From contig PIZK01000012.1 in assembly GCA_002835545.1 (NCBI GenBank), positions 180,574 to 244,573 on the forward strand: a DNA stretch of 64,000 nucleotides, given 5' to 3'. Below the pieces are notes generated by a model, which searched no databases, had not been told where the DNA came from, and saw only the letters and a program-made list of their open reading frames with translations. Below are positions 1 through 64,000 of this stretch, piece by piece (the stretch's first letter is position 1; each line of letters starts with the position of its first letter). Source of the stretch: Alteromonadales bacterium alter-6D02. Lineage in GTDB: Bacteria > Pseudomonadota > Gammaproteobacteria > Enterobacterales > Psychrobiaceae. A program made the translations under genes and the position numbers.

Positions 1-19
1 AATCCTACATGACCCACCA
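1..19 (+). tRNA. tRNA-Lys (3' end only, cut by window edge)
   Basis: The first 19 bases are identical to the last 19 bases (T-arm 3' strand, acceptor strand and CCA) of the three complete tRNA-Lys genes that follow. The window therefore starts inside a fourth copy of the same gene. Confidence 0.9.
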
Positions 20-48
20 ATCATTGTAACAATCAGAAAATCTATAGC

Positions 49-124
49 GGGTCATTAGCTCAGTTGGTAGAGCAGTGGACTTTTAATCCATTGGTCGTAG
101 GTTCGAATCCTACATGACCCACCA
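49..124 (+). tRNA. tRNA-Lys (anticodon TTT)
   Basis: A 76-nt cloverleaf with acceptor stem GGGTCAT/ATGACCC, D-arm TAGCTCAGTTGGTAGAGCA, anticodon loop CTTTTAA (TTT, lysine), T-arm GTTCGAATC and an encoded CCA end. It is the second member of a tandem array separated by short AT-rich spacers. A promoter would lie outside the window, so the array is probably one transcript. Confidence 0.97.
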
Positions 125-151
125 CGCTATAGTAACAAAGTAATAAATATC

Positions 152-227
152 GGGTCATTAGCTCAGTTGGTAGAGCAGTGGACTTTTAATCCATTGGTCG
201 TAGGTTCGAATCCTACATGACCCACCA
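152..227 (+). tRNA. tRNA-Lys (anticodon TTT)
   Basis: Identical over all 76 nt to the gene upstream, including the encoded CCA. The 27-nt spacer to the previous copy is unrelated in sequence to the other spacers, so only the tRNA units themselves are conserved. Confidence 0.97.
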
Positions 228-253
228 CTATTTATTATTTGCACTCCATCGAT

Positions 254-329
254 GGGTCATTAGCTCAGTTGGTAGAGCAGTGGACTTTTAATCCATTGGT
301 CGTAGGTTCGAATCCTACATGACCCACCA
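254..329 (+). tRNA. tRNA-Lys (anticodon TTT)
   Basis: Last copy of the identical tRNA-Lys array, with CTTTTAA anticodon loop and encoded CCA. It is followed by an AT-rich stretch with T-runs around 395-425 that precedes the porin gene. Confidence 0.97.
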
Positions 330-608
330 TCATCGAAAATTATTCCCTAAGTTATTTAATATTAAGAAATTTTATTAGCTATTAGTCTTAGTGTATTATT
401 TTTTCTTTTCCTTTTCTTTTTTTTAAATAAAACTCAGTTTATTTTAAGTTATTAAAAAATAAGAGAAATAATCCTTTTTTGTTGCTTTTTTTGACGCTAT
501 TATCCTTACGTCTGAATTCATTAGCATAAAGTCTTACGACTTTTTGCTGATTTTCAATGGCTTGCCTTTGTTTGATATTTAAACGGCTAATTTCAAGGAG
601 AAATAAAC

Positions 609-1697
609 GTGTTATTAAAAAAACTAAAACTAAATAAAATAGCTTCAACTGTTGCACTAGCTGCACTCGCAACAACTGCTCAAGCAGGATACACAGTAAA
701 ACTTACAGATAAAGATACAATTACCTTCGGTGGTTACGTTAAAGCTGATATGCGTACCGTTGATGGTGACATCAATAGCATTACTGACAATTACTGGGTA
801 GGCCTAGCTACACGTAATGATATTTCACGCACTAAACTATCAGTTAACGAAAGTCGCTTTAATACTAAGTATGTTCATGGTGATATTACTGGTTTTATCG
901 AATTAGACTTTTATGATGCCGGCGGTAGCCCAGGTGGCGCAGCAGGTAATGAGATTGTTTCTAACTCATACGGTCCTCGCCTACGTCATGCGTTCATTAA
1001 GTACCAAAACGTTTTGGTAGGTCAAACATGGACAACATTCATGAATACCAGTGCACTGGCTGAAGCCGCTGATTTTGGTGGTCCTCTAGTTGCTGCTGCC
1101 TTTATCCGTCAGGGTCAAGTTCGTTACACTAACGGTGGTCTACAGCTAGCATTAGAGAACCCTGAATCAGATAAGGGTGATAATACTCAGGATTCTATGC
1201 CAGACTTAGTGGCTAAGTATACTTTCAAAGGTGACTGGGGTAATGTTTCTGTGGCTGGTTTAGCTAGACAGCTTAATACCGTAGGTGGTGAGTCAGAAAA
1301 TGCGTTAGGCTTCGGTGTTGCTGGTCGATTGAAAGTGGGTGAGAAAAACGATTTCCGTTTCCAAGTTCATGGTGGAGAAACCGGTCGTTATGTAGGCGTT
1401 GTTGCTGCTCGTGATTTAGTTGGTGAAAAAGTTGAGGAAACTCAATCTTACTCTGTTGCTTACCGTCACTTCTGGTCTGATACCGTTCGAAGCAATTTCT
1501 TCTATGGTAATACAACCACCGATGTGGCAGATACAGACCGCACACATTGGGGTGTTAACGTATTTAATAACCTAACACCTAAATTAGCTGTTGGTTTTGA
1601 AATTGGTAACTACGAGCAATCAGGTAAAGGCGATAAAGCAGCCAACTTACATGGTGACTCTAACTACTTCCAACTATCGGCTAAATACGCATTCTAA
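609..1697 (+). CDS. DcaP-like outer-membrane porin
   Basis: A 362-residue outer-membrane beta-barrel protein. A signal peptide of about 26 residues ends at TTAQA before GYTVKL, and the mature protein ends in the C-terminal aromatic YAF expected of barrel substrates of the Bam machinery. The early segment around residues 41-50 (TFGGYVKADM) and the pattern of alternating strands with RLRHAFIKY and GQTWTTFM resemble the DcaP trimeric porin family, which passes small anionic organic solutes. The start is GTG, chosen because AAGGAG (595-600) sits 8 nt upstream. The gene is monocistronic: a tRNA array precedes it and a terminator follows. Family placement is good; the substrate cannot be read from the sequence. 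Confidence 0.85.
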   Translation: MLLKKLKLNKIASTVALAALATTAQAGYTVKLTDKDTITFGGYVKADMRTVDGDINSITDNYWVGLATRNDISRTKLSVNESRFNTKYVHGDITGFIELDFYDAGGSPGGAAGNEIVSNSYGPRLRHAFIKYQNVLVGQTWTTFMNTSALAEAADFGGPLVAAAFIRQGQVRYTNGGLQLALENPESDKGDNTQDSMPDLVAKYTFKGDWGNVSVAGLARQLNTVGGESENALGFGVAGRLKVGEKNDFRFQVHGGETGRYVGVVAARDLVGEKVEETQSYSVAYRHFWSDTVRSNFFYGNTTTDVADTDRTHWGVNVFNNLTPKLAVGFEIGNYEQSGKGDKAANLHGDSNYFQLSAKYAF

Positions 1698-1727
1698 TTT
1701 ACTTTATAAAGCGTAAATAAAACTATA

Positions 1728-1760
1728 AAGCCAATAAGATGTTCGTCTTGTTGGCTTTTT
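1728..1760 (+). terminator. Rho-independent terminator of the porin gene
   Basis: A 12-bp stem AAGCCAATAAGA / TCTTGTTGGCTT with one G-U pair and a 6-nt loop, followed by a T tract, lies 30 nt after the porin stop codon. Confidence 0.85.
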
Positions 1761-1954
1761 CGTTTCCTGATGCAAATCACTTCAATTGATCTATGTCTAA
1801 CAATATAGCGTGTTACGCTTGTAGCTTGTTTAATAATCAGGTAATAATAGTTTAAAGTAATTCAATCGATGACTCACATTTACATTCAATACATGCCGGA
1901 TGACTCAAATTACGCTGGAGGTATTGAAGCTACGCAGGGAAGGAGATTAGCTGC

Positions 1955-2887
1955 ATGACAGATACGAAGTTCCGTTTAATAACCCGAAGTGATTTTGATG
2001 GCCTTGTCTCGGCTGTACTATTGAGGTATCTCGATCTCGTTGAAGAAATCATCTTTGTTCACCCTAAAGATATGCAAGATGGTAAAATTGAAGTGTCTGA
2101 TCATGACATCAGTACCAATCTACCTTATGTTCCGGGTATTCATCTCGCTTTTGATCATCACCTTTCGGAAGTTAAACGAAATCAAAGCAATCTTGATAAT
2201 CATATAATCAATCCTGAGGCCCCGTCGGCAGCGCGAGTTGTTTGGGAGTATTACGGCGGCCATGAAGTGTTTCCTGCTGAATGGGACGACATGATGGTGG
2301 CGGTTGATAAAGGGGACTCAGCCCAATTTTCTCTAGAAGATGTCGTAGACCCAAAAGATTGGGATCTGCTTAACTTTATTATGGACGCGCGCACTGGTCT
2401 TGGGCGATTCCGCGATTTTAGAATTTCTAATTATCAATTAATGATGGAGTTAATTGATATGTGTAGAAAGTCGACAATCGAAGAAATAATGCAGCAAGAT
2501 GATGTCAAAGAACGAGTAGAGCTTTACTTTGAACAGCAAGAATTGTTCAAGGAGCAACTCAAACGCTGTGCGACGGTCAAAGACAACTTAGTGGTATTAG
2601 ATTTAAGGAATGAAGAAACTATTTATGCGGGTAACCGTTTTATTATTTATGCGATCTACCCACAGTGTAATATCTCGATTCATGCAATGTGGGGCTTTCA
2701 AAAACAGAACATTGTTTTTGCAACCGGAAAATCAATTTTTGACCGTTCATCGCAGACTAATGTCGGTGATCTAATGCTAAGTTATAACGGTGGCGGTCAC
2801 GATGCTGCTGGCACTTGTCAAATTCCTGTGGAACAAGCTGAGCAAGTGTTGGCTGAGTTAGTTAGTTCAATTAATAGCGATGGCTAA
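1955..2887 (+). CDS. DHH/DHHA1-family phosphoesterase
   Basis: A 310-residue protein of the DHH superfamily of Mn-dependent phosphoesterases (RecJ, nanoRNase, pApA/PAP phosphatase and exopolyphosphatase relatives). Motif I is SDFDGL (residues 12-17), motif II is VSDHD, motif III is FDHH and motif IV is VDKGD. The C-terminal DHHA1 substrate-binding domain has the glycine-rich GGGHDAAG near residue 280. The start is supported by AAGGAG about 10 nt upstream. Homologues in Alteromonadales are often labelled exopolyphosphatase, but the motifs alone do not distinguish polyphosphate from oligonucleotide or dinucleotide substrates. It stands alone between the porin and apt, with no signal peptide, so it is cytoplasmic. 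Confidence 0.85.
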   Translation: MTDTKFRLITRSDFDGLVSAVLLRYLDLVEEIIFVHPKDMQDGKIEVSDHDISTNLPYVPGIHLAFDHHLSEVKRNQSNLDNHIINPEAPSAARVVWEYYGGHEVFPAEWDDMMVAVDKGDSAQFSLEDVVDPKDWDLLNFIMDARTGLGRFRDFRISNYQLMMELIDMCRKSTIEEIMQQDDVKERVELYFEQQELFKEQLKRCATVKDNLVVLDLRNEETIYAGNRFIIYAIYPQCNISIHAMWGFQKQNIVFATGKSIFDRSSQTNVGDLMLSYNGGGHDAAGTCQIPVEQAEQVLAELVSSINSDG

Positions 2888-3108
2888 GTGTTTGCAGGTA
2901 ATCGTACATTTGATTATTAAATTGAACCGAGCGTATTTTGTCTCACGTTCGGTTTCAAATTACAGCGCTAGCCTACCTTCAACGTGATAGTGTGAGCGCT
3001 TTCTCGCCTTTTGACCTCTGCATGCTATCAATTCATACCGCCCTCACATATAATCATTATCAACAACTTGAAAGTATTCAAGCCAATTAAAATAGTGAAG
3101 TGAACAAT

Positions 3109-3654
3109 ATGAACCAACAATCGTTAACCCTAATCAAAGACTCAATCAAAGCAATTGCCGACTATCCAAAACCAGGCATAATGTTTCGTGATGTCACTTC
3201 ATTACTTGAAGACCCGCAAGCGTTCCAGTTGGTGATTGATTTGTTAGCCCAAGAGTACAAAGATCAAGGCATCACTAAAATTGTTGGAACTGAAGCACGA
3301 GGATTTATCTTTGGTGCCCCACTTGCTTTAGCATTAAACGTTGGTTTTGTACCTGCACGTAAACCAGGTAAATTACCTCGTCCGACGCTGTCACAAGACT
3401 ACACGCTTGAGTATGGCCAAGACACATTACAGATCCACAAAGATTCATTAACAGCAGCGGATAAAGTTCTGATTGTTGATGACTTATTAGCAACAGGTGG
3501 TACGGTTGAAGCGACCGTAAAACTAATTCGTCAGGTAGGTGCTACGGTTAACGATGCAGCTTTCGTTATTACGTTACCCGATCTTGGGGGAGAAACCCGT
3601 CTTGAAAGCCTTGAACTTAATCTAACAACTCTTGTTAGCTTTGATGGTGAGTAA
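3109..3654 (+). CDS. apt: adenine phosphoribosyltransferase
   Basis: Converts adenine and PRPP to AMP in purine salvage, in the cytoplasm. The sequence follows E. coli Apt closely: [16 protein letters not shown] near the start, [18 protein letters not shown], and the PRPP-binding loop [13 protein letters not shown] around residues 123-135. The chosen ATG at 3109 gives 181 residues, matching the usual length, and is preceded by GTGAAG at a normal distance. An in-frame GTG at 3100 would add three residues and overlaps that ribosome binding site, so it is less likely. It lies 21 nt upstream of dnaX; apt-dnaX linkage is the same as in E. coli. Confidence 0.97.
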
Positions 3655-3675
3655 CCAATAAAGCGGGTATCCTTT

Positions 3676-6081
3676 ATGTCTTATCAAGTACTTGCACGAA
3701 AGTGGCGACCTAATGACTTTAGTGAGGTTGTAGGTCAACAACATATCTTACAAGCATTAGTAAACGCTTTAGATCAAGAGCGTTTACATCACGCTTACTT
3801 ATTCAGTGGTACTCGTGGTGTCGGCAAAACCTCGATAGCACGTTTACTAGCTAAAGCGCTTAACTGTGAGGAAGGCGTTTCTGCTCAGCCTTGTGGTCAA
3901 TGTAATAGTTGCCGAGAAATAGAGCAGGGTAACTTCATTGATTTAATTGAGATTGATGCAGCATCTAAAACGAAAGTGGAAGACACTCGTGAAATCCTTG
4001 ATAATGTGCAATACAAACCCACTCGAGGACGGTACAAAGTGTACCTTATCGATGAAGTGCACATGCTATCGAAGAGTTCATTCAATGCTCTTTTAAAAAC
4101 ACTAGAAGAGCCTCCTGAACACGTTAAGTTCCTCTTTGCGACTACAGAAACACAAAAACTACCTATTACTATTTTGTCACGGTGTTTGCAGTTTAACCTT
4201 AAGGCGTTACAGGTCAAACAAATTGAGACACAGTTAGCACATGTTCTGACTCAGGAAAAAATTAGCTTTGAAGCCCCTGCGCTGACGTTATTAGCAGAAG
4301 CGGCAAAAGGCAGTATGCGAGATGCACTTAGTTTAACTGACCAAGCAATATCGTTTGCCAACAATGCCTTAACTACCGTTATTGTTAGCGAGATGCTTGG
4401 GACGATTGATAAGAGCTACAGTTTAGAGCTTTTATCACTGGTTGCAGTAAACGATGCCTCTGCAGCTTTTACCTTGCTTGATAACATTGCTGCACTTTCA
4501 CCTGATTATGACCAATTATTAAAGCAAATGGCATTGGATGCACATTCGGCTTCTTTAGTTAAAATCGTCAAAACAGCAGCACGTGTTACCGAACAACCTA
4601 AGGCCTTATTTGAGTTTGCATCGATTGTTGAGAGTGAAGTGCTTCAAGTCTTTTATTCTATCATCCTACAAGGGCGCAAAGAACTCGCTTGGGCTGCCAG
4701 TGAACAATCTGGCTTTGAAATGGTTATATTACGTCTGCTGGCTTTTTTGCCTCGAGAGAACACTGACTGTTTAACCCAGCCTACAGAGCAAGTTGTAATA
4801 TCAGATAATACGTTGAACAAACCAACGAAGCGTACTAGTGATGAACGACAAAATCCGCTGAGTAAAATCCGCCAAGCACTAGAAGAACCATCAAATCCAG
4901 CTAAAGTGAAAGCCGAACAATTGATTCAACCAACCATTGAGTCAAGTACTGAACTTAATGATGAGGATGCTCATTTAGCGAGTTTAAATTCACAACAACA
5001 GGCGATAGAAACACAAGCTGATCAACTCAAACCTAACGTTGTTAAGCCTATCATTGATGGACCGTCACCAGAGGTACAATCTCCCAGTGCGCCCAACGAT
5101 TTATTATCGACAGCAACCACCGATCTTGACCGTTCACCTGAACAGGTAGAGCAACCGGCGAGTCAGTTTACTGAAGATGAATTGTTGAATATGTCTATGG
5201 CTGAATCGCTTGATGATGAAGAACCATACATTGATGCGGCTCAGTTTGGTGGGCATGCAACACAAGATGCTGCTAGTGAACATCTAACAGATGAATTTGC
5301 TTCATCGGCTTCGGTTGTTGACACTCCAGCTTTAGGGATCAGTGAATTTTTAAAAGCTAAATCGCGTTTAAAGAACCAAGTACAGTCTCAAGAAAGTACT
5401 CCTGAAAAAAGTACTCCTGAAAAAAAGGACCTAGCAGCGCCGAAAGTTAATGATGATGAGTCACTAGACTCACCTTCGCCGCTGCAAGCAGTAAACCAAA
5501 GTAACACTGTTCAACAACAAGTGGTCAGTCAGCCGGTAATGCCAACTGAACATCGTGATGTGAATGTAGAATTAGCTGAACAGCATTCAGCACTTACCGC
5601 TGCACATTCACCGCCCACGCCAACTAGCGCTGAACAACGAACAGCCGTAGCTTTAGTTAATGATCCAGCAACACTGCTGGCACCAAATACAGATGATCCT
5701 TGGAGTGTTTTAATTGACAAAATGATGTTGGGTGGACGGATCAGACAGTTAGCGATCCATTCTACGTTTAGCCAACAAGGTAGTGATGTTAAATTAATCT
5801 TACGTCAGGAGCATCGCCATCTAAACAGTCAGAGCCCTGTAGCAACTTTACAGAAAAACTTATCGATGGCGCTGGAGTTACCCATTGAGTTACAAGTAGA
5901 CATCGGGGACAGTCAGCATCAAACACCGTTTGAAATAGCGACTGAATTACATCAGACACGTTTAAACCTAGCGATGCAATGTATAGAAAGCGATAGCAAT
6001 GTTGTATCCTTTCAACAAAACTTTGGTGCGCAGCTAATGCCAGAAAGCGTTAAGTATCGTACAATAAAGGCAATTAACTAG
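3676..6081 (+). CDS. dnaX: DNA polymerase III subunits gamma/tau
   Basis: Clamp-loader ATPase of the replicative polymerase. The 801-residue tau form has the P-loop GTRGVGKT (45-52), zinc cysteines C64, C73, C76 and C79, the Walker B region IDEVHMLS and the sensor SRC region, as in E. coli domains I-III (to about residue 370). A long acidic, Q/S/P-rich linker of about 300 residues follows, and a C-terminal domain from about 670 should bind the alpha subunit. tau is larger than E. coli tau (643 residues), mostly through the linker. An internal -1 frameshift signal (5421-5485) could produce a shorter gamma. It is followed 76 nt later by ybaB, the classic arrangement. Confidence 0.97.
5421..5485 (+). 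promoter_or_regulatory. Programmed -1 ribosomal frameshift signal in dnaX (putative)
   Basis: The slippery heptamer A AAA AAG occupies 5421-5427 in the zero frame. Six nt later an 11-position stem GCAGCGCCGAA (5434-5444) pairs with TTCGCCGCTGC (5475-5485) with one C-C mismatch. A smaller hairpin GAGTC/GACTC (5458-5462/5467-5471) lies inside the loop. A -1 shift after K584 adds seven residues (GPSSAES) and stops at TAA 5448-5450, giving 591 residues. Heptamer, spacing and stem match the design known from E. coli dnaX. I do not see a strong upstream Shine-Dalgarno-like stimulator. Confidence 0.75.
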
Positions 6082-6157
6082 CCTTTATTCTATTGTCTCT
6101 TTATTTAGAGTCGGTAGAATAGGGTGTATATATTTACAATTAAGCAAGAGAGAAATT

Positions 6158-6487
6158 ATGTTTGGTAAAGGCGGAATGGGCAATTTAATGAAACAAGCCC
6201 AGAAAATGCAAGATGATATGGCAAAAGCACAAGCTGAAATCGCTAATATGGAAGTGACTGGCGAATCAGGTGCTGGTCTAGTAAAAATTACGATGACCGG
6301 TAATCATAACGTGCGTCGTGTTGAAATCGACCAAGACTTAATGGAAGACGACAAAGAAATGTTAGAAGATTTAATCGCAGCAGCGATTAATGATGCAGCG
6401 CGTCGTGTTGAAGAAACCAACAAAGAAAAAATGGCAGCTGTAACTGGTGGAATGCAAATGCCACCAGGTATGAAAATGCCGTTTTAA
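6158..6487 (+). CDS. ybaB: YbaB/EbfC family nucleoid-associated protein
   Basis: A 109-residue small dimeric DNA-binding protein. The N-terminus [18 protein letters not shown], the central [17 protein letters not shown] and the acidic [13 protein letters not shown] helix are typical of the YbaB/EbfC family, which binds DNA as a tweezer-like dimer. The ribosome binding site GAGAG is about 7 nt upstream of the ATG. It follows dnaX as in most gammaproteobacteria. recR, its usual next neighbour, is here displaced by about 2.1 kb by an opposite-strand gene, and a strong terminator follows ybaB. Confidence 0.95.
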
Positions 6488-6502
6488 TATAGCATCTCAT
6501 GA

Positions 6503-6530
6503 AAATAGCGCCTTGTGGCGCTATTTTTTT
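6503..6530 (+). terminator. Rho-independent terminator after ybaB
   Basis: Stem AAATAGCGCC / GGCGCTATTT with a TTGT loop and a run of T residues, 16 nt after the ybaB stop. It ends the apt-dnaX-ybaB transcript and so separates ybaB from recR. Confidence 0.92.
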
Positions 6531-6606
6531 GTCTATTATTCTTTGGCGAGATAACACCGTAAGTAAAAAATCTTAAGACGTAATGCTAGGTCTGACTCTC
6601 CCGTAA

Positions 6607-6650
6607 CTAATAGTAAAAAGTCAACGCGAACGTTGACTCTTTACTATTAG
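6607..6650. terminator. Long inverted repeat at the end of the lipoprotein gene (probable terminator)
   Basis: A 20-bp inverted repeat (6607-6626 and 6631-6650), broken by one G-U or mismatch position, closes on a CGAA tetraloop. It lies 33 nt beyond the stop of the minus-strand lipoprotein gene and is most simply its terminator. The T-run is inside the stem rather than after it, so a processing or stability role is also possible. Confidence 0.6.
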
Positions 6651-6682
6651 TTTCATTCTTAGATTAAGAATCGAAAAATTAT

Positions 6683-8413
6683 TTATTCAGACTTCGCTTT
6701 GATTTGTTCAACTTTCTTCGCTGCTTGTTCTTTCGCTTGAGATTTTGATTCAACAGCTTGTTCAGCGAGCTTCTTCTCACTTTGGACAGTCTTTTGTTGA
6801 GTTATATCTTTCGCTTGCTCTTTTACAGTCGCGATTTTTTCAGCTACTGCCTCTGTGGTTTGCTTAACGTTTAGTTGCGCTTTCGCCGCATTACTATCGA
6901 CTTGTAGCGGTGCCTGTTCGACAATTTTAGCCAAAGGTTCAGCCGTCACACTAACTTGTTGAGGAGCTTGTTGTTCAACCTCTGTGGCTTGGACTTGGGC
7001 TTGTGATGCGGCAGCTTCGTTAACGGATAATTGCTGTTGGGGTGCTTCTACTAACGTCTCTAGTGGTAATACTGCTGAATTCTGAGCTTCAGACAATACA
7101 TCAGTTTGAGGTGAGTCCACTTTTAGATCGCCAGCAGGATCTGTTTGCGGTGCAAATGATGCAGCCGGCTGTACAGAGGCTGCGGTCTTTAAACGTTCTT
7201 GCTCAAGTTGACGCGCTAGTTCCTGTGCTTTGAGGTTAGCGGCATTAAGTGCTTCAGCCGTTTTTAGTTGTTCAACCATCATTTTATAGCTAGCGAGTTT
7301 ATCTAAGGTCACTGTTTGTGCATCTGTTAACTCTACTACCTCTTGTTCAAGTTGTGACACTTGGCTGGTAAGTTGTGTATTTTGGTTGATTAACTTAGTT
7401 TCGCTTGTTTTGTCATTTAAGCGGGCTATTGCAGTTACCTTGAGTAACTTAAGTTGCTCGATACTTGGTTGGTTTCTTAAATCTTCACTGTTAAGTGCTT
7501 GCGAAAGCTCGTGAACAAATTTTTGGTTATTCAGTAAGTAAGCCTCAAATGCAGTATCTTTTTTGGCAGCTAAGCTTGCCACTTCCTGAGCGATGTGTGT
7601 TGCATGGTCGAGTTGGAATTGAACTTTTGCAACGGCCTTTTTTATACTTTGGGTATCTCGTGGGTCTTTGTTGATCACAGCGTAGGCAAAGTCGCGGCTA
7701 TCTAATAAAGCTTGATAGCTTGTTGGAATATATTTTTGAGGTTTGTTTTTGGCTAGCGTTGAGATTTCTATATTAATTGTACCCAACTCGATTTTTTTAA
7801 CCAGTTTCACTTCAGTCGCTGTCATCTTTGTGACCAGCGCAGGCACAGCTTGTTTAACTTGCGCTAATTTACCGTCGCCAATCTTTTCAACAAAGCTGTT
7901 AATTTCTTTATTGTATTGTTTATGTTCTTTAGGAAAGAACTTTTCAAGATTCAATCCGTTAAGACGCTTTTGTTGCTTAAGTGGCTCAGCCAGTGCTGAC
8001 TCTGCCGTTTCCTTCAAGATATAAGCGGCCATGATATTTTTGTTAGCATCGTCGATATGGCGTAGCATCGTGCTTTTGGCAATAGCACGTTGTTCAGACT
8101 CACTTTTGAAAATATTGAGTGATGAAACACCATTTTGAGTAATATCATTATATTCTTCGGTGGCATCAGCCAGCGATGAAAGGGCATCTCTATATTCTTG
8201 TGGAGCATAATAACCGAGACGATCTTTTTCAGACGACTTGATCATACGATTAAGCTTGGTTAGCGCTGTTTTTACTTCACTAAAATAGCCCTGACTTTGA
8301 ACCTCTTGTGTGTTTGATTCGTTGTCATTTATTTGTGGGATTTTGATTTTTGACTGACACCCTGCTAAGGCAGTGAGAGTAATGCACACTGCACCAAGTT
8401 TAATTTTGTCCAT
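6683..8413 (-). CDS. Coiled-coil-rich lipoprotein of unknown function
   Basis: A 576-residue predicted lipoprotein. The signal peptide ends in the lipobox LAGC at residues 16-19, followed by Q-S, which favours outer-membrane sorting over inner-membrane retention. Residues about 40-330 are largely helical and charged. Residues about 340-410 form a coiled coil (QVSQLEQEVVELTDAQ). From about 415 the chain is low-complexity, rich in A, Q, V, E and K. I do not recognise the family. The helical N-terminal part recalls lipoproteins that span or organise the periplasm, but that is only a resemblance. It stands alone on the minus strand between ybaB and recR, which are usually adjacent. Confidence 0.8.
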   Translation of the reverse strand: MDKIKLGAVCITLTALAGCQSKIKIPQINDNESNTQEVQSQGYFSEVKTALTKLNRMIKSSEKDRLGYYAPQEYRDALSSLADATEEYNDITQNGVSSLNIFKSESEQRAIAKSTMLRHIDDANKNIMAAYILKETAESALAEPLKQQKRLNGLNLEKFFPKEHKQYNKEINSFVEKIGDGKLAQVKQAVPALVTKMTATEVKLVKKIELGTINIEISTLAKNKPQKYIPTSYQALLDSRDFAYAVINKDPRDTQSIKKAVAKVQFQLDHATHIAQEVASLAAKKDTAFEAYLLNNQKFVHELSQALNSEDLRNQPSIEQLKLLKVTAIARLNDKTSETKLINQNTQLTSQVSQLEQEVVELTDAQTVTLDKLASYKMMVEQLKTAEALNAANLKAQELARQLEQERLKTAASVQPAASFAPQTDPAGDLKVDSPQTDVLSEAQNSAVLPLETLVEAPQQQLSVNEAAASQAQVQATEVEQQAPQQVSVTAEPLAKIVEQAPLQVDSNAAKAQLNVKQTTEAVAEKIATVKEQAKDITQQKTVQSEKKLAEQAVESKSQAKEQAAKKVEQIKAKSE

Positions 8414-8623
8414 TATGAACTGACCTTCCTAATGTTTAGATTGTATAAATTTATTTTATTGTTGTTTACCGTTAGCGTCCACTAGTTTACTGAGATTAAT
8501 GGCTATTATACTAGTAAAAGATCGGTTCCCTTTGATAATGCTTTTCCGCAAGCCAATTTCATTATGTTACACTGCCAGTCTTATTTATAACTATTACCAA
8601 TATCCGTAACGGTCACCATTGAA

Positions 8624-9223
8624 ATGAAATTTAGCCCTTTAATTACCGAGCTCATCGAGAGCTTAACTTGTCTTCCTGGTGTTGGTCCAAAGTCTGCACA
8701 GCGAATGGCTTTTCATCTATTAGAACGTGACCGACGTGGCGGAAATGCACTAGCAGATAGTCTTGATAAAGCGATGCATCAAGTTGAACACTGTATTACC
8801 TGCCGAACCTTTACTGAAGAAGTGCAATGTCAGATATGTAAAAATCCAAAACGGGCGGAAAATGGTCAATTATGTATTGTAGAAACGCCAGCTGATGTAA
8901 TTGCTTTTGAGCAAACAGGGCACTACTTTGGTCGCTACTTTGTCTTAATGGGTCACTTGTCACCGCTTGATGGGATAGGGCCTAATGAAATCGGGTTGGA
9001 TAAATTAGAACTATTACTAAAGCAATCGTCTATTTCAGAGGTCATTCTAGCGACTAACCCAACGGTTGAAGGTGAGGCTACAGCTCATTATATTGCAGAT
9101 ATCTGTACTGAATATCAGATTAAAGCATCGCGTATTGCTCATGGTGTTCCAGTCGGGAGCGAGTTAGAGTATGTTGATGGCACGACGCTAAGTCATTCAT
9201 TAAATGGACGCTCAGTATTATAG
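8624..9223 (+). CDS. recR: recombination protein RecR
   Basis: Part of the RecFOR pathway that loads RecA onto gapped DNA. The 199-residue chain has the N-terminal helix-hairpin-helix ([17 protein letters not shown]), a four-cysteine zinc finger (CITC ... CQIC, residues 57-72) and a Toprim domain starting with [16 protein letters not shown]. Length and order of domains are standard. It has its own upstream region because the opposite-strand lipoprotein gene separates it from ybaB. Confidence 0.96.
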
Positions 9224-9592
9224 TCGCACTGTAATTTTTCTATCTGGCGGCTTTAGTAAAGGGGCGCCATAAGAAGTTTTTGGCAACCCATGAGTATCTC
9301 TACTTGTGATAACCACCGTCAGCCAAAGCAATATCAACGGCTAGAGAGAGTGCAGAAAAACATAAGCCGGTTCGCTTTATCGCGTGATCTTTAATAACAC
9401 GATACTTTCTATGTATTTTATTTTTTTAGTTTGAGAAGTAGGAGTAGTGCCGTTCGTGATGGTCGAAGCGTGTGATTGTTGTAATGGTAGTTAACTTGAA
9501 ATAATACGCTAAAATGACATTATCTGGGGATGTATGACAATTTATCTTAATCAAGATGATAAGCAGTGAAAGTATAATGACATGAGGAAAAG
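9224..9592. other. Intergenic region between recR and the tRNA-Val pair
   Basis: This 369-nt stretch holds a terminator-like hairpin just after recR (TGGCG 9245-9249 with CGCCA 9265-9269 and an inner CTTT/AAAG stem). I see no convincing gene in the rest: short frames on both strands lack ribosome binding sites and recognisable content. Confidence 0.5.
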
Positions 9593-9668
9593 TGGTGCGC
9601 GATACAAGACTTGAACTTGTGACATCTAGCATGTCGAGCTAGCGCTCTACCAACTGAGCTAATCGCGC
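9593..9668 (-). tRNA. tRNA-Val (anticodon GAC)
   Basis: A 76-nt minus-strand cloverleaf with acceptor GCGCGAT/ATCGCGC, D-arm TAGCTCAGTTGGTAGAGCG, anticodon stem CTAGC/GCTAG around loop TCGACAT (GAC, valine), T-arm GTTCAAGTC and encoded CCA. Confidence 0.96.
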
Positions 9669-9690
9669 ATTGAAGTGTTTAAAATATTGT

Positions 9691-9766
9691 TGGTGCGCGA
9701 TACAAGACTTGAACTTGTGACATCTAGCATGTCGAGCTAGCGCTCTACCAACTGAGCTAATCGCGC
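9691..9766 (-). tRNA. tRNA-Val (anticodon GAC)
   Basis: Identical over all 76 nt to the copy 22 nt away on the same strand. On the minus strand this one is transcribed first. Confidence 0.96.
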
Positions 9767-9969
9767 GTCGCATAACAATATTTCGTTAACGCTGGCTATA
9801 GTATATAGCCATGATCTCAGTTGCAAGTGATTTCTATATAATGTTGTGTGACTGGCCATTGATTAACCAATTTGTTGTAATCGCTCCAGTATAAGCCGTC
9901 GAGTTTTATTTTCACTAAGCATGTGTTCTTGTTATGATACTGCGAAATTAACCTGAGGTTAGATATCAA

Positions 9970-10584
9970 ATGTTTACTGGAATTATACAAGCCAAAGTCA
10001 AGATAAAACACATCGTTAAGCAAACTGGTTTATGGCAATTTGCTATGGAGTTTGGCGATGAATTACGTGAGAATCTAAATCATGGTGCAAGTGTCGCTCA
10101 TAATGGTGTGTGTTTAACGGTTGCTAAGCAAGATCAACAAGCAGTCTATTTTGATGTGATGCAAGAAACACTCGCAGTGACAAACCTTGCGGATTGTTGT
10201 GCGGGAGATGTGGTTAATATTGAGCGGGCATTAAAGTTTGGTGATGAGTTGGGTGGCCATGTTTTATCGGGACACGTCCATGCAACGGCCACATTGGTTA
10301 GTCGCGTTGCCAATGAGAGTAACAGTACTTTACGATTTGAATGTGATGCCGGGTGGATGAAATACATATTACCCAAAGGATTTATCTCTATAGATGGAGC
10401 TAGTTTGACCTTGGGGAAGGTGGGAACAAATTGGTTTGAGGTCTATTTAATTCCGGAAACACGAGTATTAACAACTCTAGATGAAAAAGCGGTAGGAAGC
10501 CGCTATAACATCGAAATAGATAGCCAAACACAAGCTATTGTCGATACGGTTGAGCGTGTCTTAGCTGCAAAGAATATCAGTTAG
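9970..10584 (+). CDS. ribC: riboflavin synthase, alpha subunit
   Basis: Dismutation of two 6,7-dimethyl-8-ribityllumazine molecules to riboflavin and a pyrimidinedione. The 204-residue protein has the duplicated lumazine-binding barrel: N-terminal MFTGIIQ, first-barrel HGASVAHNGVCLTV, the second-barrel GGHVLSGHVHATA and FISIDGASLT. Length fits the E. coli RibC type (the same enzyme is called RibE in other species). It is not next to ribD or ribH and I see no FMN riboswitch upstream. The ribosome binding site GAGG lies about 11 nt before the ATG. Confidence 0.95.
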   Translation: MFTGIIQAKVKIKHIVKQTGLWQFAMEFGDELRENLNHGASVAHNGVCLTVAKQDQQAVYFDVMQETLAVTNLADCCAGDVVNIERALKFGDELGGHVLSGHVHATATLVSRVANESNSTLRFECDAGWMKYILPKGFISIDGASLTLGKVGTNWFEVYLIPETRVLTTLDEKAVGSRYNIEIDSQTQAIVDTVERVLAAKNIS

Positions 10585-10585
10585 T

Positions 10586-10789
10586 TCAATAATACTGCTC
10601 ATCGTCAGCATCAACTACGACGGTAAGTTTATCTTTGACTTCGTCTAGGTGCGTCACTAGATGCAGCTCTTGGCAGCAGTTGGTACATTCATCGTAGTAG
10701 TTTTGATCACCATTACTCGCATCTAACTCAATGTGAGTGTGGTGACCACAATGTGGACAAGTGATCGTTTTCGCTTGGATAGAAGTCAT
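10586..10789 (-). CDS. CPXCG-motif cysteine-rich small protein
   Basis: A 67-residue protein with two Cys pairs, CPHCG near the N-terminus and CTNCC in the middle, and an acidic C-terminal tail (DADDEQYY). This matches the small CPXCG-motif family of putative zinc-binding proteins, whose function is unknown. The second of two adjacent ATG codons is preferred because GAGG lies 6 nt upstream of it. It is convergent with the riboflavin synthase gene, the stop codons being about one base apart. Confidence 0.85.
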   Translation of the reverse strand: MTSIQAKTITCPHCGHHTHIELDASNGDQNYYDECTNCCQELHLVTHLDEVKDKLTVVVDADDEQYY

Positions 10790-10806
10790 CATATACCTCT
10801 TTTCTC

Positions 10807-11547
10807 TTATGCACCTCTTGATGCATTATAATGTCGTCCACCATCGACAGTTAATATATGCCCTGTGACATATTTAGCTTCGATAAGGTAGGCGATAGCT
10901 TGTGCTATGTCGTCACTGGCCCCTTTTCTAGCAAGCGGTATATCTGAAACAACTTGATCTATCGCTTGTTGGCTGATCCCAGCATTGGGCCATTCGATCG
11001 CGCCCGGAGCAATGCCATTAACCCTAATGTTGGGTGCTAACTCATTGGCTAAGGAGTAGGTCATCATTTGTAAACCTGCTTTGGCCATACAGTAAGCCGT
11101 GTGTTGTTTTAAGGGCTTTTTAGCGTGAATATCACACATATTGATAATGACACCGTTGTTTTTCGTCAGCAAACCCTGACATGCTTGCGCCAAAAATAAC
11201 GGGGCGCTCATATTTGTTGCTATGAGATCATTATAGTCACTTATTTGTAACTCTGAAATTGGAGTCGGGTAAAAAGACGAAGCATTATTGATAAGAACAT
11301 CTAATCGGCCATAATGATGCTCAACAAAGTCGCTGATTTCATTGAGCGTAGCAAGGTTTGTTAAATCATTGGACATTGATACCGCAGAGTTTGGTCGCAG
11401 TGCATTGAGTTGGCTACACAGATCCTCTGCTTGCTGGTGTGATCGATGATAATGAATAACGACATCATAGCCTATTCCGTGGAGGTGTGTTGCGGTCGAG
11501 GCGCCTAATCGTTTGGCTGCACCTGTAATTAGCGCTACTGGAGTCAT
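10807..11547 (-). CDS. SDR-family pteridine reductase / dihydromonapterin reductase-like
   Basis: A 246-residue short-chain dehydrogenase. It carries the TGxxxRxG form of the cofactor loop (TGAAKRLG, residues 8-15), which marks pteridine reductases of the FolM/PTR1 type. It also has NNASSF after the fourth strand and the catalytic YCMAK (Y-x-x-x-K). The expected product reduces dihydropteridines with NADPH. The ATG at 11547 begins MTPVALITG, the normal N-terminus; a longer frame upstream adds 20 unrelated residues. It lies 17 nt downstream (minus strand) of nothing but the CPXCG gene, so the two may be co-transcribed. The exact substrate (monapterin or folate) is an inference. Confidence 0.8.
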   Translation of the reverse strand: MTPVALITGAAKRLGASTATHLHGIGYDVVIHYHRSHQQAEDLCSQLNALRPNSAVSMSNDLTNLATLNEISDFVEHHYGRLDVLINNASSFYPTPISELQISDYNDLIATNMSAPLFLAQACQGLLTKNNGVIINMCDIHAKKPLKQHTAYCMAKAGLQMMTYSLANELAPNIRVNGIAPGAIEWPNAGISQQAIDQVVSDIPLARKGASDDIAQAIAYLIEAKYVTGHILTVDGGRHYNASRGA

Positions 11548-11656
11548 GATAATTTTTCTCGTTAGAACAATGGACTTATTGTAATCTGGAGTTATCAGGA
11601 ATTCCAATGTTCGATTTAGCTTTTAACTGACCGAACATTAGTACTCATTGGTTAGG

Positions 11657-12877
11657 TTAGCGATTAAATGGGTTATCAATAGAATGTGCTGGCTCAGTGA
11701 ACCAAACTGGTCCTTGTTCGGTCATGTAGAAGTGATCTTCAAGACGAACACCGAATTCGCCATAGATGCAGATCATCGGCTCATTTGAGAAACACATACC
11801 CGGCTGTAATAAAGTAGTATCGCCTTTAACCAGATAAGGCCATTCATGAATATCTAAACCAATTCCGTGCCCAGTGCGGTGCGGTAGCCCTGGGACTTGG
11901 TAATCTGGACCATACCCTTGTGCCGATAGGTAAGACCGCGCTGCACCATCAACATCTTCACAACGTTGGCCTATTTGTGCAGCATTAAAAGCAGCAAGTT
12001 GTGCTTTTTTCTCGTGTTCCCACACTTGTCGTTGCCTATCGGTAGCCTGTCCATAAACGTAAGTGCGAGTAATATCAGATTGATAGCCATGGAGCAGACA
12101 ACCTGTATCAATAAGGACCATATCATTTTCTTGCAATGTCTGGGCTTCTTTAACGCCATGTGGGTAAGCGGTGGCTTCCCCAAATAACACAATGCAAAAC
12201 GTTGAACCATTGCTGCCAACTTTCTGATGGGCAATATTAATGAACTCTTTAACTTCAGTGGTGGTTATCCCAGGTTTTAAAATAGACGCTGCTGCTTGAT
12301 GAACAGCCATGGTCATCATTTTGGCTCGTTGCATCAGAGCGATTTCTTGGTTTGATTTAGCCATGCGGCACTGAGCAGTGATCGGTTTACTAGAACTTAG
12401 AGTTATTTTTATGTCCTGTGCTGTGGCTTCATTTAATAGGCCATCAACAATAAAAAATGAGGTTGCTTCATCAATCACCACCTTTCCCTGTGTAATATTT
12501 TGATGTTTCAATGTATTTACAAATAATTGATATGGAGACTCATGTTCATGCCATGTTGTAACAGGTGCTTTGACCTGCATAAAATCAGTTAGGCTGCTCT
12601 CTTCAAACCACGGGGCTATGTATGTTAATTGACCTGTTTTAGTGAGAATCGCACCGACCATTCGCTCAGAGGCATACCAATGAGTCCCCGTAAAATAACT
12701 GAGATTGGTTCCTGCATTTAAATAAAGGGCCTCTACATCGAGTTGCTTCATCAAGTCTACGGCGCGACTTACTCGCTGTTGATACTCTTGTAGTGTGATT
12801 GGAGATATCCCGCTGGTCATATCAGAGAGTTTTGAAAGTGCTTGTTGTGGTGTAGAACCACCGATTCCTAAAGCCAT
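11657..12877 (-). CDS. M24-family Xaa-Pro peptidase
   Basis: A 406-residue pita-bread-fold metallopeptidase. The N-terminal creatinase-like domain runs to about residue 165. The catalytic domain has the metal ligands in order: LIDTG and SDITRTY (two Asp), HRTGHGIG (His), SNEPM (Glu) and VRLEDH (Glu). These are the five ligands of the dinuclear site of prolidases and aminopeptidase P. The ATG at 12877 is preceded by AGGA at 6 nt and is preferred over an ATG 39 nt upstream. No signal peptide is seen, so it should be cytoplasmic. Whether it cleaves dipeptides or longer peptides cannot be decided from sequence. Confidence 0.88.
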   Translation of the reverse strand: MALGIGGSTPQQALSKLSDMTSGISPITLQEYQQRVSRAVDLMKQLDVEALYLNAGTNLSYFTGTHWYASERMVGAILTKTGQLTYIAPWFEESSLTDFMQVKAPVTTWHEHESPYQLFVNTLKHQNITQGKVVIDEATSFFIVDGLLNEATAQDIKITLSSSKPITAQCRMAKSNQEIALMQRAKMMTMAVHQAAASILKPGITTTEVKEFINIAHQKVGSNGSTFCIVLFGEATAYPHGVKEAQTLQENDMVLIDTGCLLHGYQSDITRTYVYGQATDRQRQVWEHEKKAQLAAFNAAQIGQRCEDVDGAARSYLSAQGYGPDYQVPGLPHRTGHGIGLDIHEWPYLVKGDTTLLQPGMCFSNEPMICIYGEFGVRLEDHFYMTEQGPVWFTEPAHSIDNPFNR

Positions 12878-13103
12878 GATGAATCCTGGAAAGTTATTTT
12901 TATATATTGTATGCAATTATTTTGTGTGCAGATAGTGCTTTTCTAAAAAAATAGTAAATACTGCAACTAGTGATTTTCTAAAATATTGATAATAAATAGC
13001 TTTTGTACAAACTCGGTAGCTATTGTCTGACTCTGATACACTTAATTAAGGTACTGCTATTAGTAAATAACAGATTCTGTGTGATCCGTCATAGGGGATA
13101 GGC

Positions 13104-13406
13104 ATGAGGCAGACGTTGTTTTTAACGGTAATGATTATTGTGGCGTTAGCTGTTCTGTCAGGCTGCAAGAGTGCATTTTACCGTGCTGAGGCTAAAGAAC
13201 AACCGCCAAATCAAGTTCTTAACACACCAAAGCACAAACAAAAAACATGTCAACTCTCACCGCCAGTGGCTGACCCAGAAAAGATACGATTAATGCTTGT
13301 TAAGGCCGGACAAATCGATAAGTCATGGTCTCTAGAGCGGCAGAAAAAAGCAGTGGCAGCCTTTATTAAAAATAAACAGCAAGGGGCTAAGCCAAAATGC
13401 CGCTGA
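13104..13406 (+). CDS. Small lipoprotein, companion of the M6 metalloprotease
   Basis: A 100-residue predicted lipoprotein with lipobox LSGC at residues 18-21. Its only other cysteines are C49 and C99. Residues 61-93 (pattern I-x3-L-x-K-x-GQ ... KKAVAAFIKNKQQ) resemble residues 44-79 of the protease encoded directly downstream. The stop codon overlaps the protease start by 10 nt, which suggests translational coupling. I do not recognise a named family. The shared motif suggests a duplicated propeptide or substrate-binding segment that may hold or regulate the protease at the membrane; this is inference. Confidence 0.75.
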   Translation: MRQTLFLTVMIIVALAVLSGCKSAFYRAEAKEQPPNQVLNTPKHKQKTCQLSPPVADPEKIRLMLVKAGQIDKSWSLERQKKAVAAFIKNKQQGAKPKCR

Positions 13407-16387
13407 AAAGAGCATGCTTTTTAGCCCTATGCGTTCTCTTGTCCAGTGTGACGGGTACTTCGGCAATGACTGCGCCAAAATCAACACCGATTTTGTTCGA
13501 TGATGCGGTGGTTAATCATCAACAGATCGCTTATTGGCTTAAAAAACGAGGTCAGCTTGCTAATAATGCGAGTGATTTAACGCAAGCATCAGCCGTTGAA
13601 GCTTATATCCAATCCTATAAAAGTAAGCAACAACAAGTACGACAAGTCAATGATTTTTATGGCAAATCGCACTATAAAGCGCCTTTAAAAAGTGCCAAAC
13701 AAAAGTCGAGTAAGGCTGAAAAAGAAACCACGGTTAAAGCGTTAACCTTATTGATTGATTTCCCTGATTTGCCTCATGACAATAACCGACTCTCCAGTAC
13801 AGACACACCGCTTTATTATGACGATTATTCCATTGCTCATTACCGAACAATGTTATTTGATAAAGATGGATATAAAGGCCCAAACAATCAAAGATTACAG
13901 ACTGTTTATCAATACTATTATCAAGAGTCGGGTGGAAGCTTTCACTTCACGGGAGATGTGTTTGGTTGGTTTACCGCTGAACATAATGCTGCACACTATG
14001 GGGGTAATGACGATGATGACAATGACGTAAATGCTGAAGACCTCATTATAGAAGCAGTCGCAGCTGTTGTAGCCTCAGGGGTTGATTTATCGCCGTATGA
14101 TCGAAACGATCCAAATGATCGAGACAGCGATGGAATTTTAAATGAGCCCGATGGTATTGTTGATCACTTGATTGTATTTCACTCGAGTATCGGTGAAGAA
14201 GCTGGTGGCGGTGTCTTAGCGACAGACGCGATTTGGGCGCACCGTACGAGTATCGGTAACTCTCCTGTAATTATTCCAGGCAGTGGCGGGATGAAGGCAC
14301 ACTTTTATACTATTCAACCGATAGACTCTGGTATTGGCATCATTGCTCATGAATTTGGGCATGATCTCGGTCTTGATGATGAATATGATACCGCATCCTT
14401 TGAACCTGGCTCGCCTGTAGGTTATTGGTCGTTAATGGCCTCAGGGAGTTGGCTAGGGAAGATTAGTGGCACTGAACCGTCAACGCTGAGCCCACTGGCT
14501 CGTGAGCATTTACAACAAACCTTTGGTGGTAAGTGGTTAAATCAACGAGTCATAAATAGTGCTGATTTATTAGATCAAAGCCAAGAATTGACCTTAGTTG
14601 AAGCAGTCAATCATAACACGGGTATTAACCAAATTAAGGTGGAGCTTCCAACAGAGAGTAAGCAATTTAAGCAACCGTTCTCAGGGGACAAGCTTTTTTA
14701 TTCTGGTCAGGCAGAGAATACGACAGCATCATTCGATTTTTCGGTCACATTACCGTCCACCGGAAATGCAATGTTGAGCATGCAAGCGCAGTGGGATATC
14801 GAAAAAGATTATGATTATGCTCAGATCCATGTCAATGGAACTGCGTTATCGAACGCGCAAACAGTAAATACCGTAAATCCAACGATCTCACATACCAAGA
14901 TACAACACTATTTAACGGGCCAAACACCACTAAACCAATGGCAACACTTAGTGTTTGATTTAGCCGACTATGCTGGTCAAACCGTTACTATTTCGGTGAG
15001 CTATGTAACAGATACCTATATTACTCCATTTGGTTTAGTGATAGACGATATAAAAGTGACCCATGGTAGTGACATTTTGTTTAGTGACGATGCAGAATCG
15101 ACGCCGCTTGTCGCTTTATCGGGCTTTGAACAAATAGGCACTATCATCGAACAAGAGCCAAGTTATTATTACTTGCAGTTACGAAGTCACAATGGTGCTG
15201 ATAGTGGTTTACCCAGTAAAAACTATGAGCCAGGACTGCTAGTGTGGTATCGCAATGACGATGTCAAAGATAACAATGTTTCTGAGCACCCCGGTAGTGG
15301 ATTTATCTCAGTGGTTGATGCAGACCAAATGATTATCGGCAATGAGAGTACGGCTGTACAAATTCGCGATGCTGCGCTGAGTTTGTTTGCTCAAAAGGCG
15401 TCAGGTTCAGATAACTCGTTAACTGCGATTTCAAGCTTTAGTGATAGTAATGATTACAGCTCACCACAGCAAAAAGAATCTGGCGTGATACTCCCCCTAT
15501 GGGGGATATCACTTGCGATAACTCACCAAGAAACAGATAGTAGCCTAACAAGTTTTACATTGAGTCGTGAAAAAATCGATTTTACCAGTGCGTTTAATGC
15601 AAGCCGTAATGGACTGAATGTCACCTTTATTGGGCAAGTTGTATCAAGTTACCCAGTGACCAGCTACTCATGGCATTTTGGTGATGGCAATACCTCAACA
15701 TTGGTTGTACCAACGCATACGTACCAACAAACAGGGCAATATAATGTCAGGTTAGATGTCATTAACTCAGCAGGTGAAACAGCAAGCGTGACCAAGAAAA
15801 TTGTTGTGGCTCAAGCATTAGAACTGACCGCTTCGATGTCACAAAACTTACTTGATGTTAGGTTTGAAGCTGTTGTGACTGGCGGCGTGGCGCCATACCA
15901 ATATCAATGGGATTTTGGCGATAATAGCGCACTTATTACCGACGACTCCCCAAGCTACAGCTATTCGAATTCGGGGGTTTACGATGTTGTCGTCATGGTT
16001 ACCGATGCTGTGGGGCAAGTACAAACAGCAACATTACGTGCTGATGTAGATGCTGGGTTAGCGGTGAATTTTAGTTCGGTCAAACAAGGGTTAACTGTGG
16101 ATTTCACTGCTGATATTAGCGCTGGGTTAGCGCCACTGATGATAGAGTGGCGCTTTGGCGATGGACAAACAAGTCGCTCGGAAAACCCAAGCCATACGTT
16201 TGCCACTGCTGGAACCTACAAGGTTGCGTTAGCGGTGTCCGATCAATCTGGGCAAACGGTGACTCGCACCAAAGACATCATCGTTAGCCAAGCTGTCGCT
16301 GAGAAAAAGTCTGGTGGCTTTGCATGGAGTCTATTTATCTTAGCGATGGCTGCATTTTATTGGCGTAAACATCGTCAGTTCGATTAA
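13397..16387 (+). CDS. Secreted M6-type metalloprotease with PKD repeats and GlyGly-CTERM tail
   Basis: A 996-residue exported zinc protease of the immune-inhibitor-A-like M6 family. A signal peptide covers residues 1-23 and a propeptide-like region about 30-110. The zinc site is HEFGHDLGLDDEYD starting at H318, with a Met-turn-like SLMASGSW around M347. A central beta-rich domain binds no obvious ligand. Three PKD domains follow, centred on the W-x-FGD motifs at W759, W838 and W918. The C-terminus has GG at 973-974, a hydrophobic segment and a basic end (RKHRQ), as in GlyGly-CTERM proteins processed by rhombosortase and delivered by type II secretion. It is translationally coupled to the small lipoprotein upstream. 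It probably degrades proteins outside the cell. Confidence 0.88.
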   Translation: MPLKRACFLALCVLLSSVTGTSAMTAPKSTPILFDDAVVNHQQIAYWLKKRGQLANNASDLTQASAVEAYIQSYKSKQQQVRQVNDFYGKSHYKAPLKSAKQKSSKAEKETTVKALTLLIDFPDLPHDNNRLSSTDTPLYYDDYSIAHYRTMLFDKDGYKGPNNQRLQTVYQYYYQESGGSFHFTGDVFGWFTAEHNAAHYGGNDDDDNDVNAEDLIIEAVAAVVASGVDLSPYDRNDPNDRDSDGILNEPDGIVDHLIVFHSSIGEEAGGGVLATDAIWAHRTSIGNSPVIIPGSGGMKAHFYTIQPIDSGIGIIAHEFGHDLGLDDEYDTASFEPGSPVGYWSLMASGSWLGKISGTEPSTLSPLAREHLQQTFGGKWLNQRVINSADLLDQSQELTLVEAVNHNTGINQIKVELPTESKQFKQPFSGDKLFYSGQAENTTASFDFSVTLPSTGNAMLSMQAQWDIEKDYDYAQIHVNGTALSNAQTVNTVNPTISHTKIQHYLTGQTPLNQWQHLVFDLADYAGQTVTISVSYVTDTYITPFGLVIDDIKVTHGSDILFSDDAESTPLVALSGFEQIGTIIEQEPSYYYLQLRSHNGADSGLPSKNYEPGLLVWYRNDDVKDNNVSEHPGSGFISVVDADQMIIGNESTAVQIRDAALSLFAQKASGSDNSLTAISSFSDSNDYSSPQQKESGVILPLWGISLAITHQETDSSLTSFTLSREKIDFTSAFNASRNGLNVTFIGQVVSSYPVTSYSWHFGDGNTSTLVVPTHTYQQTGQYNVRLDVINSAGETASVTKKIVVAQALELTASMSQNLLDVRFEAVVTGGVAPYQYQWDFGDNSALITDDSPSYSYSNSGVYDVVVMVTDAVGQVQTATLRADVDAGLAVNFSSVKQGLTVDFTADISAGLAPLMIEWRFGDGQTSRSENPSHTFATAGTYKVALAVSDQSGQTVTRTKDIIVSQAVAEKKSGGFAWSLFILAMAAFYWRKHRQFD

Positions 16388-16482
16388 TCTGTCATTGGCA
16401 TTGGGATATTCTCTAGCAAGGTGCCTCTAAAAGCTGTTAGAATCAGAGGCATATTGTTAGAACAACCAAAAGAGAAGACAAA

Positions 16483-17202
16483 ATGGGTCGTAGTTTTGAA
16501 AACCGTAAAGCGTCGATGGCAAAAACTCAAGGTGCTAAGGTACGAGTTTATTCACGTTATGGTAAAGAGATTTATGTAAGTGCTAAAAATGGCGGTGCAG
16601 ATCCTGATACAAATATCACGTTACGTCGTTTGATCGAAAAAGCGAAAAAAGATCAAGTGCCTACTCATGTTATCGATCGTGCAATTGAAAAGGCGAGTGG
16701 TGCGGGTGGTGAAAACTACGAAAATGCACGTTATGAAGGTTTTGGCCCTGGTGGCTGTATGGTGATTGTCGATTGTTTAACTGATAACAATAAACGTACC
16801 TACACTGAAGTGCGTAACTGTTTTGTTAAAACAAACTCAAAGATTGGTAGCACTGGCACTGTTGGTCATATGTTCGATCATCTTGCAATCTTACGTTACG
16901 CTGGCGAAGATGAAGATGCTGCTTATGAAGCTTTACTAGAAGCTGATGTTGATGTCACTGATATCGAATGTGAAGATGGAAAAATTACCGTATTTGCACC
17001 GCACACTGAGTTTTTCAAAGCGAAAAATGCACTGTTAGCAATAAACAGTGAATTAGAGTTTGAAGTAGAGGAAATTACCTTTGTTGCTCAAACTGAAACA
17101 GAAGTAACTGGTGAGGACGTGGCTACTTTTGAAAAGTTCACTGCCATGTTAGACGATTGTGATGATGTTCAATCAGTTTATCATAACGCAATAATTGCTT
17201 AG
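16483..17202 (+). CDS. YebC/PmpR-family protein (YeeN-like)
   Basis: A 239-residue YebC/TACO1-family protein. Family marks are [29 protein letters not shown] and VYHNAI at the C-terminus. Members were first called transcriptional regulators, and more recent work links them to relief of ribosome stalling, so the older name may mislead. The N-terminus [19 protein letters not shown] departs from canonical YebC (MAGHSKWANI...) and is closer to the E. coli paralogue YeeN. The ruvC-linked canonical copy is therefore probably elsewhere. It is monocistronic with a terminator after it. Confidence 0.88.
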
Positions 17203-17221
17203 CAGGATTGTTTATATCAAT

Positions 17222-17251
17222 AAAAAAAGGTCGATTCAATCGACCTTTTTT
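17222..17251. terminator. Bidirectional Rho-independent terminator
   Basis: Stem of A-run plus GGTCGAT pairing with ATCGACC plus T-run around a short TCA loop. It lies between convergent genes (the YebC-family gene and the HI1450-type gene) and has U-tracts in both directions. Confidence 0.93.
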
Positions 17252-17271
17252 GTATCAAAAGCTTAACCTGA

Positions 17272-17601
17272 TTAACGCTTCCATTTAATATGAAAAAATT
17301 CGTTGGCAGTTTTCTGATCTGCTTTTAGTAAGACACGTGCGTAAACATCGTCAAACTCATCTTCTTCAATTAACCCAATACGTACTTCAACATAATCAGT
17401 GTCAAGTTGATCTTGCGTTAACTCAGCAACTTCTTGCCAATCATTAAACGCGCTCATTAACTCAACGCCACCTTGGGTTTGACATTGTTCTATGTAATAC
17501 ATCAAATCAGGTTGATCAAGGTGTTCAACCGCATGCTCTTCAAATAAGTCTAAGGCGAAATCGATCAATTGATCGCTGTTGATTGCGTCTGAATTAGCCA
17601 T
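17272..17601 (-). CDS. HI1450/YciU-family dsDNA-mimic protein
   Basis: A 109-residue strongly acidic protein (many D and E; IEEDEFDDVYARVLL near residues 75-90) of the DUF440 family. The H. influenzae member HI1450 has a surface that imitates double-stranded DNA and binds the HU protein. The C-terminal FFHIKWKR is typical of the family. The ATG is preceded by AAGGAG within about 10 nt (minus strand). It stands alone and convergent with the YebC-family gene. Confidence 0.88.
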   Translation of the reverse strand: MANSDAINSDQLIDFALDLFEEHAVEHLDQPDLMYYIEQCQTQGGVELMSAFNDWQEVAELTQDQLDTDYVEVRIGLIEEDEFDDVYARVLLKADQKTANEFFHIKWKR

Positions 17602-17851
17602 AAAAAGGCTCCTTGGTGTAAGGCAAAAATAATCGGTTTTTTAGTGAGGCTGTAGCCTAACTATGCTTACCGTTGTATTGCAGCATGATAAACCAATTAT
17701 GATAAATAATCTGAATAAATTGCCTTTGTTTGATTAGTTTGGACAAATAATGGCTTAAATGCGGGGATTGCTGTCAGTATGCTTTACATAAGTGCTTGCC
17801 ACCACTAAAATTGAGCACAATATAATAAGTGACTTAGTAAGTGAGTATGCA

Positions 17852-18883
17852 ATGACAACATTAACCATCACCCGTCCAGACGATTGGCATCTACATTTAA
17901 GAGATGGAGCGGCACTAGTAAACACTGTTGCTGATAGTGCTCGTTATATGGGGCGCGCGATTATTATGCCTAATTTGGTACCGCCAGTGGTTGATACGCA
18001 GGGCGCATTGGCTTACCGTGAACGTATTCTTGAAAATATCCCTACGGAATCAAACTTCTCACCGCTAATGGTTATTTACTTAACCGATAATACGGATAAA
18101 GAAGAAATGATTAAGGCGTACAATACTGGGCATATTTATGCGGCTAAATTGTACCCAGCAGGCGCAACAACAAACTCGGACTCTGGTGTAACAGATGTGA
18201 AAAATGTCTACCCAGTATTAGAAGCAATGAGCGAAATGGGTATGCCATTATTAGTTCATGGTGAAGTGACTGCCGATGAAATTGATATTTTTGACCGAGA
18301 AGAAGTTTTTATTGAGCAAGTGCTTAAACAAGTTGTGGCAGATTTTCCAAAACTTAAAATAGTTATGGAACATATCACGACCAAACAAGCTGTTGAATTT
18401 GTTTCACAGGCACCTGCAAATGTTGCTGCAACTATTACTGCACACCACTTAATGTATAACCGCAACCATATGCTAGTGGGTGGGATTAAGCCACACTTCT
18501 ACTGTCTACCAATTTTAAAACGTAATATCCACCAGCAAGCACTGATTGAAGCTGCAACCAGCGGTAGCAATAAGTTTTTCTTAGGGACAGATTCGGCACC
18601 GCATACAAAAGATAAGAAAGAGGCAGCCTGTGGTTGTGCTGGTTCTTATACTTCATTTGCGGCAGTGGAGTTGTATGCTGAAGTCTTTGAGCAAGAAAAT
18701 GCGTTAGATAAACTAGAAGGCTTTGCTTCTTTAAATGGCCCAGACTTTTATGGTCTGCCACGCAATACAGATACAATAACGCTTACGAAAGAGACTTGGG
18801 GTGTACCAGCGACCTTGCCGTTAGGTGATAGTCATCTAGTACCAATTAAGGCAGGTGAAGAAGTTAGCTGGAAAGTCATCTAG
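17852..18883 (+). CDS. pyrC: dihydroorotase
   Basis: Third step of pyrimidine synthesis, cyclising carbamoyl-aspartate to dihydroorotate. The 343-residue protein matches E. coli PyrC (348 residues) along its length. Zinc ligands are visible: HLHLRDG at the N-terminus, the carboxylated lysine in [24 protein letters not shown] and [14 protein letters not shown]. The ATG at 17852 gives the standard N-terminus [15 protein letters not shown]; an upstream in-frame extension of 20 residues is not conserved. It is monocistronic with its own terminator. Confidence 0.96.
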
Positions 18884-18905
18884 TTAACGTTTTGTCCTTG
18901 TAATA

Positions 18906-18940
18906 AAAGCCCCGTTATCACAGAGTGATAACGGGGCTTT
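18906..18940. terminator. Rho-independent terminator after pyrC
   Basis: Perfect 16-bp stem AAAGCCCCGTTATCAC / GTGATAACGGGGCTTT with an AGA loop. It sits between the convergent pyrC and DUF945 genes and can serve both. Confidence 0.93.
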
Positions 18941-18966
18941 ATATTGTCATTTATCGATAAAAATGA

Positions 18967-20235
18967 TTAGCGAATACGCTGACCATTGGCTAGTACCTGA
19001 CCGCTTTCTACTTTAATTTTTGTCGATACATTACCTTGATCGTCTGCTTTAATAAAACCTTGTTGGAGCATCTGTTCAACGAACGGCGCAAAGTGATTGA
19101 ACTCAGTCGCATAATTAGCTGTTAAACCAAGGTTAAGCGTTGAATTAAATGAAGTCATTACATGTTGCTGTAATTGATGATCAAGCGTATTGCCATTATA
19201 ACCTGGCAGTTTAAATTCACCGTCTGAGCTTAACGTCACTTTATTGATTGTTGTATTTAATGCATTGACAGAACCGTTGATTCCTTCTGTTAATACACCT
19301 AATATTGGCTGTTCTATGTCTGATAACACCGCAAAATTTTGCGAAGCTTGTAATAAATCGACATAAGCCGCTTTGTTAATGTCAGTGATATCTAAATCAA
19401 ACAAAGTGTCAGTGATGTGAAAAGCTTGCTCGTTATTTGAAATCTCAGCATTATTTATCGTTAGTTTAGTGTTCAAACCGATATGTTGTTTATTGGGGAA
19501 TAAGTAGCTAGACGCTATAGTGAACGTATCAATTGATGCCTTAACTCCTTCAAGCTCGGAATTAAGTGTTAAACCATTAATTGAAAAGGTCATGTCCTCA
19601 GAGACTTGAGTTTCACCCAAGGTGATGAAATTACCTTGGCTGGTAATTGAAGTAAACGCAAAGTTATCTTGAGCCTTGGCAAAGTTCATTGTGTCGAGAT
19701 TGAAGCTGAATTTACCCTCAGTAAAAGCAATATCACTGCTAATAGTGCTGGTTGTCTTACCTAGATTGATAGTGACGCCATCTTTCTCAAGCTTAAGCGG
19801 CTCGATCACAAACTGCGCATCTTGAGAGTCCAGAAAAACATTGGTGTTTAGAGTCAGCAGATGAGTAAATGCTTGCTCAGGAAACTCTTCTAACACCTTA
19901 GAAAAATCACCTTTGGTTAAATCAAGCACTAATTCACTTTTAACCGTTAATGGGCTACTAGAGTAATTATGGTTGATGTAAAAGTTAATTGGTTCATACA
20001 AGCCTACATCACCTAGGTGTTGCTCAATAAATTCAGGGTGCATTGTGATGTTATAGCTTTGACGCCCGCCTAGAATACTGGTGACAGGATCGATCACTTG
20101 CACTTCGAAACCAGCAGGTAAATCCGTTAGCTGCTGATCTAATTCGCTTTTAAACATGCTGTTAGTAACAACAGCTGAGCCTGCTAATACGGCAGCAGCC
20201 CCGACAGTTAAAGCTAAAATGGCTTTATTGTTCAT
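18967..20235 (-). CDS. DUF945 (YdgA-like) envelope protein
   Basis: A 422-residue protein of the YdgA/DUF945 family, function unknown. It has an N-terminal signal anchor (AILALTVGAAAVLAGSAVV) and a periplasmic body of repeated beta-strand units like those of AsmA-type bridge proteins. A proper ATG at 20235 replaces a TTG four codons upstream. Family members in enterobacteria are inner-membrane-associated periplasmic proteins. Its upstream region is shared with the divergent OB-fold gene. Confidence 0.8.
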   Translation of the reverse strand: MNNKAILALTVGAAAVLAGSAVVTNSMFKSELDQQLTDLPAGFEVQVIDPVTSILGGRQSYNITMHPEFIEQHLGDVGLYEPINFYINHNYSSSPLTVKSELVLDLTKGDFSKVLEEFPEQAFTHLLTLNTNVFLDSQDAQFVIEPLKLEKDGVTINLGKTTSTISSDIAFTEGKFSFNLDTMNFAKAQDNFAFTSITSQGNFITLGETQVSEDMTFSINGLTLNSELEGVKASIDTFTIASSYLFPNKQHIGLNTKLTINNAEISNNEQAFHITDTLFDLDITDINKAAYVDLLQASQNFAVLSDIEQPILGVLTEGINGSVNALNTTINKVTLSSDGEFKLPGYNGNTLDHQLQQHVMTSFNSTLNLGLTANYATEFNHFAPFVEQMLQQGFIKADDQGNVSTKIKVESGQVLANGQRIR

Positions 20236-20363
20236 CCGTTCTCTCAATTATAAAAATTTAAAATCGGCTTAGAATAGATACTTTTATTGAATAAAACAAA
20301 TATATTTATTATGAGGGCTGTTCTATATTATAATTTAGTCAAATCATTCACTTGGAGCTTCAT

Positions 20364-21008
20364 GTGCAGGCACACGATAACCACATCGTCTTATTAGGTA
20401 ATATCGTTAGTAAACAAAACTTATTGAAATATTATGCTGATGGTACTGCTTCATTAACACTTGATGTGATTACTAAAAGGAAGTGGCGTGATCAGCAAGG
20501 GCAATGGCAAGAAAGCAGCAGTTATTTTAATGTCACAGTGCTGGGTGAATGTGCTGAACAACTAGCTCAAGGTGCAAATGCCGGACAGGGCATATATATT
20601 CGTGCTGCAATCAGACAACGAACGAATAAACAAGGTGTTAATAACGATACGCTAGAGGTGTTGCAGGCATACTTAACGAAGAAGTCTACGGCACTCAATT
20701 GGAATCAAGCTCATGTCTGTGGAGGCTTAGTCAGTCAGTCTGGTTTAGTGCAAACCATCAATGGTATAGACTTGATTACTGTGGTTATTGATATTGCCGA
20801 GCAAGCTGATAAATCAATTCCTATTGAAGTTAAACTCAAAGGGGCTGCGGCTAAATTGGTCGCTAACCAACTGGAAGAGTTAGCCGACGGTCAAACTGTG
20901 CGGTTACTAGTGGAAGGATCATTGAGTGGCCAATCAAAAAAAATTAACGAGCAATTTGTTTATCAATATTGGATCGAAGGGCACACTTGTTTAGTGATAG
21001 CTGACTAA
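20364..21008 (+). CDS. Tandem OB-fold, SSB-like protein
   Basis: A 214-residue protein whose first half (residues about 5-105) fits the single-stranded DNA-binding OB fold: IVLLGNIVSKQNLLKYYADG, LDVITKRKW, SSYFNVTVLGECAEQLAQ, GIYIRAAIRQR. The second half (about 117-214) shows a weaker second OB-like repeat beginning HVCGGLVSQSGLVQTINGID. The acidic C-terminal tip of canonical SSB (DDDIPF type) is absent, so it should not recruit the usual SSB partners. GTG at 20364 is preferred because GGAG lies 6 nt upstream; a TTG at 20352 overlaps that site. It may be a second SSB or PriB-like factor, which is inference. Confidence 0.65.
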   Translation: MQAHDNHIVLLGNIVSKQNLLKYYADGTASLTLDVITKRKWRDQQGQWQESSSYFNVTVLGECAEQLAQGANAGQGIYIRAAIRQRTNKQGVNNDTLEVLQAYLTKKSTALNWNQAHVCGGLVSQSGLVQTINGIDLITVVIDIAEQADKSIPIEVKLKGAAAKLVANQLEELADGQTVRLLVEGSLSGQSKKINEQFVYQYWIEGHTCLVIAD

Positions 21009-21038
21009 TCATCATCGCCTTCGTTGGCGGGGCACAAA

Positions 21039-21064
21039 AAAGCCGCTTAAATTAACGCGGCTTT
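21039..21064. terminator. Rho-independent terminator between the OB-fold gene and metG
   Basis: Stem AAAGCCGC / GCGGCTTT with a 10-nt loop, located between convergent genes and flanked by A- and T-rich runs. Confidence 0.85.
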
Positions 21065-21088
21065 CATACTTTCATTAGTTTAGATTAA

Positions 21089-23140
21089 TTATTTAACCCG
21101 CATACCTGGTTGAGCGCCATCTTCTGGGTTTAAGATCCATAAATCTTCACCACCAGGGCCGGCGGCTAAAACCATGCCCTCTGACATGCCAAAACGCATT
21201 TTACGTGGCGCAAGGTTAGCGACCATTACGGTCATTTTACCTTCAAGTTGTTCTGGTTGGTATGCAGACTTGATACCTGCAAACACTTGGCGTGTTTCGC
21301 CGCCTAAGTCCAATTCTAAACGCAATAGCTTATCAGCACCTTTAACATGATCAGCTTTTGAAATACGTGCAACACGTAAATCAATCTTAGCAAAATCATC
21401 GAAGCTGATTTCATCGGCAATCGGATCTTGAGCCAAAGGTGAGTTTGGATCTAGTACAGGCGCTGCAACTTCCGCCGGTTGTAAGCTGTCTTTAGACGCG
21501 TCAACCATAGCATCGATGTGCTTCATGTCGACACGTTGCATCATTGCTTTAAATTTATTGATCTTATGGTTAGTTAACGGGTGGTTAATACTATCCCATG
21601 TTAACTCAACATTTAAAAACGCTTCGACTTGTTCTGCAAGGCTTGGCGTAATAGGTTTTAAATAAGTTGTTAAGATTTTAAACAAATTTAAACCCACACT
21701 ACAGACTTGCTGTACTTCGTCGGCTTTTGCTGGGTCTTTAACTAGTTGCCACGGTTCTTTATCGGCAATGTATTGATTCGCTTTATCGGCTAATGCCATT
21801 ATTTGACGAACCGCTTTTGAGAAGTCACGCGCTTCATATAATTCCGCAATATCGTTTTGCGCAGCGATAAACTCTTCAATAAGCGCTGCTTCTGATACTG
21901 TTGGTGCAAGCGTACCGTCAAACTTCTTGGTAATAAAGCCTGCACAACGACTGGCGATATTAATCACTTTACCAACCAGATCAGAATTAACGCGCTGTGC
22001 GAAGTCTTCTAGGTTTAAGTCAAGGTCATCGATTTTACTGGTTAATTTTGCACCGTAATAATAACGCAAGTATTCAGGGTTTAAGTGCTCTAAATAGGTA
22101 CGTGCTTTAATGAACGTTCCTTTAGATTTAGACATTTTCGCACCGTTAACTGTAACAAAACCGTGCGCGTAGACACTGGTAGGTTTACGGATGTCTGCAC
22201 CTTCTAACATGGCAGGCCAGAAAAGACTGTGGAAATAGATAATGTCTTTACCGATGAAGTGGTATAACTCAGCGGTTGAGTCTTTTGACCAGAACGCATC
22301 AAAATCAATATCTGGGTTTTTGTCACAAAGATTTTTAAAGCTGCCAATGTAACCGATTGGTGCATCTAGCCACACATAGAAAAACTTGTCGGTAGTCCCT
22401 GGAATATTAAAGCCAAAATAAGGCGCGTCACGGCTGATGTCCCAGTTTTGGAGGCCGTCTTCGAACCATTCAGCTAATTTGTTCGCCATTTCGCTTTGTA
22501 ATGAACCACTGCGTGTCCATTCTTTTAACATGCCTTCGAATTTAGGAAGTTCAAAGAAATAATGCTCTGATTCTTTTAACACTGGCGTGGCACCAGAAAC
22601 AACTGAACGAGGGTTTTTTAGTTCTGTTGGGCTATAAGTTGCACCACAGCTATCGCAGTTATCACCATTTTGATCTTCACTGCCACAACTTGGACAATCA
22701 CCTTTAACGAAACGGTCAGGCAAGAACATTTGCTTTTCAGGATCAAATAATTGCTCGATGACTTTAGTCGAGATAAAGCCGTTGTCGTTAAGACGGTTGT
22801 AAATCAACTCCGCAAAGTGACGATTTTCATCGCTGTGCGTTGAATGGAAGTTATCAAATTTCACGCCAAAATCAGCAAAGTCTTGTTGATGTTCAGCGTT
22901 CACTTTATCAATCATTTCTTCAGGTGTAATACCTAACTGCTGCGCCTTTAACATAATCGGTGTACCGTGCGCGTCATCAGCACAAACATAATGACATTCA
23001 TGGCCACGAAGTTTTTGGAAACGTACCCAGATGTCAGTTTGAATATATTCAAGCATATGGCCTAAGTGGATTGGGCCATTGGCATAAGGTAGAGCACTAG
23101 TTACTAATATTTGTCGAGTCGGTTGCGTTACTGCAGTCAC
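21089..23140 (-). CDS. metG: methionyl-tRNA synthetase
   Basis: Charges tRNA-Met. The 683-residue class I synthetase has the HIGH-type motif [10 protein letters not shown] near residue 20, a four-cysteine zinc knuckle (CPSCG ... CDSCG, about 150-168), the KMSKSKGTF loop near residue 338 and an anticodon-binding domain. A C-terminal tRNA-binding OB domain of the EMAP/Trbp111 type (about 580-683) includes the segment [11 protein letters not shown]. Length and domain order match the E. coli dimeric enzyme. It is divergent from mrp, with about 257 nt between the starts. Confidence 0.98.
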
Positions 23141-23397
23141 GGTTTAATTCACCTTAAATATTGTAATTTAGCGTTAAGTTGTCTCGGCAAAATACTGACC
23201 AACGTTAAGCGTTGGTGTAATTTTGAGCGAATTGGTGACAATCTGAGTTAACGGTAAATTGAGACTGTTAAAAATGTGAGACATCTTACCGCAAAGGTTA
23301 GTCAAATTCATCTCAATTTAAGCATTTGTATCGATTAGCTTTGATAACTTAGGTACAATGCGCAGCAAATAATTAGCTTATTATTAGTAGGAATCTT

Positions 23398-24486
23398 ATG
23401 GGCTTGTTTGGCACCAGTGAAGCAGAGTTAAAAAAGCAGTTACAAAGCGCGCTTAAAGAGTTGAAATTTTTAGATACCGACCAGCCGTTTCTCAATATAG
23501 CTCAAGTACAAAAAGTTAAGCTCAAACGACGTTGTTTAATTCTGACGCTTGAGTTGACTATTCCTTGTGTCCACCGTCAAGTAGAGATCACACAACAATT
23601 ATCGACTCACTTAGCGAACACCGTTAAATTCGATACCATTGATTTGACATTATCGGTGTCGATTAAGTCATTAAATCGCAGCGATAAGATTACCAATATA
23701 AAACAACTTGTACTTGTTGCATCAGGCAAAGGGGGGGTTGGAAAGTCGACAACTGCGGTTAATCTGGCCTTAGCTCTTCGTCACGGTGGTGCCAAAGTTG
23801 GTATGCTTGATGCCGATATTTATGGTCCATCATTACCGACGTTACTTGGCGCTGAAGATCAGCGGCCAAATACCACAGATGATAAGTTAATGAGCCCTTT
23901 AATGTTGCACGGGTTAACCACTATGTCGATTGGTTATCTTGTTGACAAAAATGATGCCACTGTCTGGCGAGGGCCGATGGCAGCCAAGGCTTTATCACAA
24001 CTATTATTTGAAACAAACTGGGGCGAATTAGACTACCTTATTGTGGATATGCCACCGGGGACAGGTGATATTCAACTAACTATGTCTGGCCAAGTTCCTG
24101 TTTCAGGTGCAATTGTGGTCACAACACCTCAAAACTTAGCGTTACATGATGCACAAAAGGGCATCAGCATGTTTAATAAAGTCAAAGTTCCCGTCCTTGG
24201 TGTGATTGAAAACATGAGCTATCACCAATGCAGTGTCTGCGGCAACGAGGACCACATTTTTGGTAAACAAGGGGGCGAGCAACTTGCAAAAGATAATAAA
24301 GTCAGTGTACTTGGCCATTTACCTCTTGATCCGACAATCGGCTTAGCCGCTGATAACGGGTTGCCAACCGTGGTAAGTGACCCGACCTCGTCAATCACTC
24401 ATCACTATTTAACCATTGCGCAAGCAGCCGCAATAAAATTAAACCAAACAGATTTAACAATACCATCAATTGTGATCGAGGAATAA
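23398..24486 (+). CDS. apbC: iron-sulfur cluster carrier ATPase Mrp/ApbC
   Basis: A 362-residue P-loop ATPase that binds and transfers Fe-S clusters. The deviant Walker A motif GKGGVGKST falls at about residue 110, [11 protein letters not shown] at about 218 and the cluster-binding CSVC near residue 278. The N-terminal ~95 residues occupy the place of the MIP18/DUF59 domain but are poorly conserved. It opens a long run of genes to tatD with tiny gaps: udk begins one base after its stop codon. Confidence 0.93.
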
Positions 24487-24487
24487 A

Positions 24488-25120
24488 ATGAAAGATTGTA
24501 TATTTATAGCAATTGTTGGTGCGTCAGCGTCAGGAAAAAGCTTGTTGGCACAAACCATCGTTAAAGAGCTTATTGATGAAGTAGGTAGTAATCAAATCGG
24601 TGTTATTAATGAAGATTATTATTATCGCGACCAGTCACAATTGACCATGGAAGAGCGTGTTCAGACTAACTATGATCATCCCGCGTCACTTGAGCAAGAC
24701 CTTTTAGTTCAACACTTGCTGCGTTTACAACAGGGTGAACCTGTCGATTTACCGCAGTATTGTTATACGACACATACACGATTGCCTGATACGTTACACA
24801 TGGGCAATAAGCGTGTGATTGTTTTAGAAGGGATCTTATTACTCACGAATCCTGAACTTCGTAAGTTTTTCCATGCCTCAATTTACATGGACGCACCGTT
24901 AGATATTTGTTTAACTCGTCGATTGTTACGAGATGTGCAACAGCGTGGCAGAACAATGGACTCAGTCCTCGAGCAATATCAACAAACAGTACGCCCCATG
25001 TTTTTACAATTTATCGAGCCGTCAAAGCAATACGCTGATATTATTGTGCCAAGAGGTGGTAAAAATCGTATTGCAATTGAAATGCTTAAATCAGAAATCC
25101 ATCGACTACTAAATCGTTAA
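24488..25120 (+). CDS. udk: uridine kinase
   Basis: Phosphorylates uridine and cytidine in pyrimidine salvage. The 210-residue kinase has the P-loop GASASGKS (residues 11-18), [21 protein letters not shown], and the LID region [17 protein letters not shown]. The start is one base after the mrp stop codon, and dcd follows after 15 nt, so it is firmly inside the operon. apbC(mrp)-udk-dcd linkage is common in Alteromonadales and Vibrionales. Confidence 0.96.
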
Positions 25121-25135
25121 CTAGGAAGTTATCAC

Positions 25136-25720
25136 ATGCGTTTAAGTGATGTAGAAATTAAAAAATATTTAGCCGATAGCAAGATTGTTATCGAGCCACA
25201 ACCTAATGAACAAAGCATTAGTGGTGTCACAGTTGATGTCCGTTTAGGGAACAAGTTTCGAGTTTTTGAAGGGCACAATGCACCTTACATCGATATTAGT
25301 GGCCCAAAAGATGAAGTACAGCAAGCGTTAGATAGTGTGATGAGCGATGAAATTGTATTAAGCGATGATCAGCCGTTTATTTTACACCCGGGTGAACTGG
25401 CATTAGCGATGACTCTTGAGTCAGTCACACTGCCTGCCGATATTGTTGGCTGGTTAGATGGACGCTCGTCGTTAGCGCGTCTTGGTTTGATGGTCCATGT
25501 AACAGCGCACCGAATCGATCCAGGCTGGTCAGGCAATATCGTCCTTGAATTTATTAATGCTGGAAAACTACCACTAGCATTGCGTGCAGGGATGCCAATC
25601 GGTGCGTTAAACTTTGAAATGCTGTCAAGTCCATCTGAAAACCCATATAACAAACGAGCTGATGCCAAGTACAAAGGGCAAAGTGGGGCTGTGGCCAGTC
25701 GTATAAGTGATGATAAGTAA
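25136..25720 (+). CDS. dcd: dCTP deaminase
   Basis: Deaminates dCTP to dUTP, the precursor for dTMP. The 194-residue trimeric dUTPase-fold protein has the signature [13 protein letters not shown] followed by HRIDPGW, with the catalytic Glu in [14 protein letters not shown] lies 9 nt upstream of the ATG. Its stop codon overlaps the pabC start by one base. With the dimeric dUTPase and thymidylate kinase also in this window, most of the dCTP-to-dTDP branch is encoded here. Confidence 0.97.
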
Positions 25721-26529
25721 TGACTGCTTCGACTTGGCTTAATGGTAAAGCTTGTGACAACATTGCAATAAATGACCGTGGCTTGGCTTATGGAGATGGC
25801 CTTTTTACCACAATGCTGGTGGAAAAAGGGCAGTGCTGTTTGTTTGAACGCCATTTGGCGAGATTGCAAAATGGTATTAAACAGTTAGCTATGAGTCAGA
25901 TTGATTTCGGACAATTGATTGAACAATTAACAAGTTTAGCCAACGAGATCGAGCATGGCGTCATTAAAGTGATCATTACTCGTGGTCAAGGGGTACGTGG
26001 CTACAGCAGTCTCGGTTGTGATACACCCAGTGTTATAGTGAGTCATAGTGCATACCCTACCTCGTATGACGATTATATTAAGCATGGTTTGAATCTTGGC
26101 GTGAGTACTATTGCGCTTGGCTTAAACCCTTTAACCGCGGGTATTAAGCACCTTAATCGTTTAGAGCAAGTGTTGGTTAGGCAGCAAATAGATCAAGAGC
26201 AATGGGCCGATGCTGTTGTGTTAGATTGTCAGGGCTATGTGGTAGAAACTAACATGGCAAACCTGTTTTGGGTTAGTGATGGTACTGTCAAACTACCAGC
26301 ATTAGATTTTGCTGGTGTTGATGGGGTAATGCGTCAACATATTTTGGCTTATTTAAAACAGCAGCAGATCCCGTATGAAATAGACCGTTTTCGTCTTGGC
26401 AGTTTAGTTAGTGCTGAAGAGATATTTATCTCAAATAGCCTGATCAAAGTTGTTCCGATCACCGCAATCGCCGAACATGCTTATAGTATTGGTCCAATCA
26501 CACAGCAATTACAACGTAATTTAGTATAG
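25720..26529 (+). CDS. pabC: 4-amino-4-deoxychorismate lyase
   Basis: PLP-dependent lyase that makes p-aminobenzoate for folate. The 269-residue fold-type IV enzyme has NDRGLAYGDGLFTTM, the PLP lysine in AGIKHLNRLEQVL, and VETNMANLFWV. The ATG overlaps the dcd stop. It is directly followed by mltG as in E. coli, although here the acpP-fabF genes that usually precede pabC are absent. Confidence 0.95.
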   Translation: MTASTWLNGKACDNIAINDRGLAYGDGLFTTMLVEKGQCCLFERHLARLQNGIKQLAMSQIDFGQLIEQLTSLANEIEHGVIKVIITRGQGVRGYSSLGCDTPSVIVSHSAYPTSYDDYIKHGLNLGVSTIALGLNPLTAGIKHLNRLEQVLVRQQIDQEQWADAVVLDCQGYVVETNMANLFWVSDGTVKLPALDFAGVDGVMRQHILAYLKQQQIPYEIDRFRLGSLVSAEEIFISNSLIKVVPITAIAEHAYSIGPITQQLQRNLV

Positions 26530-26544
26530 AGTTTAGAGAGCAGT

Positions 26545-27612
26545 ATGACTGAACAAACCACACCGAGTAAGAACTGGATAAAACGAATCACTTTCTTCGT
26601 CTTAATCTGTGCGCTCCTTGTTGGCGGCTTATTGATAAAATTATGGCAAGATTATGATCAGTTTACTCATACGCCAATAACCACATTGAAACCCCAGACG
26701 TTTAAAGTGGTTGCCGGTGATAATGTAGCTCGTGTGTTAAGCAGACTTAATTTGGCGAAAGAGCCGATGGAACAATGGCAATATAAGGCATTATTAAAGC
26801 AACAGCCTAGTTTAAGTCGACTTAAGGTAGGAACCTATCAAATAAGTCAATCGCTCACACCTGTTCAGTTGTTACAGCTATTAGTGAGTGGGGTTGAAAC
26901 GCAGTATGCTATTACTTTGATTGAAGGCCATAGCTTTTCACAGTGGCTTGATACGCTAAAGAAACATCAACACATTGATAGTAGTAACTTAACGTTAGAA
27001 TCAATCAGTGCGCATTTTTCATTTGAGCCGATCCCGTTACTCGATCAAACAAAGTATCCTTTCGCTCATATTGAGAGTCAATTTTATCCTGACACTTACT
27101 ATTTTACCGATCAGACACCAGCGTTAAATATTTTAGAACGTGCTGCAAAACGATTGCAGGAAAATTTAATCACGGCATGGCAAACTCGTGATGAAAATTT
27201 AGCATTTGAAAATATTGAACAAGTCTTAGTGATAGCCTCAATTATTGAAAAAGAAACGGCGATTGCTAGCGAACGCACCACCGTGGCATCCGTGTTTAAT
27301 AACAGATTAAAGCGTCGCATGCGATTACAGACAGACCCTACGGTGATTTATGGTGTTGCAGATGAGTATAATGGTGATATTACTCGTGCTCATTTACGTG
27401 ACAAAAATCCGTTTAACACTTATGTCATTAAAGGTCTGCCTCCTGCACCTATCGCAATGGCGAGCTGGGAGTCAATTGAAGCAGCGCTAAATCCGAAAGA
27501 CACTAACTACTTATATTTTGTAGCGAGTGGGGATGGCGGGCATAATTTTTCAACTAATCTGGCTGAACATAATCGTGCGCTTAGGCGATACCTTGCACGA
27601 AATAAGCATTAA
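26545..27612 (+). CDS. mltG: endolytic peptidoglycan transglycosylase MltG
   Basis: Inner-membrane lytic transglycosylase that cuts nascent glycan strands and is thought to set their length. The 355-residue protein has an N-terminal membrane anchor ([17 protein letters not shown], about 18-34), a LysM-like segment, and the YceG catalytic domain with the active-site Glu in IASIIEKET and the conserved [17 protein letters not shown]. It sits 15 nt after pabC and precedes tmk, the standard order. Confidence 0.95.
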
Positions 27613-27635
27613 AAATAATAATGGAAAAGAATAAC

Positions 27636-28265
27636 ATGGCAAAGTTTATTGTAATTGAAGGCCTAGAGGGTGCTGGCAAATCCACTGCCATTGAAAAAAT
27701 TAAGCAGGTATTACAAGCTAATGACTTAGGTAACTTTGTGACTACTCGCGAACCGGGTGGTACACCGTTAGCTGAGGCGATGCGTCGTTTAGTCAAAGAG
27801 CCGCACCCTGAAGAAGAGCTAACCATTCAAAGCGAGTTGTTATTAATGTATGCAGCTCGCAGTCAGTTGGTCGAAACCGTGATCAAACCTGCACTGAAAA
27901 AGGGGCAATGGGTCATTGGAGACCGTCATGATTTAAGCTCGCAAGCATACCAAGGCGGTGGTCGTGGGCTCTCTGATATTATGGGGCCAATTCGTGATGC
28001 GGTTTTAGGCAACTTTCGACCTGATTTGACTCTCTATCTCGATATTGATCCTAGTTTAGGCTTATCTCGTGCGCGTGCTCGTGGTGAGTTAGACCGTATC
28101 GAGCTTAACGAGCTCAGCTTTTTTGAGCGTGCTCGCAATGTATACTTGCGCGAAGCGGATAGAGACTCAACGATTAAATTAATCGATGCCTCACAAAGCA
28201 TTGAACAAGTTGCGCTAGCTATTGAAAAAGTACTTAATTCTTTCATTCAAGCGCATAAAATCTAA
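27636..28265 (+). CDS. tmk: thymidylate kinase
   Basis: Phosphorylates dTMP to dTDP. The 209-residue kinase has the P-loop [36 protein letters not shown], and a family-typical C-terminal LID region. The second ATG (27636) is preferred: it is preceded by GGAAAAG at 6 nt and gives the usual N-terminus [12 protein letters not shown], while the ATG at 27621 lacks a ribosome binding site. Its stop overlaps the start of holB by one base. Confidence 0.96.
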
Positions 28266-29263
28266 TGTCAACTCAGATGGAATCGAACGTAGAACCGGGC
28301 CTTTATCCATGGTTAAGAGCTGATTACATTCAGTTGGTTGATCAACTTAGTGCGGGTAAATTACACCATGCCACGTTGTTGCATGGTGTAGCTGGCTTGG
28401 GAAAACGACAGCTGATTAAACGTTTCGCTCAAAGAGTTACTTGTAGCCAACCTGTTGCTAATAAGGCATGTGGACAATGTAAATCCTGTCTGCTGTTTCA
28501 GGCAGGGAGTCATCCAGATCATTATTTTATCGCGCCGCTTAATGATAAAAAGCAAATTAGTATCGATCAGATACGCTATGCAACGTCTAAGGTCAATGAG
28601 ACTGGGTTAATATCTACTGTGCGCGTTATTTCGATTGAGCAACTCGATTTGTTAACTGAGTCAGCAGCTAATGCATTATTAAAAGCATTAGAAGAGCCAC
28701 CTCAGGGAGTTTATTTTTTATTAGCAAGTGCACAGCTCAATCACGTACCGGCCACTATTGCTAGTCGTTGTTATAAACTCAATATTAAAACACCTAACCC
28801 ACAGCGGTTAGCCGCTTGGCTTACAAAGAAAACGAATGTTGCTGTGACGCCACAGCAGTTATTTAGTTTTGAAAACTCGCCGTTAAGAAATCTTACCGCA
28901 ATAGAAGAAGGGACCTATCAGCAAATAGCTCAAGTTGAGCATTGCTATATAGAGCTAATAACGTCGCTTGCACAGCGAAGTAATCAGCCAGATGTGATAG
29001 CCTTAGCAACCAGAGATTTAGTCAACCAGCTAGAAATAGCTCAAGACAGTTTTGGTGGTGTTGAAGTCATTCGTTTATTACAGCTGATAAATCAACGGCT
29101 GATTAAAGAAAATGTCGCACAAGGTGAGCCTTCAGTGAAGCCAGACACCTTACTTAAGCTATCAGCTGGTTTAGTGACGCTAAAAGAGATGATAAATAAG
29201 ACGCCATCGATAAATCCACTATTACAACTTCAACAACTTATAGTAGAATTAAGCCTAAAGTAA
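28265..29263 (+). CDS. holB: DNA polymerase III subunit delta'
   Basis: Non-ATP-hydrolysing clamp-loader subunit, partner of DnaX and delta. The 332-residue protein has a degenerate P-loop (HGVAGLGKRQ), four zinc cysteines in CSQPVANKACGQCKSC, ALLKALEEPP and the SRC motif (IASRC). The conserved operon position between tmk and pilZ supports the call. Start is coupled to the tmk stop. Confidence 0.95.
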   Translation: MSTQMESNVEPGLYPWLRADYIQLVDQLSAGKLHHATLLHGVAGLGKRQLIKRFAQRVTCSQPVANKACGQCKSCLLFQAGSHPDHYFIAPLNDKKQISIDQIRYATSKVNETGLISTVRVISIEQLDLLTESAANALLKALEEPPQGVYFLLASAQLNHVPATIASRCYKLNIKTPNPQRLAAWLTKKTNVAVTPQQLFSFENSPLRNLTAIEEGTYQQIAQVEHCYIELITSLAQRSNQPDVIALATRDLVNQLEIAQDSFGGVEVIRLLQLINQRLIKENVAQGEPSVKPDTLLKLSAGLVTLKEMINKTPSINPLLQLQQLIVELSLK

Positions 29264-29323
29264 CAGTACTGAAGTGAGTTACTCACGGCCCATTATAAAA
29301 ACATAAGAACAAAAGGGATGACC

Positions 29324-29650
29324 ATGTTAGAACTTAGTGTTGAATTTAGTAATACACAACAGCTTTACCGTAATTACATGCCGTTTGTAAGTAATGGCGG
29401 CTTGTTTTTGATCACACATGTCAAAGTTGATTTAGGTGACACGGTTAAAGTATCCGTTACCTTACCTGATGATCTCGAAGCTACTACTTTCGAAGCTAAA
29501 GTAGTGTGGGTTAACCCCGTCGGTGCACAAGGTGGAAGGCCTGCTGGTGTTGGCGTGGCATTGAGTGAAGCTCAAATCCAACTTCGTACTGAAATTGAAA
29601 AACTACTTAACCGTAAACTTAACTCCGTTGAAGTAACTTCAACCATATAA
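29324..29650 (+). CDS. pilZ: PilZ-domain protein (type IV pilus PilZ type)
   Basis: A 108-residue single PilZ domain. The position between holB and tatD is that of the type IV pilus assembly protein PilZ of Pseudomonas. It lacks the RxxxR and (D/N)xSxxG residues of c-di-GMP-binding PilZ domains, having SNGGLFL instead, so c-di-GMP binding is not expected. The second ATG (29324) is chosen because AAGGG precedes it by 6 nt, whereas it abuts the first ATG (29318). Confidence 0.88.
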   Translation: MLELSVEFSNTQQLYRNYMPFVSNGGLFLITHVKVDLGDTVKVSVTLPDDLEATTFEAKVVWVNPVGAQGGRPAGVGVALSEAQIQLRTEIEKLLNRKLNSVEVTSTI

Positions 29651-29668
29651 TCTAGAATAACTAAAACT

Positions 29669-30442
29669 ATGTTAATTGATTCCCATGTTCATCTTGATCG
29701 TCTTGATCTTTCACTCTATGACGGCAAGTTAGATAACGTCATTGCCAATGCTCAAGCACAAGGCGTAAATGAAATGCTATGCGTTAGCGTTGATTTAACC
29801 ACTTACCCTCAAATGCTAGATACGATCCGTCCTTACCCATTTGTTCATGCAAGTTGTGGGCAACACCCACTGTATCAAGAGTCGTTAGCCGATCCTGAAC
29901 AATTACTAAAGTTAGCGCAAGATGAAAAAGTAGTTGCGATAGGTGAGACGGGTTTAGATGCATTTTATGCCCCTGAGACACTGGATGTTCAAACGCAAAG
30001 TTTTATTGATCATGTTGCGGTTGCCACACAAATTAACAAACCGTTGATTATTCATACCCGTGATGCACGCCAGCAAACCATTGATATTTTGAAACAAGGA
30101 CATGCTGATCGAGTAGGTGGGGTTCTCCATTGCTTTACAGAAACACTAGAGATGGCTAAACAAGCTATGGACTTAGGGTTTTATATTTCAATGTCAGGCA
30201 TCGTCACCTTCAAAAATGCCAGTGAATTACGCGATGTTGTGCGTGCTTTGCCGCTAGACCGATTATTAGTCGAAACTGATGCCCCTTATTTAGCACCTGT
30301 TCCGCACCGTGGTAAAGAAAACCAACCTGCCTTTGTGCGTGATGTGGCACAGTATGTAGCCGATCTAAAGCAAGTGAGTTTAGAAGAGTTAGCAACGGTG
30401 ACAAGCAATAATTTTCGAACGTTGTTTTTACAAAACCGCTAG
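29669..30442 (+). CDS. ycfH: TatD-family metal-dependent hydrolase
   Basis: A 257-residue TIM-barrel hydrolase of the TatD DNase family. Metal ligands appear in DSHVHLD, the Glu in AIGETGLD, IIHTRDA, HCFTE and VETDAPYLAP. It is the last gene of the mrp-to-tatD operon, as E. coli ycfH follows holB. Family members show 3'-5' exonuclease activity and D-aminoacyl hydrolysis has been reported for others, so the natural substrate is left open. Confidence 0.92.
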   Translation: MLIDSHVHLDRLDLSLYDGKLDNVIANAQAQGVNEMLCVSVDLTTYPQMLDTIRPYPFVHASCGQHPLYQESLADPEQLLKLAQDEKVVAIGETGLDAFYAPETLDVQTQSFIDHVAVATQINKPLIIHTRDARQQTIDILKQGHADRVGGVLHCFTETLEMAKQAMDLGFYISMSGIVTFKNASELRDVVRALPLDRLLVETDAPYLAPVPHRGKENQPAFVRDVAQYVADLKQVSLEELATVTSNNFRTLFLQNR

Positions 30443-30476
30443 TACTCATTTATTTAGCTTAATTGCCAATCAATAC

Positions 30477-30506
30477 TTGTGATACTGTTTCTTTATACAG
30501 TACAAT
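30477..30506 (+). promoter_or_regulatory. SOS promoter with LexA box upstream of yebG
   Basis: CTGTTTCTTTATACAG at 30485-30500 is a consensus LexA box (CTGT-N8-ACAG), extended by TA on each side. It lies between a -35-like TTGTGA (30477-30482) and a -10-like TACAAT (30501-30506), so LexA would block polymerase directly. The yebG start is 36 nt after the box. Confidence 0.88.
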
Positions 30507-30535
30507 TAGTCATTACATTTTAAGGATGCGTTATA

Positions 30536-30838
30536 ATGATTGAAATAGAATATATTGTGAAAGACAAAAAAGGGGTTGAAAAATTGCGTACTGCCGACAA
30601 GAAAGCCGCTGATGCCTATGATAAAGCCCTCGACAATGCCGAAATTTTACAACAACTGTTGCGTCACGATAACGTATTACCAAAACTAAAAGAAGACGAC
30701 TTAGAAGCGTTAACAATCTACTTGGCATTAAATGCTAAAAATGTAGAACGTGCTTTAAAAGGTCGCCAACCTGAATTCGACAGCGAGACAACTGAAAGTG
30801 TTAACGCTGAAGACACAGAGCAGGGTACAAATAAATAG
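30536..30838 (+). CDS. yebG: YebG-family SOS-induced protein
   Basis: A 100-residue protein similar to E. coli YebG (96 residues): EYIVKDKKGVEKLRTADKKAADAYDKALDNA and LEALTIYLA align with the family, and the tail is acidic. E. coli yebG belongs to the LexA regulon, with unknown molecular function. The consensus LexA box directly upstream supports both the call and the regulation. The DUF1415 gene begins 3 nt after the stop codon, so they share the message. Confidence 0.9.
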   Translation: MIEIEYIVKDKKGVEKLRTADKKAADAYDKALDNAEILQQLLRHDNVLPKLKEDDLEALTIYLALNAKNVERALKGRQPEFDSETTESVNAEDTEQGTNK

Positions 30839-30841
30839 TTT

Positions 30842-31450
30842 ATGAGTGGGTCATTTAAACAGTTTCAACAACAAATGCGCGAACAATACGCAGAACAACC
30901 CGAGATGATGATAACGCATTGTCAATCATGGGTTGATTCAGTGATAGTTAGAATGAATATATGCCCGTTTGCGAAAGCGGAAGTTGCTTCTCAGCGGGTT
31001 AATTATGTTGTTGCAAAGCCTGATAACACTGAGCAATATTTAGCGCAATTACTCAGGCATTGTCAGCAACTTGATCAGCAACCTGAGATTGCAACGACAC
31101 TGATGCTGTTTTCTGACCCTTTTCTAACTTTTGCCGATTACCTTGACTTAGTGACACAAGCAGAAGATGTTCTCTATCACGAAGGGTATGAAGGCGTGTA
31201 TCAATTAGCCAGTTTTCACCCTGATTATTGCTTTGCAGATAGTAACGAACAAGATGCTGCTAACTTTACCAACAAAGCACCTTATCCCATATTGCACCTG
31301 ATCCGAGAAGGTGACATCACGAAAGCATTAGCAAATTTTTTGCGCCCTGAGCAGATACCGGAGCGTAATATCGAATATACCCGTCGCAAGGGACTTTCGC
31401 AGATGCAAGATGTCTTACGTGCGTGCTATGATGCGCCACAGAAAAAATAA
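30842..31450 (+). CDS. DUF1415 protein
   Basis: A 202-residue soluble protein of the DUF1415 family (unknown function). Recognisable stretches are HCQSWVDSVIVRMNICPFA, a conserved LFSDPFLTFADYLDL, and FHPDYCFA with the neighbouring NKAPYPILHLIRE. Conserved cysteine and histidine in ICPFA and SFHPDY could be catalytic or metal-binding, but nothing is established. It is 3 nt downstream of yebG and 24 nt upstream of the dUTPase gene, and so probably induced by DNA damage. Confidence 0.85.
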   Translation: MSGSFKQFQQQMREQYAEQPEMMITHCQSWVDSVIVRMNICPFAKAEVASQRVNYVVAKPDNTEQYLAQLLRHCQQLDQQPEIATTLMLFSDPFLTFADYLDLVTQAEDVLYHEGYEGVYQLASFHPDYCFADSNEQDAANFTNKAPYPILHLIREGDITKALANFLRPEQIPERNIEYTRRKGLSQMQDVLRACYDAPQKK

Positions 31451-31474
31451 TAACTGTTACTTGTAGGAATAATA

Positions 31475-32101
31475 ATGAACAGCCAACTAACTCAAATGTT
31501 TAGTATGCAAAATAAGCTTAATGCTGCAATCAACCCTAATTGGATTGAAGATGAAAGCCAAGACTGGCATTGTGCAGTGCTAGTTGAAGGTGCCGAAATG
31601 ATTGATCATTACGGCTGGAAATGGTGGAAGCACCAGACTCCTGATATTGAGCAAGTACAACTTGAATTAGTTGATATTTGGCACTTCTTAATGAGCGCTG
31701 AGTTAAAACGTCACCCAGGCATCGCACTGGAAAGTGCAATTGAACAGAGTGTTACGCAATGGCAACCATACTTTGAACAGTCTACAGAGCAGGGAGAGTT
31801 TCTGGGATTAGCTAAAGCGTTAGTGGGTAAATCTGCAATCTCTGAGATGGCCTACACTGAATTTTGTCAATTGATGGGCGCTGTAGACTTTAGCTTCGCT
31901 GATTTGTATAAGTGGTATATTGGTAAAAATGTACTTAACTACTTCCGACAAGACCACGGTTACAAAGATGGCAGCTACATTAAGGTGTGGAATGGTCGTG
32001 AAGATAATGAGCACTTAGCGGATGCTTTAAACACATTAGCATGTGACGAAACCCTTGCCGATAACGTCTACAAATACCTAACGAACGTTTACCCAAGCTA
32101 A
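31475..32101 (+). CDS. Dimeric-type dUTP diphosphatase (dUTPase_2 family)
   Basis: Hydrolyses dUTP (and usually dUDP) to dUMP. The 208-residue all-alpha protein matches the dimeric dUTPase family of the all-alpha NTP pyrophosphatases. The metal-binding first helix is EGAEMIDHYGWKWWK, the second motif is QLELVDIWHFLMSAE, and NVLNYFRQDHGYKDG is a late family motif. It is unrelated in fold to the trimeric Dut of E. coli. AGGA precedes the ATG at about 7 nt. It is in the same orientation as the LexA-controlled yebG, with 24 nt between it and the preceding stop. Confidence 0.88.
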   Translation: MNSQLTQMFSMQNKLNAAINPNWIEDESQDWHCAVLVEGAEMIDHYGWKWWKHQTPDIEQVQLELVDIWHFLMSAELKRHPGIALESAIEQSVTQWQPYFEQSTEQGEFLGLAKALVGKSAISEMAYTEFCQLMGAVDFSFADLYKWYIGKNVLNYFRQDHGYKDGSYIKVWNGREDNEHLADALNTLACDETLADNVYKYLTNVYPS

Positions 32102-32168
32102 ATGTTCTTTGACTAAAGTGGTGCTATGCATTGCACTGCTTGGTCGCTATCCTTAGAAATATCTAATA

Positions 32169-32195
32169 AAGCAGCTTTTAAGCTGCTTATTTTTT
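32169..32195 (+). terminator. Rho-independent terminator after the dUTPase gene
   Basis: Stem AAGCAGCTT / AAGCTGCTT with a two-base loop, followed by ATTTTTT. It closes the yebG-DUF1415-dUTPase unit and separates it from rraA. Confidence 0.92.
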
Positions 32196-32213
32196 AATTA
32201 ATTAAGGATACTT

Positions 32214-32699
32214 ATGTTAGATCTTCTCCCTGATTTATGTGACGAATTTCCGGAACAAGTGCGAGTGTTACACCCCGTTTTTACCAGTTATGGCGCGAAA
32301 TCAATTTTCAGTGGCGAAGTAGTCACGGTCAAATGCTTTGAAGATAATTCAGTGGTGAAATCGTTAGTTAACCAACCTGGTAAAGGTCGAGTGATTGTGG
32401 TTGATGGCGGAGGTTCAGTGAGAAAGGCCTTATTGGGAGATATGCTAGCTCAGGCTGCAGCGGATAATGGCTGGGCTGGGTTAGTGATAAATGGTGCCAT
32501 TCGAGATGCTGGGACTATCGCCACAATTAATATAGGGGTGCAAGCCCTAAATACGATTCCTGTAAAAACAGAGAAACTAGGAGCGGGCAATCAAGATGTT
32601 GACATTGAGTTCGCTGGGCAAGTCATAAAACCTGGTAGCTACATTTATGCTGATCTCAACGGCGTACTGGTCACTGATAAACCCTTAAATCTCAATTAA
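32214..32699 (+). CDS. rraA: ribonuclease E activity regulator RraA
   Basis: Trimeric inhibitor that binds the C-terminal scaffold of RNase E and alters degradosome composition. The 161-residue protein shows the family features: LLPDLCDEF at the start, FSGEVVTVKCFEDNS, VDGGGSVRKALLGD, GLVINGAIRDAG, and ADLNGVLV. AAGGA lies 8 nt upstream of the ATG. The gene follows a terminator, so it has its own promoter. Confidence 0.95.
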   Translation: MLDLLPDLCDEFPEQVRVLHPVFTSYGAKSIFSGEVVTVKCFEDNSVVKSLVNQPGKGRVIVVDGGGSVRKALLGDMLAQAAADNGWAGLVINGAIRDAGTIATINIGVQALNTIPVKTEKLGAGNQDVDIEFAGQVIKPGSYIYADLNGVLVTDKPLNLN

Positions 32700-32783
32700 T
32701 ACTTATTAATTTCATAAAATTATACTAGGGCGGTGTATTTGGTATTACAATAATACAAAACATCGCTAGCATAGGAAGATTCG

Positions 32784-34625
32784 ATGAAATTATTATTTAA
32801 AATATTGGCTGTTATCGTTGGGATAATAGTTATTGCTGTGATTGGATTAGTCACCTTAGTTGATCCTAATGAGTATAAGCCCCAGATTCAGGAGCAAGTC
32901 CGCCAAACAATCAATCGTGAATTATCGCTTGATGGCGATCTGAGCTGGCGTATTTTTCCAACTCTGGGAATTGAAACTGGTCGTGTTGCCATCATTAATC
33001 CGCAAGGCTTTAATCGTGACCATCTCGTTGAACTCAAGCACGCGGCTATTTCTGTTGAAGTATTACCCTTACTAACAGGTACTGTTTCGTTGGGGAAACT
33101 TGAACTTGATGGTCTTCGTCTAAACATAATTACAAATGCCGATGGCACATCAAATTTAGATGGAATGTCAAAAGGTGATAAAGAACCTAAAGCGGACAGT
33201 GCGCAACAGCCATCAACTAGTAGCAGTAACTCACTTGATGTAAGCCTTGGTGGTATTGCTATTACTAATGTTGTACTCGAATTACAAGACTTAGCGGTAA
33301 ACTCACAAACGCTCCTTGAAGTGAAAGAGATTTCGTTAGGTGAATTTGAATTGGGTAAACGCTCTCCATTGGAAATCATCATTGCACTTGCAACCAACGA
33401 TTTACAGGGTGATGTTAAGATTACGAGCCGCGTTATCGTTGATCAAAATCTTGAACAGCTAGAACTGGAAGGTTTAACCTTAATTAGTTCTTTACGTGGT
33501 CAAGCACTCCCAACAAATATAAACGTAAATATTGCAGCAAATATCCAAGCAAATTTAAAGTCTAATGAGTTCAATGTGAATGATTTTTCACTTGCAGCGA
33601 ATTCACTTCAACTTAATGGGCAATTGAGCGCTCGTACTGGCAAAATAACCAACGTTAAGTTTGCACTTAAAGGTAATGAGTGGGATCTTAATCCATTTAT
33701 TCCACCTGCAACGGAAACTGATTCTGAGCAAGCACCTACTCCACAAGTGGAGCCTGATCTTTCTTTTTTAAATACGCTCAATGTTGATGGTCAATTGGAT
33801 ATTGCCGGGATTAAAGCCAAAGGGTTATCACTGGGTAAGACAGCATTAACGGTTAAAGTCGATAAAGGTGAAGCACGTATCACACCGTTAACCGTTGATT
33901 TATACGACGGTCAATTGCGTGTGTTAGCGACTGTTTCTCATGACAACGGACGAAATTCATACGTTTATAAGCATTGGCTGACAGGGGTACAAATTCAACC
34001 TTTATTAAAAGACTTAGCCGACATGACATTATTGGCGGGTTCAACAGAGTCACAGTTGGTGTCAAAAGGTCAAGGGTTAACGGTTGATAAAATAAAGAAA
34101 AATATTGCTGCTTCTGGTGACTTTAAGATACTTGATGGCGCACTATTTGGCATTAATTTACCTCAAAAAATACGCTCGGCAAAGGCTAGCTTAACTGGTG
34201 GTGATAAAACAGTAGCCACTGAAGAGCAAAAAACTGATTTTACTGAGCTTGTCGGCCAATTTAAAATTGATAATGGTGTGTTTAATAATACCAGCTTGGA
34301 TATGGTGTCACCGTTTATTCGTTTGGATGGCAAAGGAACTGCTGATATTATTCAATCGCTTATTGATTATCGCTTAAAAGTTGTTTTGGTTGGAAGCACG
34401 CAAGGGCAAGGGGCGGATGTTAATGAAATGGCTGGTGTTGCTATTCCGTTGAAAGTCAGCGGAAGCTTTTCTGACCCTAAGTTTGGACTTGATACCAGTG
34501 GTGCATTAAAAGCCAAACTTGATGCTGAGAAAGCAAAATTAAAAAGTAAACTCGATGCGGAAAAAGAGAAGGCAAAAGATAAGCTTAAAGATAAACTCAA
34601 AAACAAGTTAGATGGCTTATTTTAA
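32784..34625 (+). CDS. AsmA-family protein
   Basis: A 613-residue envelope protein. A signal anchor covers residues 4-26 (LFKILAVIVGIIVIAVIGL). DPNEYKPQIQEQVRQ follows, then the AsmA domain with its typical start GRELSLDGDL-type segment (NRELSLDGDLSWRIFPTLG). The body is beta-rich and periplasmic; AsmA-like proteins are bridge-like and implicated in phospholipid transport to the outer membrane. The C-terminal 45 residues are a lysine/aspartate-rich repeat. It is followed by a terminator. Confidence 0.88.
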   Translation: MKLLFKILAVIVGIIVIAVIGLVTLVDPNEYKPQIQEQVRQTINRELSLDGDLSWRIFPTLGIETGRVAIINPQGFNRDHLVELKHAAISVEVLPLLTGTVSLGKLELDGLRLNIITNADGTSNLDGMSKGDKEPKADSAQQPSTSSSNSLDVSLGGIAITNVVLELQDLAVNSQTLLEVKEISLGEFELGKRSPLEIIIALATNDLQGDVKITSRVIVDQNLEQLELEGLTLISSLRGQALPTNINVNIAANIQANLKSNEFNVNDFSLAANSLQLNGQLSARTGKITNVKFALKGNEWDLNPFIPPATETDSEQAPTPQVEPDLSFLNTLNVDGQLDIAGIKAKGLSLGKTALTVKVDKGEARITPLTVDLYDGQLRVLATVSHDNGRNSYVYKHWLTGVQIQPLLKDLADMTLLAGSTESQLVSKGQGLTVDKIKKNIAASGDFKILDGALFGINLPQKIRSAKASLTGGDKTVATEEQKTDFTELVGQFKIDNGVFNNTSLDMVSPFIRLDGKGTADIIQSLIDYRLKVVLVGSTQGQGADVNEMAGVAIPLKVSGSFSDPKFGLDTSGALKAKLDAEKAKLKSKLDAEKEKAKDKLKDKLKNKLDGLF

Positions 34626-34651
34626 ATAAAACAGTTAAATTATAGTGTATT

Positions 34652-34684
34652 AAGGCCTGAGGAGATCTTCTTTCAGGCCTTTTC
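34652..34684 (+). terminator. Rho-independent terminator after the AsmA-family gene
   Basis: Stem AAGGCCTGA / TCAGGCCTT with a 12-nt loop, followed by TTTC, 27 nt after the stop codon. Confidence 0.85.
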
Positions 34685-34901
34685 TTTTGAGTGTTTTGAT
34701 TGTGTATGTGTGGTGATAAGCATTGAACCACTACGCTGCGCCATTGGGACGAAAACCCTGCGGCAGGACTAATTAACACAAACAATGCCGTTGAGAAGTG
34801 GCGGTGAACCTTGGTCCATGGCTGAAGATATTTGGAGTCTTAATTTTGATAAATCGTTATTTTCGACGTTTAATTACTTGGAACTGATGGGTGGTTGATA
34901 A
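34685..34901 (+). other. Possible structured leader of mntP
   Basis: This 217-nt stretch lies between a terminator and mntP. It contains a block (about 34728-34815) richer in G and C than its flanks, with local complementarity such as CCTG CGG CAGG and CCACT (near 34729) with AGTGG (near 34797). Manganese exporters often carry a yybP-ykoY riboswitch, but I do not find its hallmark GGGGAGUAG segment. Nothing here reads as coding. Confidence 0.35.
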
Positions 34902-35441
34902 GTGTTTGAACTAATTTTATTAGCCCTAGCGGTGAGTATGGATGCCTTTGCGGTTTCGATTGGGCTAGGCGCGAGAAAAGTGACAAAACCACTAAGTTTG
35001 GCAGCTAAGGCCGCGATTTACTTTGGTCTGTTTCAAGGGGCAATGCCTGTCATCGGTTATTTCAGTGGCCAAGGTGTTCTCGACTGGATCAAGGGCTATA
35101 CCCATTGGGTTGCATTCGCACTACTATTGATTATTGGCCTAAAGATGATCTACGAATCTTTTGACGCAGGCGTCGAGCAAAGTTTATCCAATATAAGCCA
35201 TCGTGTTTTATTGGTGTTAGCGATTGCCACAAGCATTGATGCGATGGCTGCGGGATTTGTGTTGCACTTAATTCCGGTTGATCCCATGTTAGCCTGCGGG
35301 CTCATTGCTGTGGTCACTGGTTTGTTCAGTTATTTAGGTGTCATTATAGGCACAAAAACGGGTGACAAACTTGAAAGTAAGGCAGAACTCCTCGGCGGTA
35401 TTGTGTTAGTGTTAATCGGGTTTAAAATGCTCCTGTTTTAG
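34902..35441 (+). CDS. mntP: manganese efflux pump MntP
   Basis: Inner-membrane exporter of Mn(II). The 179-residue protein has six hydrophobic segments in two repeats; each repeat has a conserved Asp in a matching motif ([12 protein letters not shown] near the N-terminus, SIDAMAAGF near residue 112). It starts with GTG, preceded by GGGTGG at about 10 nt. Length equals the E. coli protein within a few residues. Regulation may reside in the leader. Confidence 0.95.
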
Positions 35442-35481
35442 AAATACAAAAATAATAATAAGATGGTTCAATATATTTTTA

Positions 35482-37017
35482 ATGGAAAATAATTACCTAT
35501 TAAGTATCGACTATGGGACTCAAAGCGTCCGTGCTTTAGTCTTTGACCAACATGGCCAATTAATTACAAAAGTTTGCCAGCCTGTTGAGCCTTACTTTAG
35601 CCAGCAGCCGGGTTGGGCAGAGCAACATAGCGACTATTGTTGGCTGCAAGTGTGCGAAGTCATTAAGCGTTTGTGGCAAGAAACAAATATAGTACCGCAA
35701 CAAATCTGTGCGTTAGCGTTAACCACGCAACGAAATTGTATTGTTAATCTTGATAATGATAATAATGTATTAAGGCCGATACTAATGTGGCCCGATAGTC
35801 GAACTGCCGAGCAAGTGCCTCCGCTGAAGATGTGGTGGCAAGCTGCTTTTACGATTGTAGGAATGAAACGTCGTATAGATTACTTTCAAGCAGAAGCGAA
35901 GCTTAATTGGGTTGCATTACATCAGGCTGATATTGCAAAACAAAGTGCTAAAGTGTGCTTTCTTTCAGGGTGGTTGAATTATAAGCTGACTGGGCAGTTA
36001 AAAGATTCCATCGCTAGCCAAGTGGGGTATATCCCGTTTGACTACAAATGCCGCTGTTGGGCTCATTCAAATGCTTGGCAATGGCAAGCTATTGCAGTTA
36101 AGCCGCAGCAAATGATTGATGTTGTCGAACCTGGGGAGCTGATTGGAGAGATTTGTCCACAAGCTGCTTCTGCCTGTGGTTTATTGGTCGGGACGCCTGT
36201 TATTGCGGCTGGTGCCGACAAAGCGTGTGAAACATTAACATCTAGCGCAGCTGCTGAAAATGTCGCAAGTGTGAGCTTAGGCACGGCTGCAACTATTGCA
36301 ATCACGCAATCTCAATACAAAGAAGCGTATCGTTATTTGCCGCCATATCCGTCTTTAGCAGAAAAGTCGTTTATCAATGAAATTATCCTTCAACGTGGCT
36401 TCTGGCTGTTAACTCACTTCATAGAACAATATGGCAGTGAGGATGTGATAGAAGCTGAAGATTTAGGCATTAAAGTTGAAGAATTGATTTGCCGAAAAAT
36501 TACTCATGTTCCAGCAGGCAGTGAAGGCCTCATTGTGCAGCCATTTTGGGCGCCTGGTGTTATTTATCCTGGTCCTGAAGCTCGTGGTAGTATTGTTGGG
36601 TTTACGCCATCGCATACTCGCATACACCTCTATCGTGCACTAATTGAAGGTATATTACTTAATTTAAGGCAGGGGTTGGAACGCTTACAGCGAATTTCTC
36701 CTTCACCAATTGACACCATTAGGATCAGTGGCGGCGGCAGTCAAAGTGACATCGTGATGCAAATGGCAGCTGATATATTTAATTTACCGTGTGAACGAGT
36801 TCAAACCTATGAAACATCAGGTTTAGGTGCCGCCATAGCATGTGCAAAAGGCGCAGGTTTTTATGACAGTGTTAGCACTGGGGCTCAAGCAATGGTTAAA
36901 ATTGGTCAACGTTTCGAACCCGGGCGTGATAGCGAGTTTTATCAAATATTGGCAACATCAGCTGTAAAAGATCTTTATGGCCACATTAAGCCATTTTATA
37001 AGCAAATGAATTATTAA
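35482..37017 (+). CDS. FGGY-family carbohydrate kinase
   Basis: A 511-residue sugar or polyol kinase of the actin-like FGGY family. The phosphate-1 motif is SIDYGTQSVRALVFD, the region QRNCIV and ILMWPDSRT lies in the substrate lobe, and AGADKACETL holds the presumed catalytic Asp. The second phosphate motif VSLGTAATI and the adenosine loop ISGGGSQSD follow. The sequence fits xylulose/glycerol-type kinases only generally; the sugar cannot be assigned. The hydroxyacid dehydrogenase gene starts 18 nt after the stop, suggesting a two-gene catabolic unit without a local transporter. Confidence 0.85.
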   Translation: MENNYLLSIDYGTQSVRALVFDQHGQLITKVCQPVEPYFSQQPGWAEQHSDYCWLQVCEVIKRLWQETNIVPQQICALALTTQRNCIVNLDNDNNVLRPILMWPDSRTAEQVPPLKMWWQAAFTIVGMKRRIDYFQAEAKLNWVALHQADIAKQSAKVCFLSGWLNYKLTGQLKDSIASQVGYIPFDYKCRCWAHSNAWQWQAIAVKPQQMIDVVEPGELIGEICPQAASACGLLVGTPVIAAGADKACETLTSSAAAENVASVSLGTAATIAITQSQYKEAYRYLPPYPSLAEKSFINEIILQRGFWLLTHFIEQYGSEDVIEAEDLGIKVEELICRKITHVPAGSEGLIVQPFWAPGVIYPGPEARGSIVGFTPSHTRIHLYRALIEGILLNLRQGLERLQRISPSPIDTIRISGGGSQSDIVMQMAADIFNLPCERVQTYETSGLGAAIACAKGAGFYDSVSTGAQAMVKIGQRFEPGRDSEFYQILATSAVKDLYGHIKPFYKQMNY

Positions 37018-37034
37018 TGATGGAAGGTTAACAA

Positions 37035-37913
37035 ATGAAATTAGCGTTTATTGGGTTAGGTGTAATGGGTTATCCGATGGCTGGCTTTTTACAAAAAGCT
37101 GGTCACGATGTTACGGTCTTTAATCGCACATCGGCAAAAGCACTTCAATGGGTCGAAGAGTATCAAGGTAAGTGTGCACAAAGCCCTAAACTAGCAGCTG
37201 TTGATGCTGATATTGTATTTAGCTGTGTCGGAAATGATGATGATCTGCGTGAGGTTATCATTGGAGAGCAGGGGGCATTACACTCTATGAAAGCCGGGGC
37301 TATTTTATGCGATCATACCACTGCATCAGCCGATGTCGCTCGCGAACTATTTACCCTTTGTAAAGATAAGAAGGTGTCGTTTCTAGATGCGCCTGTCTCT
37401 GGTGGGCAAGCGGGTGCGGAAAATGGCATATTGACAATTATGATCGGTGGTGAAGAGCAAGTTTTTACTCAGGTTAAACCTGTAATCGAGGCTTATGCCC
37501 GTTGTGCTGAACGCATTGGTGATGTAGGAGCAGGTCAACTAGCTAAAATGGTTAATCAGATCTGTATTGCTGGCTTAGTTCAAGGTTTAGCTGAAGGTGT
37601 GCACTTTGCAAAACAAGCTGACTTAGATATTGAAAAAGTGATTGGTGTTATTTCAAAAGGAGCAGCTCAGTCATGGCAAATGGAAAACCGTTATCAAGCG
37701 ATGATCGATAATGAGTATGAGTTTGGCTTTGCGGTGGATTGGATGCGTAAAGATTTATCAATTGCGCTAAATGAAGCACGTAACAATAACGCATCGTTAC
37801 CTGTGACAGCCTTAGTTGATCAATTTTACTCAGAAGTGCAAGGTATTGGCGGTAAGCGCTGGGATACATCTAGTTTGCACGCTAGACTTGTTAAAATGAA
37901 GTCAACCGAATAG
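37035..37913 (+). CDS. 3-hydroxyisobutyrate dehydrogenase-family oxidoreductase
   Basis: A 292-residue NAD(P)-dependent beta-hydroxyacid dehydrogenase. The Rossmann motif GLGVMGYPMAGFLQKAGHDV is at residues 8-27, the substrate motif DAPVSGGQAGAENG at about 118-131, and the catalytic lysine lies in GAGQLAKMVNQ (about 168-178). The cofactor loop VFNRTSAKA has Asn-Arg rather than Asp after the second strand, which favours NADP(H). The partner FGGY kinase upstream suggests a sugar-acid or aldonate substrate; that link is inference. Confidence 0.85.
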   Translation: MKLAFIGLGVMGYPMAGFLQKAGHDVTVFNRTSAKALQWVEEYQGKCAQSPKLAAVDADIVFSCVGNDDDLREVIIGEQGALHSMKAGAILCDHTTASADVARELFTLCKDKKVSFLDAPVSGGQAGAENGILTIMIGGEEQVFTQVKPVIEAYARCAERIGDVGAGQLAKMVNQICIAGLVQGLAEGVHFAKQADLDIEKVIGVISKGAAQSWQMENRYQAMIDNEYEFGFAVDWMRKDLSIALNEARNNNASLPVTALVDQFYSEVQGIGGKRWDTSSLHARLVKMKSTE

Positions 37914-37930
37914 GAAGACTTTTAAGAAAG

Positions 37931-37958
37931 AAAAAAGGGATCATTTGATCCCTTTTTT
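37931..37958. terminator. Bidirectional Rho-independent terminator
   Basis: Stem of A-run plus GGGATC paired with GATCCC plus T-run around an ATTT loop. It lies between the dehydrogenase gene and the convergent hlyU-like gene. Confidence 0.95.
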
Positions 37959-37979
37959 ATTGGCTACAATCAGCTGCTG

Positions 37980-38273
37980 CTATTTGCAATAAAGCGAATG
38001 CAATGTACTAATCATTGTAGCGACTTCGTCACCTTGTAGTGAGTAATAGATTGTCTGTGATTCTCGACGAGTTTTAACAAAACCCGCACGACGTAACCAA
38101 GCCAAATGTTGTGAGAGAGAGGATTGAGCCACAGGGACAATCTCGTTGAGCGCAGATACACTTAACTCATTATCAAGCAAAGAACATAAAATCATCAATC
38201 GATGACTGTTCGCCATTGCCTTCAATAACGTGACCGCTGGTACAACATTTTTCTCCATATCACTAATATCCAC
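37980..38273 (-). CDS. HlyU-like ArsR-family winged-helix regulator
   Basis: A 97-residue winged-helix DNA-binding protein. It follows Vibrio HlyU closely: MEKN near the start, LLKAMANSHRLMILC, DNELSV, QSSLSQHLAWLRRAGFV as recognition helix, and a C-terminal LYC. The classical ArsR metal site (ELCVCD) is replaced by ELSVSA, so it is not a metal sensor of that type. Cysteines C30 and C96 match those proposed as a redox pair in HlyU. The start is GTG with AGGAAGG 6 nt upstream. HlyU proteins displace silencing H-NS at virulence promoters in vibrios; targets here are unknown. Confidence 0.88.
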   Translation of the reverse strand: MDISDMEKNVVPAVTLLKAMANSHRLMILCSLLDNELSVSALNEIVPVAQSSLSQHLAWLRRAGFVKTRRESQTIYYSLQGDEVATMISTLHSLYCK

Positions 38274-38595
38274 GGAATACCTTCCTACTTTGTAATGAAT
38301 TGTAATTCGGATTGTATACTATCAGAAACTGATACTTTTTGTTTTTTCTAAATGTAAAAAAATATTATTCCTTGACCTATATCTCATACTTTTGTTTATG
38401 TTTTCGTCTAATTAATGATCAAAACGAAAGCCTGTGAAATTACTGAGCTTTTTAACCATATGAAATATAAGGTCTTATTCTTTTTGGTAAACTTGATATA
38501 TTTTTTTTTGCATAAAAATTCAAAAAATGAATAAATATTTACCAAATGGATATTATTTATTCAGTATAGGCGCTTTCTAATTTAGTTTATGCATA
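38274..38595. other. AT-rich regulatory region upstream of the hlyU-like gene
   Basis: A 322-nt region without a gene. Two dyads lie close to the start of the hlyU-like gene: GAATT-GT-AATTC (38297-38308) and TATCAG-AAA-CTGATA (38320-38334). They are candidate operators, for autoregulation or another factor. The remainder (38340-38595) is very AT-rich with several long A or T runs and no open frame of interest. Confidence 0.5.
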
Positions 38596-40008
38596 TTAAA
38601 TACTAGACGCATATTCAAATAACGCACGTAAGATTGCCATCTTACGCTCGTCTTGGCTATGTTCGAACGCAATATTTTCAAGTTTGAGTGCGTAAGACTC
38701 ACCATCAAGGGTGTTGCGACGGTAGTCGTTCCAGCGCATTACTTCACTCTCATTTAATGTATGTAGGTAATTACGTGCCCTGAAACGAAAGAGCATTTCA
38801 TTGAGTCGTTGATCTTCGAAATCAACTTCAACTGCGCTCAATTGCTCAGGAGGTGTTTGACTGATTCGTTCGATAGCTGCTTTATCGCTATGACTAAAAA
38901 AACCACCACTATAAAGCATAAGATCTGGGTTTGTTTCTGTGGGGCGCTGACTTTCTAGCAGAAACACTTGGGTAAGCTTATCACGCAACTGTGGGTTAGC
39001 TTTCAGTAGGTTGAGGTTTTTACGGCAAAGGCTACGGTCAATACCGTGTTGGTCAGCTGATTCAGCTGTTAATGTTTTTGCCGGAGCTATCACAGGGCAT
39101 TTGTTACTGTGAACTAGTTTAATTGGAATTGGTAACAAATCACCAAGTTCATCACGCTTGGTGTACATACGCTCGCTGATTTCTTCAGCGTCCAACTCAA
39201 TCAAGGGTTCTAATGCCATATTCAAATTAACGCAGATCATCGCATTTTTATTTGTCGGATGATAAGCAACAGGAGCAATGTAAGTTGAACAGCCTTGGCT
39301 AGCAGGCACTTTAGAAGTGATATGTACCAATGGAGTACAATTTACCAAGTCAAACAACTTATTTACTTCCGCTTTTCTACGTAAGTTAAATACATAATCA
39401 AACAACTTAGGCTGCTTTTTCTTGATAAGCTTAGCCATCTCTATGGTCGCAATTACATCCGACACTGCATCATGCGCACCTTCATGACTAATGCCATTGG
39501 CAGCGGTTAAAAGTTCTAAACGAAAACTCACAACACCATCATCATTTTCCGGCCAATTGATCCCTTCTGGTCGTAGTGCGTAGCAGGTGCGAACTAAGTC
39601 AATAATGTCCCAGCGCGAACAGCCGTTTTGCCATTCGCGGGCATAGGGATCTAAAAAGTTGCGGTAAAGAGATTGCCGGGTAATCTCATCATCAAATCGA
39701 ATATTGTTATAGCCAGCAACAACGGTATTAGGTTCACTGAAAATGTCATTGATTTGCTTTATAAACTGAGCTTCAGGAATTCCCAGCCGATTGACTTTTT
39801 GTGGCGTTAACCCTGTAACAAAGCAGGCTTCAGGAGCAGGTAAGTAGTCATCTGCTAATTGACAATAAATCTCAATGGGTTCACCAATGATATTTAAGTC
39901 AAGATCAGTTCTTATTCCGGCAAATTGAGCAGGCCGATCACTGCGAGTATCTGCACCCCATGTCTCATAATCGTGCCAGAAAATGGTTGGTTGTCCATTA
40001 GCGTTCAT
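38596..40008 (-). CDS. sbcB: exodeoxyribonuclease I
   Basis: 3'-5' single-strand DNA exonuclease of recombination and mismatch repair, partner of SSB. The 470-residue protein shows the DEDDh motifs: HDYETWG with D13 and E15, GYNNIRFDDE in motif II, and HDAVSDVIAT in motif III. The C-terminal half fits the family's SH3-like and helical regions. AAGGA lies upstream of the minus-strand ATG. Length is near that of E. coli ExoI (475). Confidence 0.96.
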   Translation of the reverse strand: MNANGQPTIFWHDYETWGADTRSDRPAQFAGIRTDLDLNIIGEPIEIYCQLADDYLPAPEACFVTGLTPQKVNRLGIPEAQFIKQINDIFSEPNTVVAGYNNIRFDDEITRQSLYRNFLDPYAREWQNGCSRWDIIDLVRTCYALRPEGINWPENDDGVVSFRLELLTAANGISHEGAHDAVSDVIATIEMAKLIKKKQPKLFDYVFNLRRKAEVNKLFDLVNCTPLVHITSKVPASQGCSTYIAPVAYHPTNKNAMICVNLNMALEPLIELDAEEISERMYTKRDELGDLLPIPIKLVHSNKCPVIAPAKTLTAESADQHGIDRSLCRKNLNLLKANPQLRDKLTQVFLLESQRPTETNPDLMLYSGGFFSHSDKAAIERISQTPPEQLSAVEVDFEDQRLNEMLFRFRARNYLHTLNESEVMRWNDYRRNTLDGESYALKLENIAFEHSQDERKMAILRALFEYASSI

Positions 40009-40815
40009 TGGATTTTTCCTTGGTGTTCTTTTTATTATAATGCTTTATTTATGGGAGCTTATACTAACTGTAATCGTCTAACGTCCTTTAATGCATTTTT
40101 CCTAATCGTTAGTTTTGTGCTATCAAGCGAACTAATAATAGATTGGGAGTGCTCTAAATACGCTTTCTTATTAGCCATTTTTAAATGGCGTTAACTAATA
40201 ACACACGTAGAAGTATCAAAGCGCCAGATGCAGGTAGAATCTGCTGTGCTGTTCGCGATTCAATGCCAGTTAGAGTTCCACCTAAAGCGGTAATTGTTTC
40301 CAATTATCCTCTTACAACGTGGGGTTAGCAACAACGATTGGCCAAAGAATTTCAGCCAGCACTTTAGTGACCAATGAAACGTAAACAGCTAAGGGGCCTC
40401 ATTATTCATAGAATGATGAATACAACAGTCTAAAGGTGTTGCTCGAAAGGTGAGAAAAAAGTGAATCATTGAGAGTCAGTCTAAACTATTATTATACAAG
40501 ATGAATAGTTAGAACTAGGCAAACATTAACTTCGCGCTTATTTATCTGTTAACAAAGTCGTCAATTAATCAGGTTTGCCAATAAGTTGACTGACTTTAAT
40601 GTATATCAACTTTTTGCAATATTTGTTGTTTCTTTAGCCACATTCAATTGCTTATATAAGTTTTTACTTATAATATCTATGAGCAACAAGGACAGGTTGA
40701 AGTCAGATTAGCCATTGTCCGTTGGTTCAATAGAAAATCGTTGGTACACGGTTCAGGGCAGCCAAGTTTATTTTAAATATAATTACTCAAGCTACTATGA
40801 ATAGGACGTTTCTTT
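40009..40815. other. Long intergenic region upstream of the OprO/P-like porin
   Basis: An 807-nt gap. Most of it is AT-rich and empty of credible genes. The block 40200-40320 is clearly richer in G and C and stays open in one frame on each strand (see the separate entry). A GCCATTT/AAATGGC hairpin sits at 40174-40189. The last 250 nt presumably hold the porin promoter; I find no clear Pho box. Confidence 0.5.
40181..40303 (-). other. Possible decayed gene fragment or repeat-derived small ORF
   Basis: A minus-strand frame with a TTG start (GAGG just upstream) could encode 40 residues: a hydrophilic first part with ESRTAQQILPASG and a hydrophobic C-terminal end (LILLRVLLV). The plus strand is also open here and would read APDAGRICCAVRDS. 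The higher GC of the block compared with its surroundings, and open frames on both strands, suggest a remnant of imported or repeated sequence. I do not recognise it. Confidence 0.25.
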
Positions 40816-42186
40816 ATGCCTCAACATCCGAAAAAATTTGCATTGTCAGTCTTCCTGTTGACCTCTCAAAGCCTGTTGTTTACCCCCTTCGCTAGTGGCA
40901 ATGAAGGCAGTGAAACTACACAACAAAATCCTCATAGTTACTTACAGCTACTCACTGTGCTTAAAAATAACAAAACAATTACTCGTGAGCAGTTTGAAGC
41001 GTTAAAAGCTCAGCTACTGGATCATGCCGAACAGCTTGAGCAAGATAAATACGTTGAGGACGATGAAGAGAGCTTAGCGATTAAGACCGAGGGTGGATTG
41101 GAGGTCTCGACTTACGATGGCCAGTATGCGTTTGAACTCACTGGCCGAATGATGTTTGATATGACTTCTTTTGAAGAAGATAAAAATAAACTGGGTAACG
41201 ACAGCAGTATTCGCCGAGCATTTTTAGGCGTTGAAGGTAAGTTTGATTATAATTGGGGTTATGAATTAACCGTCGATTTTTCTGGGGGGGAGGCCGATCT
41301 TAAAGACGCCTATATCAGTTACTCAGGGCAAAATGGATGGTTATGGAAGTTTGGTCATACTAAAGAACCTTTCAGTCTCGAAGAACTCACGAGCAGTAAA
41401 TATATAACCTTCATTGAACGCGCTATGTTAAATGAATTTGCTCCTGGCAGAAGCTTAGGAATAAATGCTAGTACATACGGTAGCAACTGGACCGTTGCGG
41501 CCAGCATCAATACTCAAGCTTGGGATGATGACCCTGACGACGAAGGTGATGAAGGTTGGGCAACGACAATGCGTTCAACATATGCACCTTGGCATACGGA
41601 CACGCAAGCACTTCATTTTGGCATTGGCTTATCGCATCGAGTGACAGATGATGAACGTAAAGTTAAGTTTAATTCACGTCCAGAAACCAAAAACACAGAT
41701 ATCAAATTCTTGAACACTGGTAGCATTAAAAAAGTAGAAAAAATATCGCGGTTAGGGCTGGAAACAGCGTGGGTTGAAGGTGCTTTCTCCGCTCAAGCCG
41801 AATTTATAATGGCAGATCTAACACGCCAGTCTCAAGACAACCTTTCGTTTTCGGGGTGGTATGCAACGGCAAGTTGGATGATTACGGGGGAATCGAAAGA
41901 TTATAAGTTTAGAAAAGGATCTTTTGGGCGTCTTAAACCGTATTCACCAAATGGTGCTTGGGAAGTGGCAGTGCGTCATAGTTCACTCGACTTAAATGAT
42001 TTGGATATCACTGGTGGTGAGGGCTACATCTCAACAATCGGTATTAACTGGTATATAACCAAACAGATGCGCGCAATGCTAAATTATGCAATGGTTGATA
42101 ATGATGAATATGCGAATGATGATGGTGACGTATTACCGTCGGATGATCCCCGCTACGTACAGTTGAGGTTGCAACTTGATTTTTAA
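40816..42186 (+). CDS. OprO/OprP-family porin (phosphate-selective type)
   Basis: A 456-residue outer-membrane porin. A signal peptide (about 1-28) is followed by a short coiled segment (YLQLLTVLKNNKTITREQ, about 42-59) and then a 16-strand-like barrel that contains FAFELTGRMM-type start YAFELTGRMMFD, DSSIRRAFLGVEG and the EELTSSKYITFIERAM motif of the OprO/P family. It ends in LQLDF with a C-terminal Phe. Family members pass phosphate or polyphosphate; whether the lysine ladder is present needs a model. The PhnD-like gene follows after 62 nt, so it may form one operon with it. Confidence 0.88.
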   Translation: MPQHPKKFALSVFLLTSQSLLFTPFASGNEGSETTQQNPHSYLQLLTVLKNNKTITREQFEALKAQLLDHAEQLEQDKYVEDDEESLAIKTEGGLEVSTYDGQYAFELTGRMMFDMTSFEEDKNKLGNDSSIRRAFLGVEGKFDYNWGYELTVDFSGGEADLKDAYISYSGQNGWLWKFGHTKEPFSLEELTSSKYITFIERAMLNEFAPGRSLGINASTYGSNWTVAASINTQAWDDDPDDEGDEGWATTMRSTYAPWHTDTQALHFGIGLSHRVTDDERKVKFNSRPETKNTDIKFLNTGSIKKVEKISRLGLETAWVEGAFSAQAEFIMADLTRQSQDNLSFSGWYATASWMITGESKDYKFRKGSFGRLKPYSPNGAWEVAVRHSSLDLNDLDITGGEGYISTIGINWYITKQMRAMLNYAMVDNDEYANDDGDVLPSDDPRYVQLRLQLDF

Positions 42187-42248
42187 AGTTAATTAAATAT
42201 TTACCTATAAAGTTGTTGATACCCAAGATTACTCAGGAGTTGATGTAA

Positions 42249-43151
42249 ATGAACTATCCCAGATATTACTTGCTTCTACTTGCTATTCTTTTTGCAAGCC
42301 TTGATGCCAGTGCTAAAGCTTTTGTTATCGGAAAAGTCAGTGATAACCCGCAGAAACATTATGGCTACCTGAAGCCTATGGCCGATTATTTAGCAAAGAA
42401 TTTATCCGAGTTTGGCTACACGGAAGGTAAGGTGTTAATGGCTAAAAATAATCGACAAATGGTTCGATATCTTAAAAGAAAGAAGGTCGACTTAGTGACG
42501 GAAACCATTTTTTCTGGTGTGATCTTTAAAGACAAAGCCAAAGCAGAGTTGCTTTTGACAAAATGGAAAAAAGGCCAAAAAAACTACGAAAGTTTGATTT
42601 TTGTTCGTAAAGATAGTGGTATTAATTCATTAGATGATTTTAAGGGCAAAACCATAGCCTTTGAAGATCCAGGTTCGACATCAGCTTTTTATATACCCGC
42701 AGCGATGTTATTAAGGCACGGGTTGTCATTGGAGCGCTTAGACTCTGTCAGAGATTTTCCTGATGAAGAATCAGTGGGGTATGTTTTTTCTAACGAAGAA
42801 ATAAATACATCCACTTGGGTTCATAAAAGGCTGGTGCAAATTGGCGCACTTAATGATCACGATTGGAATAAAAGCGACCACTTACCAAAAAAGTTTCGAG
42901 ATGACTTTAAAATTATTGCTAAGAGCGAAAAGTTTCCACGAGGCGTTGAATTGGTTAGAGCTGGCATGAGTGAGGCGCTAAAACGTAAAATTAAATCGTT
43001 ATTACTTAATATTCATGATGATCCTGATGGAGTCCATATCTTAGAGCGTTACCAAAAAACGGCCAGGTTCCAAGAGTTTGAAAACAATATTGGAGATGTT
43101 GTTAAAGAGGCTCGTGCGATTGTATCTCTTGTTGACTCGAAGTTGAATTAA
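42249..43151 (+). CDS. PhnD-like periplasmic substrate-binding protein
   Basis: A 300-residue periplasmic binding protein. A signal peptide (about 1-24, ending SAKA) is followed by a PhnD-family domain: LKPMADYLAKNL, the hinge RKKVDLVTET, FVRKDSGINSLDDFKGKT and FEDPGSTSAFYIPAAMLL. The family binds phosphate-, phosphite- or phosphonate-type anions. There is no ABC permease or ATPase nearby; instead the stop codon overlaps the start of a GGDEF-EAL gene by one base. It therefore probably serves as a periplasmic sensor for that protein. AGGAG precedes the ATG. Confidence 0.88.
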   Translation: MNYPRYYLLLLAILFASLDASAKAFVIGKVSDNPQKHYGYLKPMADYLAKNLSEFGYTEGKVLMAKNNRQMVRYLKRKKVDLVTETIFSGVIFKDKAKAELLLTKWKKGQKNYESLIFVRKDSGINSLDDFKGKTIAFEDPGSTSAFYIPAAMLLRHGLSLERLDSVRDFPDEESVGYVFSNEEINTSTWVHKRLVQIGALNDHDWNKSDHLPKKFRDDFKIIAKSEKFPRGVELVRAGMSEALKRKIKSLLLNIHDDPDGVHILERYQKTARFQEFENNIGDVVKEARAIVSLVDSKLN

Positions 43152-45319
43152 TGAAGCCTAGGTTACAATTACGGGTTGCCCGTGCAATCATTCTATTAAT
43201 TTTAGTCATCATTGCCACCATGGGTGGATTTTTGACATGGAAATTTGATGCGGCTACCCAAAGGCTTCATCAAATTAGCGAGTCAACACTAACAAATGCA
43301 TTAATAGAACAGCTAAATCAAAAGGGAGTTGATACTACTACTTATATCTCTGAAACATTAAAGAATGCTTTATACACCTACGATATGGAACAAATACAGC
43401 AACAAATTTTTGCGATCACCAGTCAAAAAGATGTTGTTAAGACATCAGTTTTCGATGCTCATGGTAAAATTATTCATGATGGTACTGAGCTCATCAACAC
43501 GTTTGGTCAGTCGATCCCTACACCAATATCACAAGGACTTGAAAATTCACCGCGAAATGTTTTTATTGTAATGCATGAAAATTCTATCGATTTTGCGAAG
43601 CATATTTATATTGGAAATGAAAATATTGGCGGTATTATTCTGACCTATTCGCTTGAACATATTCGAACGGATATAGAACAACTCGATACGTTAATTTTTC
43701 AACTTGTCGCTAATCAATTGCAAGATAACCTTTTTAATATTGCAACGATAGCAGTCTTTCTGGTCTTTTTAAGTTCGTTTTTGGCCTGGCGTTTAACCAG
43801 CCGTTTCGTCGAGCCAATCGTCAAACTCTCAGAGTATGCTGCGCATATTGGTTCTGGAGACTATGACTTTGAAATGAAAGTGTCGGCAAGTCGAGATGAA
43901 ATCTCTGAATTAGGACGCTCTTTTAATACGATGCGGGATAACCTAAAGCAATCTAGCAGTAAAATTAATCATTTAGCTAATCATGACACCTTAACAAAAT
44001 TACCCAATCGACGTTTATTTGTAAAAAATCTCGATTTAGCGATTAAAAACTATCAGCGAAATAAGATTAAGTTTTCCCTTTTGTTTATCGATATTGATAA
44101 TTTTAAAAATGTTAACGATAGTATGGGGCATGATGTAGGTGATGAAGTTTTAATTCAGGTGACGAGTCGACTTAAGCACTCAATTCGCTCGGCCGACAGC
44201 CTGCTAGTGATGGGTGCAGAACAAACACAATCTTTTGAGAACTCGACGGTCTCTCGGTTAGGCGGTGATGAGTTTACTATTATCCTAATGGGCGTTAGCG
44301 AGCCTGCGATTATTGCACATATCGCACAGCGCATAATCACTAACATGGCTGAGCCTTGTAAAGTTAGAAACAAATTGGCCTATATCGGTGCAAGTATTGG
44401 TATATCAATCTTTCCCGATGATGATGAAACATCCTCTGGACTCATGAAAAATGCTGATATAGCAATGTACCATGCTAAAGAACATGGTAAAAACCAATAT
44501 CAATTTTTCTCAACCGAAATAAATAACGCGGCTATGAAACTTCTGACAATAGAAAATGATTTAAGAACCGCTTTAGAAGAGGAACAATTTTGTTTGCATT
44601 ATCAGCCAAAGCTGGATGTGAAAACAAGAAAAATAGTATGTGTTGAAGCACTACTGCGCTGGAAGCATCCGGTGAAAGGGGACATCAGCCCTAGTGAATT
44701 TATTCCGATTGCTGAACAAAGCGGCCAGATATTAGCTATCGGTGACTGGGTACTTGATAGGGCCTGCCAGCAGCTAAGCTCTTGGCAATCAACTGAAGCA
44801 AAAGGCTTACCTGTCGCTATTAATATTTCAGCGGTGCAACTTGCACAAGATAGGTTAGATGAGGCGATAATTAAAGCGCTAGACAAGTATGATCTTCCTT
44901 ATCATTTACTTCAAATAGAGATGACTGAAACGGCAGTCATAGAGAGTAAGCAAGATGCATGTGGAATATTGACTCGGCTAAGTGAAATGGGGATTAAAGT
45001 GTGGATGGATGACTTTGGCCAAGGTTATTCATCATTGGGTTACTTAAGCACGCTCCCATTTTATGGCTTAAAGATAGATTACTCTTTCATTCGCTCTATC
45101 CATACAGAAGAAAAAAACCGGAAGCTTTGCCAAGCAATTATTTCAATGGCCCACAATCTTAATCTTTTGGTCGTTGCAGAAGGGATTGAAGAACAAGAAC
45201 AGCACAATATCATTGAAGGTATGGATTGTGATTTTGCACAAGGGTTCTTTTACGAAAAGCCCATTCCAGCTGAAAAACTATTTAATCAATTTTTTGTAGA
45301 CTCTGGATACAGGTACTAA
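43151..45319 (+). CDS. Membrane GGDEF-EAL protein with periplasmic sensor domain
   Basis: A 722-residue c-di-GMP enzyme. TM1 is about residues 9-30, a periplasmic domain of about 160 residues follows, then TM2 about 195-215 and HAMP to about 270. The GGDEF domain has an intact GGDEF at 371-375 but carries a short insertion (LLVMGAEQTQSFENST) before it. The EAL domain keeps EAL (499-501), INISA, EMTET, the DDFGQGYSS pair of Asp, LKID, AEGIEE and FAQGF. Both activities may thus be intact. Coupling to the PhnD-like gene indicates that the binding protein docks on the periplasmic domain; the net output cannot be predicted. Confidence 0.92.
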   Translation: MKPRLQLRVARAIILLILVIIATMGGFLTWKFDAATQRLHQISESTLTNALIEQLNQKGVDTTTYISETLKNALYTYDMEQIQQQIFAITSQKDVVKTSVFDAHGKIIHDGTELINTFGQSIPTPISQGLENSPRNVFIVMHENSIDFAKHIYIGNENIGGIILTYSLEHIRTDIEQLDTLIFQLVANQLQDNLFNIATIAVFLVFLSSFLAWRLTSRFVEPIVKLSEYAAHIGSGDYDFEMKVSASRDEISELGRSFNTMRDNLKQSSSKINHLANHDTLTKLPNRRLFVKNLDLAIKNYQRNKIKFSLLFIDIDNFKNVNDSMGHDVGDEVLIQVTSRLKHSIRSADSLLVMGAEQTQSFENSTVSRLGGDEFTIILMGVSEPAIIAHIAQRIITNMAEPCKVRNKLAYIGASIGISIFPDDDETSSGLMKNADIAMYHAKEHGKNQYQFFSTEINNAAMKLLTIENDLRTALEEEQFCLHYQPKLDVKTRKIVCVEALLRWKHPVKGDISPSEFIPIAEQSGQILAIGDWVLDRACQQLSSWQSTEAKGLPVAINISAVQLAQDRLDEAIIKALDKYDLPYHLLQIEMTETAVIESKQDACGILTRLSEMGIKVWMDDFGQGYSSLGYLSTLPFYGLKIDYSFIRSIHTEEKNRKLCQAIISMAHNLNLLVVAEGIEEQEQHNIIEGMDCDFAQGFFYEKPIPAEKLFNQFFVDSGYRY

Positions 45320-45626
45320 AAAATATACAGAGTAGAAACTTTCATTTGCAAATCTCCATAAAACAAGCGTCAAACGTCATAACCAAATCTATAAGAATTC
45401 TTAAACTAGAGTTTTATAATGATTGGGAAAATAAGCTTTTTATTTAGACAGTTACCTATCATTTCATCTTATACATTAGTATGTAACAGTACATTGAAGT
45501 TTGATCTCAGGCTATCAAAGCATGCTATTATCGAAAATTGTTACTTTGTAACTAGATTTAAAGCCAAGAGTACTGCTAAAGTGGCAACTCAGATTTTCAG
45601 GCGTATTTGGAAGGATATCGTATTCA
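45320..45626. other. Intergenic region between two GGDEF-EAL genes
   Basis: A 307-nt AT-rich gap. An open frame from 45419 overlaps the next gene, lacks a ribosome binding site and has no recognisable content, so I do not call it. GGAAGGA at about 45609-45615 serves the downstream ATG. I see no terminator hairpin. Confidence 0.4.
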
Positions 45627-48299
45627 ATGCCAACTCAGTTTTCTTATCTTAATATACTGACATTATTCCTATTTTACCTTAGCTTAGTCGCTAGTTCTCC
45701 GTCAGCTGCCGCACACGAAACCGGAGAAAGTAGCCAGTTTGCTCAAGTGTTTGAGAAGCACAGTGCAATTATGCTTATAATTGATCCTAAAACTGGTCAA
45801 GTGTTAGCTGCCAATCGCGCTGCGATACGCTTTTATGGTTATAGTGCGACAGAGTTTTTAAACCTTTCGATCCAACAAATTAATATGCTTAACGCTGAGC
45901 AGGTCGCTTCTGAAAGAGCGTTAGCTAAAAGCGAAAATAGAAACTATTTTATTTTTCGTCATCAGCTTAAATCAGGCGATGAAAAAACTGTCGCAGTCAA
46001 TTCAGTGCCAATCACCTTTCATGGCGAAGCAGTGTTGTTTTCAATTATTCAAGACATTACGACTCAACGAGAGATTCAAAAAGATTTGTGGCATTACCAA
46101 TCTAACCTCGAGAAAATGGTGGACAACCAAGTGAGTCAAATTGATCAAGCGAAGCGATTAATGATTCATTCCCTGGTTTGGGGCGTGGCATTTCTTTTAT
46201 GCCTTGTTGCATTCCTGTTGTATTTACTCAAACGAAAGCGAATTGCAGAAGAACAACGTTCGGCCTTGGCACAAATTGTCGAACAAAGCCCTGTCTCAAT
46301 CATTACAACTGATGCCAATGGTATTATCACGTTTGCAAATGAGCATTTTTTCAAGACTTCAGCTTTTAACCTAGAGGATGTAATTGGTCGGCATGCTGAC
46401 ATCCTACGTGATGATGGCCATAATATTGCCTTGTATGAAGATTTATGGAATACAATCAAACTAGGGAAGCCTTGGAGTGGTGAGTTGCATACGCATTGTG
46501 ATAATGGTGATGTGCACTGGGAGCGTGCTAATATTTACCCATTAATTAATAGTAATAATACCATCAGTAGTTACGTTGCAATTAAAGAAGATATCACCAA
46601 ACAGAAACAACACGAAAAACAACTTAAGCAAGCGTCCACCGTGTTTAAAACCGCTACAGAAGCTGTCGTCATCACGGATAAGGACTTTAAAATTATTGCC
46701 GTTAATGATGCTTTTAGTTCGATTACAGGTTTTGATAAGGATGATGTAATTGGTACAGAACCAAGCTTTCTACATTCGGAGTATCACGAAGAGGCCTTTT
46801 ATCAGCAAATGAATAAAGAGCTTCACGAAGCCGGACAATGGCAAGGGGAAGTGTGTAATAGCCGTAGAACGGGTGAATTGTTTTACGAATGGCTTTCGAT
46901 CACTTTGATCAAGGATGATAATGAAAACGTTGAATCCTATGTTTGCCTTTTTACCGATATCACCAAACGAAAAAAAGCCGAACAAGCGGTTTACCAACAA
47001 GCGAATTTTGATGTTCTAACCGGGTTAGCTAATCGAAACTTGTTTATTGATCGATTTGAGTATGTACTCGAGCTTGCCAAGCGAAAAGAAACCTCGGTAG
47101 CACTGTTTTTTATCGATTTAGATCGCTTTAAAAACGTTAACGACACCTTTGGTCACAATTGTGGCGATATGTTATTAAAGCAAGTCGCCGCTCGCCTGTT
47201 AAGCTCTGTCAGGAAGTCCGATACTGTGACCAGATTAAGTGGTGATGAGTTTGCAATTATCATCTTTGGCAATGACGACTTACTAAAGATTGAGAACTTA
47301 GCCTTAAAAATTTTGGATAAATTGGCAAGCGCTTATCAGCTCGATGATAAGGAAGCGTTTATTACAGCGAGTATTGGTATCGCGATGTCACCAGGTGACG
47401 GAAGCACCTCTGAAGAGTTATTGCGAAAAGCAGACAGCGCAATGTATAAAGCCAAAGAGAAGGGAAAAAATAATGTCCAATTCTTCACTAAAGAAATGGA
47501 TGATGTGGCATTACAACGCCGCACTTTAGAGAGCGCTTTACGTCATAGTATTACTAATAATCAGCTAGAAGTGCATTATCAACCAATCCATGACTCGCAC
47601 ACTGGTAAAGTAAGCTCGGCAGAAGCGCTTGTCCGTTGGCACCACCCAATGCATGGCATGATTTCTCCGGACAAGTTTATTCCGCTAGCGGAAGATAATG
47701 GCTTTATCAACGATATTGGCGAGTGGGTCTTAGAGCAGGCTTGTATTGAGGCAAAGAAATGGCATCAGCAATATCAAGATGCCCCTAAAGTGTCCGTTAA
47801 TATCTCAAGTGTTCAGTTTTATCGTCAAGATTTTGTTGCAAAACTTGCGACCATTCTTGAGCGGGTAAACTTAGCGCCCCAGTTATTAATTTTGGAAATG
47901 ACAGAGAGTTTGTTAATCGAAGAAGATAGTCATACTCTAGACCAATTGACAAGAATTCGAGAGATGGGGGTTCAACTCTCAATCGATGACTTTGGTACAG
48001 GCTACTCCTCTCTGAGTTATCTCAAGCGATTCCCAGTGAATATCTTAAAGATTGATCGCGCTTTTATTAAAGATATTACTGATAACCCAGAAGATGAAGG
48101 CTTAACTGCGGCGATAATTTCAATCGCTCACAATTTAAAATTGAAAGTTGTGGCTGAAGGGGTTGAAGCGCAAGAACAATGTCAACTACTAGCAAAATAT
48201 CATTGCCATTATCTACAGGGCTATTATTTTAGTAAACCCCTCATTGCGGCGAAGTTTGATGAGTATCTTGCAAAACAACCTTTCACTATCAAGGAGTAA
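45627..48299 (+). CDS. Multi-PAS GGDEF-EAL protein
   Basis: An 890-residue c-di-GMP enzyme. A signal peptide (about 1-29) is followed by a PAS domain outside the inner membrane (about 35-150), a coiled segment, and a transmembrane helix (about 184-206, WGVAFLLCLVAFLLYLL). Two cytoplasmic PAS domains follow (about 218-335 and 340-455), each ending in a typical DITK motif. The cyclase motif is SGDEF (538-542), a Ser variant of GGDEF. The EAL domain is intact (EAL 666-668, VNISS, EMTES, DDFGTGYSS, AEGVEA). The DsbA-like gene begins 3 nt after its stop. Confidence 0.92.
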   Translation: MPTQFSYLNILTLFLFYLSLVASSPSAAAHETGESSQFAQVFEKHSAIMLIIDPKTGQVLAANRAAIRFYGYSATEFLNLSIQQINMLNAEQVASERALAKSENRNYFIFRHQLKSGDEKTVAVNSVPITFHGEAVLFSIIQDITTQREIQKDLWHYQSNLEKMVDNQVSQIDQAKRLMIHSLVWGVAFLLCLVAFLLYLLKRKRIAEEQRSALAQIVEQSPVSIITTDANGIITFANEHFFKTSAFNLEDVIGRHADILRDDGHNIALYEDLWNTIKLGKPWSGELHTHCDNGDVHWERANIYPLINSNNTISSYVAIKEDITKQKQHEKQLKQASTVFKTATEAVVITDKDFKIIAVNDAFSSITGFDKDDVIGTEPSFLHSEYHEEAFYQQMNKELHEAGQWQGEVCNSRRTGELFYEWLSITLIKDDNENVESYVCLFTDITKRKKAEQAVYQQANFDVLTGLANRNLFIDRFEYVLELAKRKETSVALFFIDLDRFKNVNDTFGHNCGDMLLKQVAARLLSSVRKSDTVTRLSGDEFAIIIFGNDDLLKIENLALKILDKLASAYQLDDKEAFITASIGIAMSPGDGSTSEELLRKADSAMYKAKEKGKNNVQFFTKEMDDVALQRRTLESALRHSITNNQLEVHYQPIHDSHTGKVSSAEALVRWHHPMHGMISPDKFIPLAEDNGFINDIGEWVLEQACIEAKKWHQQYQDAPKVSVNISSVQFYRQDFVAKLATILERVNLAPQLLILEMTESLLIEEDSHTLDQLTRIREMGVQLSIDDFGTGYSSLSYLKRFPVNILKIDRAFIKDITDNPEDEGLTAAIISIAHNLKLKVVAEGVEAQEQCQLLAKYHCHYLQGYYFSKPLIAAKFDEYLAKQPFTIKE

Positions 48300-48302
48300 C
48301 AA

Positions 48303-48917
48303 ATGAAACGGGCAACACTCTACTATGTTTATGATCCTATGTGCAGTTGGTGTTGGGGTTATCGACCAACTTGGCAGTTAATTGAATCAGCACTAAACAG
48401 TGAGCTTAATATTGAGTATTGTGTTGGTGGCTTAGCTCCTGATTCACAGGAACCAATGCCACAAGAGATGCAACAAGGATTGCAACAAATATGGCATAAA
48501 ATAGCCCAACAATTAGGCACTGAATTTAACTTTGATTTCTGGGAGTTATGCCAACCCCGTCGTTCAACATACCCTGCATGTCGTGCAATGTTGGTAGCAC
48601 GTGAAGCAGGCCTTGAACAAGAAATGTTAAAGGGCGTTCAACAAGCATATTACCTGCAGGCTAAAAACCCGTCTGATAATAAAGTACTGTCAGAAGTTGC
48701 AATGAGCATTGGCATGGATCAAGTTAGCTTCAACCAGCAACTCAATGCTGAAAGCGTTAATGAACAACTGATGAAAGAGTTAGCACTTTCTCGACAATTA
48801 CCGATTAATGGATTTCCGTCGTTAGTATTAAATGTCGACGGTGAGTTAACGCCTATAGCAATAGATTACCAACAGAGTATTAACACGGTTGCAACAATTC
48901 GAGATTTAATTAAATAA
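48303..48917 (+). CDS. DsbA-family thioredoxin-fold protein
   Basis: A 204-residue thioredoxin-fold protein. The active-site CSWC is near the N-terminus (DPMCSWCWGYRP, C13 and C16), an inserted helical domain follows, and the cis-proline is in NGFPSL. No signal peptide is present, so it resembles the cytoplasmic FrnE-like branch rather than periplasmic DsbA. It is immediately downstream (3 nt) of the PAS-GGDEF-EAL gene and presumably co-transcribed. Its substrate is unknown. Confidence 0.88.
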   Translation: MKRATLYYVYDPMCSWCWGYRPTWQLIESALNSELNIEYCVGGLAPDSQEPMPQEMQQGLQQIWHKIAQQLGTEFNFDFWELCQPRRSTYPACRAMLVAREAGLEQEMLKGVQQAYYLQAKNPSDNKVLSEVAMSIGMDQVSFNQQLNAESVNEQLMKELALSRQLPINGFPSLVLNVDGELTPIAIDYQQSINTVATIRDLIK

Positions 48918-48978
48918 ATATCTAAAATCAGTGAATTAGCGAAGGGAACAAATAAAATCTATCAATACGAATGGTATT

Positions 48979-48997
48979 GAGATTGATTATCATTTGT
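48979..48997 (+). promoter_or_regulatory. Fur-box-like site upstream of the first siderophore receptor gene
   Basis: GAGATTGATTATCATTTGT matches the 19-bp E. coli Fur consensus at 13 of 19 positions, including the central GAT-ATCATT. It is about 45 nt upstream of the receptor start, a usual place for iron repression. The match was scored by eye. Confidence 0.6.
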
Positions 48998-49040
48998 TGT
49001 ATTGTGACGTCTTTTTTAATATAGAGCGCACAGTATTATC

Positions 49041-51200
49041 ATGCCTACCAGTAAATTTAAGTTAAAACATCCCCAAATATTACTCGCGACATCGCTGTTA
49101 TTTTCCGCGCAAGCAATGTCGGCATCGACACCAACCGCTAAGGAGACAAGTGTTGATGATAAAGAGATCGAAGTTATTACTGTCAGCCCTCGTGGTTTAA
49201 TTTCGTATGTCAGCGCCTCGGCGACAAAAAATAATACTCCTATCGTGGAGACACCAGTTTCGGTATCAGTATTAACCAATGAGCGTATTTCTGCGCTGGG
49301 CGCAGAAACAATACAAGATGCGTTAGGGTATGTTGCTGGTGTTTACAATGGTCCTTATGGTGTTGATACTCGCGCTGATTGGGCTCAAATTAGAGGAATT
49401 GCACCATTGCAATACTTAGACGGCTTGCAAATGATGTTTGGCAGCTACAATAATGCACGCCCAAATCCATATATGCTTGAACAGATAGAAATCCTTAAAG
49501 GGCCGTCTTCGATGCTTTATGGCCAAGGTTCTACAGGGGGAATTGTCAATCTTGTGACTAAGCGTCCGTCTGTTGAGACTAAAGGCGAAATTTGGGGACA
49601 ATTAGGTAATTATGATCGTAAGCAAATTGCTGGTGACTTTAATACTGCGCTAACCGATGATCAAAATGTTTTATTTCGTATCAACGGCTTAGTTCGTGAT
49701 AGTGGTACACAAACAGATCATGTTGATGATGATAGTATGTATATCTCACCAAGCATATTTTGGGCTATCAGTGACCAAACACAATTGACGTTATTGGCGA
49801 ATCTTCAAAAAAATAAATCCGGCTCTAGTACGCAATTTTTTCCTCATGAAGGGACAATCTTAAAGGCGGAAAATGGACAAATCGATAGTAGCCGTTTTGT
49901 CAGTGAACCGGGTTGGGACCGCTACGATAGCGAGCAAAAGTACCTGACTGCGATTATTGAACACCAACTCAATGACGATTTTTCGATCAACTGGTCAAAT
50001 CGCTATATGAGTAGTAAAGCACAGACCCGGACGATGTTTGCGTGGGCCCCGAAATTCCAAGATGACAAACGTTCATTTTTACGAAATATTAGCATGAGCG
50101 ATACCTTTGCAAAAACATTCACGAGTGATTTGCAATTACATGGTGATTTCATCACCGGTGACGTTGAACACAGTTTTATTGCCGGAATAGATTATCAACA
50201 TGTCAAAACGGATAGAGATCGCGCTTATTTAAGAGGGGCTGGTGGACTTTTAGATATTTATAACCCTGTGTATGGTCAAGTGGATGATTTACCGGATAAC
50301 TCTGTACTGAGAGATGCTCCTTCTGATTTAGCAAAACAAGTGGGCTTTTACGTTCAAGACTCGTTTAAAATAGGTCAATTCGTGGTTAACGCTGCGTTAC
50401 GCCATGATCAAGTTGAGATAAGTCCAGGCAAGCCAAGTGCGTCAGAAGAAGATCAAAGTGCAACCACTGGTCGATTGGGTGTGCTGTATAGTTTTGAAAA
50501 TGGAATCGCTCCTTATATTAGCTATTCAGAGTCTTTCTTACCTATCTTTGGCTCAAAACCTGAAGAGCAGGGCGGTGGTAGTTTTAAACCTCAATCTGGT
50601 GAACAAGTTGAGTTAGGGATTAAATACCAGCCACAAGGTACTGAGCATCTAGTCAGTGCCGCTATTTTCGATATCAAAGATAAAAACCGTAAGCGAGCAG
50701 TTTCACCTGAATTAGTATTACAAGATGGCGAAGTGAACATTCAAGGTTTTGAGCTAGAAGCGCAACTAGAGTTCGATCAAGTAGATGTTTATGCAAGTTA
50801 TGCATATACCACCACTGAGAACCTATCAAGCCACCAGCCGGGCAGAAAAGGAGCTGAACTCGCTGCTATGCCAGATCACATGCTGTCGACTTGGCTGACG
50901 TATCGACCAGCTGATCTACTCGATGGCTTAAAGCTAGGCTTAGGCTATCGTTATGTCGGAGAGACATCAGATGGTACATCAAATGTCGTCGTTAATGGCA
51001 CGACGATGCACAAAGCATTAAGAACAGACAGTTATGATGTGATTGATATGATGATAGGGTATGAGTTTGGTCAGTTTGACATTAATTTAAATGTTGATAA
51101 TTTAACTGATGAAATGAATATCACTAGCTGTTTAGCTCGCGGTGATTGCTTCTATGGTCAGCGCCGTACAGTTACTGCAAACGTTCGTTACCGTTTCTAG
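49041..51200 (+). CDS. TonB-dependent siderophore receptor
   Basis: A 719-residue outer-membrane receptor. A signal peptide (about 1-29) precedes a TonB-box-like VITVSPR segment. The plug domain shows VETPVSVSVLTNERI, ALGYVAGVYNG, the family motif EQIEILKGPSSMLYGQGSTGG (residues about 147-167) and VNLVTKRP. A 22-strand barrel follows and ends RYRF. It fits the FpvA/FhuE-like siderophore group; the ligand is not readable. A Fur-like site lies upstream and a terminator downstream, so it is monocistronic and probably iron-repressed. Confidence 0.92.
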   Translation: MPTSKFKLKHPQILLATSLLFSAQAMSASTPTAKETSVDDKEIEVITVSPRGLISYVSASATKNNTPIVETPVSVSVLTNERISALGAETIQDALGYVAGVYNGPYGVDTRADWAQIRGIAPLQYLDGLQMMFGSYNNARPNPYMLEQIEILKGPSSMLYGQGSTGGIVNLVTKRPSVETKGEIWGQLGNYDRKQIAGDFNTALTDDQNVLFRINGLVRDSGTQTDHVDDDSMYISPSIFWAISDQTQLTLLANLQKNKSGSSTQFFPHEGTILKAENGQIDSSRFVSEPGWDRYDSEQKYLTAIIEHQLNDDFSINWSNRYMSSKAQTRTMFAWAPKFQDDKRSFLRNISMSDTFAKTFTSDLQLHGDFITGDVEHSFIAGIDYQHVKTDRDRAYLRGAGGLLDIYNPVYGQVDDLPDNSVLRDAPSDLAKQVGFYVQDSFKIGQFVVNAALRHDQVEISPGKPSASEEDQSATTGRLGVLYSFENGIAPYISYSESFLPIFGSKPEEQGGGSFKPQSGEQVELGIKYQPQGTEHLVSAAIFDIKDKNRKRAVSPELVLQDGEVNIQGFELEAQLEFDQVDVYASYAYTTTENLSSHQPGRKGAELAAMPDHMLSTWLTYRPADLLDGLKLGLGYRYVGETSDGTSNVVVNGTTMHKALRTDSYDVIDMMIGYEFGQFDINLNVDNLTDEMNITSCLARGDCFYGQRRTVTANVRYRF

Positions 51201-51221
51201 CCAAAACCAAGTTGAACCAAG

Positions 51222-51247
51222 CCCAGCATTAATGCTGGGTTTTTTTA
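51222..51247 (+). terminator. Rho-independent terminator after the receptor gene
   Basis: A perfect palindrome CCCAGCATTAATGCTGGG followed by a run of T residues, 22 nt after the stop codon. Confidence 0.92.
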
Positions 51248-51522
51248 TACCTTTTTTGAGTTTGGTGAGAAGTTTTGTTGGCAATGTGTGTATTTTAACG
51301 CGATTAATTACCTGTTCATCCATCATGGTAGATGAATGATAGCGATGCTATTTATAATCTAGATAAACTATATACAGGAACCGTTTGTTGACGTTAAAAA
51401 GTTGATTACTTAATGAAAGGCTTTGGTCAAAGGGAGAGTGGAGCAAGTTTGAGATGCTAAATGTTGTCTTTGACGGTGCTGTCTTTGCCGATCACATCAA
51501 AAAGGGGATTAATTTGAGTTAT

Positions 51523-51550
51523 TGGCCAGAAAAATTACTTTTTCTGGCCA
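51523..51550. terminator. Terminator of the second receptor gene
   Basis: A perfect 12-bp stem TGGCCAGAAAAA / TTTTTCTGGCCA with a TTAC loop, 20 nt past the stop of the minus-strand receptor gene. Confidence 0.85.
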
Positions 51551-51569
51551 CGCATCGTAAATGACACTG

Positions 51570-53654
51570 TTAGAACGAAACTTGCGCCGCTAAACGAAAG
51601 CTAATACCGTCTGCAGCGGTGACATTAGAGTCGCTACCGCCAATCAAGTAGTCTTTGTCGAATAAATTTTCGATGTTAAATCTCAAGTTGACCTCTTGCT
51701 TTGCAAAATCAAGACGATAGGTAGCCCCTACATCAACGCGAGTATATGCATCTTTGGTGATAGTATTCGCGGAGTTGGCGAAGCGCTCACCCTCATAAAA
51801 CGCACCGGCATTAATAGCTAAGTTCTCGCTAAGTTCATAACGACTCCATAGAGACATCGATAGTTCAGGTGCATCAATCGGTGTATGTCCTGTATATTTT
51901 TCATGCTCACCATATTTTGCGTCCAGACTCATTAATGAACCCATCAGGAATAACGTATCAGAAACGGCTCCCTGTGCTGAAAGCTCAAAGCCTCGGTGAC
52001 GCTGGCTTCCTGCTTGCGTTGTACGAGAGTCATAATCTGGGTGGTCGATTTTTTCACTAATTAAGACCCCCGTTTTTTCGATATCGAAAAGCGAAGCAGT
52101 TAGCAATAGACGGTCATCAAGTAATTGCCATTTCGTGCCTAGCTCAAGCTGCTGCGATGTCATTGCATCAATTTTTTCACCGAAGTTGATGTCTGTTTCG
52201 TCATTGACTGTCTCGCTGCTTTGTGGTTCGAATCCTTCGCTGTAACTTAAGTAAACTGAACCTTCATCACTTGGATGGAATAACACTGCGGCTTTAGGCA
52301 GGAATGATTCATTATCAGCCCCTTCTTTAGATTGCATGTCATATCGCGCACCAAATGACACTTGCCATTGATCGTTTAACGTGACTAAGTCTTGAAAGTA
52401 AATACCGTAGTAATCAAATTCACTGGTGTATAGCGTGTCATCATCCTTATAAGTGATGTCTGGGCGCATCGGCTCGGCACCACCAATGATGTGAGTGATT
52501 GAGTCAGCTTTAACACGTAACTGGCCGTAATAATAATCTAATGAATTCGCACCAATTAAGATGTTGTGTTGTGTACCAAACAGATCAACTTCACCTGTAA
52601 AATCTACAAATGCCGTTTTAAATTGCCAGTCGTCAAAGCGATCATAAGGTTTGGATGTATATTCATCACCGACTTGATAATCACTTGGCTTTTTAGGCGC
52701 TGACTCAAAACGCTGACGTTCAAAGTACTGCTCATTATAGCCTAGGGTGACTTGCCATTGGTCATTAATAAAATGAGTGAGATCTAAACCAAAGTTTTCC
52801 ACAGTAATATCGGTGAAAGCCCATGACATATCATAAATTGTTTTCTTATCACCAATCAGGTTGCCGTCATTGTCTAGCCATGAGCCCGTATCTAACCCTG
52901 CGTGATCATTTGTGTGATCATAGTGAAAACGAACCAAGGTGTTGTCGTTAATGTCATAATCTAAAACAAGAGAACCTAAAAATCGATCACGCTCACGTTG
53001 TTCTTGATTCGGTGTTTCGCGCTGGAAAATAACGTCTTGCTTGACCAACACACCACGATAACGAAGATCTTCTGATTCGGTTAGTGCGCCACCCGCATCA
53101 AGCGTCAAACGTGTAGAGCCTTCTTGGTCCATATCAAAACCTAAATTGAATAGGCGTTTGGCCGTTGGCTTCTTCGTCACCATATTCACTAGCCCGCCTG
53201 GACCAGACTGTCCGTAAAGGATGCTCGAAGGGCCCTTGATGACTTCAACACGCTCTAGTGTTTCGATAGGTTGTTGATAATGAGACCAATGCTGGTGACC
53301 ATCGCGTAAGTAGCCATTGGAAGAACTTAGGCTAAATCCACGTAAGTTGAATACTTCGCGGTTACGTTGTTTAGATCCTGGAGAGAGGCTCGCATCATTT
53401 GAGAGCACTTCCCCTAAGGTGGTGGCTAACTGTTCATCTACAACGGTGCTTGGGATCACAAAGACTGTTTGTGGGGTTTCTAGCAAAGAAGCATCAGTAC
53501 GCATCGCACCCTTTGCGTTGTTCACTTTATAATCGTTGAAATAAGTCCCTTTAACTTCTATACGCTCAATTGACGTATTTTCCTTAGTCTCGGCTATTGC
53601 CATTGGCGCAAGAAGGGCGGCATTGACCGCTAAACATAAGATAGAAAGTTTCAC
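51570..53654 (-). CDS. TonB-dependent siderophore receptor
   Basis: A 694-residue outer-membrane receptor of the same broad family as the one at 49-51 kb but distinct in sequence. A signal peptide ends near MAIAETK. RIEVKGTYF is TonB-box-like. The plug motifs LLETPQTVFVIPSTVV, VEVIKGPSSILYGQSGPGG and VNMVTKKP are intact, and the chain ends RLAAQVSF with a C-terminal Phe. It points towards the first receptor and away from the diguanylate cyclase gene, with which it shares a regulatory region containing Fur-like elements. Confidence 0.92.
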   Translation of the reverse strand: MKLSILCLAVNAALLAPMAIAETKENTSIERIEVKGTYFNDYKVNNAKGAMRTDASLLETPQTVFVIPSTVVDEQLATTLGEVLSNDASLSPGSKQRNREVFNLRGFSLSSSNGYLRDGHQHWSHYQQPIETLERVEVIKGPSSILYGQSGPGGLVNMVTKKPTAKRLFNLGFDMDQEGSTRLTLDAGGALTESEDLRYRGVLVKQDVIFQRETPNQEQRERDRFLGSLVLDYDINDNTLVRFHYDHTNDHAGLDTGSWLDNDGNLIGDKKTIYDMSWAFTDITVENFGLDLTHFINDQWQVTLGYNEQYFERQRFESAPKKPSDYQVGDEYTSKPYDRFDDWQFKTAFVDFTGEVDLFGTQHNILIGANSLDYYYGQLRVKADSITHIIGGAEPMRPDITYKDDDTLYTSEFDYYGIYFQDLVTLNDQWQVSFGARYDMQSKEGADNESFLPKAAVLFHPSDEGSVYLSYSEGFEPQSSETVNDETDINFGEKIDAMTSQQLELGTKWQLLDDRLLLTASLFDIEKTGVLISEKIDHPDYDSRTTQAGSQRHRGFELSAQGAVSDTLFLMGSLMSLDAKYGEHEKYTGHTPIDAPELSMSLWSRYELSENLAINAGAFYEGERFANSANTITKDAYTRVDVGATYRLDFAKQEVNLRFNIENLFDKDYLIGGSDSNVTAADGISFRLAAQVSF

Positions 53655-53702
53655 TGTATTCTCGATATCGTTAAAAAATTAACGCAATCTTAATGATAGG
53701 TC

Positions 53703-53756
53703 TTCTCATTTGCAATAGTGTCTAGTTTAAGTGGTTATATTATATGCAAATGAGAA
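53703..53756. promoter_or_regulatory. Inverted pair of Fur-like elements in a divergent promoter region
   Basis: TTCTCATTTGCA (53703-53714) and TGCAAATGAGAA (53745-53756) form a perfect 12-bp inverted repeat 30 nt apart. Each contains an AATGAGAA core close to Fur half-sites (AATGATAA). They lie 49-102 nt upstream of the minus-strand receptor start and 130 nt upstream of the cyclase start. Confidence 0.5.
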
Positions 53757-53885
53757 TTGTTACTGTTTGTGTCGGGTTGTTACAGATGTTTTCGACTTTT
53801 TTTTTGATATTACAAGACTGTTAGCAGTAAAGAATTGTGGTATAAAGAGCTAAAAGCCAGACATGGCTGAATTCGCTGTTTATAA

Positions 53886-56855
53886 ATGACGCATATTATG
53901 GTGACACTTTTGAGTAACATTCTAAAACATAAGTTATTGGTTTCCTTTTTTATTCTGATTTTATTTACGCTTTTTTTTGCTAACTCGAGTGTCAGCCGTG
54001 AAATATCCGCAATGGAGAGAACACCGCTTAGTGATTACTTTTCAGAGGCATGGAACACCCGAGATGGTTTACCTCATAATACGATAAACGCAATATCTCA
54101 AACACCTGATGGCTATCTTTGGATTGGTACTTGGGAAGGTTTAGTTAGATTCAACGGACAAAAATTTAAACTTTTTACCCGTGGCTCAAAAGCGCAGTTA
54201 ATAGATTCTGGTATCCGTAGTCTTGTTGTTGAAAATAGCAAGCTATTAGTCGCTGGAAGTCGAGGAGGCGTTTCGCTTCGTGATGGCAGCCATTGGCAAG
54301 CACAACCTCAAGCCGCTGCAATGGTAAATCATGCAATCTTTGATCAAGAGGGTGGCCAGTGGTTAGCACTTGAAGGTAAAGGGGTTGTGTTTCGTGAAGG
54401 GGGGGCAAACTCAAAAGAGCTTGTTCTCATTAATAACGTGAGTGCCTATGAAGTTGCACAACAAAAAAATGGTTTAGTGTGGGTAGGGACAAATAAAGGG
54501 CTTTACTCAATTGAAGATAAAGCCGTTGTCCGACATTTCGACACACTAACAGGCCTTCCCGATGCGCCAGTATATGTAACATTTGTTACTAGAGAAGATC
54601 AATTAATCATTGGTACAGAATCAGGGGTCTATCTCAAGCAAGGGCAAGAGTTTGTTGTGCTTCATCCTGAATTAGCCAATGAGTCAATTACGAGCATACT
54701 TGAAGATTCTCATGGTGATATTTGGCTTGGTACCATTAATCATGGCGTACTGAGGCTGAGCAATAACACTGTTGAAAAATTTGATGCTGATAAAGGGTTA
54801 CCCAGTAATCGCATCTTTTCATTGTTTGAAGACAGTGAATCAAGTATTTGGATAGGTACTAATGGAGGCTTATTTCGTTTACGTCAAGCCCCTTTTGTGA
54901 CACTAACCAGTAAGCAAGGGCTTGCGGGTGATTATATTCGCAGCGTTTATTCGCATTCTGATGGTTCTTTATGGGTGGGTAGCAGTAAAGGGCTTAATAA
55001 AATAGTCGGTCGTGACGTCATGACGATTAACCTAGCAGGCTCAAATAAAAAATTATCAGTGTTGAGTATCACAGAGCTCGCTGACTCGAGTTTGTTGATT
55101 GGAACCTATACAAGTGGTGTGTTTAAGTATGACGCAGCCACTGGCATGTTACAACCGTACATCAATACCTCGAGTGGATTACCAAGTAACGAAGTACGGG
55201 CTATTTTGGAAGATCAACAGAAAAACATTTGGTTTGGTACAGCTTCTGGGCTTGTGCGACAAAGCCCACAGGGAAACATAACGCTATTTAATGAGCAGTC
55301 CGGGATTCCTGCTAATTTTATCATGGCCTTAGCCAAAGACAGTAGTGGAAAAGTGTGGATCGGTACTGGAGTAGGGGTTGCTTCTTATTTTAACGGTAAC
55401 TTACAAACCTACCACCTTTCTGAGTTTTCAGATGCTGAGTATGCTTTTGGTTTTTATGTTCAAGAGCAATATCTGTGGATGACTACAGACCGGGGTATTG
55501 TTCGTTTGAACTTAGCCGACGAGAAAATGAAGGCTTTGACTAAGAAAAATGGCTTGCCTGTCGACAAATTTTTTCAAGTTATCATCGATGACGAATCAAA
55601 CCTGTGGGCTACAAGTAATCGTGGGGTAATAAAAATCCAACCAGAACAAGTTGACGAAGCGTTTCGTTCGACAGAGTACCAAGTCGATTATGAGTTCTTT
55701 GGCGAAGAAGCCGGTCTAAAGAGCGCTCAGGCCAACGGCGGCTCAAGCCCAGCTGCTACGTTGCATCATGATGGTAGTATCTGGATAGCAACATCAAAAG
55801 GGGTGAGTGAAGTGACAAACCATCGTCTGAAGAGGATTTCTTCGACGCAATTACCACCAGTTATCGAGCAGCTTATCGTCGATGGCAGCCAAATTAGCCT
55901 ACCACGAGCAGATGGCATCTCTCACATACATCAATTACACAGCAACCCTTCTCGTATCACTCTTCATTATGCCGGTGTGGGTTTCCTAATGAATGATTCT
56001 GTTGTGTATCAGACCAAACTTGAAGGGTTTGAAACTCAATGGGTTGAAAAGGGGACTCAAACATTTACCGAATTTACTAATTTATCACCTGGGACATACA
56101 CGTTTAAAATTAGAGCGAAGTACCCAAACAGCGAATGGCAACCACGCTACGCGAGTTTAACTTTTAATATTCCCCCACTATTTTGGCAAACACCGCTATT
56201 CAAAATTGTTATCGCGATGTTGGTCTTCATTATTTTACATTTGCTTTATCGTTATCGTATGGCAAGAATTGTACGTAATGAAACCAGATTACAAGGCTTA
56301 GTGGATCAACAAACAGCGGATTTACGTGCCCAAGCAGATTCCTTCGCTTATCAAGCGAGTCACGATCAACTAACAGGCCTGTATAATCGCCGCGCGTTTG
56401 ATGCATGGTGTGAGGACAGTTTCAACAATTCGAGAGAACACAATAAGCCACTAGCAGCAGCTATTATCGATATTGATCATTTTAAGAAAATTAATGACAA
56501 CTATTCCCATATCATTGGCGATAAAGTGATTCAGCAGGTCGCGGAGCTACTAGAGTATCAATGCCGCGATAAAGTTAAATTAGCGCGATGGGGGGGGGAA
56601 GAGTTTACTTTACTTTTCGAACATGACATTGATAAAGCCTATTCATTGTGTCAAACCTTAAGATTAGCCATTGAAGATTTTGACTTTGATCATATAGCCA
56701 AGGGCTTAAAGGTAACTATTAGTGTTGGCTTAAGTAATAATGATGTGGCTGATGGCTATGACACGATGATTAAGTTCGCCGATCAGGCACTTTATGCAGC
56801 AAAAAGACAAGGGCGTAATCGTGTTATTCACTATCACCCCGATAGTATAGACTAG
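53886..56855 (+). CDS. Beta-propeller-sensor diguanylate cyclase
   Basis: A 989-residue membrane protein. After an N-terminal signal anchor (about 16-36), residues about 50-680 carry repeated propeller units with LWIGT/IWIGT motifs (two-component-regulator propeller). A Y_Y_Y domain follows (about 690-770), then a transmembrane helix (about 777-797) and a short coiled coil. The GGDEF domain has the active sequence GGEEF at 903-907. No EAL domain is present, so it should only make c-di-GMP. A run of nine G residues (56590-56598) encodes the glycines of GGEEF. A TetR gene follows after 12 nt. Start choice is uncertain: another ATG lies at 53898 and neither has a strong ribosome binding site. 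Confidence 0.9.
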   Translation: MTHIMVTLLSNILKHKLLVSFFILILFTLFFANSSVSREISAMERTPLSDYFSEAWNTRDGLPHNTINAISQTPDGYLWIGTWEGLVRFNGQKFKLFTRGSKAQLIDSGIRSLVVENSKLLVAGSRGGVSLRDGSHWQAQPQAAAMVNHAIFDQEGGQWLALEGKGVVFREGGANSKELVLINNVSAYEVAQQKNGLVWVGTNKGLYSIEDKAVVRHFDTLTGLPDAPVYVTFVTREDQLIIGTESGVYLKQGQEFVVLHPELANESITSILEDSHGDIWLGTINHGVLRLSNNTVEKFDADKGLPSNRIFSLFEDSESSIWIGTNGGLFRLRQAPFVTLTSKQGLAGDYIRSVYSHSDGSLWVGSSKGLNKIVGRDVMTINLAGSNKKLSVLSITELADSSLLIGTYTSGVFKYDAATGMLQPYINTSSGLPSNEVRAILEDQQKNIWFGTASGLVRQSPQGNITLFNEQSGIPANFIMALAKDSSGKVWIGTGVGVASYFNGNLQTYHLSEFSDAEYAFGFYVQEQYLWMTTDRGIVRLNLADEKMKALTKKNGLPVDKFFQVIIDDESNLWATSNRGVIKIQPEQVDEAFRSTEYQVDYEFFGEEAGLKSAQANGGSSPAATLHHDGSIWIATSKGVSEVTNHRLKRISSTQLPPVIEQLIVDGSQISLPRADGISHIHQLHSNPSRITLHYAGVGFLMNDSVVYQTKLEGFETQWVEKGTQTFTEFTNLSPGTYTFKIRAKYPNSEWQPRYASLTFNIPPLFWQTPLFKIVIAMLVFIILHLLYRYRMARIVRNETRLQGLVDQQTADLRAQADSFAYQASHDQLTGLYNRRAFDAWCEDSFNNSREHNKPLAAAIIDIDHFKKINDNYSHIIGDKVIQQVAELLEYQCRDKVKLARWGGEEFTLLFEHDIDKAYSLCQTLRLAIEDFDFDHIAKGLKVTISVGLSNNDVADGYDTMIKFADQALYAAKRQGRNRVIHYHPDSID

Positions 56856-56867
56856 GAATATTAAGCA

Positions 56868-57497
56868 GTGAGTAAAACCCAACGTAGTGGCTTAATTCGG
56901 CAAAAGAATAAAGCGTTAATATTAAGAGCAGCCAAATCTGAGTTTGTTGCTCACGGATTTAAAGGGGCATCAATCAAACGTATATCTGAACTAGCAGGTA
57001 TTCCTAGAGCCAACATTCATTACTACTTTAAAGATAAAACAGATCTCTATCAGCAACTCCTTGAAAGCATCATCAGTGTGTGGAATGACAGTTACGATAC
57101 GTTACGAGCTGAAGACGATCCTGAAGCAGCACTTGCTGCATACATTCGTGCAAAAGTTATGTACGCCGTTGAAGATCCAGAAGGTTCTAGAATTTTTGCC
57201 AGTGAAATTATTCACGGTGCACCCGTCTTAGCAGATTATCTTAGTGGAGAGTTCAAGTCCTGGGTCAATGAGAAAGTAAAGGTAATAGAGCATTGGATAG
57301 CACGAGGACAAATAGATGCGATTAATCCTTACCATTTATTGTTTTTGATTTGGAGTTCAACACAGCATTATGCTGACTTCAATGTTCAAGTGGCTGCGGC
57401 AATGGATAAAGAGTCTTTGGTTCAAGCGGACTATGAAGACGTTGTCACTTCATTGACAACAATTATTTTGACGGGCTGTGGTGTTAAAAAGATATAG
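56868..57497 (+). CDS. RutR-like TetR-family regulator
   Basis: A 209-residue repressor. The N-terminal helix-turn-helix spans about 20-65 (GFKGASIKRISELAGIPRANIHYYFKDK). The C-terminal domain resembles that of E. coli RutR (YcdC type) over its length, with ASEIIHGAPVLADYLSGE and FLIWSSTQHYADF nearly superposable on the E. coli sequence. RutR senses uracil and thymine and controls pyrimidine use; whether this member binds a nucleobase is inference. It starts with GTG 12 nt after the cyclase stop and so is probably in that operon, convergent with the third TonB receptor. Confidence 0.88.
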   Translation: MSKTQRSGLIRQKNKALILRAAKSEFVAHGFKGASIKRISELAGIPRANIHYYFKDKTDLYQQLLESIISVWNDSYDTLRAEDDPEAALAAYIRAKVMYAVEDPEGSRIFASEIIHGAPVLADYLSGEFKSWVNEKVKVIEHWIARGQIDAINPYHLLFLIWSSTQHYADFNVQVAAAMDKESLVQADYEDVVTSLTTIILTGCGVKKI

Positions 57498-57567
57498 CGA
57501 TATATCCGTATTGTAATCAGCTATTAAATGGCACAGCCTCAATGCTAAACAGAGCATAACAATGACA

Positions 57568-57599
57568 CAGGGCTCTGAACCTTTCGATGCAGAGCCCTG
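57568..57599. terminator. Terminator between the TetR gene and the third receptor
   Basis: Stem CAGGGCTCTG / CAGAGCCCTG with a 12-nt loop, between convergent genes. U-tracts are modest, so efficiency is uncertain. Confidence 0.7.
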
Positions 57600-57623
57600 G
57601 GTAGTTTGACTTTTCTTTAATCT

Positions 57624-60086
57624 CTAAAAGCGATAATTAGCTTTAACATACATCTCGCGTCCGGCTAATGAGAATGGAAAACTTGTCCAACCATACTTAA
57701 AACCAAGGGCAGGGAAGATACCGCCGTTCTCACCCCATTCATCTGGCTTTTCATCAAATAAATTGACGATACCAGCACTGATTCTAAAGTTATCCGTTAG
57801 CTCGTAGAAACCGGTTAAATCAACAGTACTTTTAGCTCCCCATGTGTTTTTTGGGGTACCGTATGAAGCAGTGCTTACTTCACCATAGTAATTTACTCGA
57901 CCTGTCACGGTGTAGCTATCACGGGCATAAGTCGCACCCAATACAGCTTTTTCGTTTGGTTGTGCTTCTTCGATTAACAACTGTTGTGATTCGTCAAAGA
58001 TAGTACTGTCGGGAACAATCGACGAAGACGTGTTAATGCCTTTAGTTTCAGTTTCATTAAAGCTCAACGAAGCCTCGAAGGTCAACTGAGCCTGTTCCAA
58101 TTCATGTTCCCACGTGTTTACCCATTCGACACCACGAGTTTGAGTGTCGATTGCATTTGTGAATATTTGAACAACAGCTACGCCATCAAGTTGTGCATCA
58201 CCTGTCGTACTGTGACGAGCAAAGAAATCATCGATTTCAGAGTTGATACCAGACTTAATATCGCCAGAGTAAACAATACGATCATCAATAGATACTTGGT
58301 AAAAATCTAAGGTCGTTGAATAACTGTCGCCTTGATAAACTAAGCCAAGGCTTAAGTTTTTTGATGTCTCTTCTTTTAACGACTCAAAGCCTAACTCTTG
58401 AGCAAGCTCGGAGTCAGGGCGTAATGTCACAAGATCTGTTAATACACCGTCACTAATTGAGATAGATCGTTGCGTGAAGTGCTTTTGCTGAACCCCAGGT
58501 GCTCTAAAGCCAGTAGACACTGCACCACGGAAAGATAACTGGTCATTAACATCGTAACGAGCCGTTAGCTTACCAATGACTGTATCGCCAAAATCTGAGT
58601 AATCTTCATAACGAAGCGCTGTGCCTACGGTAAGTTGATCAGAAAAATATAACTCGGAATCAAAGTATACCGCGACGCTGTCACGGTCAGTATCGATTTC
58701 CATTTCAGGGCGATAACCAGCAAAACCTTGCATACCTGGCGCTGTTACAATACAACCTACGTCAGTAGCTTTTGTTGCACCATCAGTTGAGTTTTGTGAA
58801 CAATCTGTGTCGCCACGGCTATAAGAAACTTCATCACCAGCGTTGATCACATAACCGTCTTGACGCCACTCGGCACCAACAGCAACGGCGATTCCGTTTT
58901 CAACAACATCAGTTTCATAGAAGCGGGTAAAGTCGACGTTAATTGTTGATTGGTTGAACTCTAAGCTACCACTTTTGGCTGTTGTTGGACTGTCCGGGCC
59001 ATAACTTGCGTTCAAAGAGGCGATGTTCTCAAAGGCTAACTCATTGTGGCCATAGCTATAACTTAAGTCTAGGTCCCACTCACCCAGCGTTTGTTTGTAA
59101 CCAACAACAATCGACGTGTCTTCGGTTTTAGAGCCTAACTCTGGTGTAATGCCTTCCGGGAAGATTTGTGGCCATACACGGTCATCGCCTGCAGAACGGA
59201 AAAAGCCTTTTGATTCGCCTTCTTTAGTCGTGAAACCACCAAAAGAGTATAATTGACCTTTACCCAGTTCAACGTCAGCGTTATACCAAAAAGAATGGCT
59301 TTCAACTGTTCCTTCACCGACTAATAGTAATTGTTTAGGCGTATCAATTGCGTCAAACCAAGTGGTTTTGCTGGCGCGGTTCATCTCATCGGCATCTTTA
59401 TATTCGTAGGTCAAATTGAGATTACCAGACTCACCAATAGCGACACCAACATTTGCAGCAAAGTCGATAGTATCTCCGTCACCTTCACTTGTGGTTCTAA
59501 ACCCTGTGCTAACGGAGCCACCCTCAGATGATTTTAAAACAATGTTAATCACACCAGCGATAGCATCTGAACCATACTGAGCGGCTGCGCCATCGCGTAA
59601 TATTTCAACACGGCTAATCGCAGAAAGCGGGATTGCACTTAAGTCTGTGCCAGCATTACCGCGGCCAACATTTTGTTGAACAGCGACTAAAGCCTGTTGA
59701 TGGCGGCGCTTTCCGTTGATTAAAACTAGCACTTGATCAGCGCCTAAACTACGGAGTGTTGCAGGGCGCATTAAGTCCTGACCATCGGACGTTGTCGTAT
59801 TGTTCATATTAAACGACGGCGCAACCTTTCGCAGCATGTCCATGGTGTTAACCGCACCGGAATTTAAGATGGTTTCTTCTGAAATAATATCAACGGGTGC
59901 GGCACTTTCGGTGTCTGTACGGCCGTTGACTCGACTGCCAATGGTGGTGATCACCTCGACATTTTTATCGACAGTTTGTTCGTTAGCAATAGCGCTAGTG
60001 GCTGTAAACCCTTGCACAGCGACAGCCGCGATGCATAGGCTCAAATAACTTTTTGAAAATTTTGATTCTGAATTAGCTTTAAACAT
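57624..60086 (-). CDS. TonB-dependent receptor (non-siderophore type)
   Basis: An 820-residue outer-membrane receptor. The signal peptide (about 1-34, ending ATSAIA) precedes VEVITTIGSRV, a plug with PVDIISEETI, GAVNTMDMLRKVAPSFN, RSLGADQVLVLINGKRRH and VEILRDGAAAQYGSDAIAGVINI. The large plug loop and long barrel are typical of the colicin-I/vitamin-B12-like receptors abundant in marine Alteromonadales, which import nutrients other than siderophores. The ATG at 60086 is preferred: GGAG lies 11 nt upstream and the signal peptide starts properly; upstream ATGs lack ribosome binding sites. The RutR-like gene beside it suggests a nucleobase or nucleoside ligand (weak inference). Confidence 0.9.
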   Translation of the reverse strand: MFKANSESKFSKSYLSLCIAAVAVQGFTATSAIANEQTVDKNVEVITTIGSRVNGRTDTESAAPVDIISEETILNSGAVNTMDMLRKVAPSFNMNNTTTSDGQDLMRPATLRSLGADQVLVLINGKRRHQQALVAVQQNVGRGNAGTDLSAIPLSAISRVEILRDGAAAQYGSDAIAGVINIVLKSSEGGSVSTGFRTTSEGDGDTIDFAANVGVAIGESGNLNLTYEYKDADEMNRASKTTWFDAIDTPKQLLLVGEGTVESHSFWYNADVELGKGQLYSFGGFTTKEGESKGFFRSAGDDRVWPQIFPEGITPELGSKTEDTSIVVGYKQTLGEWDLDLSYSYGHNELAFENIASLNASYGPDSPTTAKSGSLEFNQSTINVDFTRFYETDVVENGIAVAVGAEWRQDGYVINAGDEVSYSRGDTDCSQNSTDGATKATDVGCIVTAPGMQGFAGYRPEMEIDTDRDSVAVYFDSELYFSDQLTVGTALRYEDYSDFGDTVIGKLTARYDVNDQLSFRGAVSTGFRAPGVQQKHFTQRSISISDGVLTDLVTLRPDSELAQELGFESLKEETSKNLSLGLVYQGDSYSTTLDFYQVSIDDRIVYSGDIKSGINSEIDDFFARHSTTGDAQLDGVAVVQIFTNAIDTQTRGVEWVNTWEHELEQAQLTFEASLSFNETETKGINTSSSIVPDSTIFDESQQLLIEEAQPNEKAVLGATYARDSYTVTGRVNYYGEVSTASYGTPKNTWGAKSTVDLTGFYELTDNFRISAGIVNLFDEKPDEWGENGGIFPALGFKYGWTSFPFSLAGREMYVKANYRF

Positions 60087-60449
60087 GGGTGCAACAACTC
60101 CAAATATTTGATTCTTCATGTGTGAAATCATGTAACGTGATAGAACGTAACATAAATTTAACAATCCGTTGTGTGATTTTTTACAATGGTAAACCCAATC
60201 AAAAAATAAGGATTTATAAACTACCGCTTAATCAGTGTTTTAGATTATTTATGGACGAAAGTGCTAAGACTAAAGATAAAACGGTATTACGTTGATGCGT
60301 TTAAAAAATAAGCGTAATCAATTGTTTATTAAGCAACTAAAGCAGATTTTTTAAACAGTTTTCTGTGTCTAAAAAAATAAACTCATCGTTAACTACGTAA
60401 TGAACTAGGCTAAATAAAGAGGCCATTTTAATCAGTTGTGCGAGTTGCT
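60087..60449. other. Divergent promoter region of the receptor and glycosyltransferase genes
   Basis: A 363-nt AT-rich region. It contains an imperfect palindrome ATGTAACGT-GATAGA-ACGTAACAT (60130-60153) and a shorter dyad TTTAC-AATG-GTAAA (60180-60193). No open frame is convincing. Confidence 0.5.
60130..60153. promoter_or_regulatory. Candidate operator in the third receptor promoter
   Basis: ATGTAACGT and ACGTAACAT are inverted with a 6-nt spacer and one mismatch in the arms. The site lies 44-67 nt upstream of the receptor start, where a repressor such as the RutR-like protein could bind. The known E. coli RutR consensus (TTGACCAnnTGGTCAA) is not present. Confidence 0.4.
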
Positions 60450-61439
60450 ATGCAAATTGTGTCTGTGATCATCCCTGCATTTAATGCTAGTTCTACACTA
60501 GAACAAGCAGTGCGAAGTATTTTTAACCAGGAATGTGCTTTATGTTGTCAAATTGTCATCATCAATGACGGTTCAACCGATAATACAAAACAAATTGCGC
60601 AATCGCTTAACCACCCAAAACACGAACTGATAGTACTAGATAACCAACGGGCGAAAGGCCCTTCTGGTGCGAGAAACACAGGCCTTGATAGAGCGACAGG
60701 AGACTTCATCGCATTTCTAGATGCCGATGATTGTTGGCATTCAAATCATTTGTCCGTCACTATGGGGATCTTGCAGCACTGGCAAGACATTGATATCGCT
60801 TTTAGCAATGTTGAAATTATTGAACATCATTCGAAAATAAGCTTAGGAGATTGGTTTAGTTCGCGTAGTTTTACTAAGAGTCTTGCTACTGAGCAACGGG
60901 CGAGGAATATTCATCTGATTACCGGAGATATGATCAGCGCATTATCAAAAGAGTCGTTTATGCATGTGCAATCCATGGTGATAAGAAGAAATCACCTAGA
61001 AGATATTCGCTTTAACGAACACTTAAACAGGGCTGAAGATAGAGACTTCTCTATTCAATTAGCATTAAATGACGCTATATTTTGCTATAGCCAAGAAATC
61101 ACAGGGACGTATTATCGTTATCAGGAAAGTTTAACAAGTGAATCGACTGAGAATGCCTTATTGATGGTGCTATGTCATATTGCGTTATTTACAGGCTATT
61201 TAACTGATTCACGATTCAACCCTGAACAAAAAACGTTACTAAAAGAGTTAACGCATCAACGATTGGTCGAATCGAGTTATTATTATCGGCAACTAGGCTT
61301 GAGATCCCAATGCTTCAAACAATTAGCTCGCAGCTTTAGATTCGGTATCAGTATAGCTCAGTGCCAAGAAACCATTAAAACGCTATTATATTCTGTATTA
61401 TCACTTGGCTATAAAAAGGAAAAGCAAATAGTGAAATAA
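60450..61439 (+). CDS. family 2 glycosyltransferase
   Basis: A 329-residue GT-A fold glycosyltransferase. It begins MQIVSVIIPAFNASSTLEQA, with the nucleotide-binding INDGSTDNT, then GPSGARNTGLD, and the metal-binding FLDADD (DxD) near residue 90. The acceptor domain follows with no transmembrane segment, so it acts on the cytoplasmic face. An in-frame GTG at 60438 would add four residues. It stands alone, not in a polysaccharide cluster, so its sugar and acceptor are unknown. Confidence 0.88.
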   Translation: MQIVSVIIPAFNASSTLEQAVRSIFNQECALCCQIVIINDGSTDNTKQIAQSLNHPKHELIVLDNQRAKGPSGARNTGLDRATGDFIAFLDADDCWHSNHLSVTMGILQHWQDIDIAFSNVEIIEHHSKISLGDWFSSRSFTKSLATEQRARNIHLITGDMISALSKESFMHVQSMVIRRNHLEDIRFNEHLNRAEDRDFSIQLALNDAIFCYSQEITGTYYRYQESLTSESTENALLMVLCHIALFTGYLTDSRFNPEQKTLLKELTHQRLVESSYYYRQLGLRSQCFKQLARSFRFGISIAQCQETIKTLLYSVLSLGYKKEKQIVK

Positions 61440-61546
61440 GTTTTGCTTGTTAAATGAACACGAATAATTAAATTGATCAAGGTTGGTTTTCAAGGGGCAA
61501 GTTAAGGTAAAATCACCCTTGATAACATTCATTAAAGACTTTGCAC

Positions 61547-61771
61547 ATGCGCATCACACTATATACATCTAACAACTGCCCACATTGTAAAACTGCTAAG
61601 GCTTATTTAACCGAGCATAAGATTCCATTTAGACTGTGTAATATCCAATCACCTGCAGGAAGCAAAGAATTTAGAAAACTGGGGTTACGTTCCGTACCCG
61701 TGTTAAAAATGGGTGAAAAGGTCATTCAAGGTTTTTCAATCAAAACATTCAATCAACATTACCGCCGCTAA
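61547..61771 (+). CDS. Glutaredoxin-like protein
   Basis: A 74-residue single-domain glutaredoxin. CPHC is at residues 11-14 and the conserved SVPVLK marks the cis-proline region. It lacks the Trx-type insertions, and its size matches NrdH/GrxC-like redoxins. The ATG at 61547 is preferred over a TTG two codons upstream. It is monocistronic between a glycosyltransferase and a membrane-protein gene. Confidence 0.85.
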   Translation: MRITLYTSNNCPHCKTAKAYLTEHKIPFRLCNIQSPAGSKEFRKLGLRSVPVLKMGEKVIQGFSIKTFNQHYRR

Positions 61772-61881
61772 AGCGAAACTGCTCAACACTAAGTCAATAC
61801 GTTCGACTCGGTCATCAAGAGCATTGGTATCGAACCGCTTTTAGCATATAATCTGCCTAAATTTTTTTTGGGGTTGTAACA

Positions 61882-62604
61882 TTGGTTGACGTATCATTTT
61901 ATCAGGTTGTTTTTCCTGTACTTAGTTTAATGCCGTTTTGTGCGCTGTTGGTAGTTTGTCTTATTTTAAAGTATGGTCAAATTTGCCCTGGGCAACATAG
62001 TCGCATTCAAGGCGAGTTAATTACCATTTGGACTGTACTGTTTGTCGCATTAATGATGGGCATTGAAACGTCAATATCCCCTTGGGTATTAGCAATAGGT
62101 GGCTTAGGCGGTGTCTATGGCGTGCTTCTTAGTATTTGGCAAGGTAAACTTCCAAACAAACGGGCAATTCCTGATAAGGCGATATATTACTCGTTACTGC
62201 CGCTAGGTTTCTTCAGTATTGGGGTACTTGCTGCACAACAAAGCCCGTTTATTATTCTACCGATGATTATTACAGGCTTTATCTTGGCTAATTTACTATT
62301 GGTTAAAGCCAAACACCGTTTAGAGGCGTTCAATAAAATATTACCTTTTGCAGGTGTCGCTTGTTCTATTTTACTTTTAATCGTCGTTGCTTCATTAGTG
62401 TTTATCACTGGAGAGCAAGGGTTAACCGATAAAATTACCAGTAACTTATATTGGTTTATTGGCTTCTTACTAATGGGGTTAGCGCTTTGGTTATTGCCGG
62501 TGGTATCCGATAATCCGCAAAGTCACACGTTGTTAGGCGTGGCCACTTTTTTGATCTTGATTTCTCAAGTATTAATCTATGAAGTCATTGTTTTATTGAC
62601 ATAA
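61882..62604 (+). CDS. Unknown integral membrane protein
   Basis: A 240-residue hydrophobic protein with about seven predicted membrane helices and short loops; the longest polar stretches are near residues 78-95 (WQGKLPNKRAIPDKA) and 130-140. I do not recognise the family and see no catalytic or transport motif. The start is TTG with GGGG about 8 nt upstream, which makes this start credible. No neighbour suggests a role. Confidence 0.65.
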   Translation: MVDVSFYQVVFPVLSLMPFCALLVVCLILKYGQICPGQHSRIQGELITIWTVLFVALMMGIETSISPWVLAIGGLGGVYGVLLSIWQGKLPNKRAIPDKAIYYSLLPLGFFSIGVLAAQQSPFIILPMIITGFILANLLLVKAKHRLEAFNKILPFAGVACSILLLIVVASLVFITGEQGLTDKITSNLYWFIGFLLMGLALWLLPVVSDNPQSHTLLGVATFLILISQVLIYEVIVLLT

Positions 62605-62649
62605 AACTAATTGTTATAATTCCGTTAGAATTAAGCAATAAAATCGAGA

Positions 62650-62699
62650 GGTTTACTTCTTAAACTGTATGTGTTTATAAATACATAAGGAAGTAAACC
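62650..62699 (+). promoter_or_regulatory. Hairpin that contains the ribosome binding site of the first spondin gene
   Basis: GGTTTACTTC (62650-62659) pairs perfectly with GAAGTAAACC (62690-62699), ending one base before the ATG at 62701. An inner TGTAT/ATACA pair extends it. The Shine-Dalgarno sequence AAGGAAG (62687-62693) is largely inside the stem, so folding would block translation. Confidence 0.6.
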
Positions 62700-62700
62700 C

Positions 62701-63432
62701 ATGAACACCCTATCTAACAAAACATCTATTCCGACTATTCTTGGTGGTTTGACCCTCGCGGCAGGCATGCTTACAGCACCTGTAAGTGAAGCTGCTTCAT
62801 TAAAAGTGACCATCACTAATCTCACTCAAGGGATCTACTTCACCCCATTTCTTGTTGCTAGTCATACTGATGACGTTTCACTCTTTACTGTTGGCACACA
62901 AGCGAGTCTTGCATTGCAACAAATGGCTGAAGGTGGAGACATCTCAGGCCTTGTTGCTGCTGTGGCGGACGCTGGTGGGCAAAGTGTTGCGAACCCACAT
63001 GAAGGTTTATTAGCGCCGGGGGCTATGGTTAATGAGTTTATGCTTGATACTCAAGACGACACTCATCTTTCTTTAACGTCAATGCTATTACCGACCAACG
63101 ACGGCTTCGCTGGTGTTGATAGTTGGGCAATTCCCGAAACGGCTGGCACTTACACCATTATGGTGAATGCTTATGATGCTGGTACTGAAGCGAATAATGA
63201 ACTGTTGGTTCCAGGTGCGGGCATGCCGGGCATGTTAGGTATCCCTGCAGATCCCACAATGATGGCTGGTTCTGGTGGAACTGGTGTTGCGATGCAAGAT
63301 TACAATACAAACGTTCATATCCACCGCGGTAGCCTTGGTGACGATATGATGGACTCAGGAAAAAGCGATTTAAACAATAAAGTTCATCGTTGGTTAAATC
63401 CAGTTCTGAAAGTAACTATTACCGTTGAATAG
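62701..63432 (+). CDS. Secreted spondin-domain protein
   Basis: A 243-residue exported protein. A signal peptide ends near VSEAAS (about residue 31), followed by a spondin N-type domain (KVTITNLTQGIYFTPFLVASH, ending near the C-terminal VLKVTITVE). Such domains are known from eukaryotic extracellular matrix proteins and occur as single domains in marine bacteria with no firm function. Asp/Asn-rich segments could bind calcium. The second spondin gene starts 9 nt after its stop codon, so the two are co-transcribed. Confidence 0.8.
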   Translation: MNTLSNKTSIPTILGGLTLAAGMLTAPVSEAASLKVTITNLTQGIYFTPFLVASHTDDVSLFTVGTQASLALQQMAEGGDISGLVAAVADAGGQSVANPHEGLLAPGAMVNEFMLDTQDDTHLSLTSMLLPTNDGFAGVDSWAIPETAGTYTIMVNAYDAGTEANNELLVPGAGMPGMLGIPADPTMMAGSGGTGVAMQDYNTNVHIHRGSLGDDMMDSGKSDLNNKVHRWLNPVLKVTITVE

Positions 63433-63441
63433 GAGAGTCTC

Positions 63442-64000
63442 ATGTTTACATTATTGAAAAAGCTCAATCATTCGTCGCTGATTAAAAACAACAAAAAACG
63501 TTCTGCTTTAGCGGCTTTGGTGGCAACGACAACATTACTTGCCGGTTGTGGTGATAATAATGGTGATGATGGTGTTGTCACCGATCAAGTCTACCGTTAT
63601 CAAGTGACAGTAACAAACTTAACTCATAACCAACCACTGTCTCCTGTCACGCACTTGATCCATGGCAGTGATTACCAAGCTTGGTCAATCGGCTCAATGG
63701 CTAGCGAAGCATTAGAACAATTGGCGGAGTCGGGTGATAATTCCGCTGTGCTTGACAATGCAATGATTACAGAGTCTCAAGCCAGTGAAGGCGTAGTAAT
63801 GCCAGGTTTGTCCTATCAAACAACGCTTGAACTTAGCGATAAAGATCATTATTTAACAATTTTATCAATGTTGGTGAATACAAATGATGCTTTCACAGGT
63901 CTTAATAAACACGCATTAACTAACTACTCTGTTGGTGATAAAACATTGTTATCACTTCGAGTCTATGATGCCGGTACTGAAAGCAATAGTGAGTTACAAG
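63442..64000 (+). CDS. Spondin-domain lipoprotein (truncated by window end)
   Basis: The first 186 codons of a gene cut by the right edge. It has a long signal sequence and lipobox LAGC (near residue 35), an acidic Asn/Asp-rich linker (GDNNGDDGVV), then a spondin-like domain YRYQVTVTNLTHNQPLSP ... VYDAGTESNSELQ that parallels the upstream protein (AYDAGTEANNELLV). AGGAG directly follows the upstream stop and precedes this ATG by 6 nt. Lipidation suggests a surface-anchored partner of the secreted form. Confidence 0.8.
   Translation, partial: MFTLLKKLNHSSLIKNNKKRSALAALVATTTLLAGCGDNNGDDGVVTDQVYRYQVTVTNLTHNQPLSPVTHLIHGSDYQAWSIGSMASEALEQLAESGDNSAVLDNAMITESQASEGVVMPGLSYQTTLELSDKDHYLTILSMLVNTNDAFTGLNKHALTNYSVGDKTLLSLRVYDAGTESNSELQ

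Follow-up and report, generated by a model that had tools for sequence, protein, structure and literature searches.

The E. coli gamma subunit is described in a passage of the review PMC5009743 as the product of a -1 shift at the heptamer A_AAA_AAG in dnaX. The same heptamer stands in dnaX of Alteromonadales bacterium alter-6D02, and the question this locus raises is whether it belongs to a frameshift site that makes a second, shorter subunit and, if so, what that subunit would keep and lose. The gene lies in a 64,000-nucleotide stretch of contig PIZK01000012.1, which as a whole we call the window. Its product has Pfam matches to DNA_pol3_delta2, DNAX_ATPase_lid, DNA_pol3_gamma3 (residues 236-356) and DNA_pol3_tau_5 (residues 672-792), the last two corresponding to domain III and tau domain V. 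It is the single full-length dnaX match in its own genome; the sole other match, 33% identical over residues 28-213, is presumably delta'. The order of the genes around it is near the apt-dnaX-ybaB-recR order of E. coli, with one difference, a Lys/Gln/Ala-rich, lipoprotein-like reverse-strand reading frame that E. coli lacks at this place. The genes concerned are:

3100-3654, apt-like open reading frame beside dnaX, named from a reading of its translation
3676..6081, + strand, dnaX zero frame, the 801-residue tau subunit, from the ATG-start open reading frame and Pfam
6158-6487, ybaB-like open reading frame beside dnaX, named from a reading of its translation
6683-8413, - strand, open reading frame of 576 residues between the ybaB-like and recR-like genes
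8624-9223, recR-like open reading frame, named from a reading of its translation

The heptamer lies between domain III and domain V, where a dnaX-type site is placed, and the zero-frame codons around it are GAA (5419), AAA (5422) and AAG (5425). The -1 frame reads GGA CCT AGC AGC GCC GAA AGT TAA, so that seven residues follow residue 584 and the product would have 591. Downstream, within the roughly 5-9 nt expected of E. coli-type sites, begins a presumed stimulatory stem of 10 pairs and one C-C mismatch, with a loop of 30 nt. The preliminary description had reported a zero-frame A AAA AAG, a 6-nt spacer and an 11-position stem with one mismatch, and had predicted a shift at residue 584, a stop after GPSSAES and a gamma of 591 residues; all of this was found in the sequence as described. 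The parts of the cassette are:

5421..5427, + strand, slippery zero-frame heptamer A_AAA_AAG (AAA AAG being codons 583-584), from sequence reading
5427..5450, + strand, -1 frame tail GPSSAES and TAA stop, from sequence reading
5428..5433, + strand, 6-nt spacer GACCTA
5434..5444, + strand, 5' arm of the presumed stimulatory stem, GCAGCG-C-CGAA, from fold, helix search and paired changes in the genus
5458..5471, + strand, small predicted hairpin GAGUC-ACUA-GACUC within the stem loop, from the fold
5475..5485, + strand, 3' arm of the presumed stimulatory stem, TTCG-C-CGCTGC, from fold and helix search

A second in-frame canonical heptamer, T_TTA_AAA, lies at 5349-5355 in an FLK motif, where the -1 frame stops after FKS, and occurs also in locus L008. 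It was rejected as the main site: loci L009 and L010 code FLK with TTG and L013 has FLQ, so none of these three carries it at that motif.

The heptamer alone is weak evidence, because 11.5% of synonymous shuffles of the window dnaX also place one in frame in the linker. This figure is what speaks for a reading in which two lysines of a low-complexity linker happen to stand next to a fortuitous stem. In-frame A_AAA_AAG occurs four times among 44 open reading frames of the window (17,964 codons; these are 44 of the 46 frames of at least 150 residues, two overlapping minus-strand frames being excluded). A pattern search of the whole genome, with three matches against two for a backwards control, is given no weight here. 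The stem is much more distinctive. The dnaX heptamer has a helix score of 24, and the other three in the window score 10, 10.5 and 11.5. None of the 259 other codon positions of the window dnaX linker matches the helix at this spacing. The 63 nt from 5428 to 5490 fold at -20.8 kcal/mol (z -3.58, 0/200 shuffles as low), and over 110 nt z is -2.71, with 1/200 shuffles as low.

The preliminary description had proposed that close relatives be checked for the heptamer and stem, and in the genus both are kept. The genus set comprised nine genomes, the window's own included; eight gave a dnaX hit at or below E 1e-60 and in seven the gene was complete. One gene (G008) is cut by the end of its locus and was left out, and the draft genome G002 (600 contigs) gave no hit at this threshold. 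All seven complete genes carry an in-frame heptamer and a stem of 9-12 pairs at a spacer of 6-8 nt, and in each of the seven as good a helix is found at no more than 0.83% of control linker positions. In the six congeners compared with the window (G001 and G003-G007) the stem stands 6-8 nt downstream and the site falls at residue 470-639. The stem sequence differs between members, the window's stem included. At 7 of the 12 positions of the stem both partners change while Watson-Crick pairing is kept, and two cells of the table are non-standard (C-A in L013 and C-C in the window). As the arms had been picked beforehand by the helix search (for L013 the tied alternative at spacer 6 was taken), these paired changes lean towards structure, and the control is the rank of each helix among linker positions.

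The same site is widespread in the order. We assembled 110 loci, 30 from searches and 80 hand-picked among the matches listed (291 of 295 genomes had a match), so the sample is biased towards better matches. Four were dropped, L029 (no open reading frame by the start motif), L012 and L033 (off the locus end) and L117 (a 371-residue frame), leaving 106 complete genes. A related-locus search gave five further loci; by their identical site tables two of them are the same as genus loci (L003 as L008, L004 as L014), and the other three, from Paraglaciecola, stayed outside these counts. The heptamer is in frame in the linker of 89 of the 106, where shuffling synonymous codons within each gene predicts 12.8 (sd 3.2). 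Adding E. coli gave sets of 107 and 90 genes, the latter being the 89 heptamer genes and E. coli, and where a gene had several heptamers the last before domain V was taken.

Measured against its own linker, the site ranks in the top 10% for helix score in 45/90 genes, for fold energy in 39/90 and for anti-SD pairing in 48/90, and in the top 5% in 31/90, 34/90 and 34/90, respectively. Each of these shifts is significant against a uniform spread. The controls for stem and Shine-Dalgarno (SD) pairing are nevertheless blunt, since the proven site of E. coli ranks only at 7.9% for helix, 16% for fold and 8.9% for anti-SD pairing in its own linker; the median gene of the 90 stands at 10% for helix and 16% for fold. 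The -1 stop comes one residue past the heptamer in 57/90 genes, compared with 8.8% of control linker positions; the window gene, with its tail of seven residues, is not one of the 57. Some loci depart from the common arrangement. In five of genus g25, family f25 (L020, L034, L040, L046 and L087), the heptamer falls at residues 372-387, immediately beyond domain III, and the implied gamma is much shorter; four of them stop one residue into the -1 frame. In three of genus g35 in the same family (L066, L067 and L078) the linker is without A_AAA_AAG.

The rank of the stem in its linker, the conservation with paired changes in the genus and the excess of heptamers across the order make the cassette more than chance. 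Together with the excess of early -1 stops, they leave the fortuitous reading with a probability close to negligible.

The Rfam model of the dnaX element, RF00382, has no match in the window, a scan of 5200-5700 that allowed E values as high as 10 also found nothing, and its six matches in the genome as a whole are all below the gathering cut-off (35 bits) and none is at dnaX. As controls, the model gives 96.8 bits for E. coli and recognises L073; it misses L009 and L088, two other non-enteric-looking loci tried. As the window site and both of these loci are missed, annotation by RF00382 would overlook gamma in such genomes. A search for literature on dnaX in Psychrobium found none.

We consider this a standard dnaX programmed -1 ribosomal frameshift, with a probability of roughly 87%, that makes tau (801 residues) and gamma (591 residues). 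The heptamer, its frame, the stop, the stem and their conservation are directly observed, and from them we infer that the shift takes place here, with some efficiency. On its sequence, the site is orthologous in gene, and matches in position, to that of E. coli K-12 (gamma annotated as YP_009518751.1). Both have A_AAA_AAG, and the differences are of detail: the stem begins 5 nt downstream in E. coli and 6 nt here, the loop found by the same helix search is 12 nt there and 30 nt here, and E. coli has an internal Shine-Dalgarno sequence and a -1 stop after one residue, whereas the window site has no such sequence and an early TAA after seven. In the proposed mechanism tRNA-Lys(UUU) would decode AAA AAG while the stem 6 nt downstream holds the ribosome. 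A fraction of ribosomes would slip back one base and terminate seven codons on, giving a gamma with the ATPase, lid, domain III and a long linker that would then enter the clamp loader. The remaining ribosomes would make tau, which also has the regions corresponding to those that bind DnaB and the polymerase.

The tRNA supply is consistent with this mechanism. The genome has five tRNA-Lys genes, in one cluster and all UUU, three of them within the window at 49..329:

49-124, + strand, tRNA-Lys(UUU) gene, from ARAGORN
152-227, + strand, tRNA-Lys(UUU) gene, from ARAGORN
254-329, + strand, tRNA-Lys(UUU) gene, from ARAGORN

No tRNA-Lys(CUU) appears among 82 tRNA matches, all in stretches scanned with ARAGORN, although a CUU gene could have been missed, the list being incomplete because 150 of 308 candidates were scored and ARAGORN named no tRNA-Ile. 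tRNA-Lys(UUU) may be the sole reader of the site; according to a passage of PMC5009743, A_AAA_AAG is highly shift-prone where there is only one tRNA-Lys.

A two-product dnaX with an A-rich site is also known from Thermus thermophilus, where parts of PMC5009743 and PMC3711429 describe transcriptional slippage on a run of nine A. Could gamma be made here in the same way, by slippage of the polymerase on the run of seven? The heptamer does lie inside such a run (A7, 5420-5426), and a passage of PMC3711429 allows that two-ORF dnaX genes with A runs down to seven may use transcriptional realignment. The site has no run of about nine or more A or T, the Thermus-type length, and runs of nine are those named for bacterial slippage in the part of PMC5009743 concerned. 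The Chlorobium phaeobacteroides gene, listed with seven A in PMC3711429, is credited in a passage of PMC5009743 with stimulatory signals like those of E. coli. The conserved heptamer frame, stem and spacing are moreover features that transcriptional slippage does not need. With A7 and a conserved frame and stem, the window fits ribosomal slippage, and a transcriptional origin of gamma here is very improbable.

Elsewhere in the order, A_AAA_AAG is absent from the linker of 17/106 complete genes, and 4 of these 17 (L082 in G273, L101 in G205, L059 in G281 and L072 in G094) have A9 or A10 runs in the linker or at its start; in these four, transcriptional slippage may have taken the place of the heptamer. 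In L117 (G075), at codons 360-371 of the dnaX match, the zero frame ends at residue 371, just past an A10 run, and another frame is open beyond. Either slippage yields a longer product there, or the junction is broken or unrelated.

Upstream of the heptamer the window site differs from most of its relatives. In E. coli and five of the six congeners an SD-like stretch begins 13-18 nt ahead of the heptamer, at -6.1 to -12.6 kcal/mol. At the window site there is no such element within -12..-24, the best pairing being -0.9 kcal/mol (the 79th percentile of linker positions), and the best within 90 nt upstream is -5.6 at -89; these values used a standard 16S 3' end, which may differ from that of this genome. 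The place that the element occupies in most congeners is taken by a repeat that extends into the A run of the heptamer:

5393..5425, + strand, perfect 15-bp tandem duplication, 2.2 copies, encoding STPEK twice

A passage of the review PMC5009743 gives the 5' SD a major part in the frameshifting of E. coli dnaX. Its loss may lower the efficiency of the shift, and the duplication in its place gives some ground for regarding the site as weak or a relic, an inherited cassette that without its SD shifts at a low level and makes little gamma. This would overlap with our preferred reading. The stem is nonetheless the strongest of its linker, the heptamer and stop are intact, and L014, with a weak SD only (-4.1), still keeps heptamer and stem, so we regard decay of the site as unlikely. 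That the duplication replaced the SD stimulator, leaving a cassette driven by heptamer and stem alone, is somewhat less doubtful, and we put it forward tentatively.

A standard frameshift at residue 584 implies a long gamma, and the preliminary description had contrasted this with E. coli in two ways. Its statement that gamma keeps more of the linker holds: 228 residues separate domain III from the site here, compared with 72 in E. coli. Its statement that gamma loses only the alpha-binding end does not. From the site to the domain V tryptophan there are 92 residues here, 93 in E. coli and 94, 76, 76, 103, 76 and 50 in the six congeners; to the C-terminus there are 217 here and 213 in E. coli. 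These near-equal distances suggest that window gamma would lack domain V and also the part that corresponds to E. coli domain IV. The 11 residues just before the window site are also similar by eye to E. coli VLAARQQLQRVQ. In these sequences the extra length of the predicted gamma is linker upstream of the site, and the place of the site matches that in E. coli. A section of PMC11470591 assigns DnaB binding to E. coli domain IV, residues 430-498, and alpha binding to the C-terminal end; from their position, the window residues after 584 may likewise bind DnaB.

Across the order the distance to the tryptophan is much looser, from 10 to 277 residues and within 60-130 in only 47/90 genes. The site falls between residues 372 and 751 (median 536, 90 genes), at residue 500 or later in 54/90 and at 584 or later in 21/90, the window gene included; it is at or before residue 430 in 8/90, E. 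coli included. As predicted from these genes, a long gamma is common in related bacteria, and the supposed contrast with E. coli is one of linker length. It is the E. coli gamma that lies at the short end of the order genes examined.

The locus thus adds a well-supported dnaX frameshift site for a marine genus, one that is ordinary in kind. If the duplication did replace the SD element, the ratio of tau to gamma may differ from that of the congeners, and the gene would offer a natural test of the importance of the SD.
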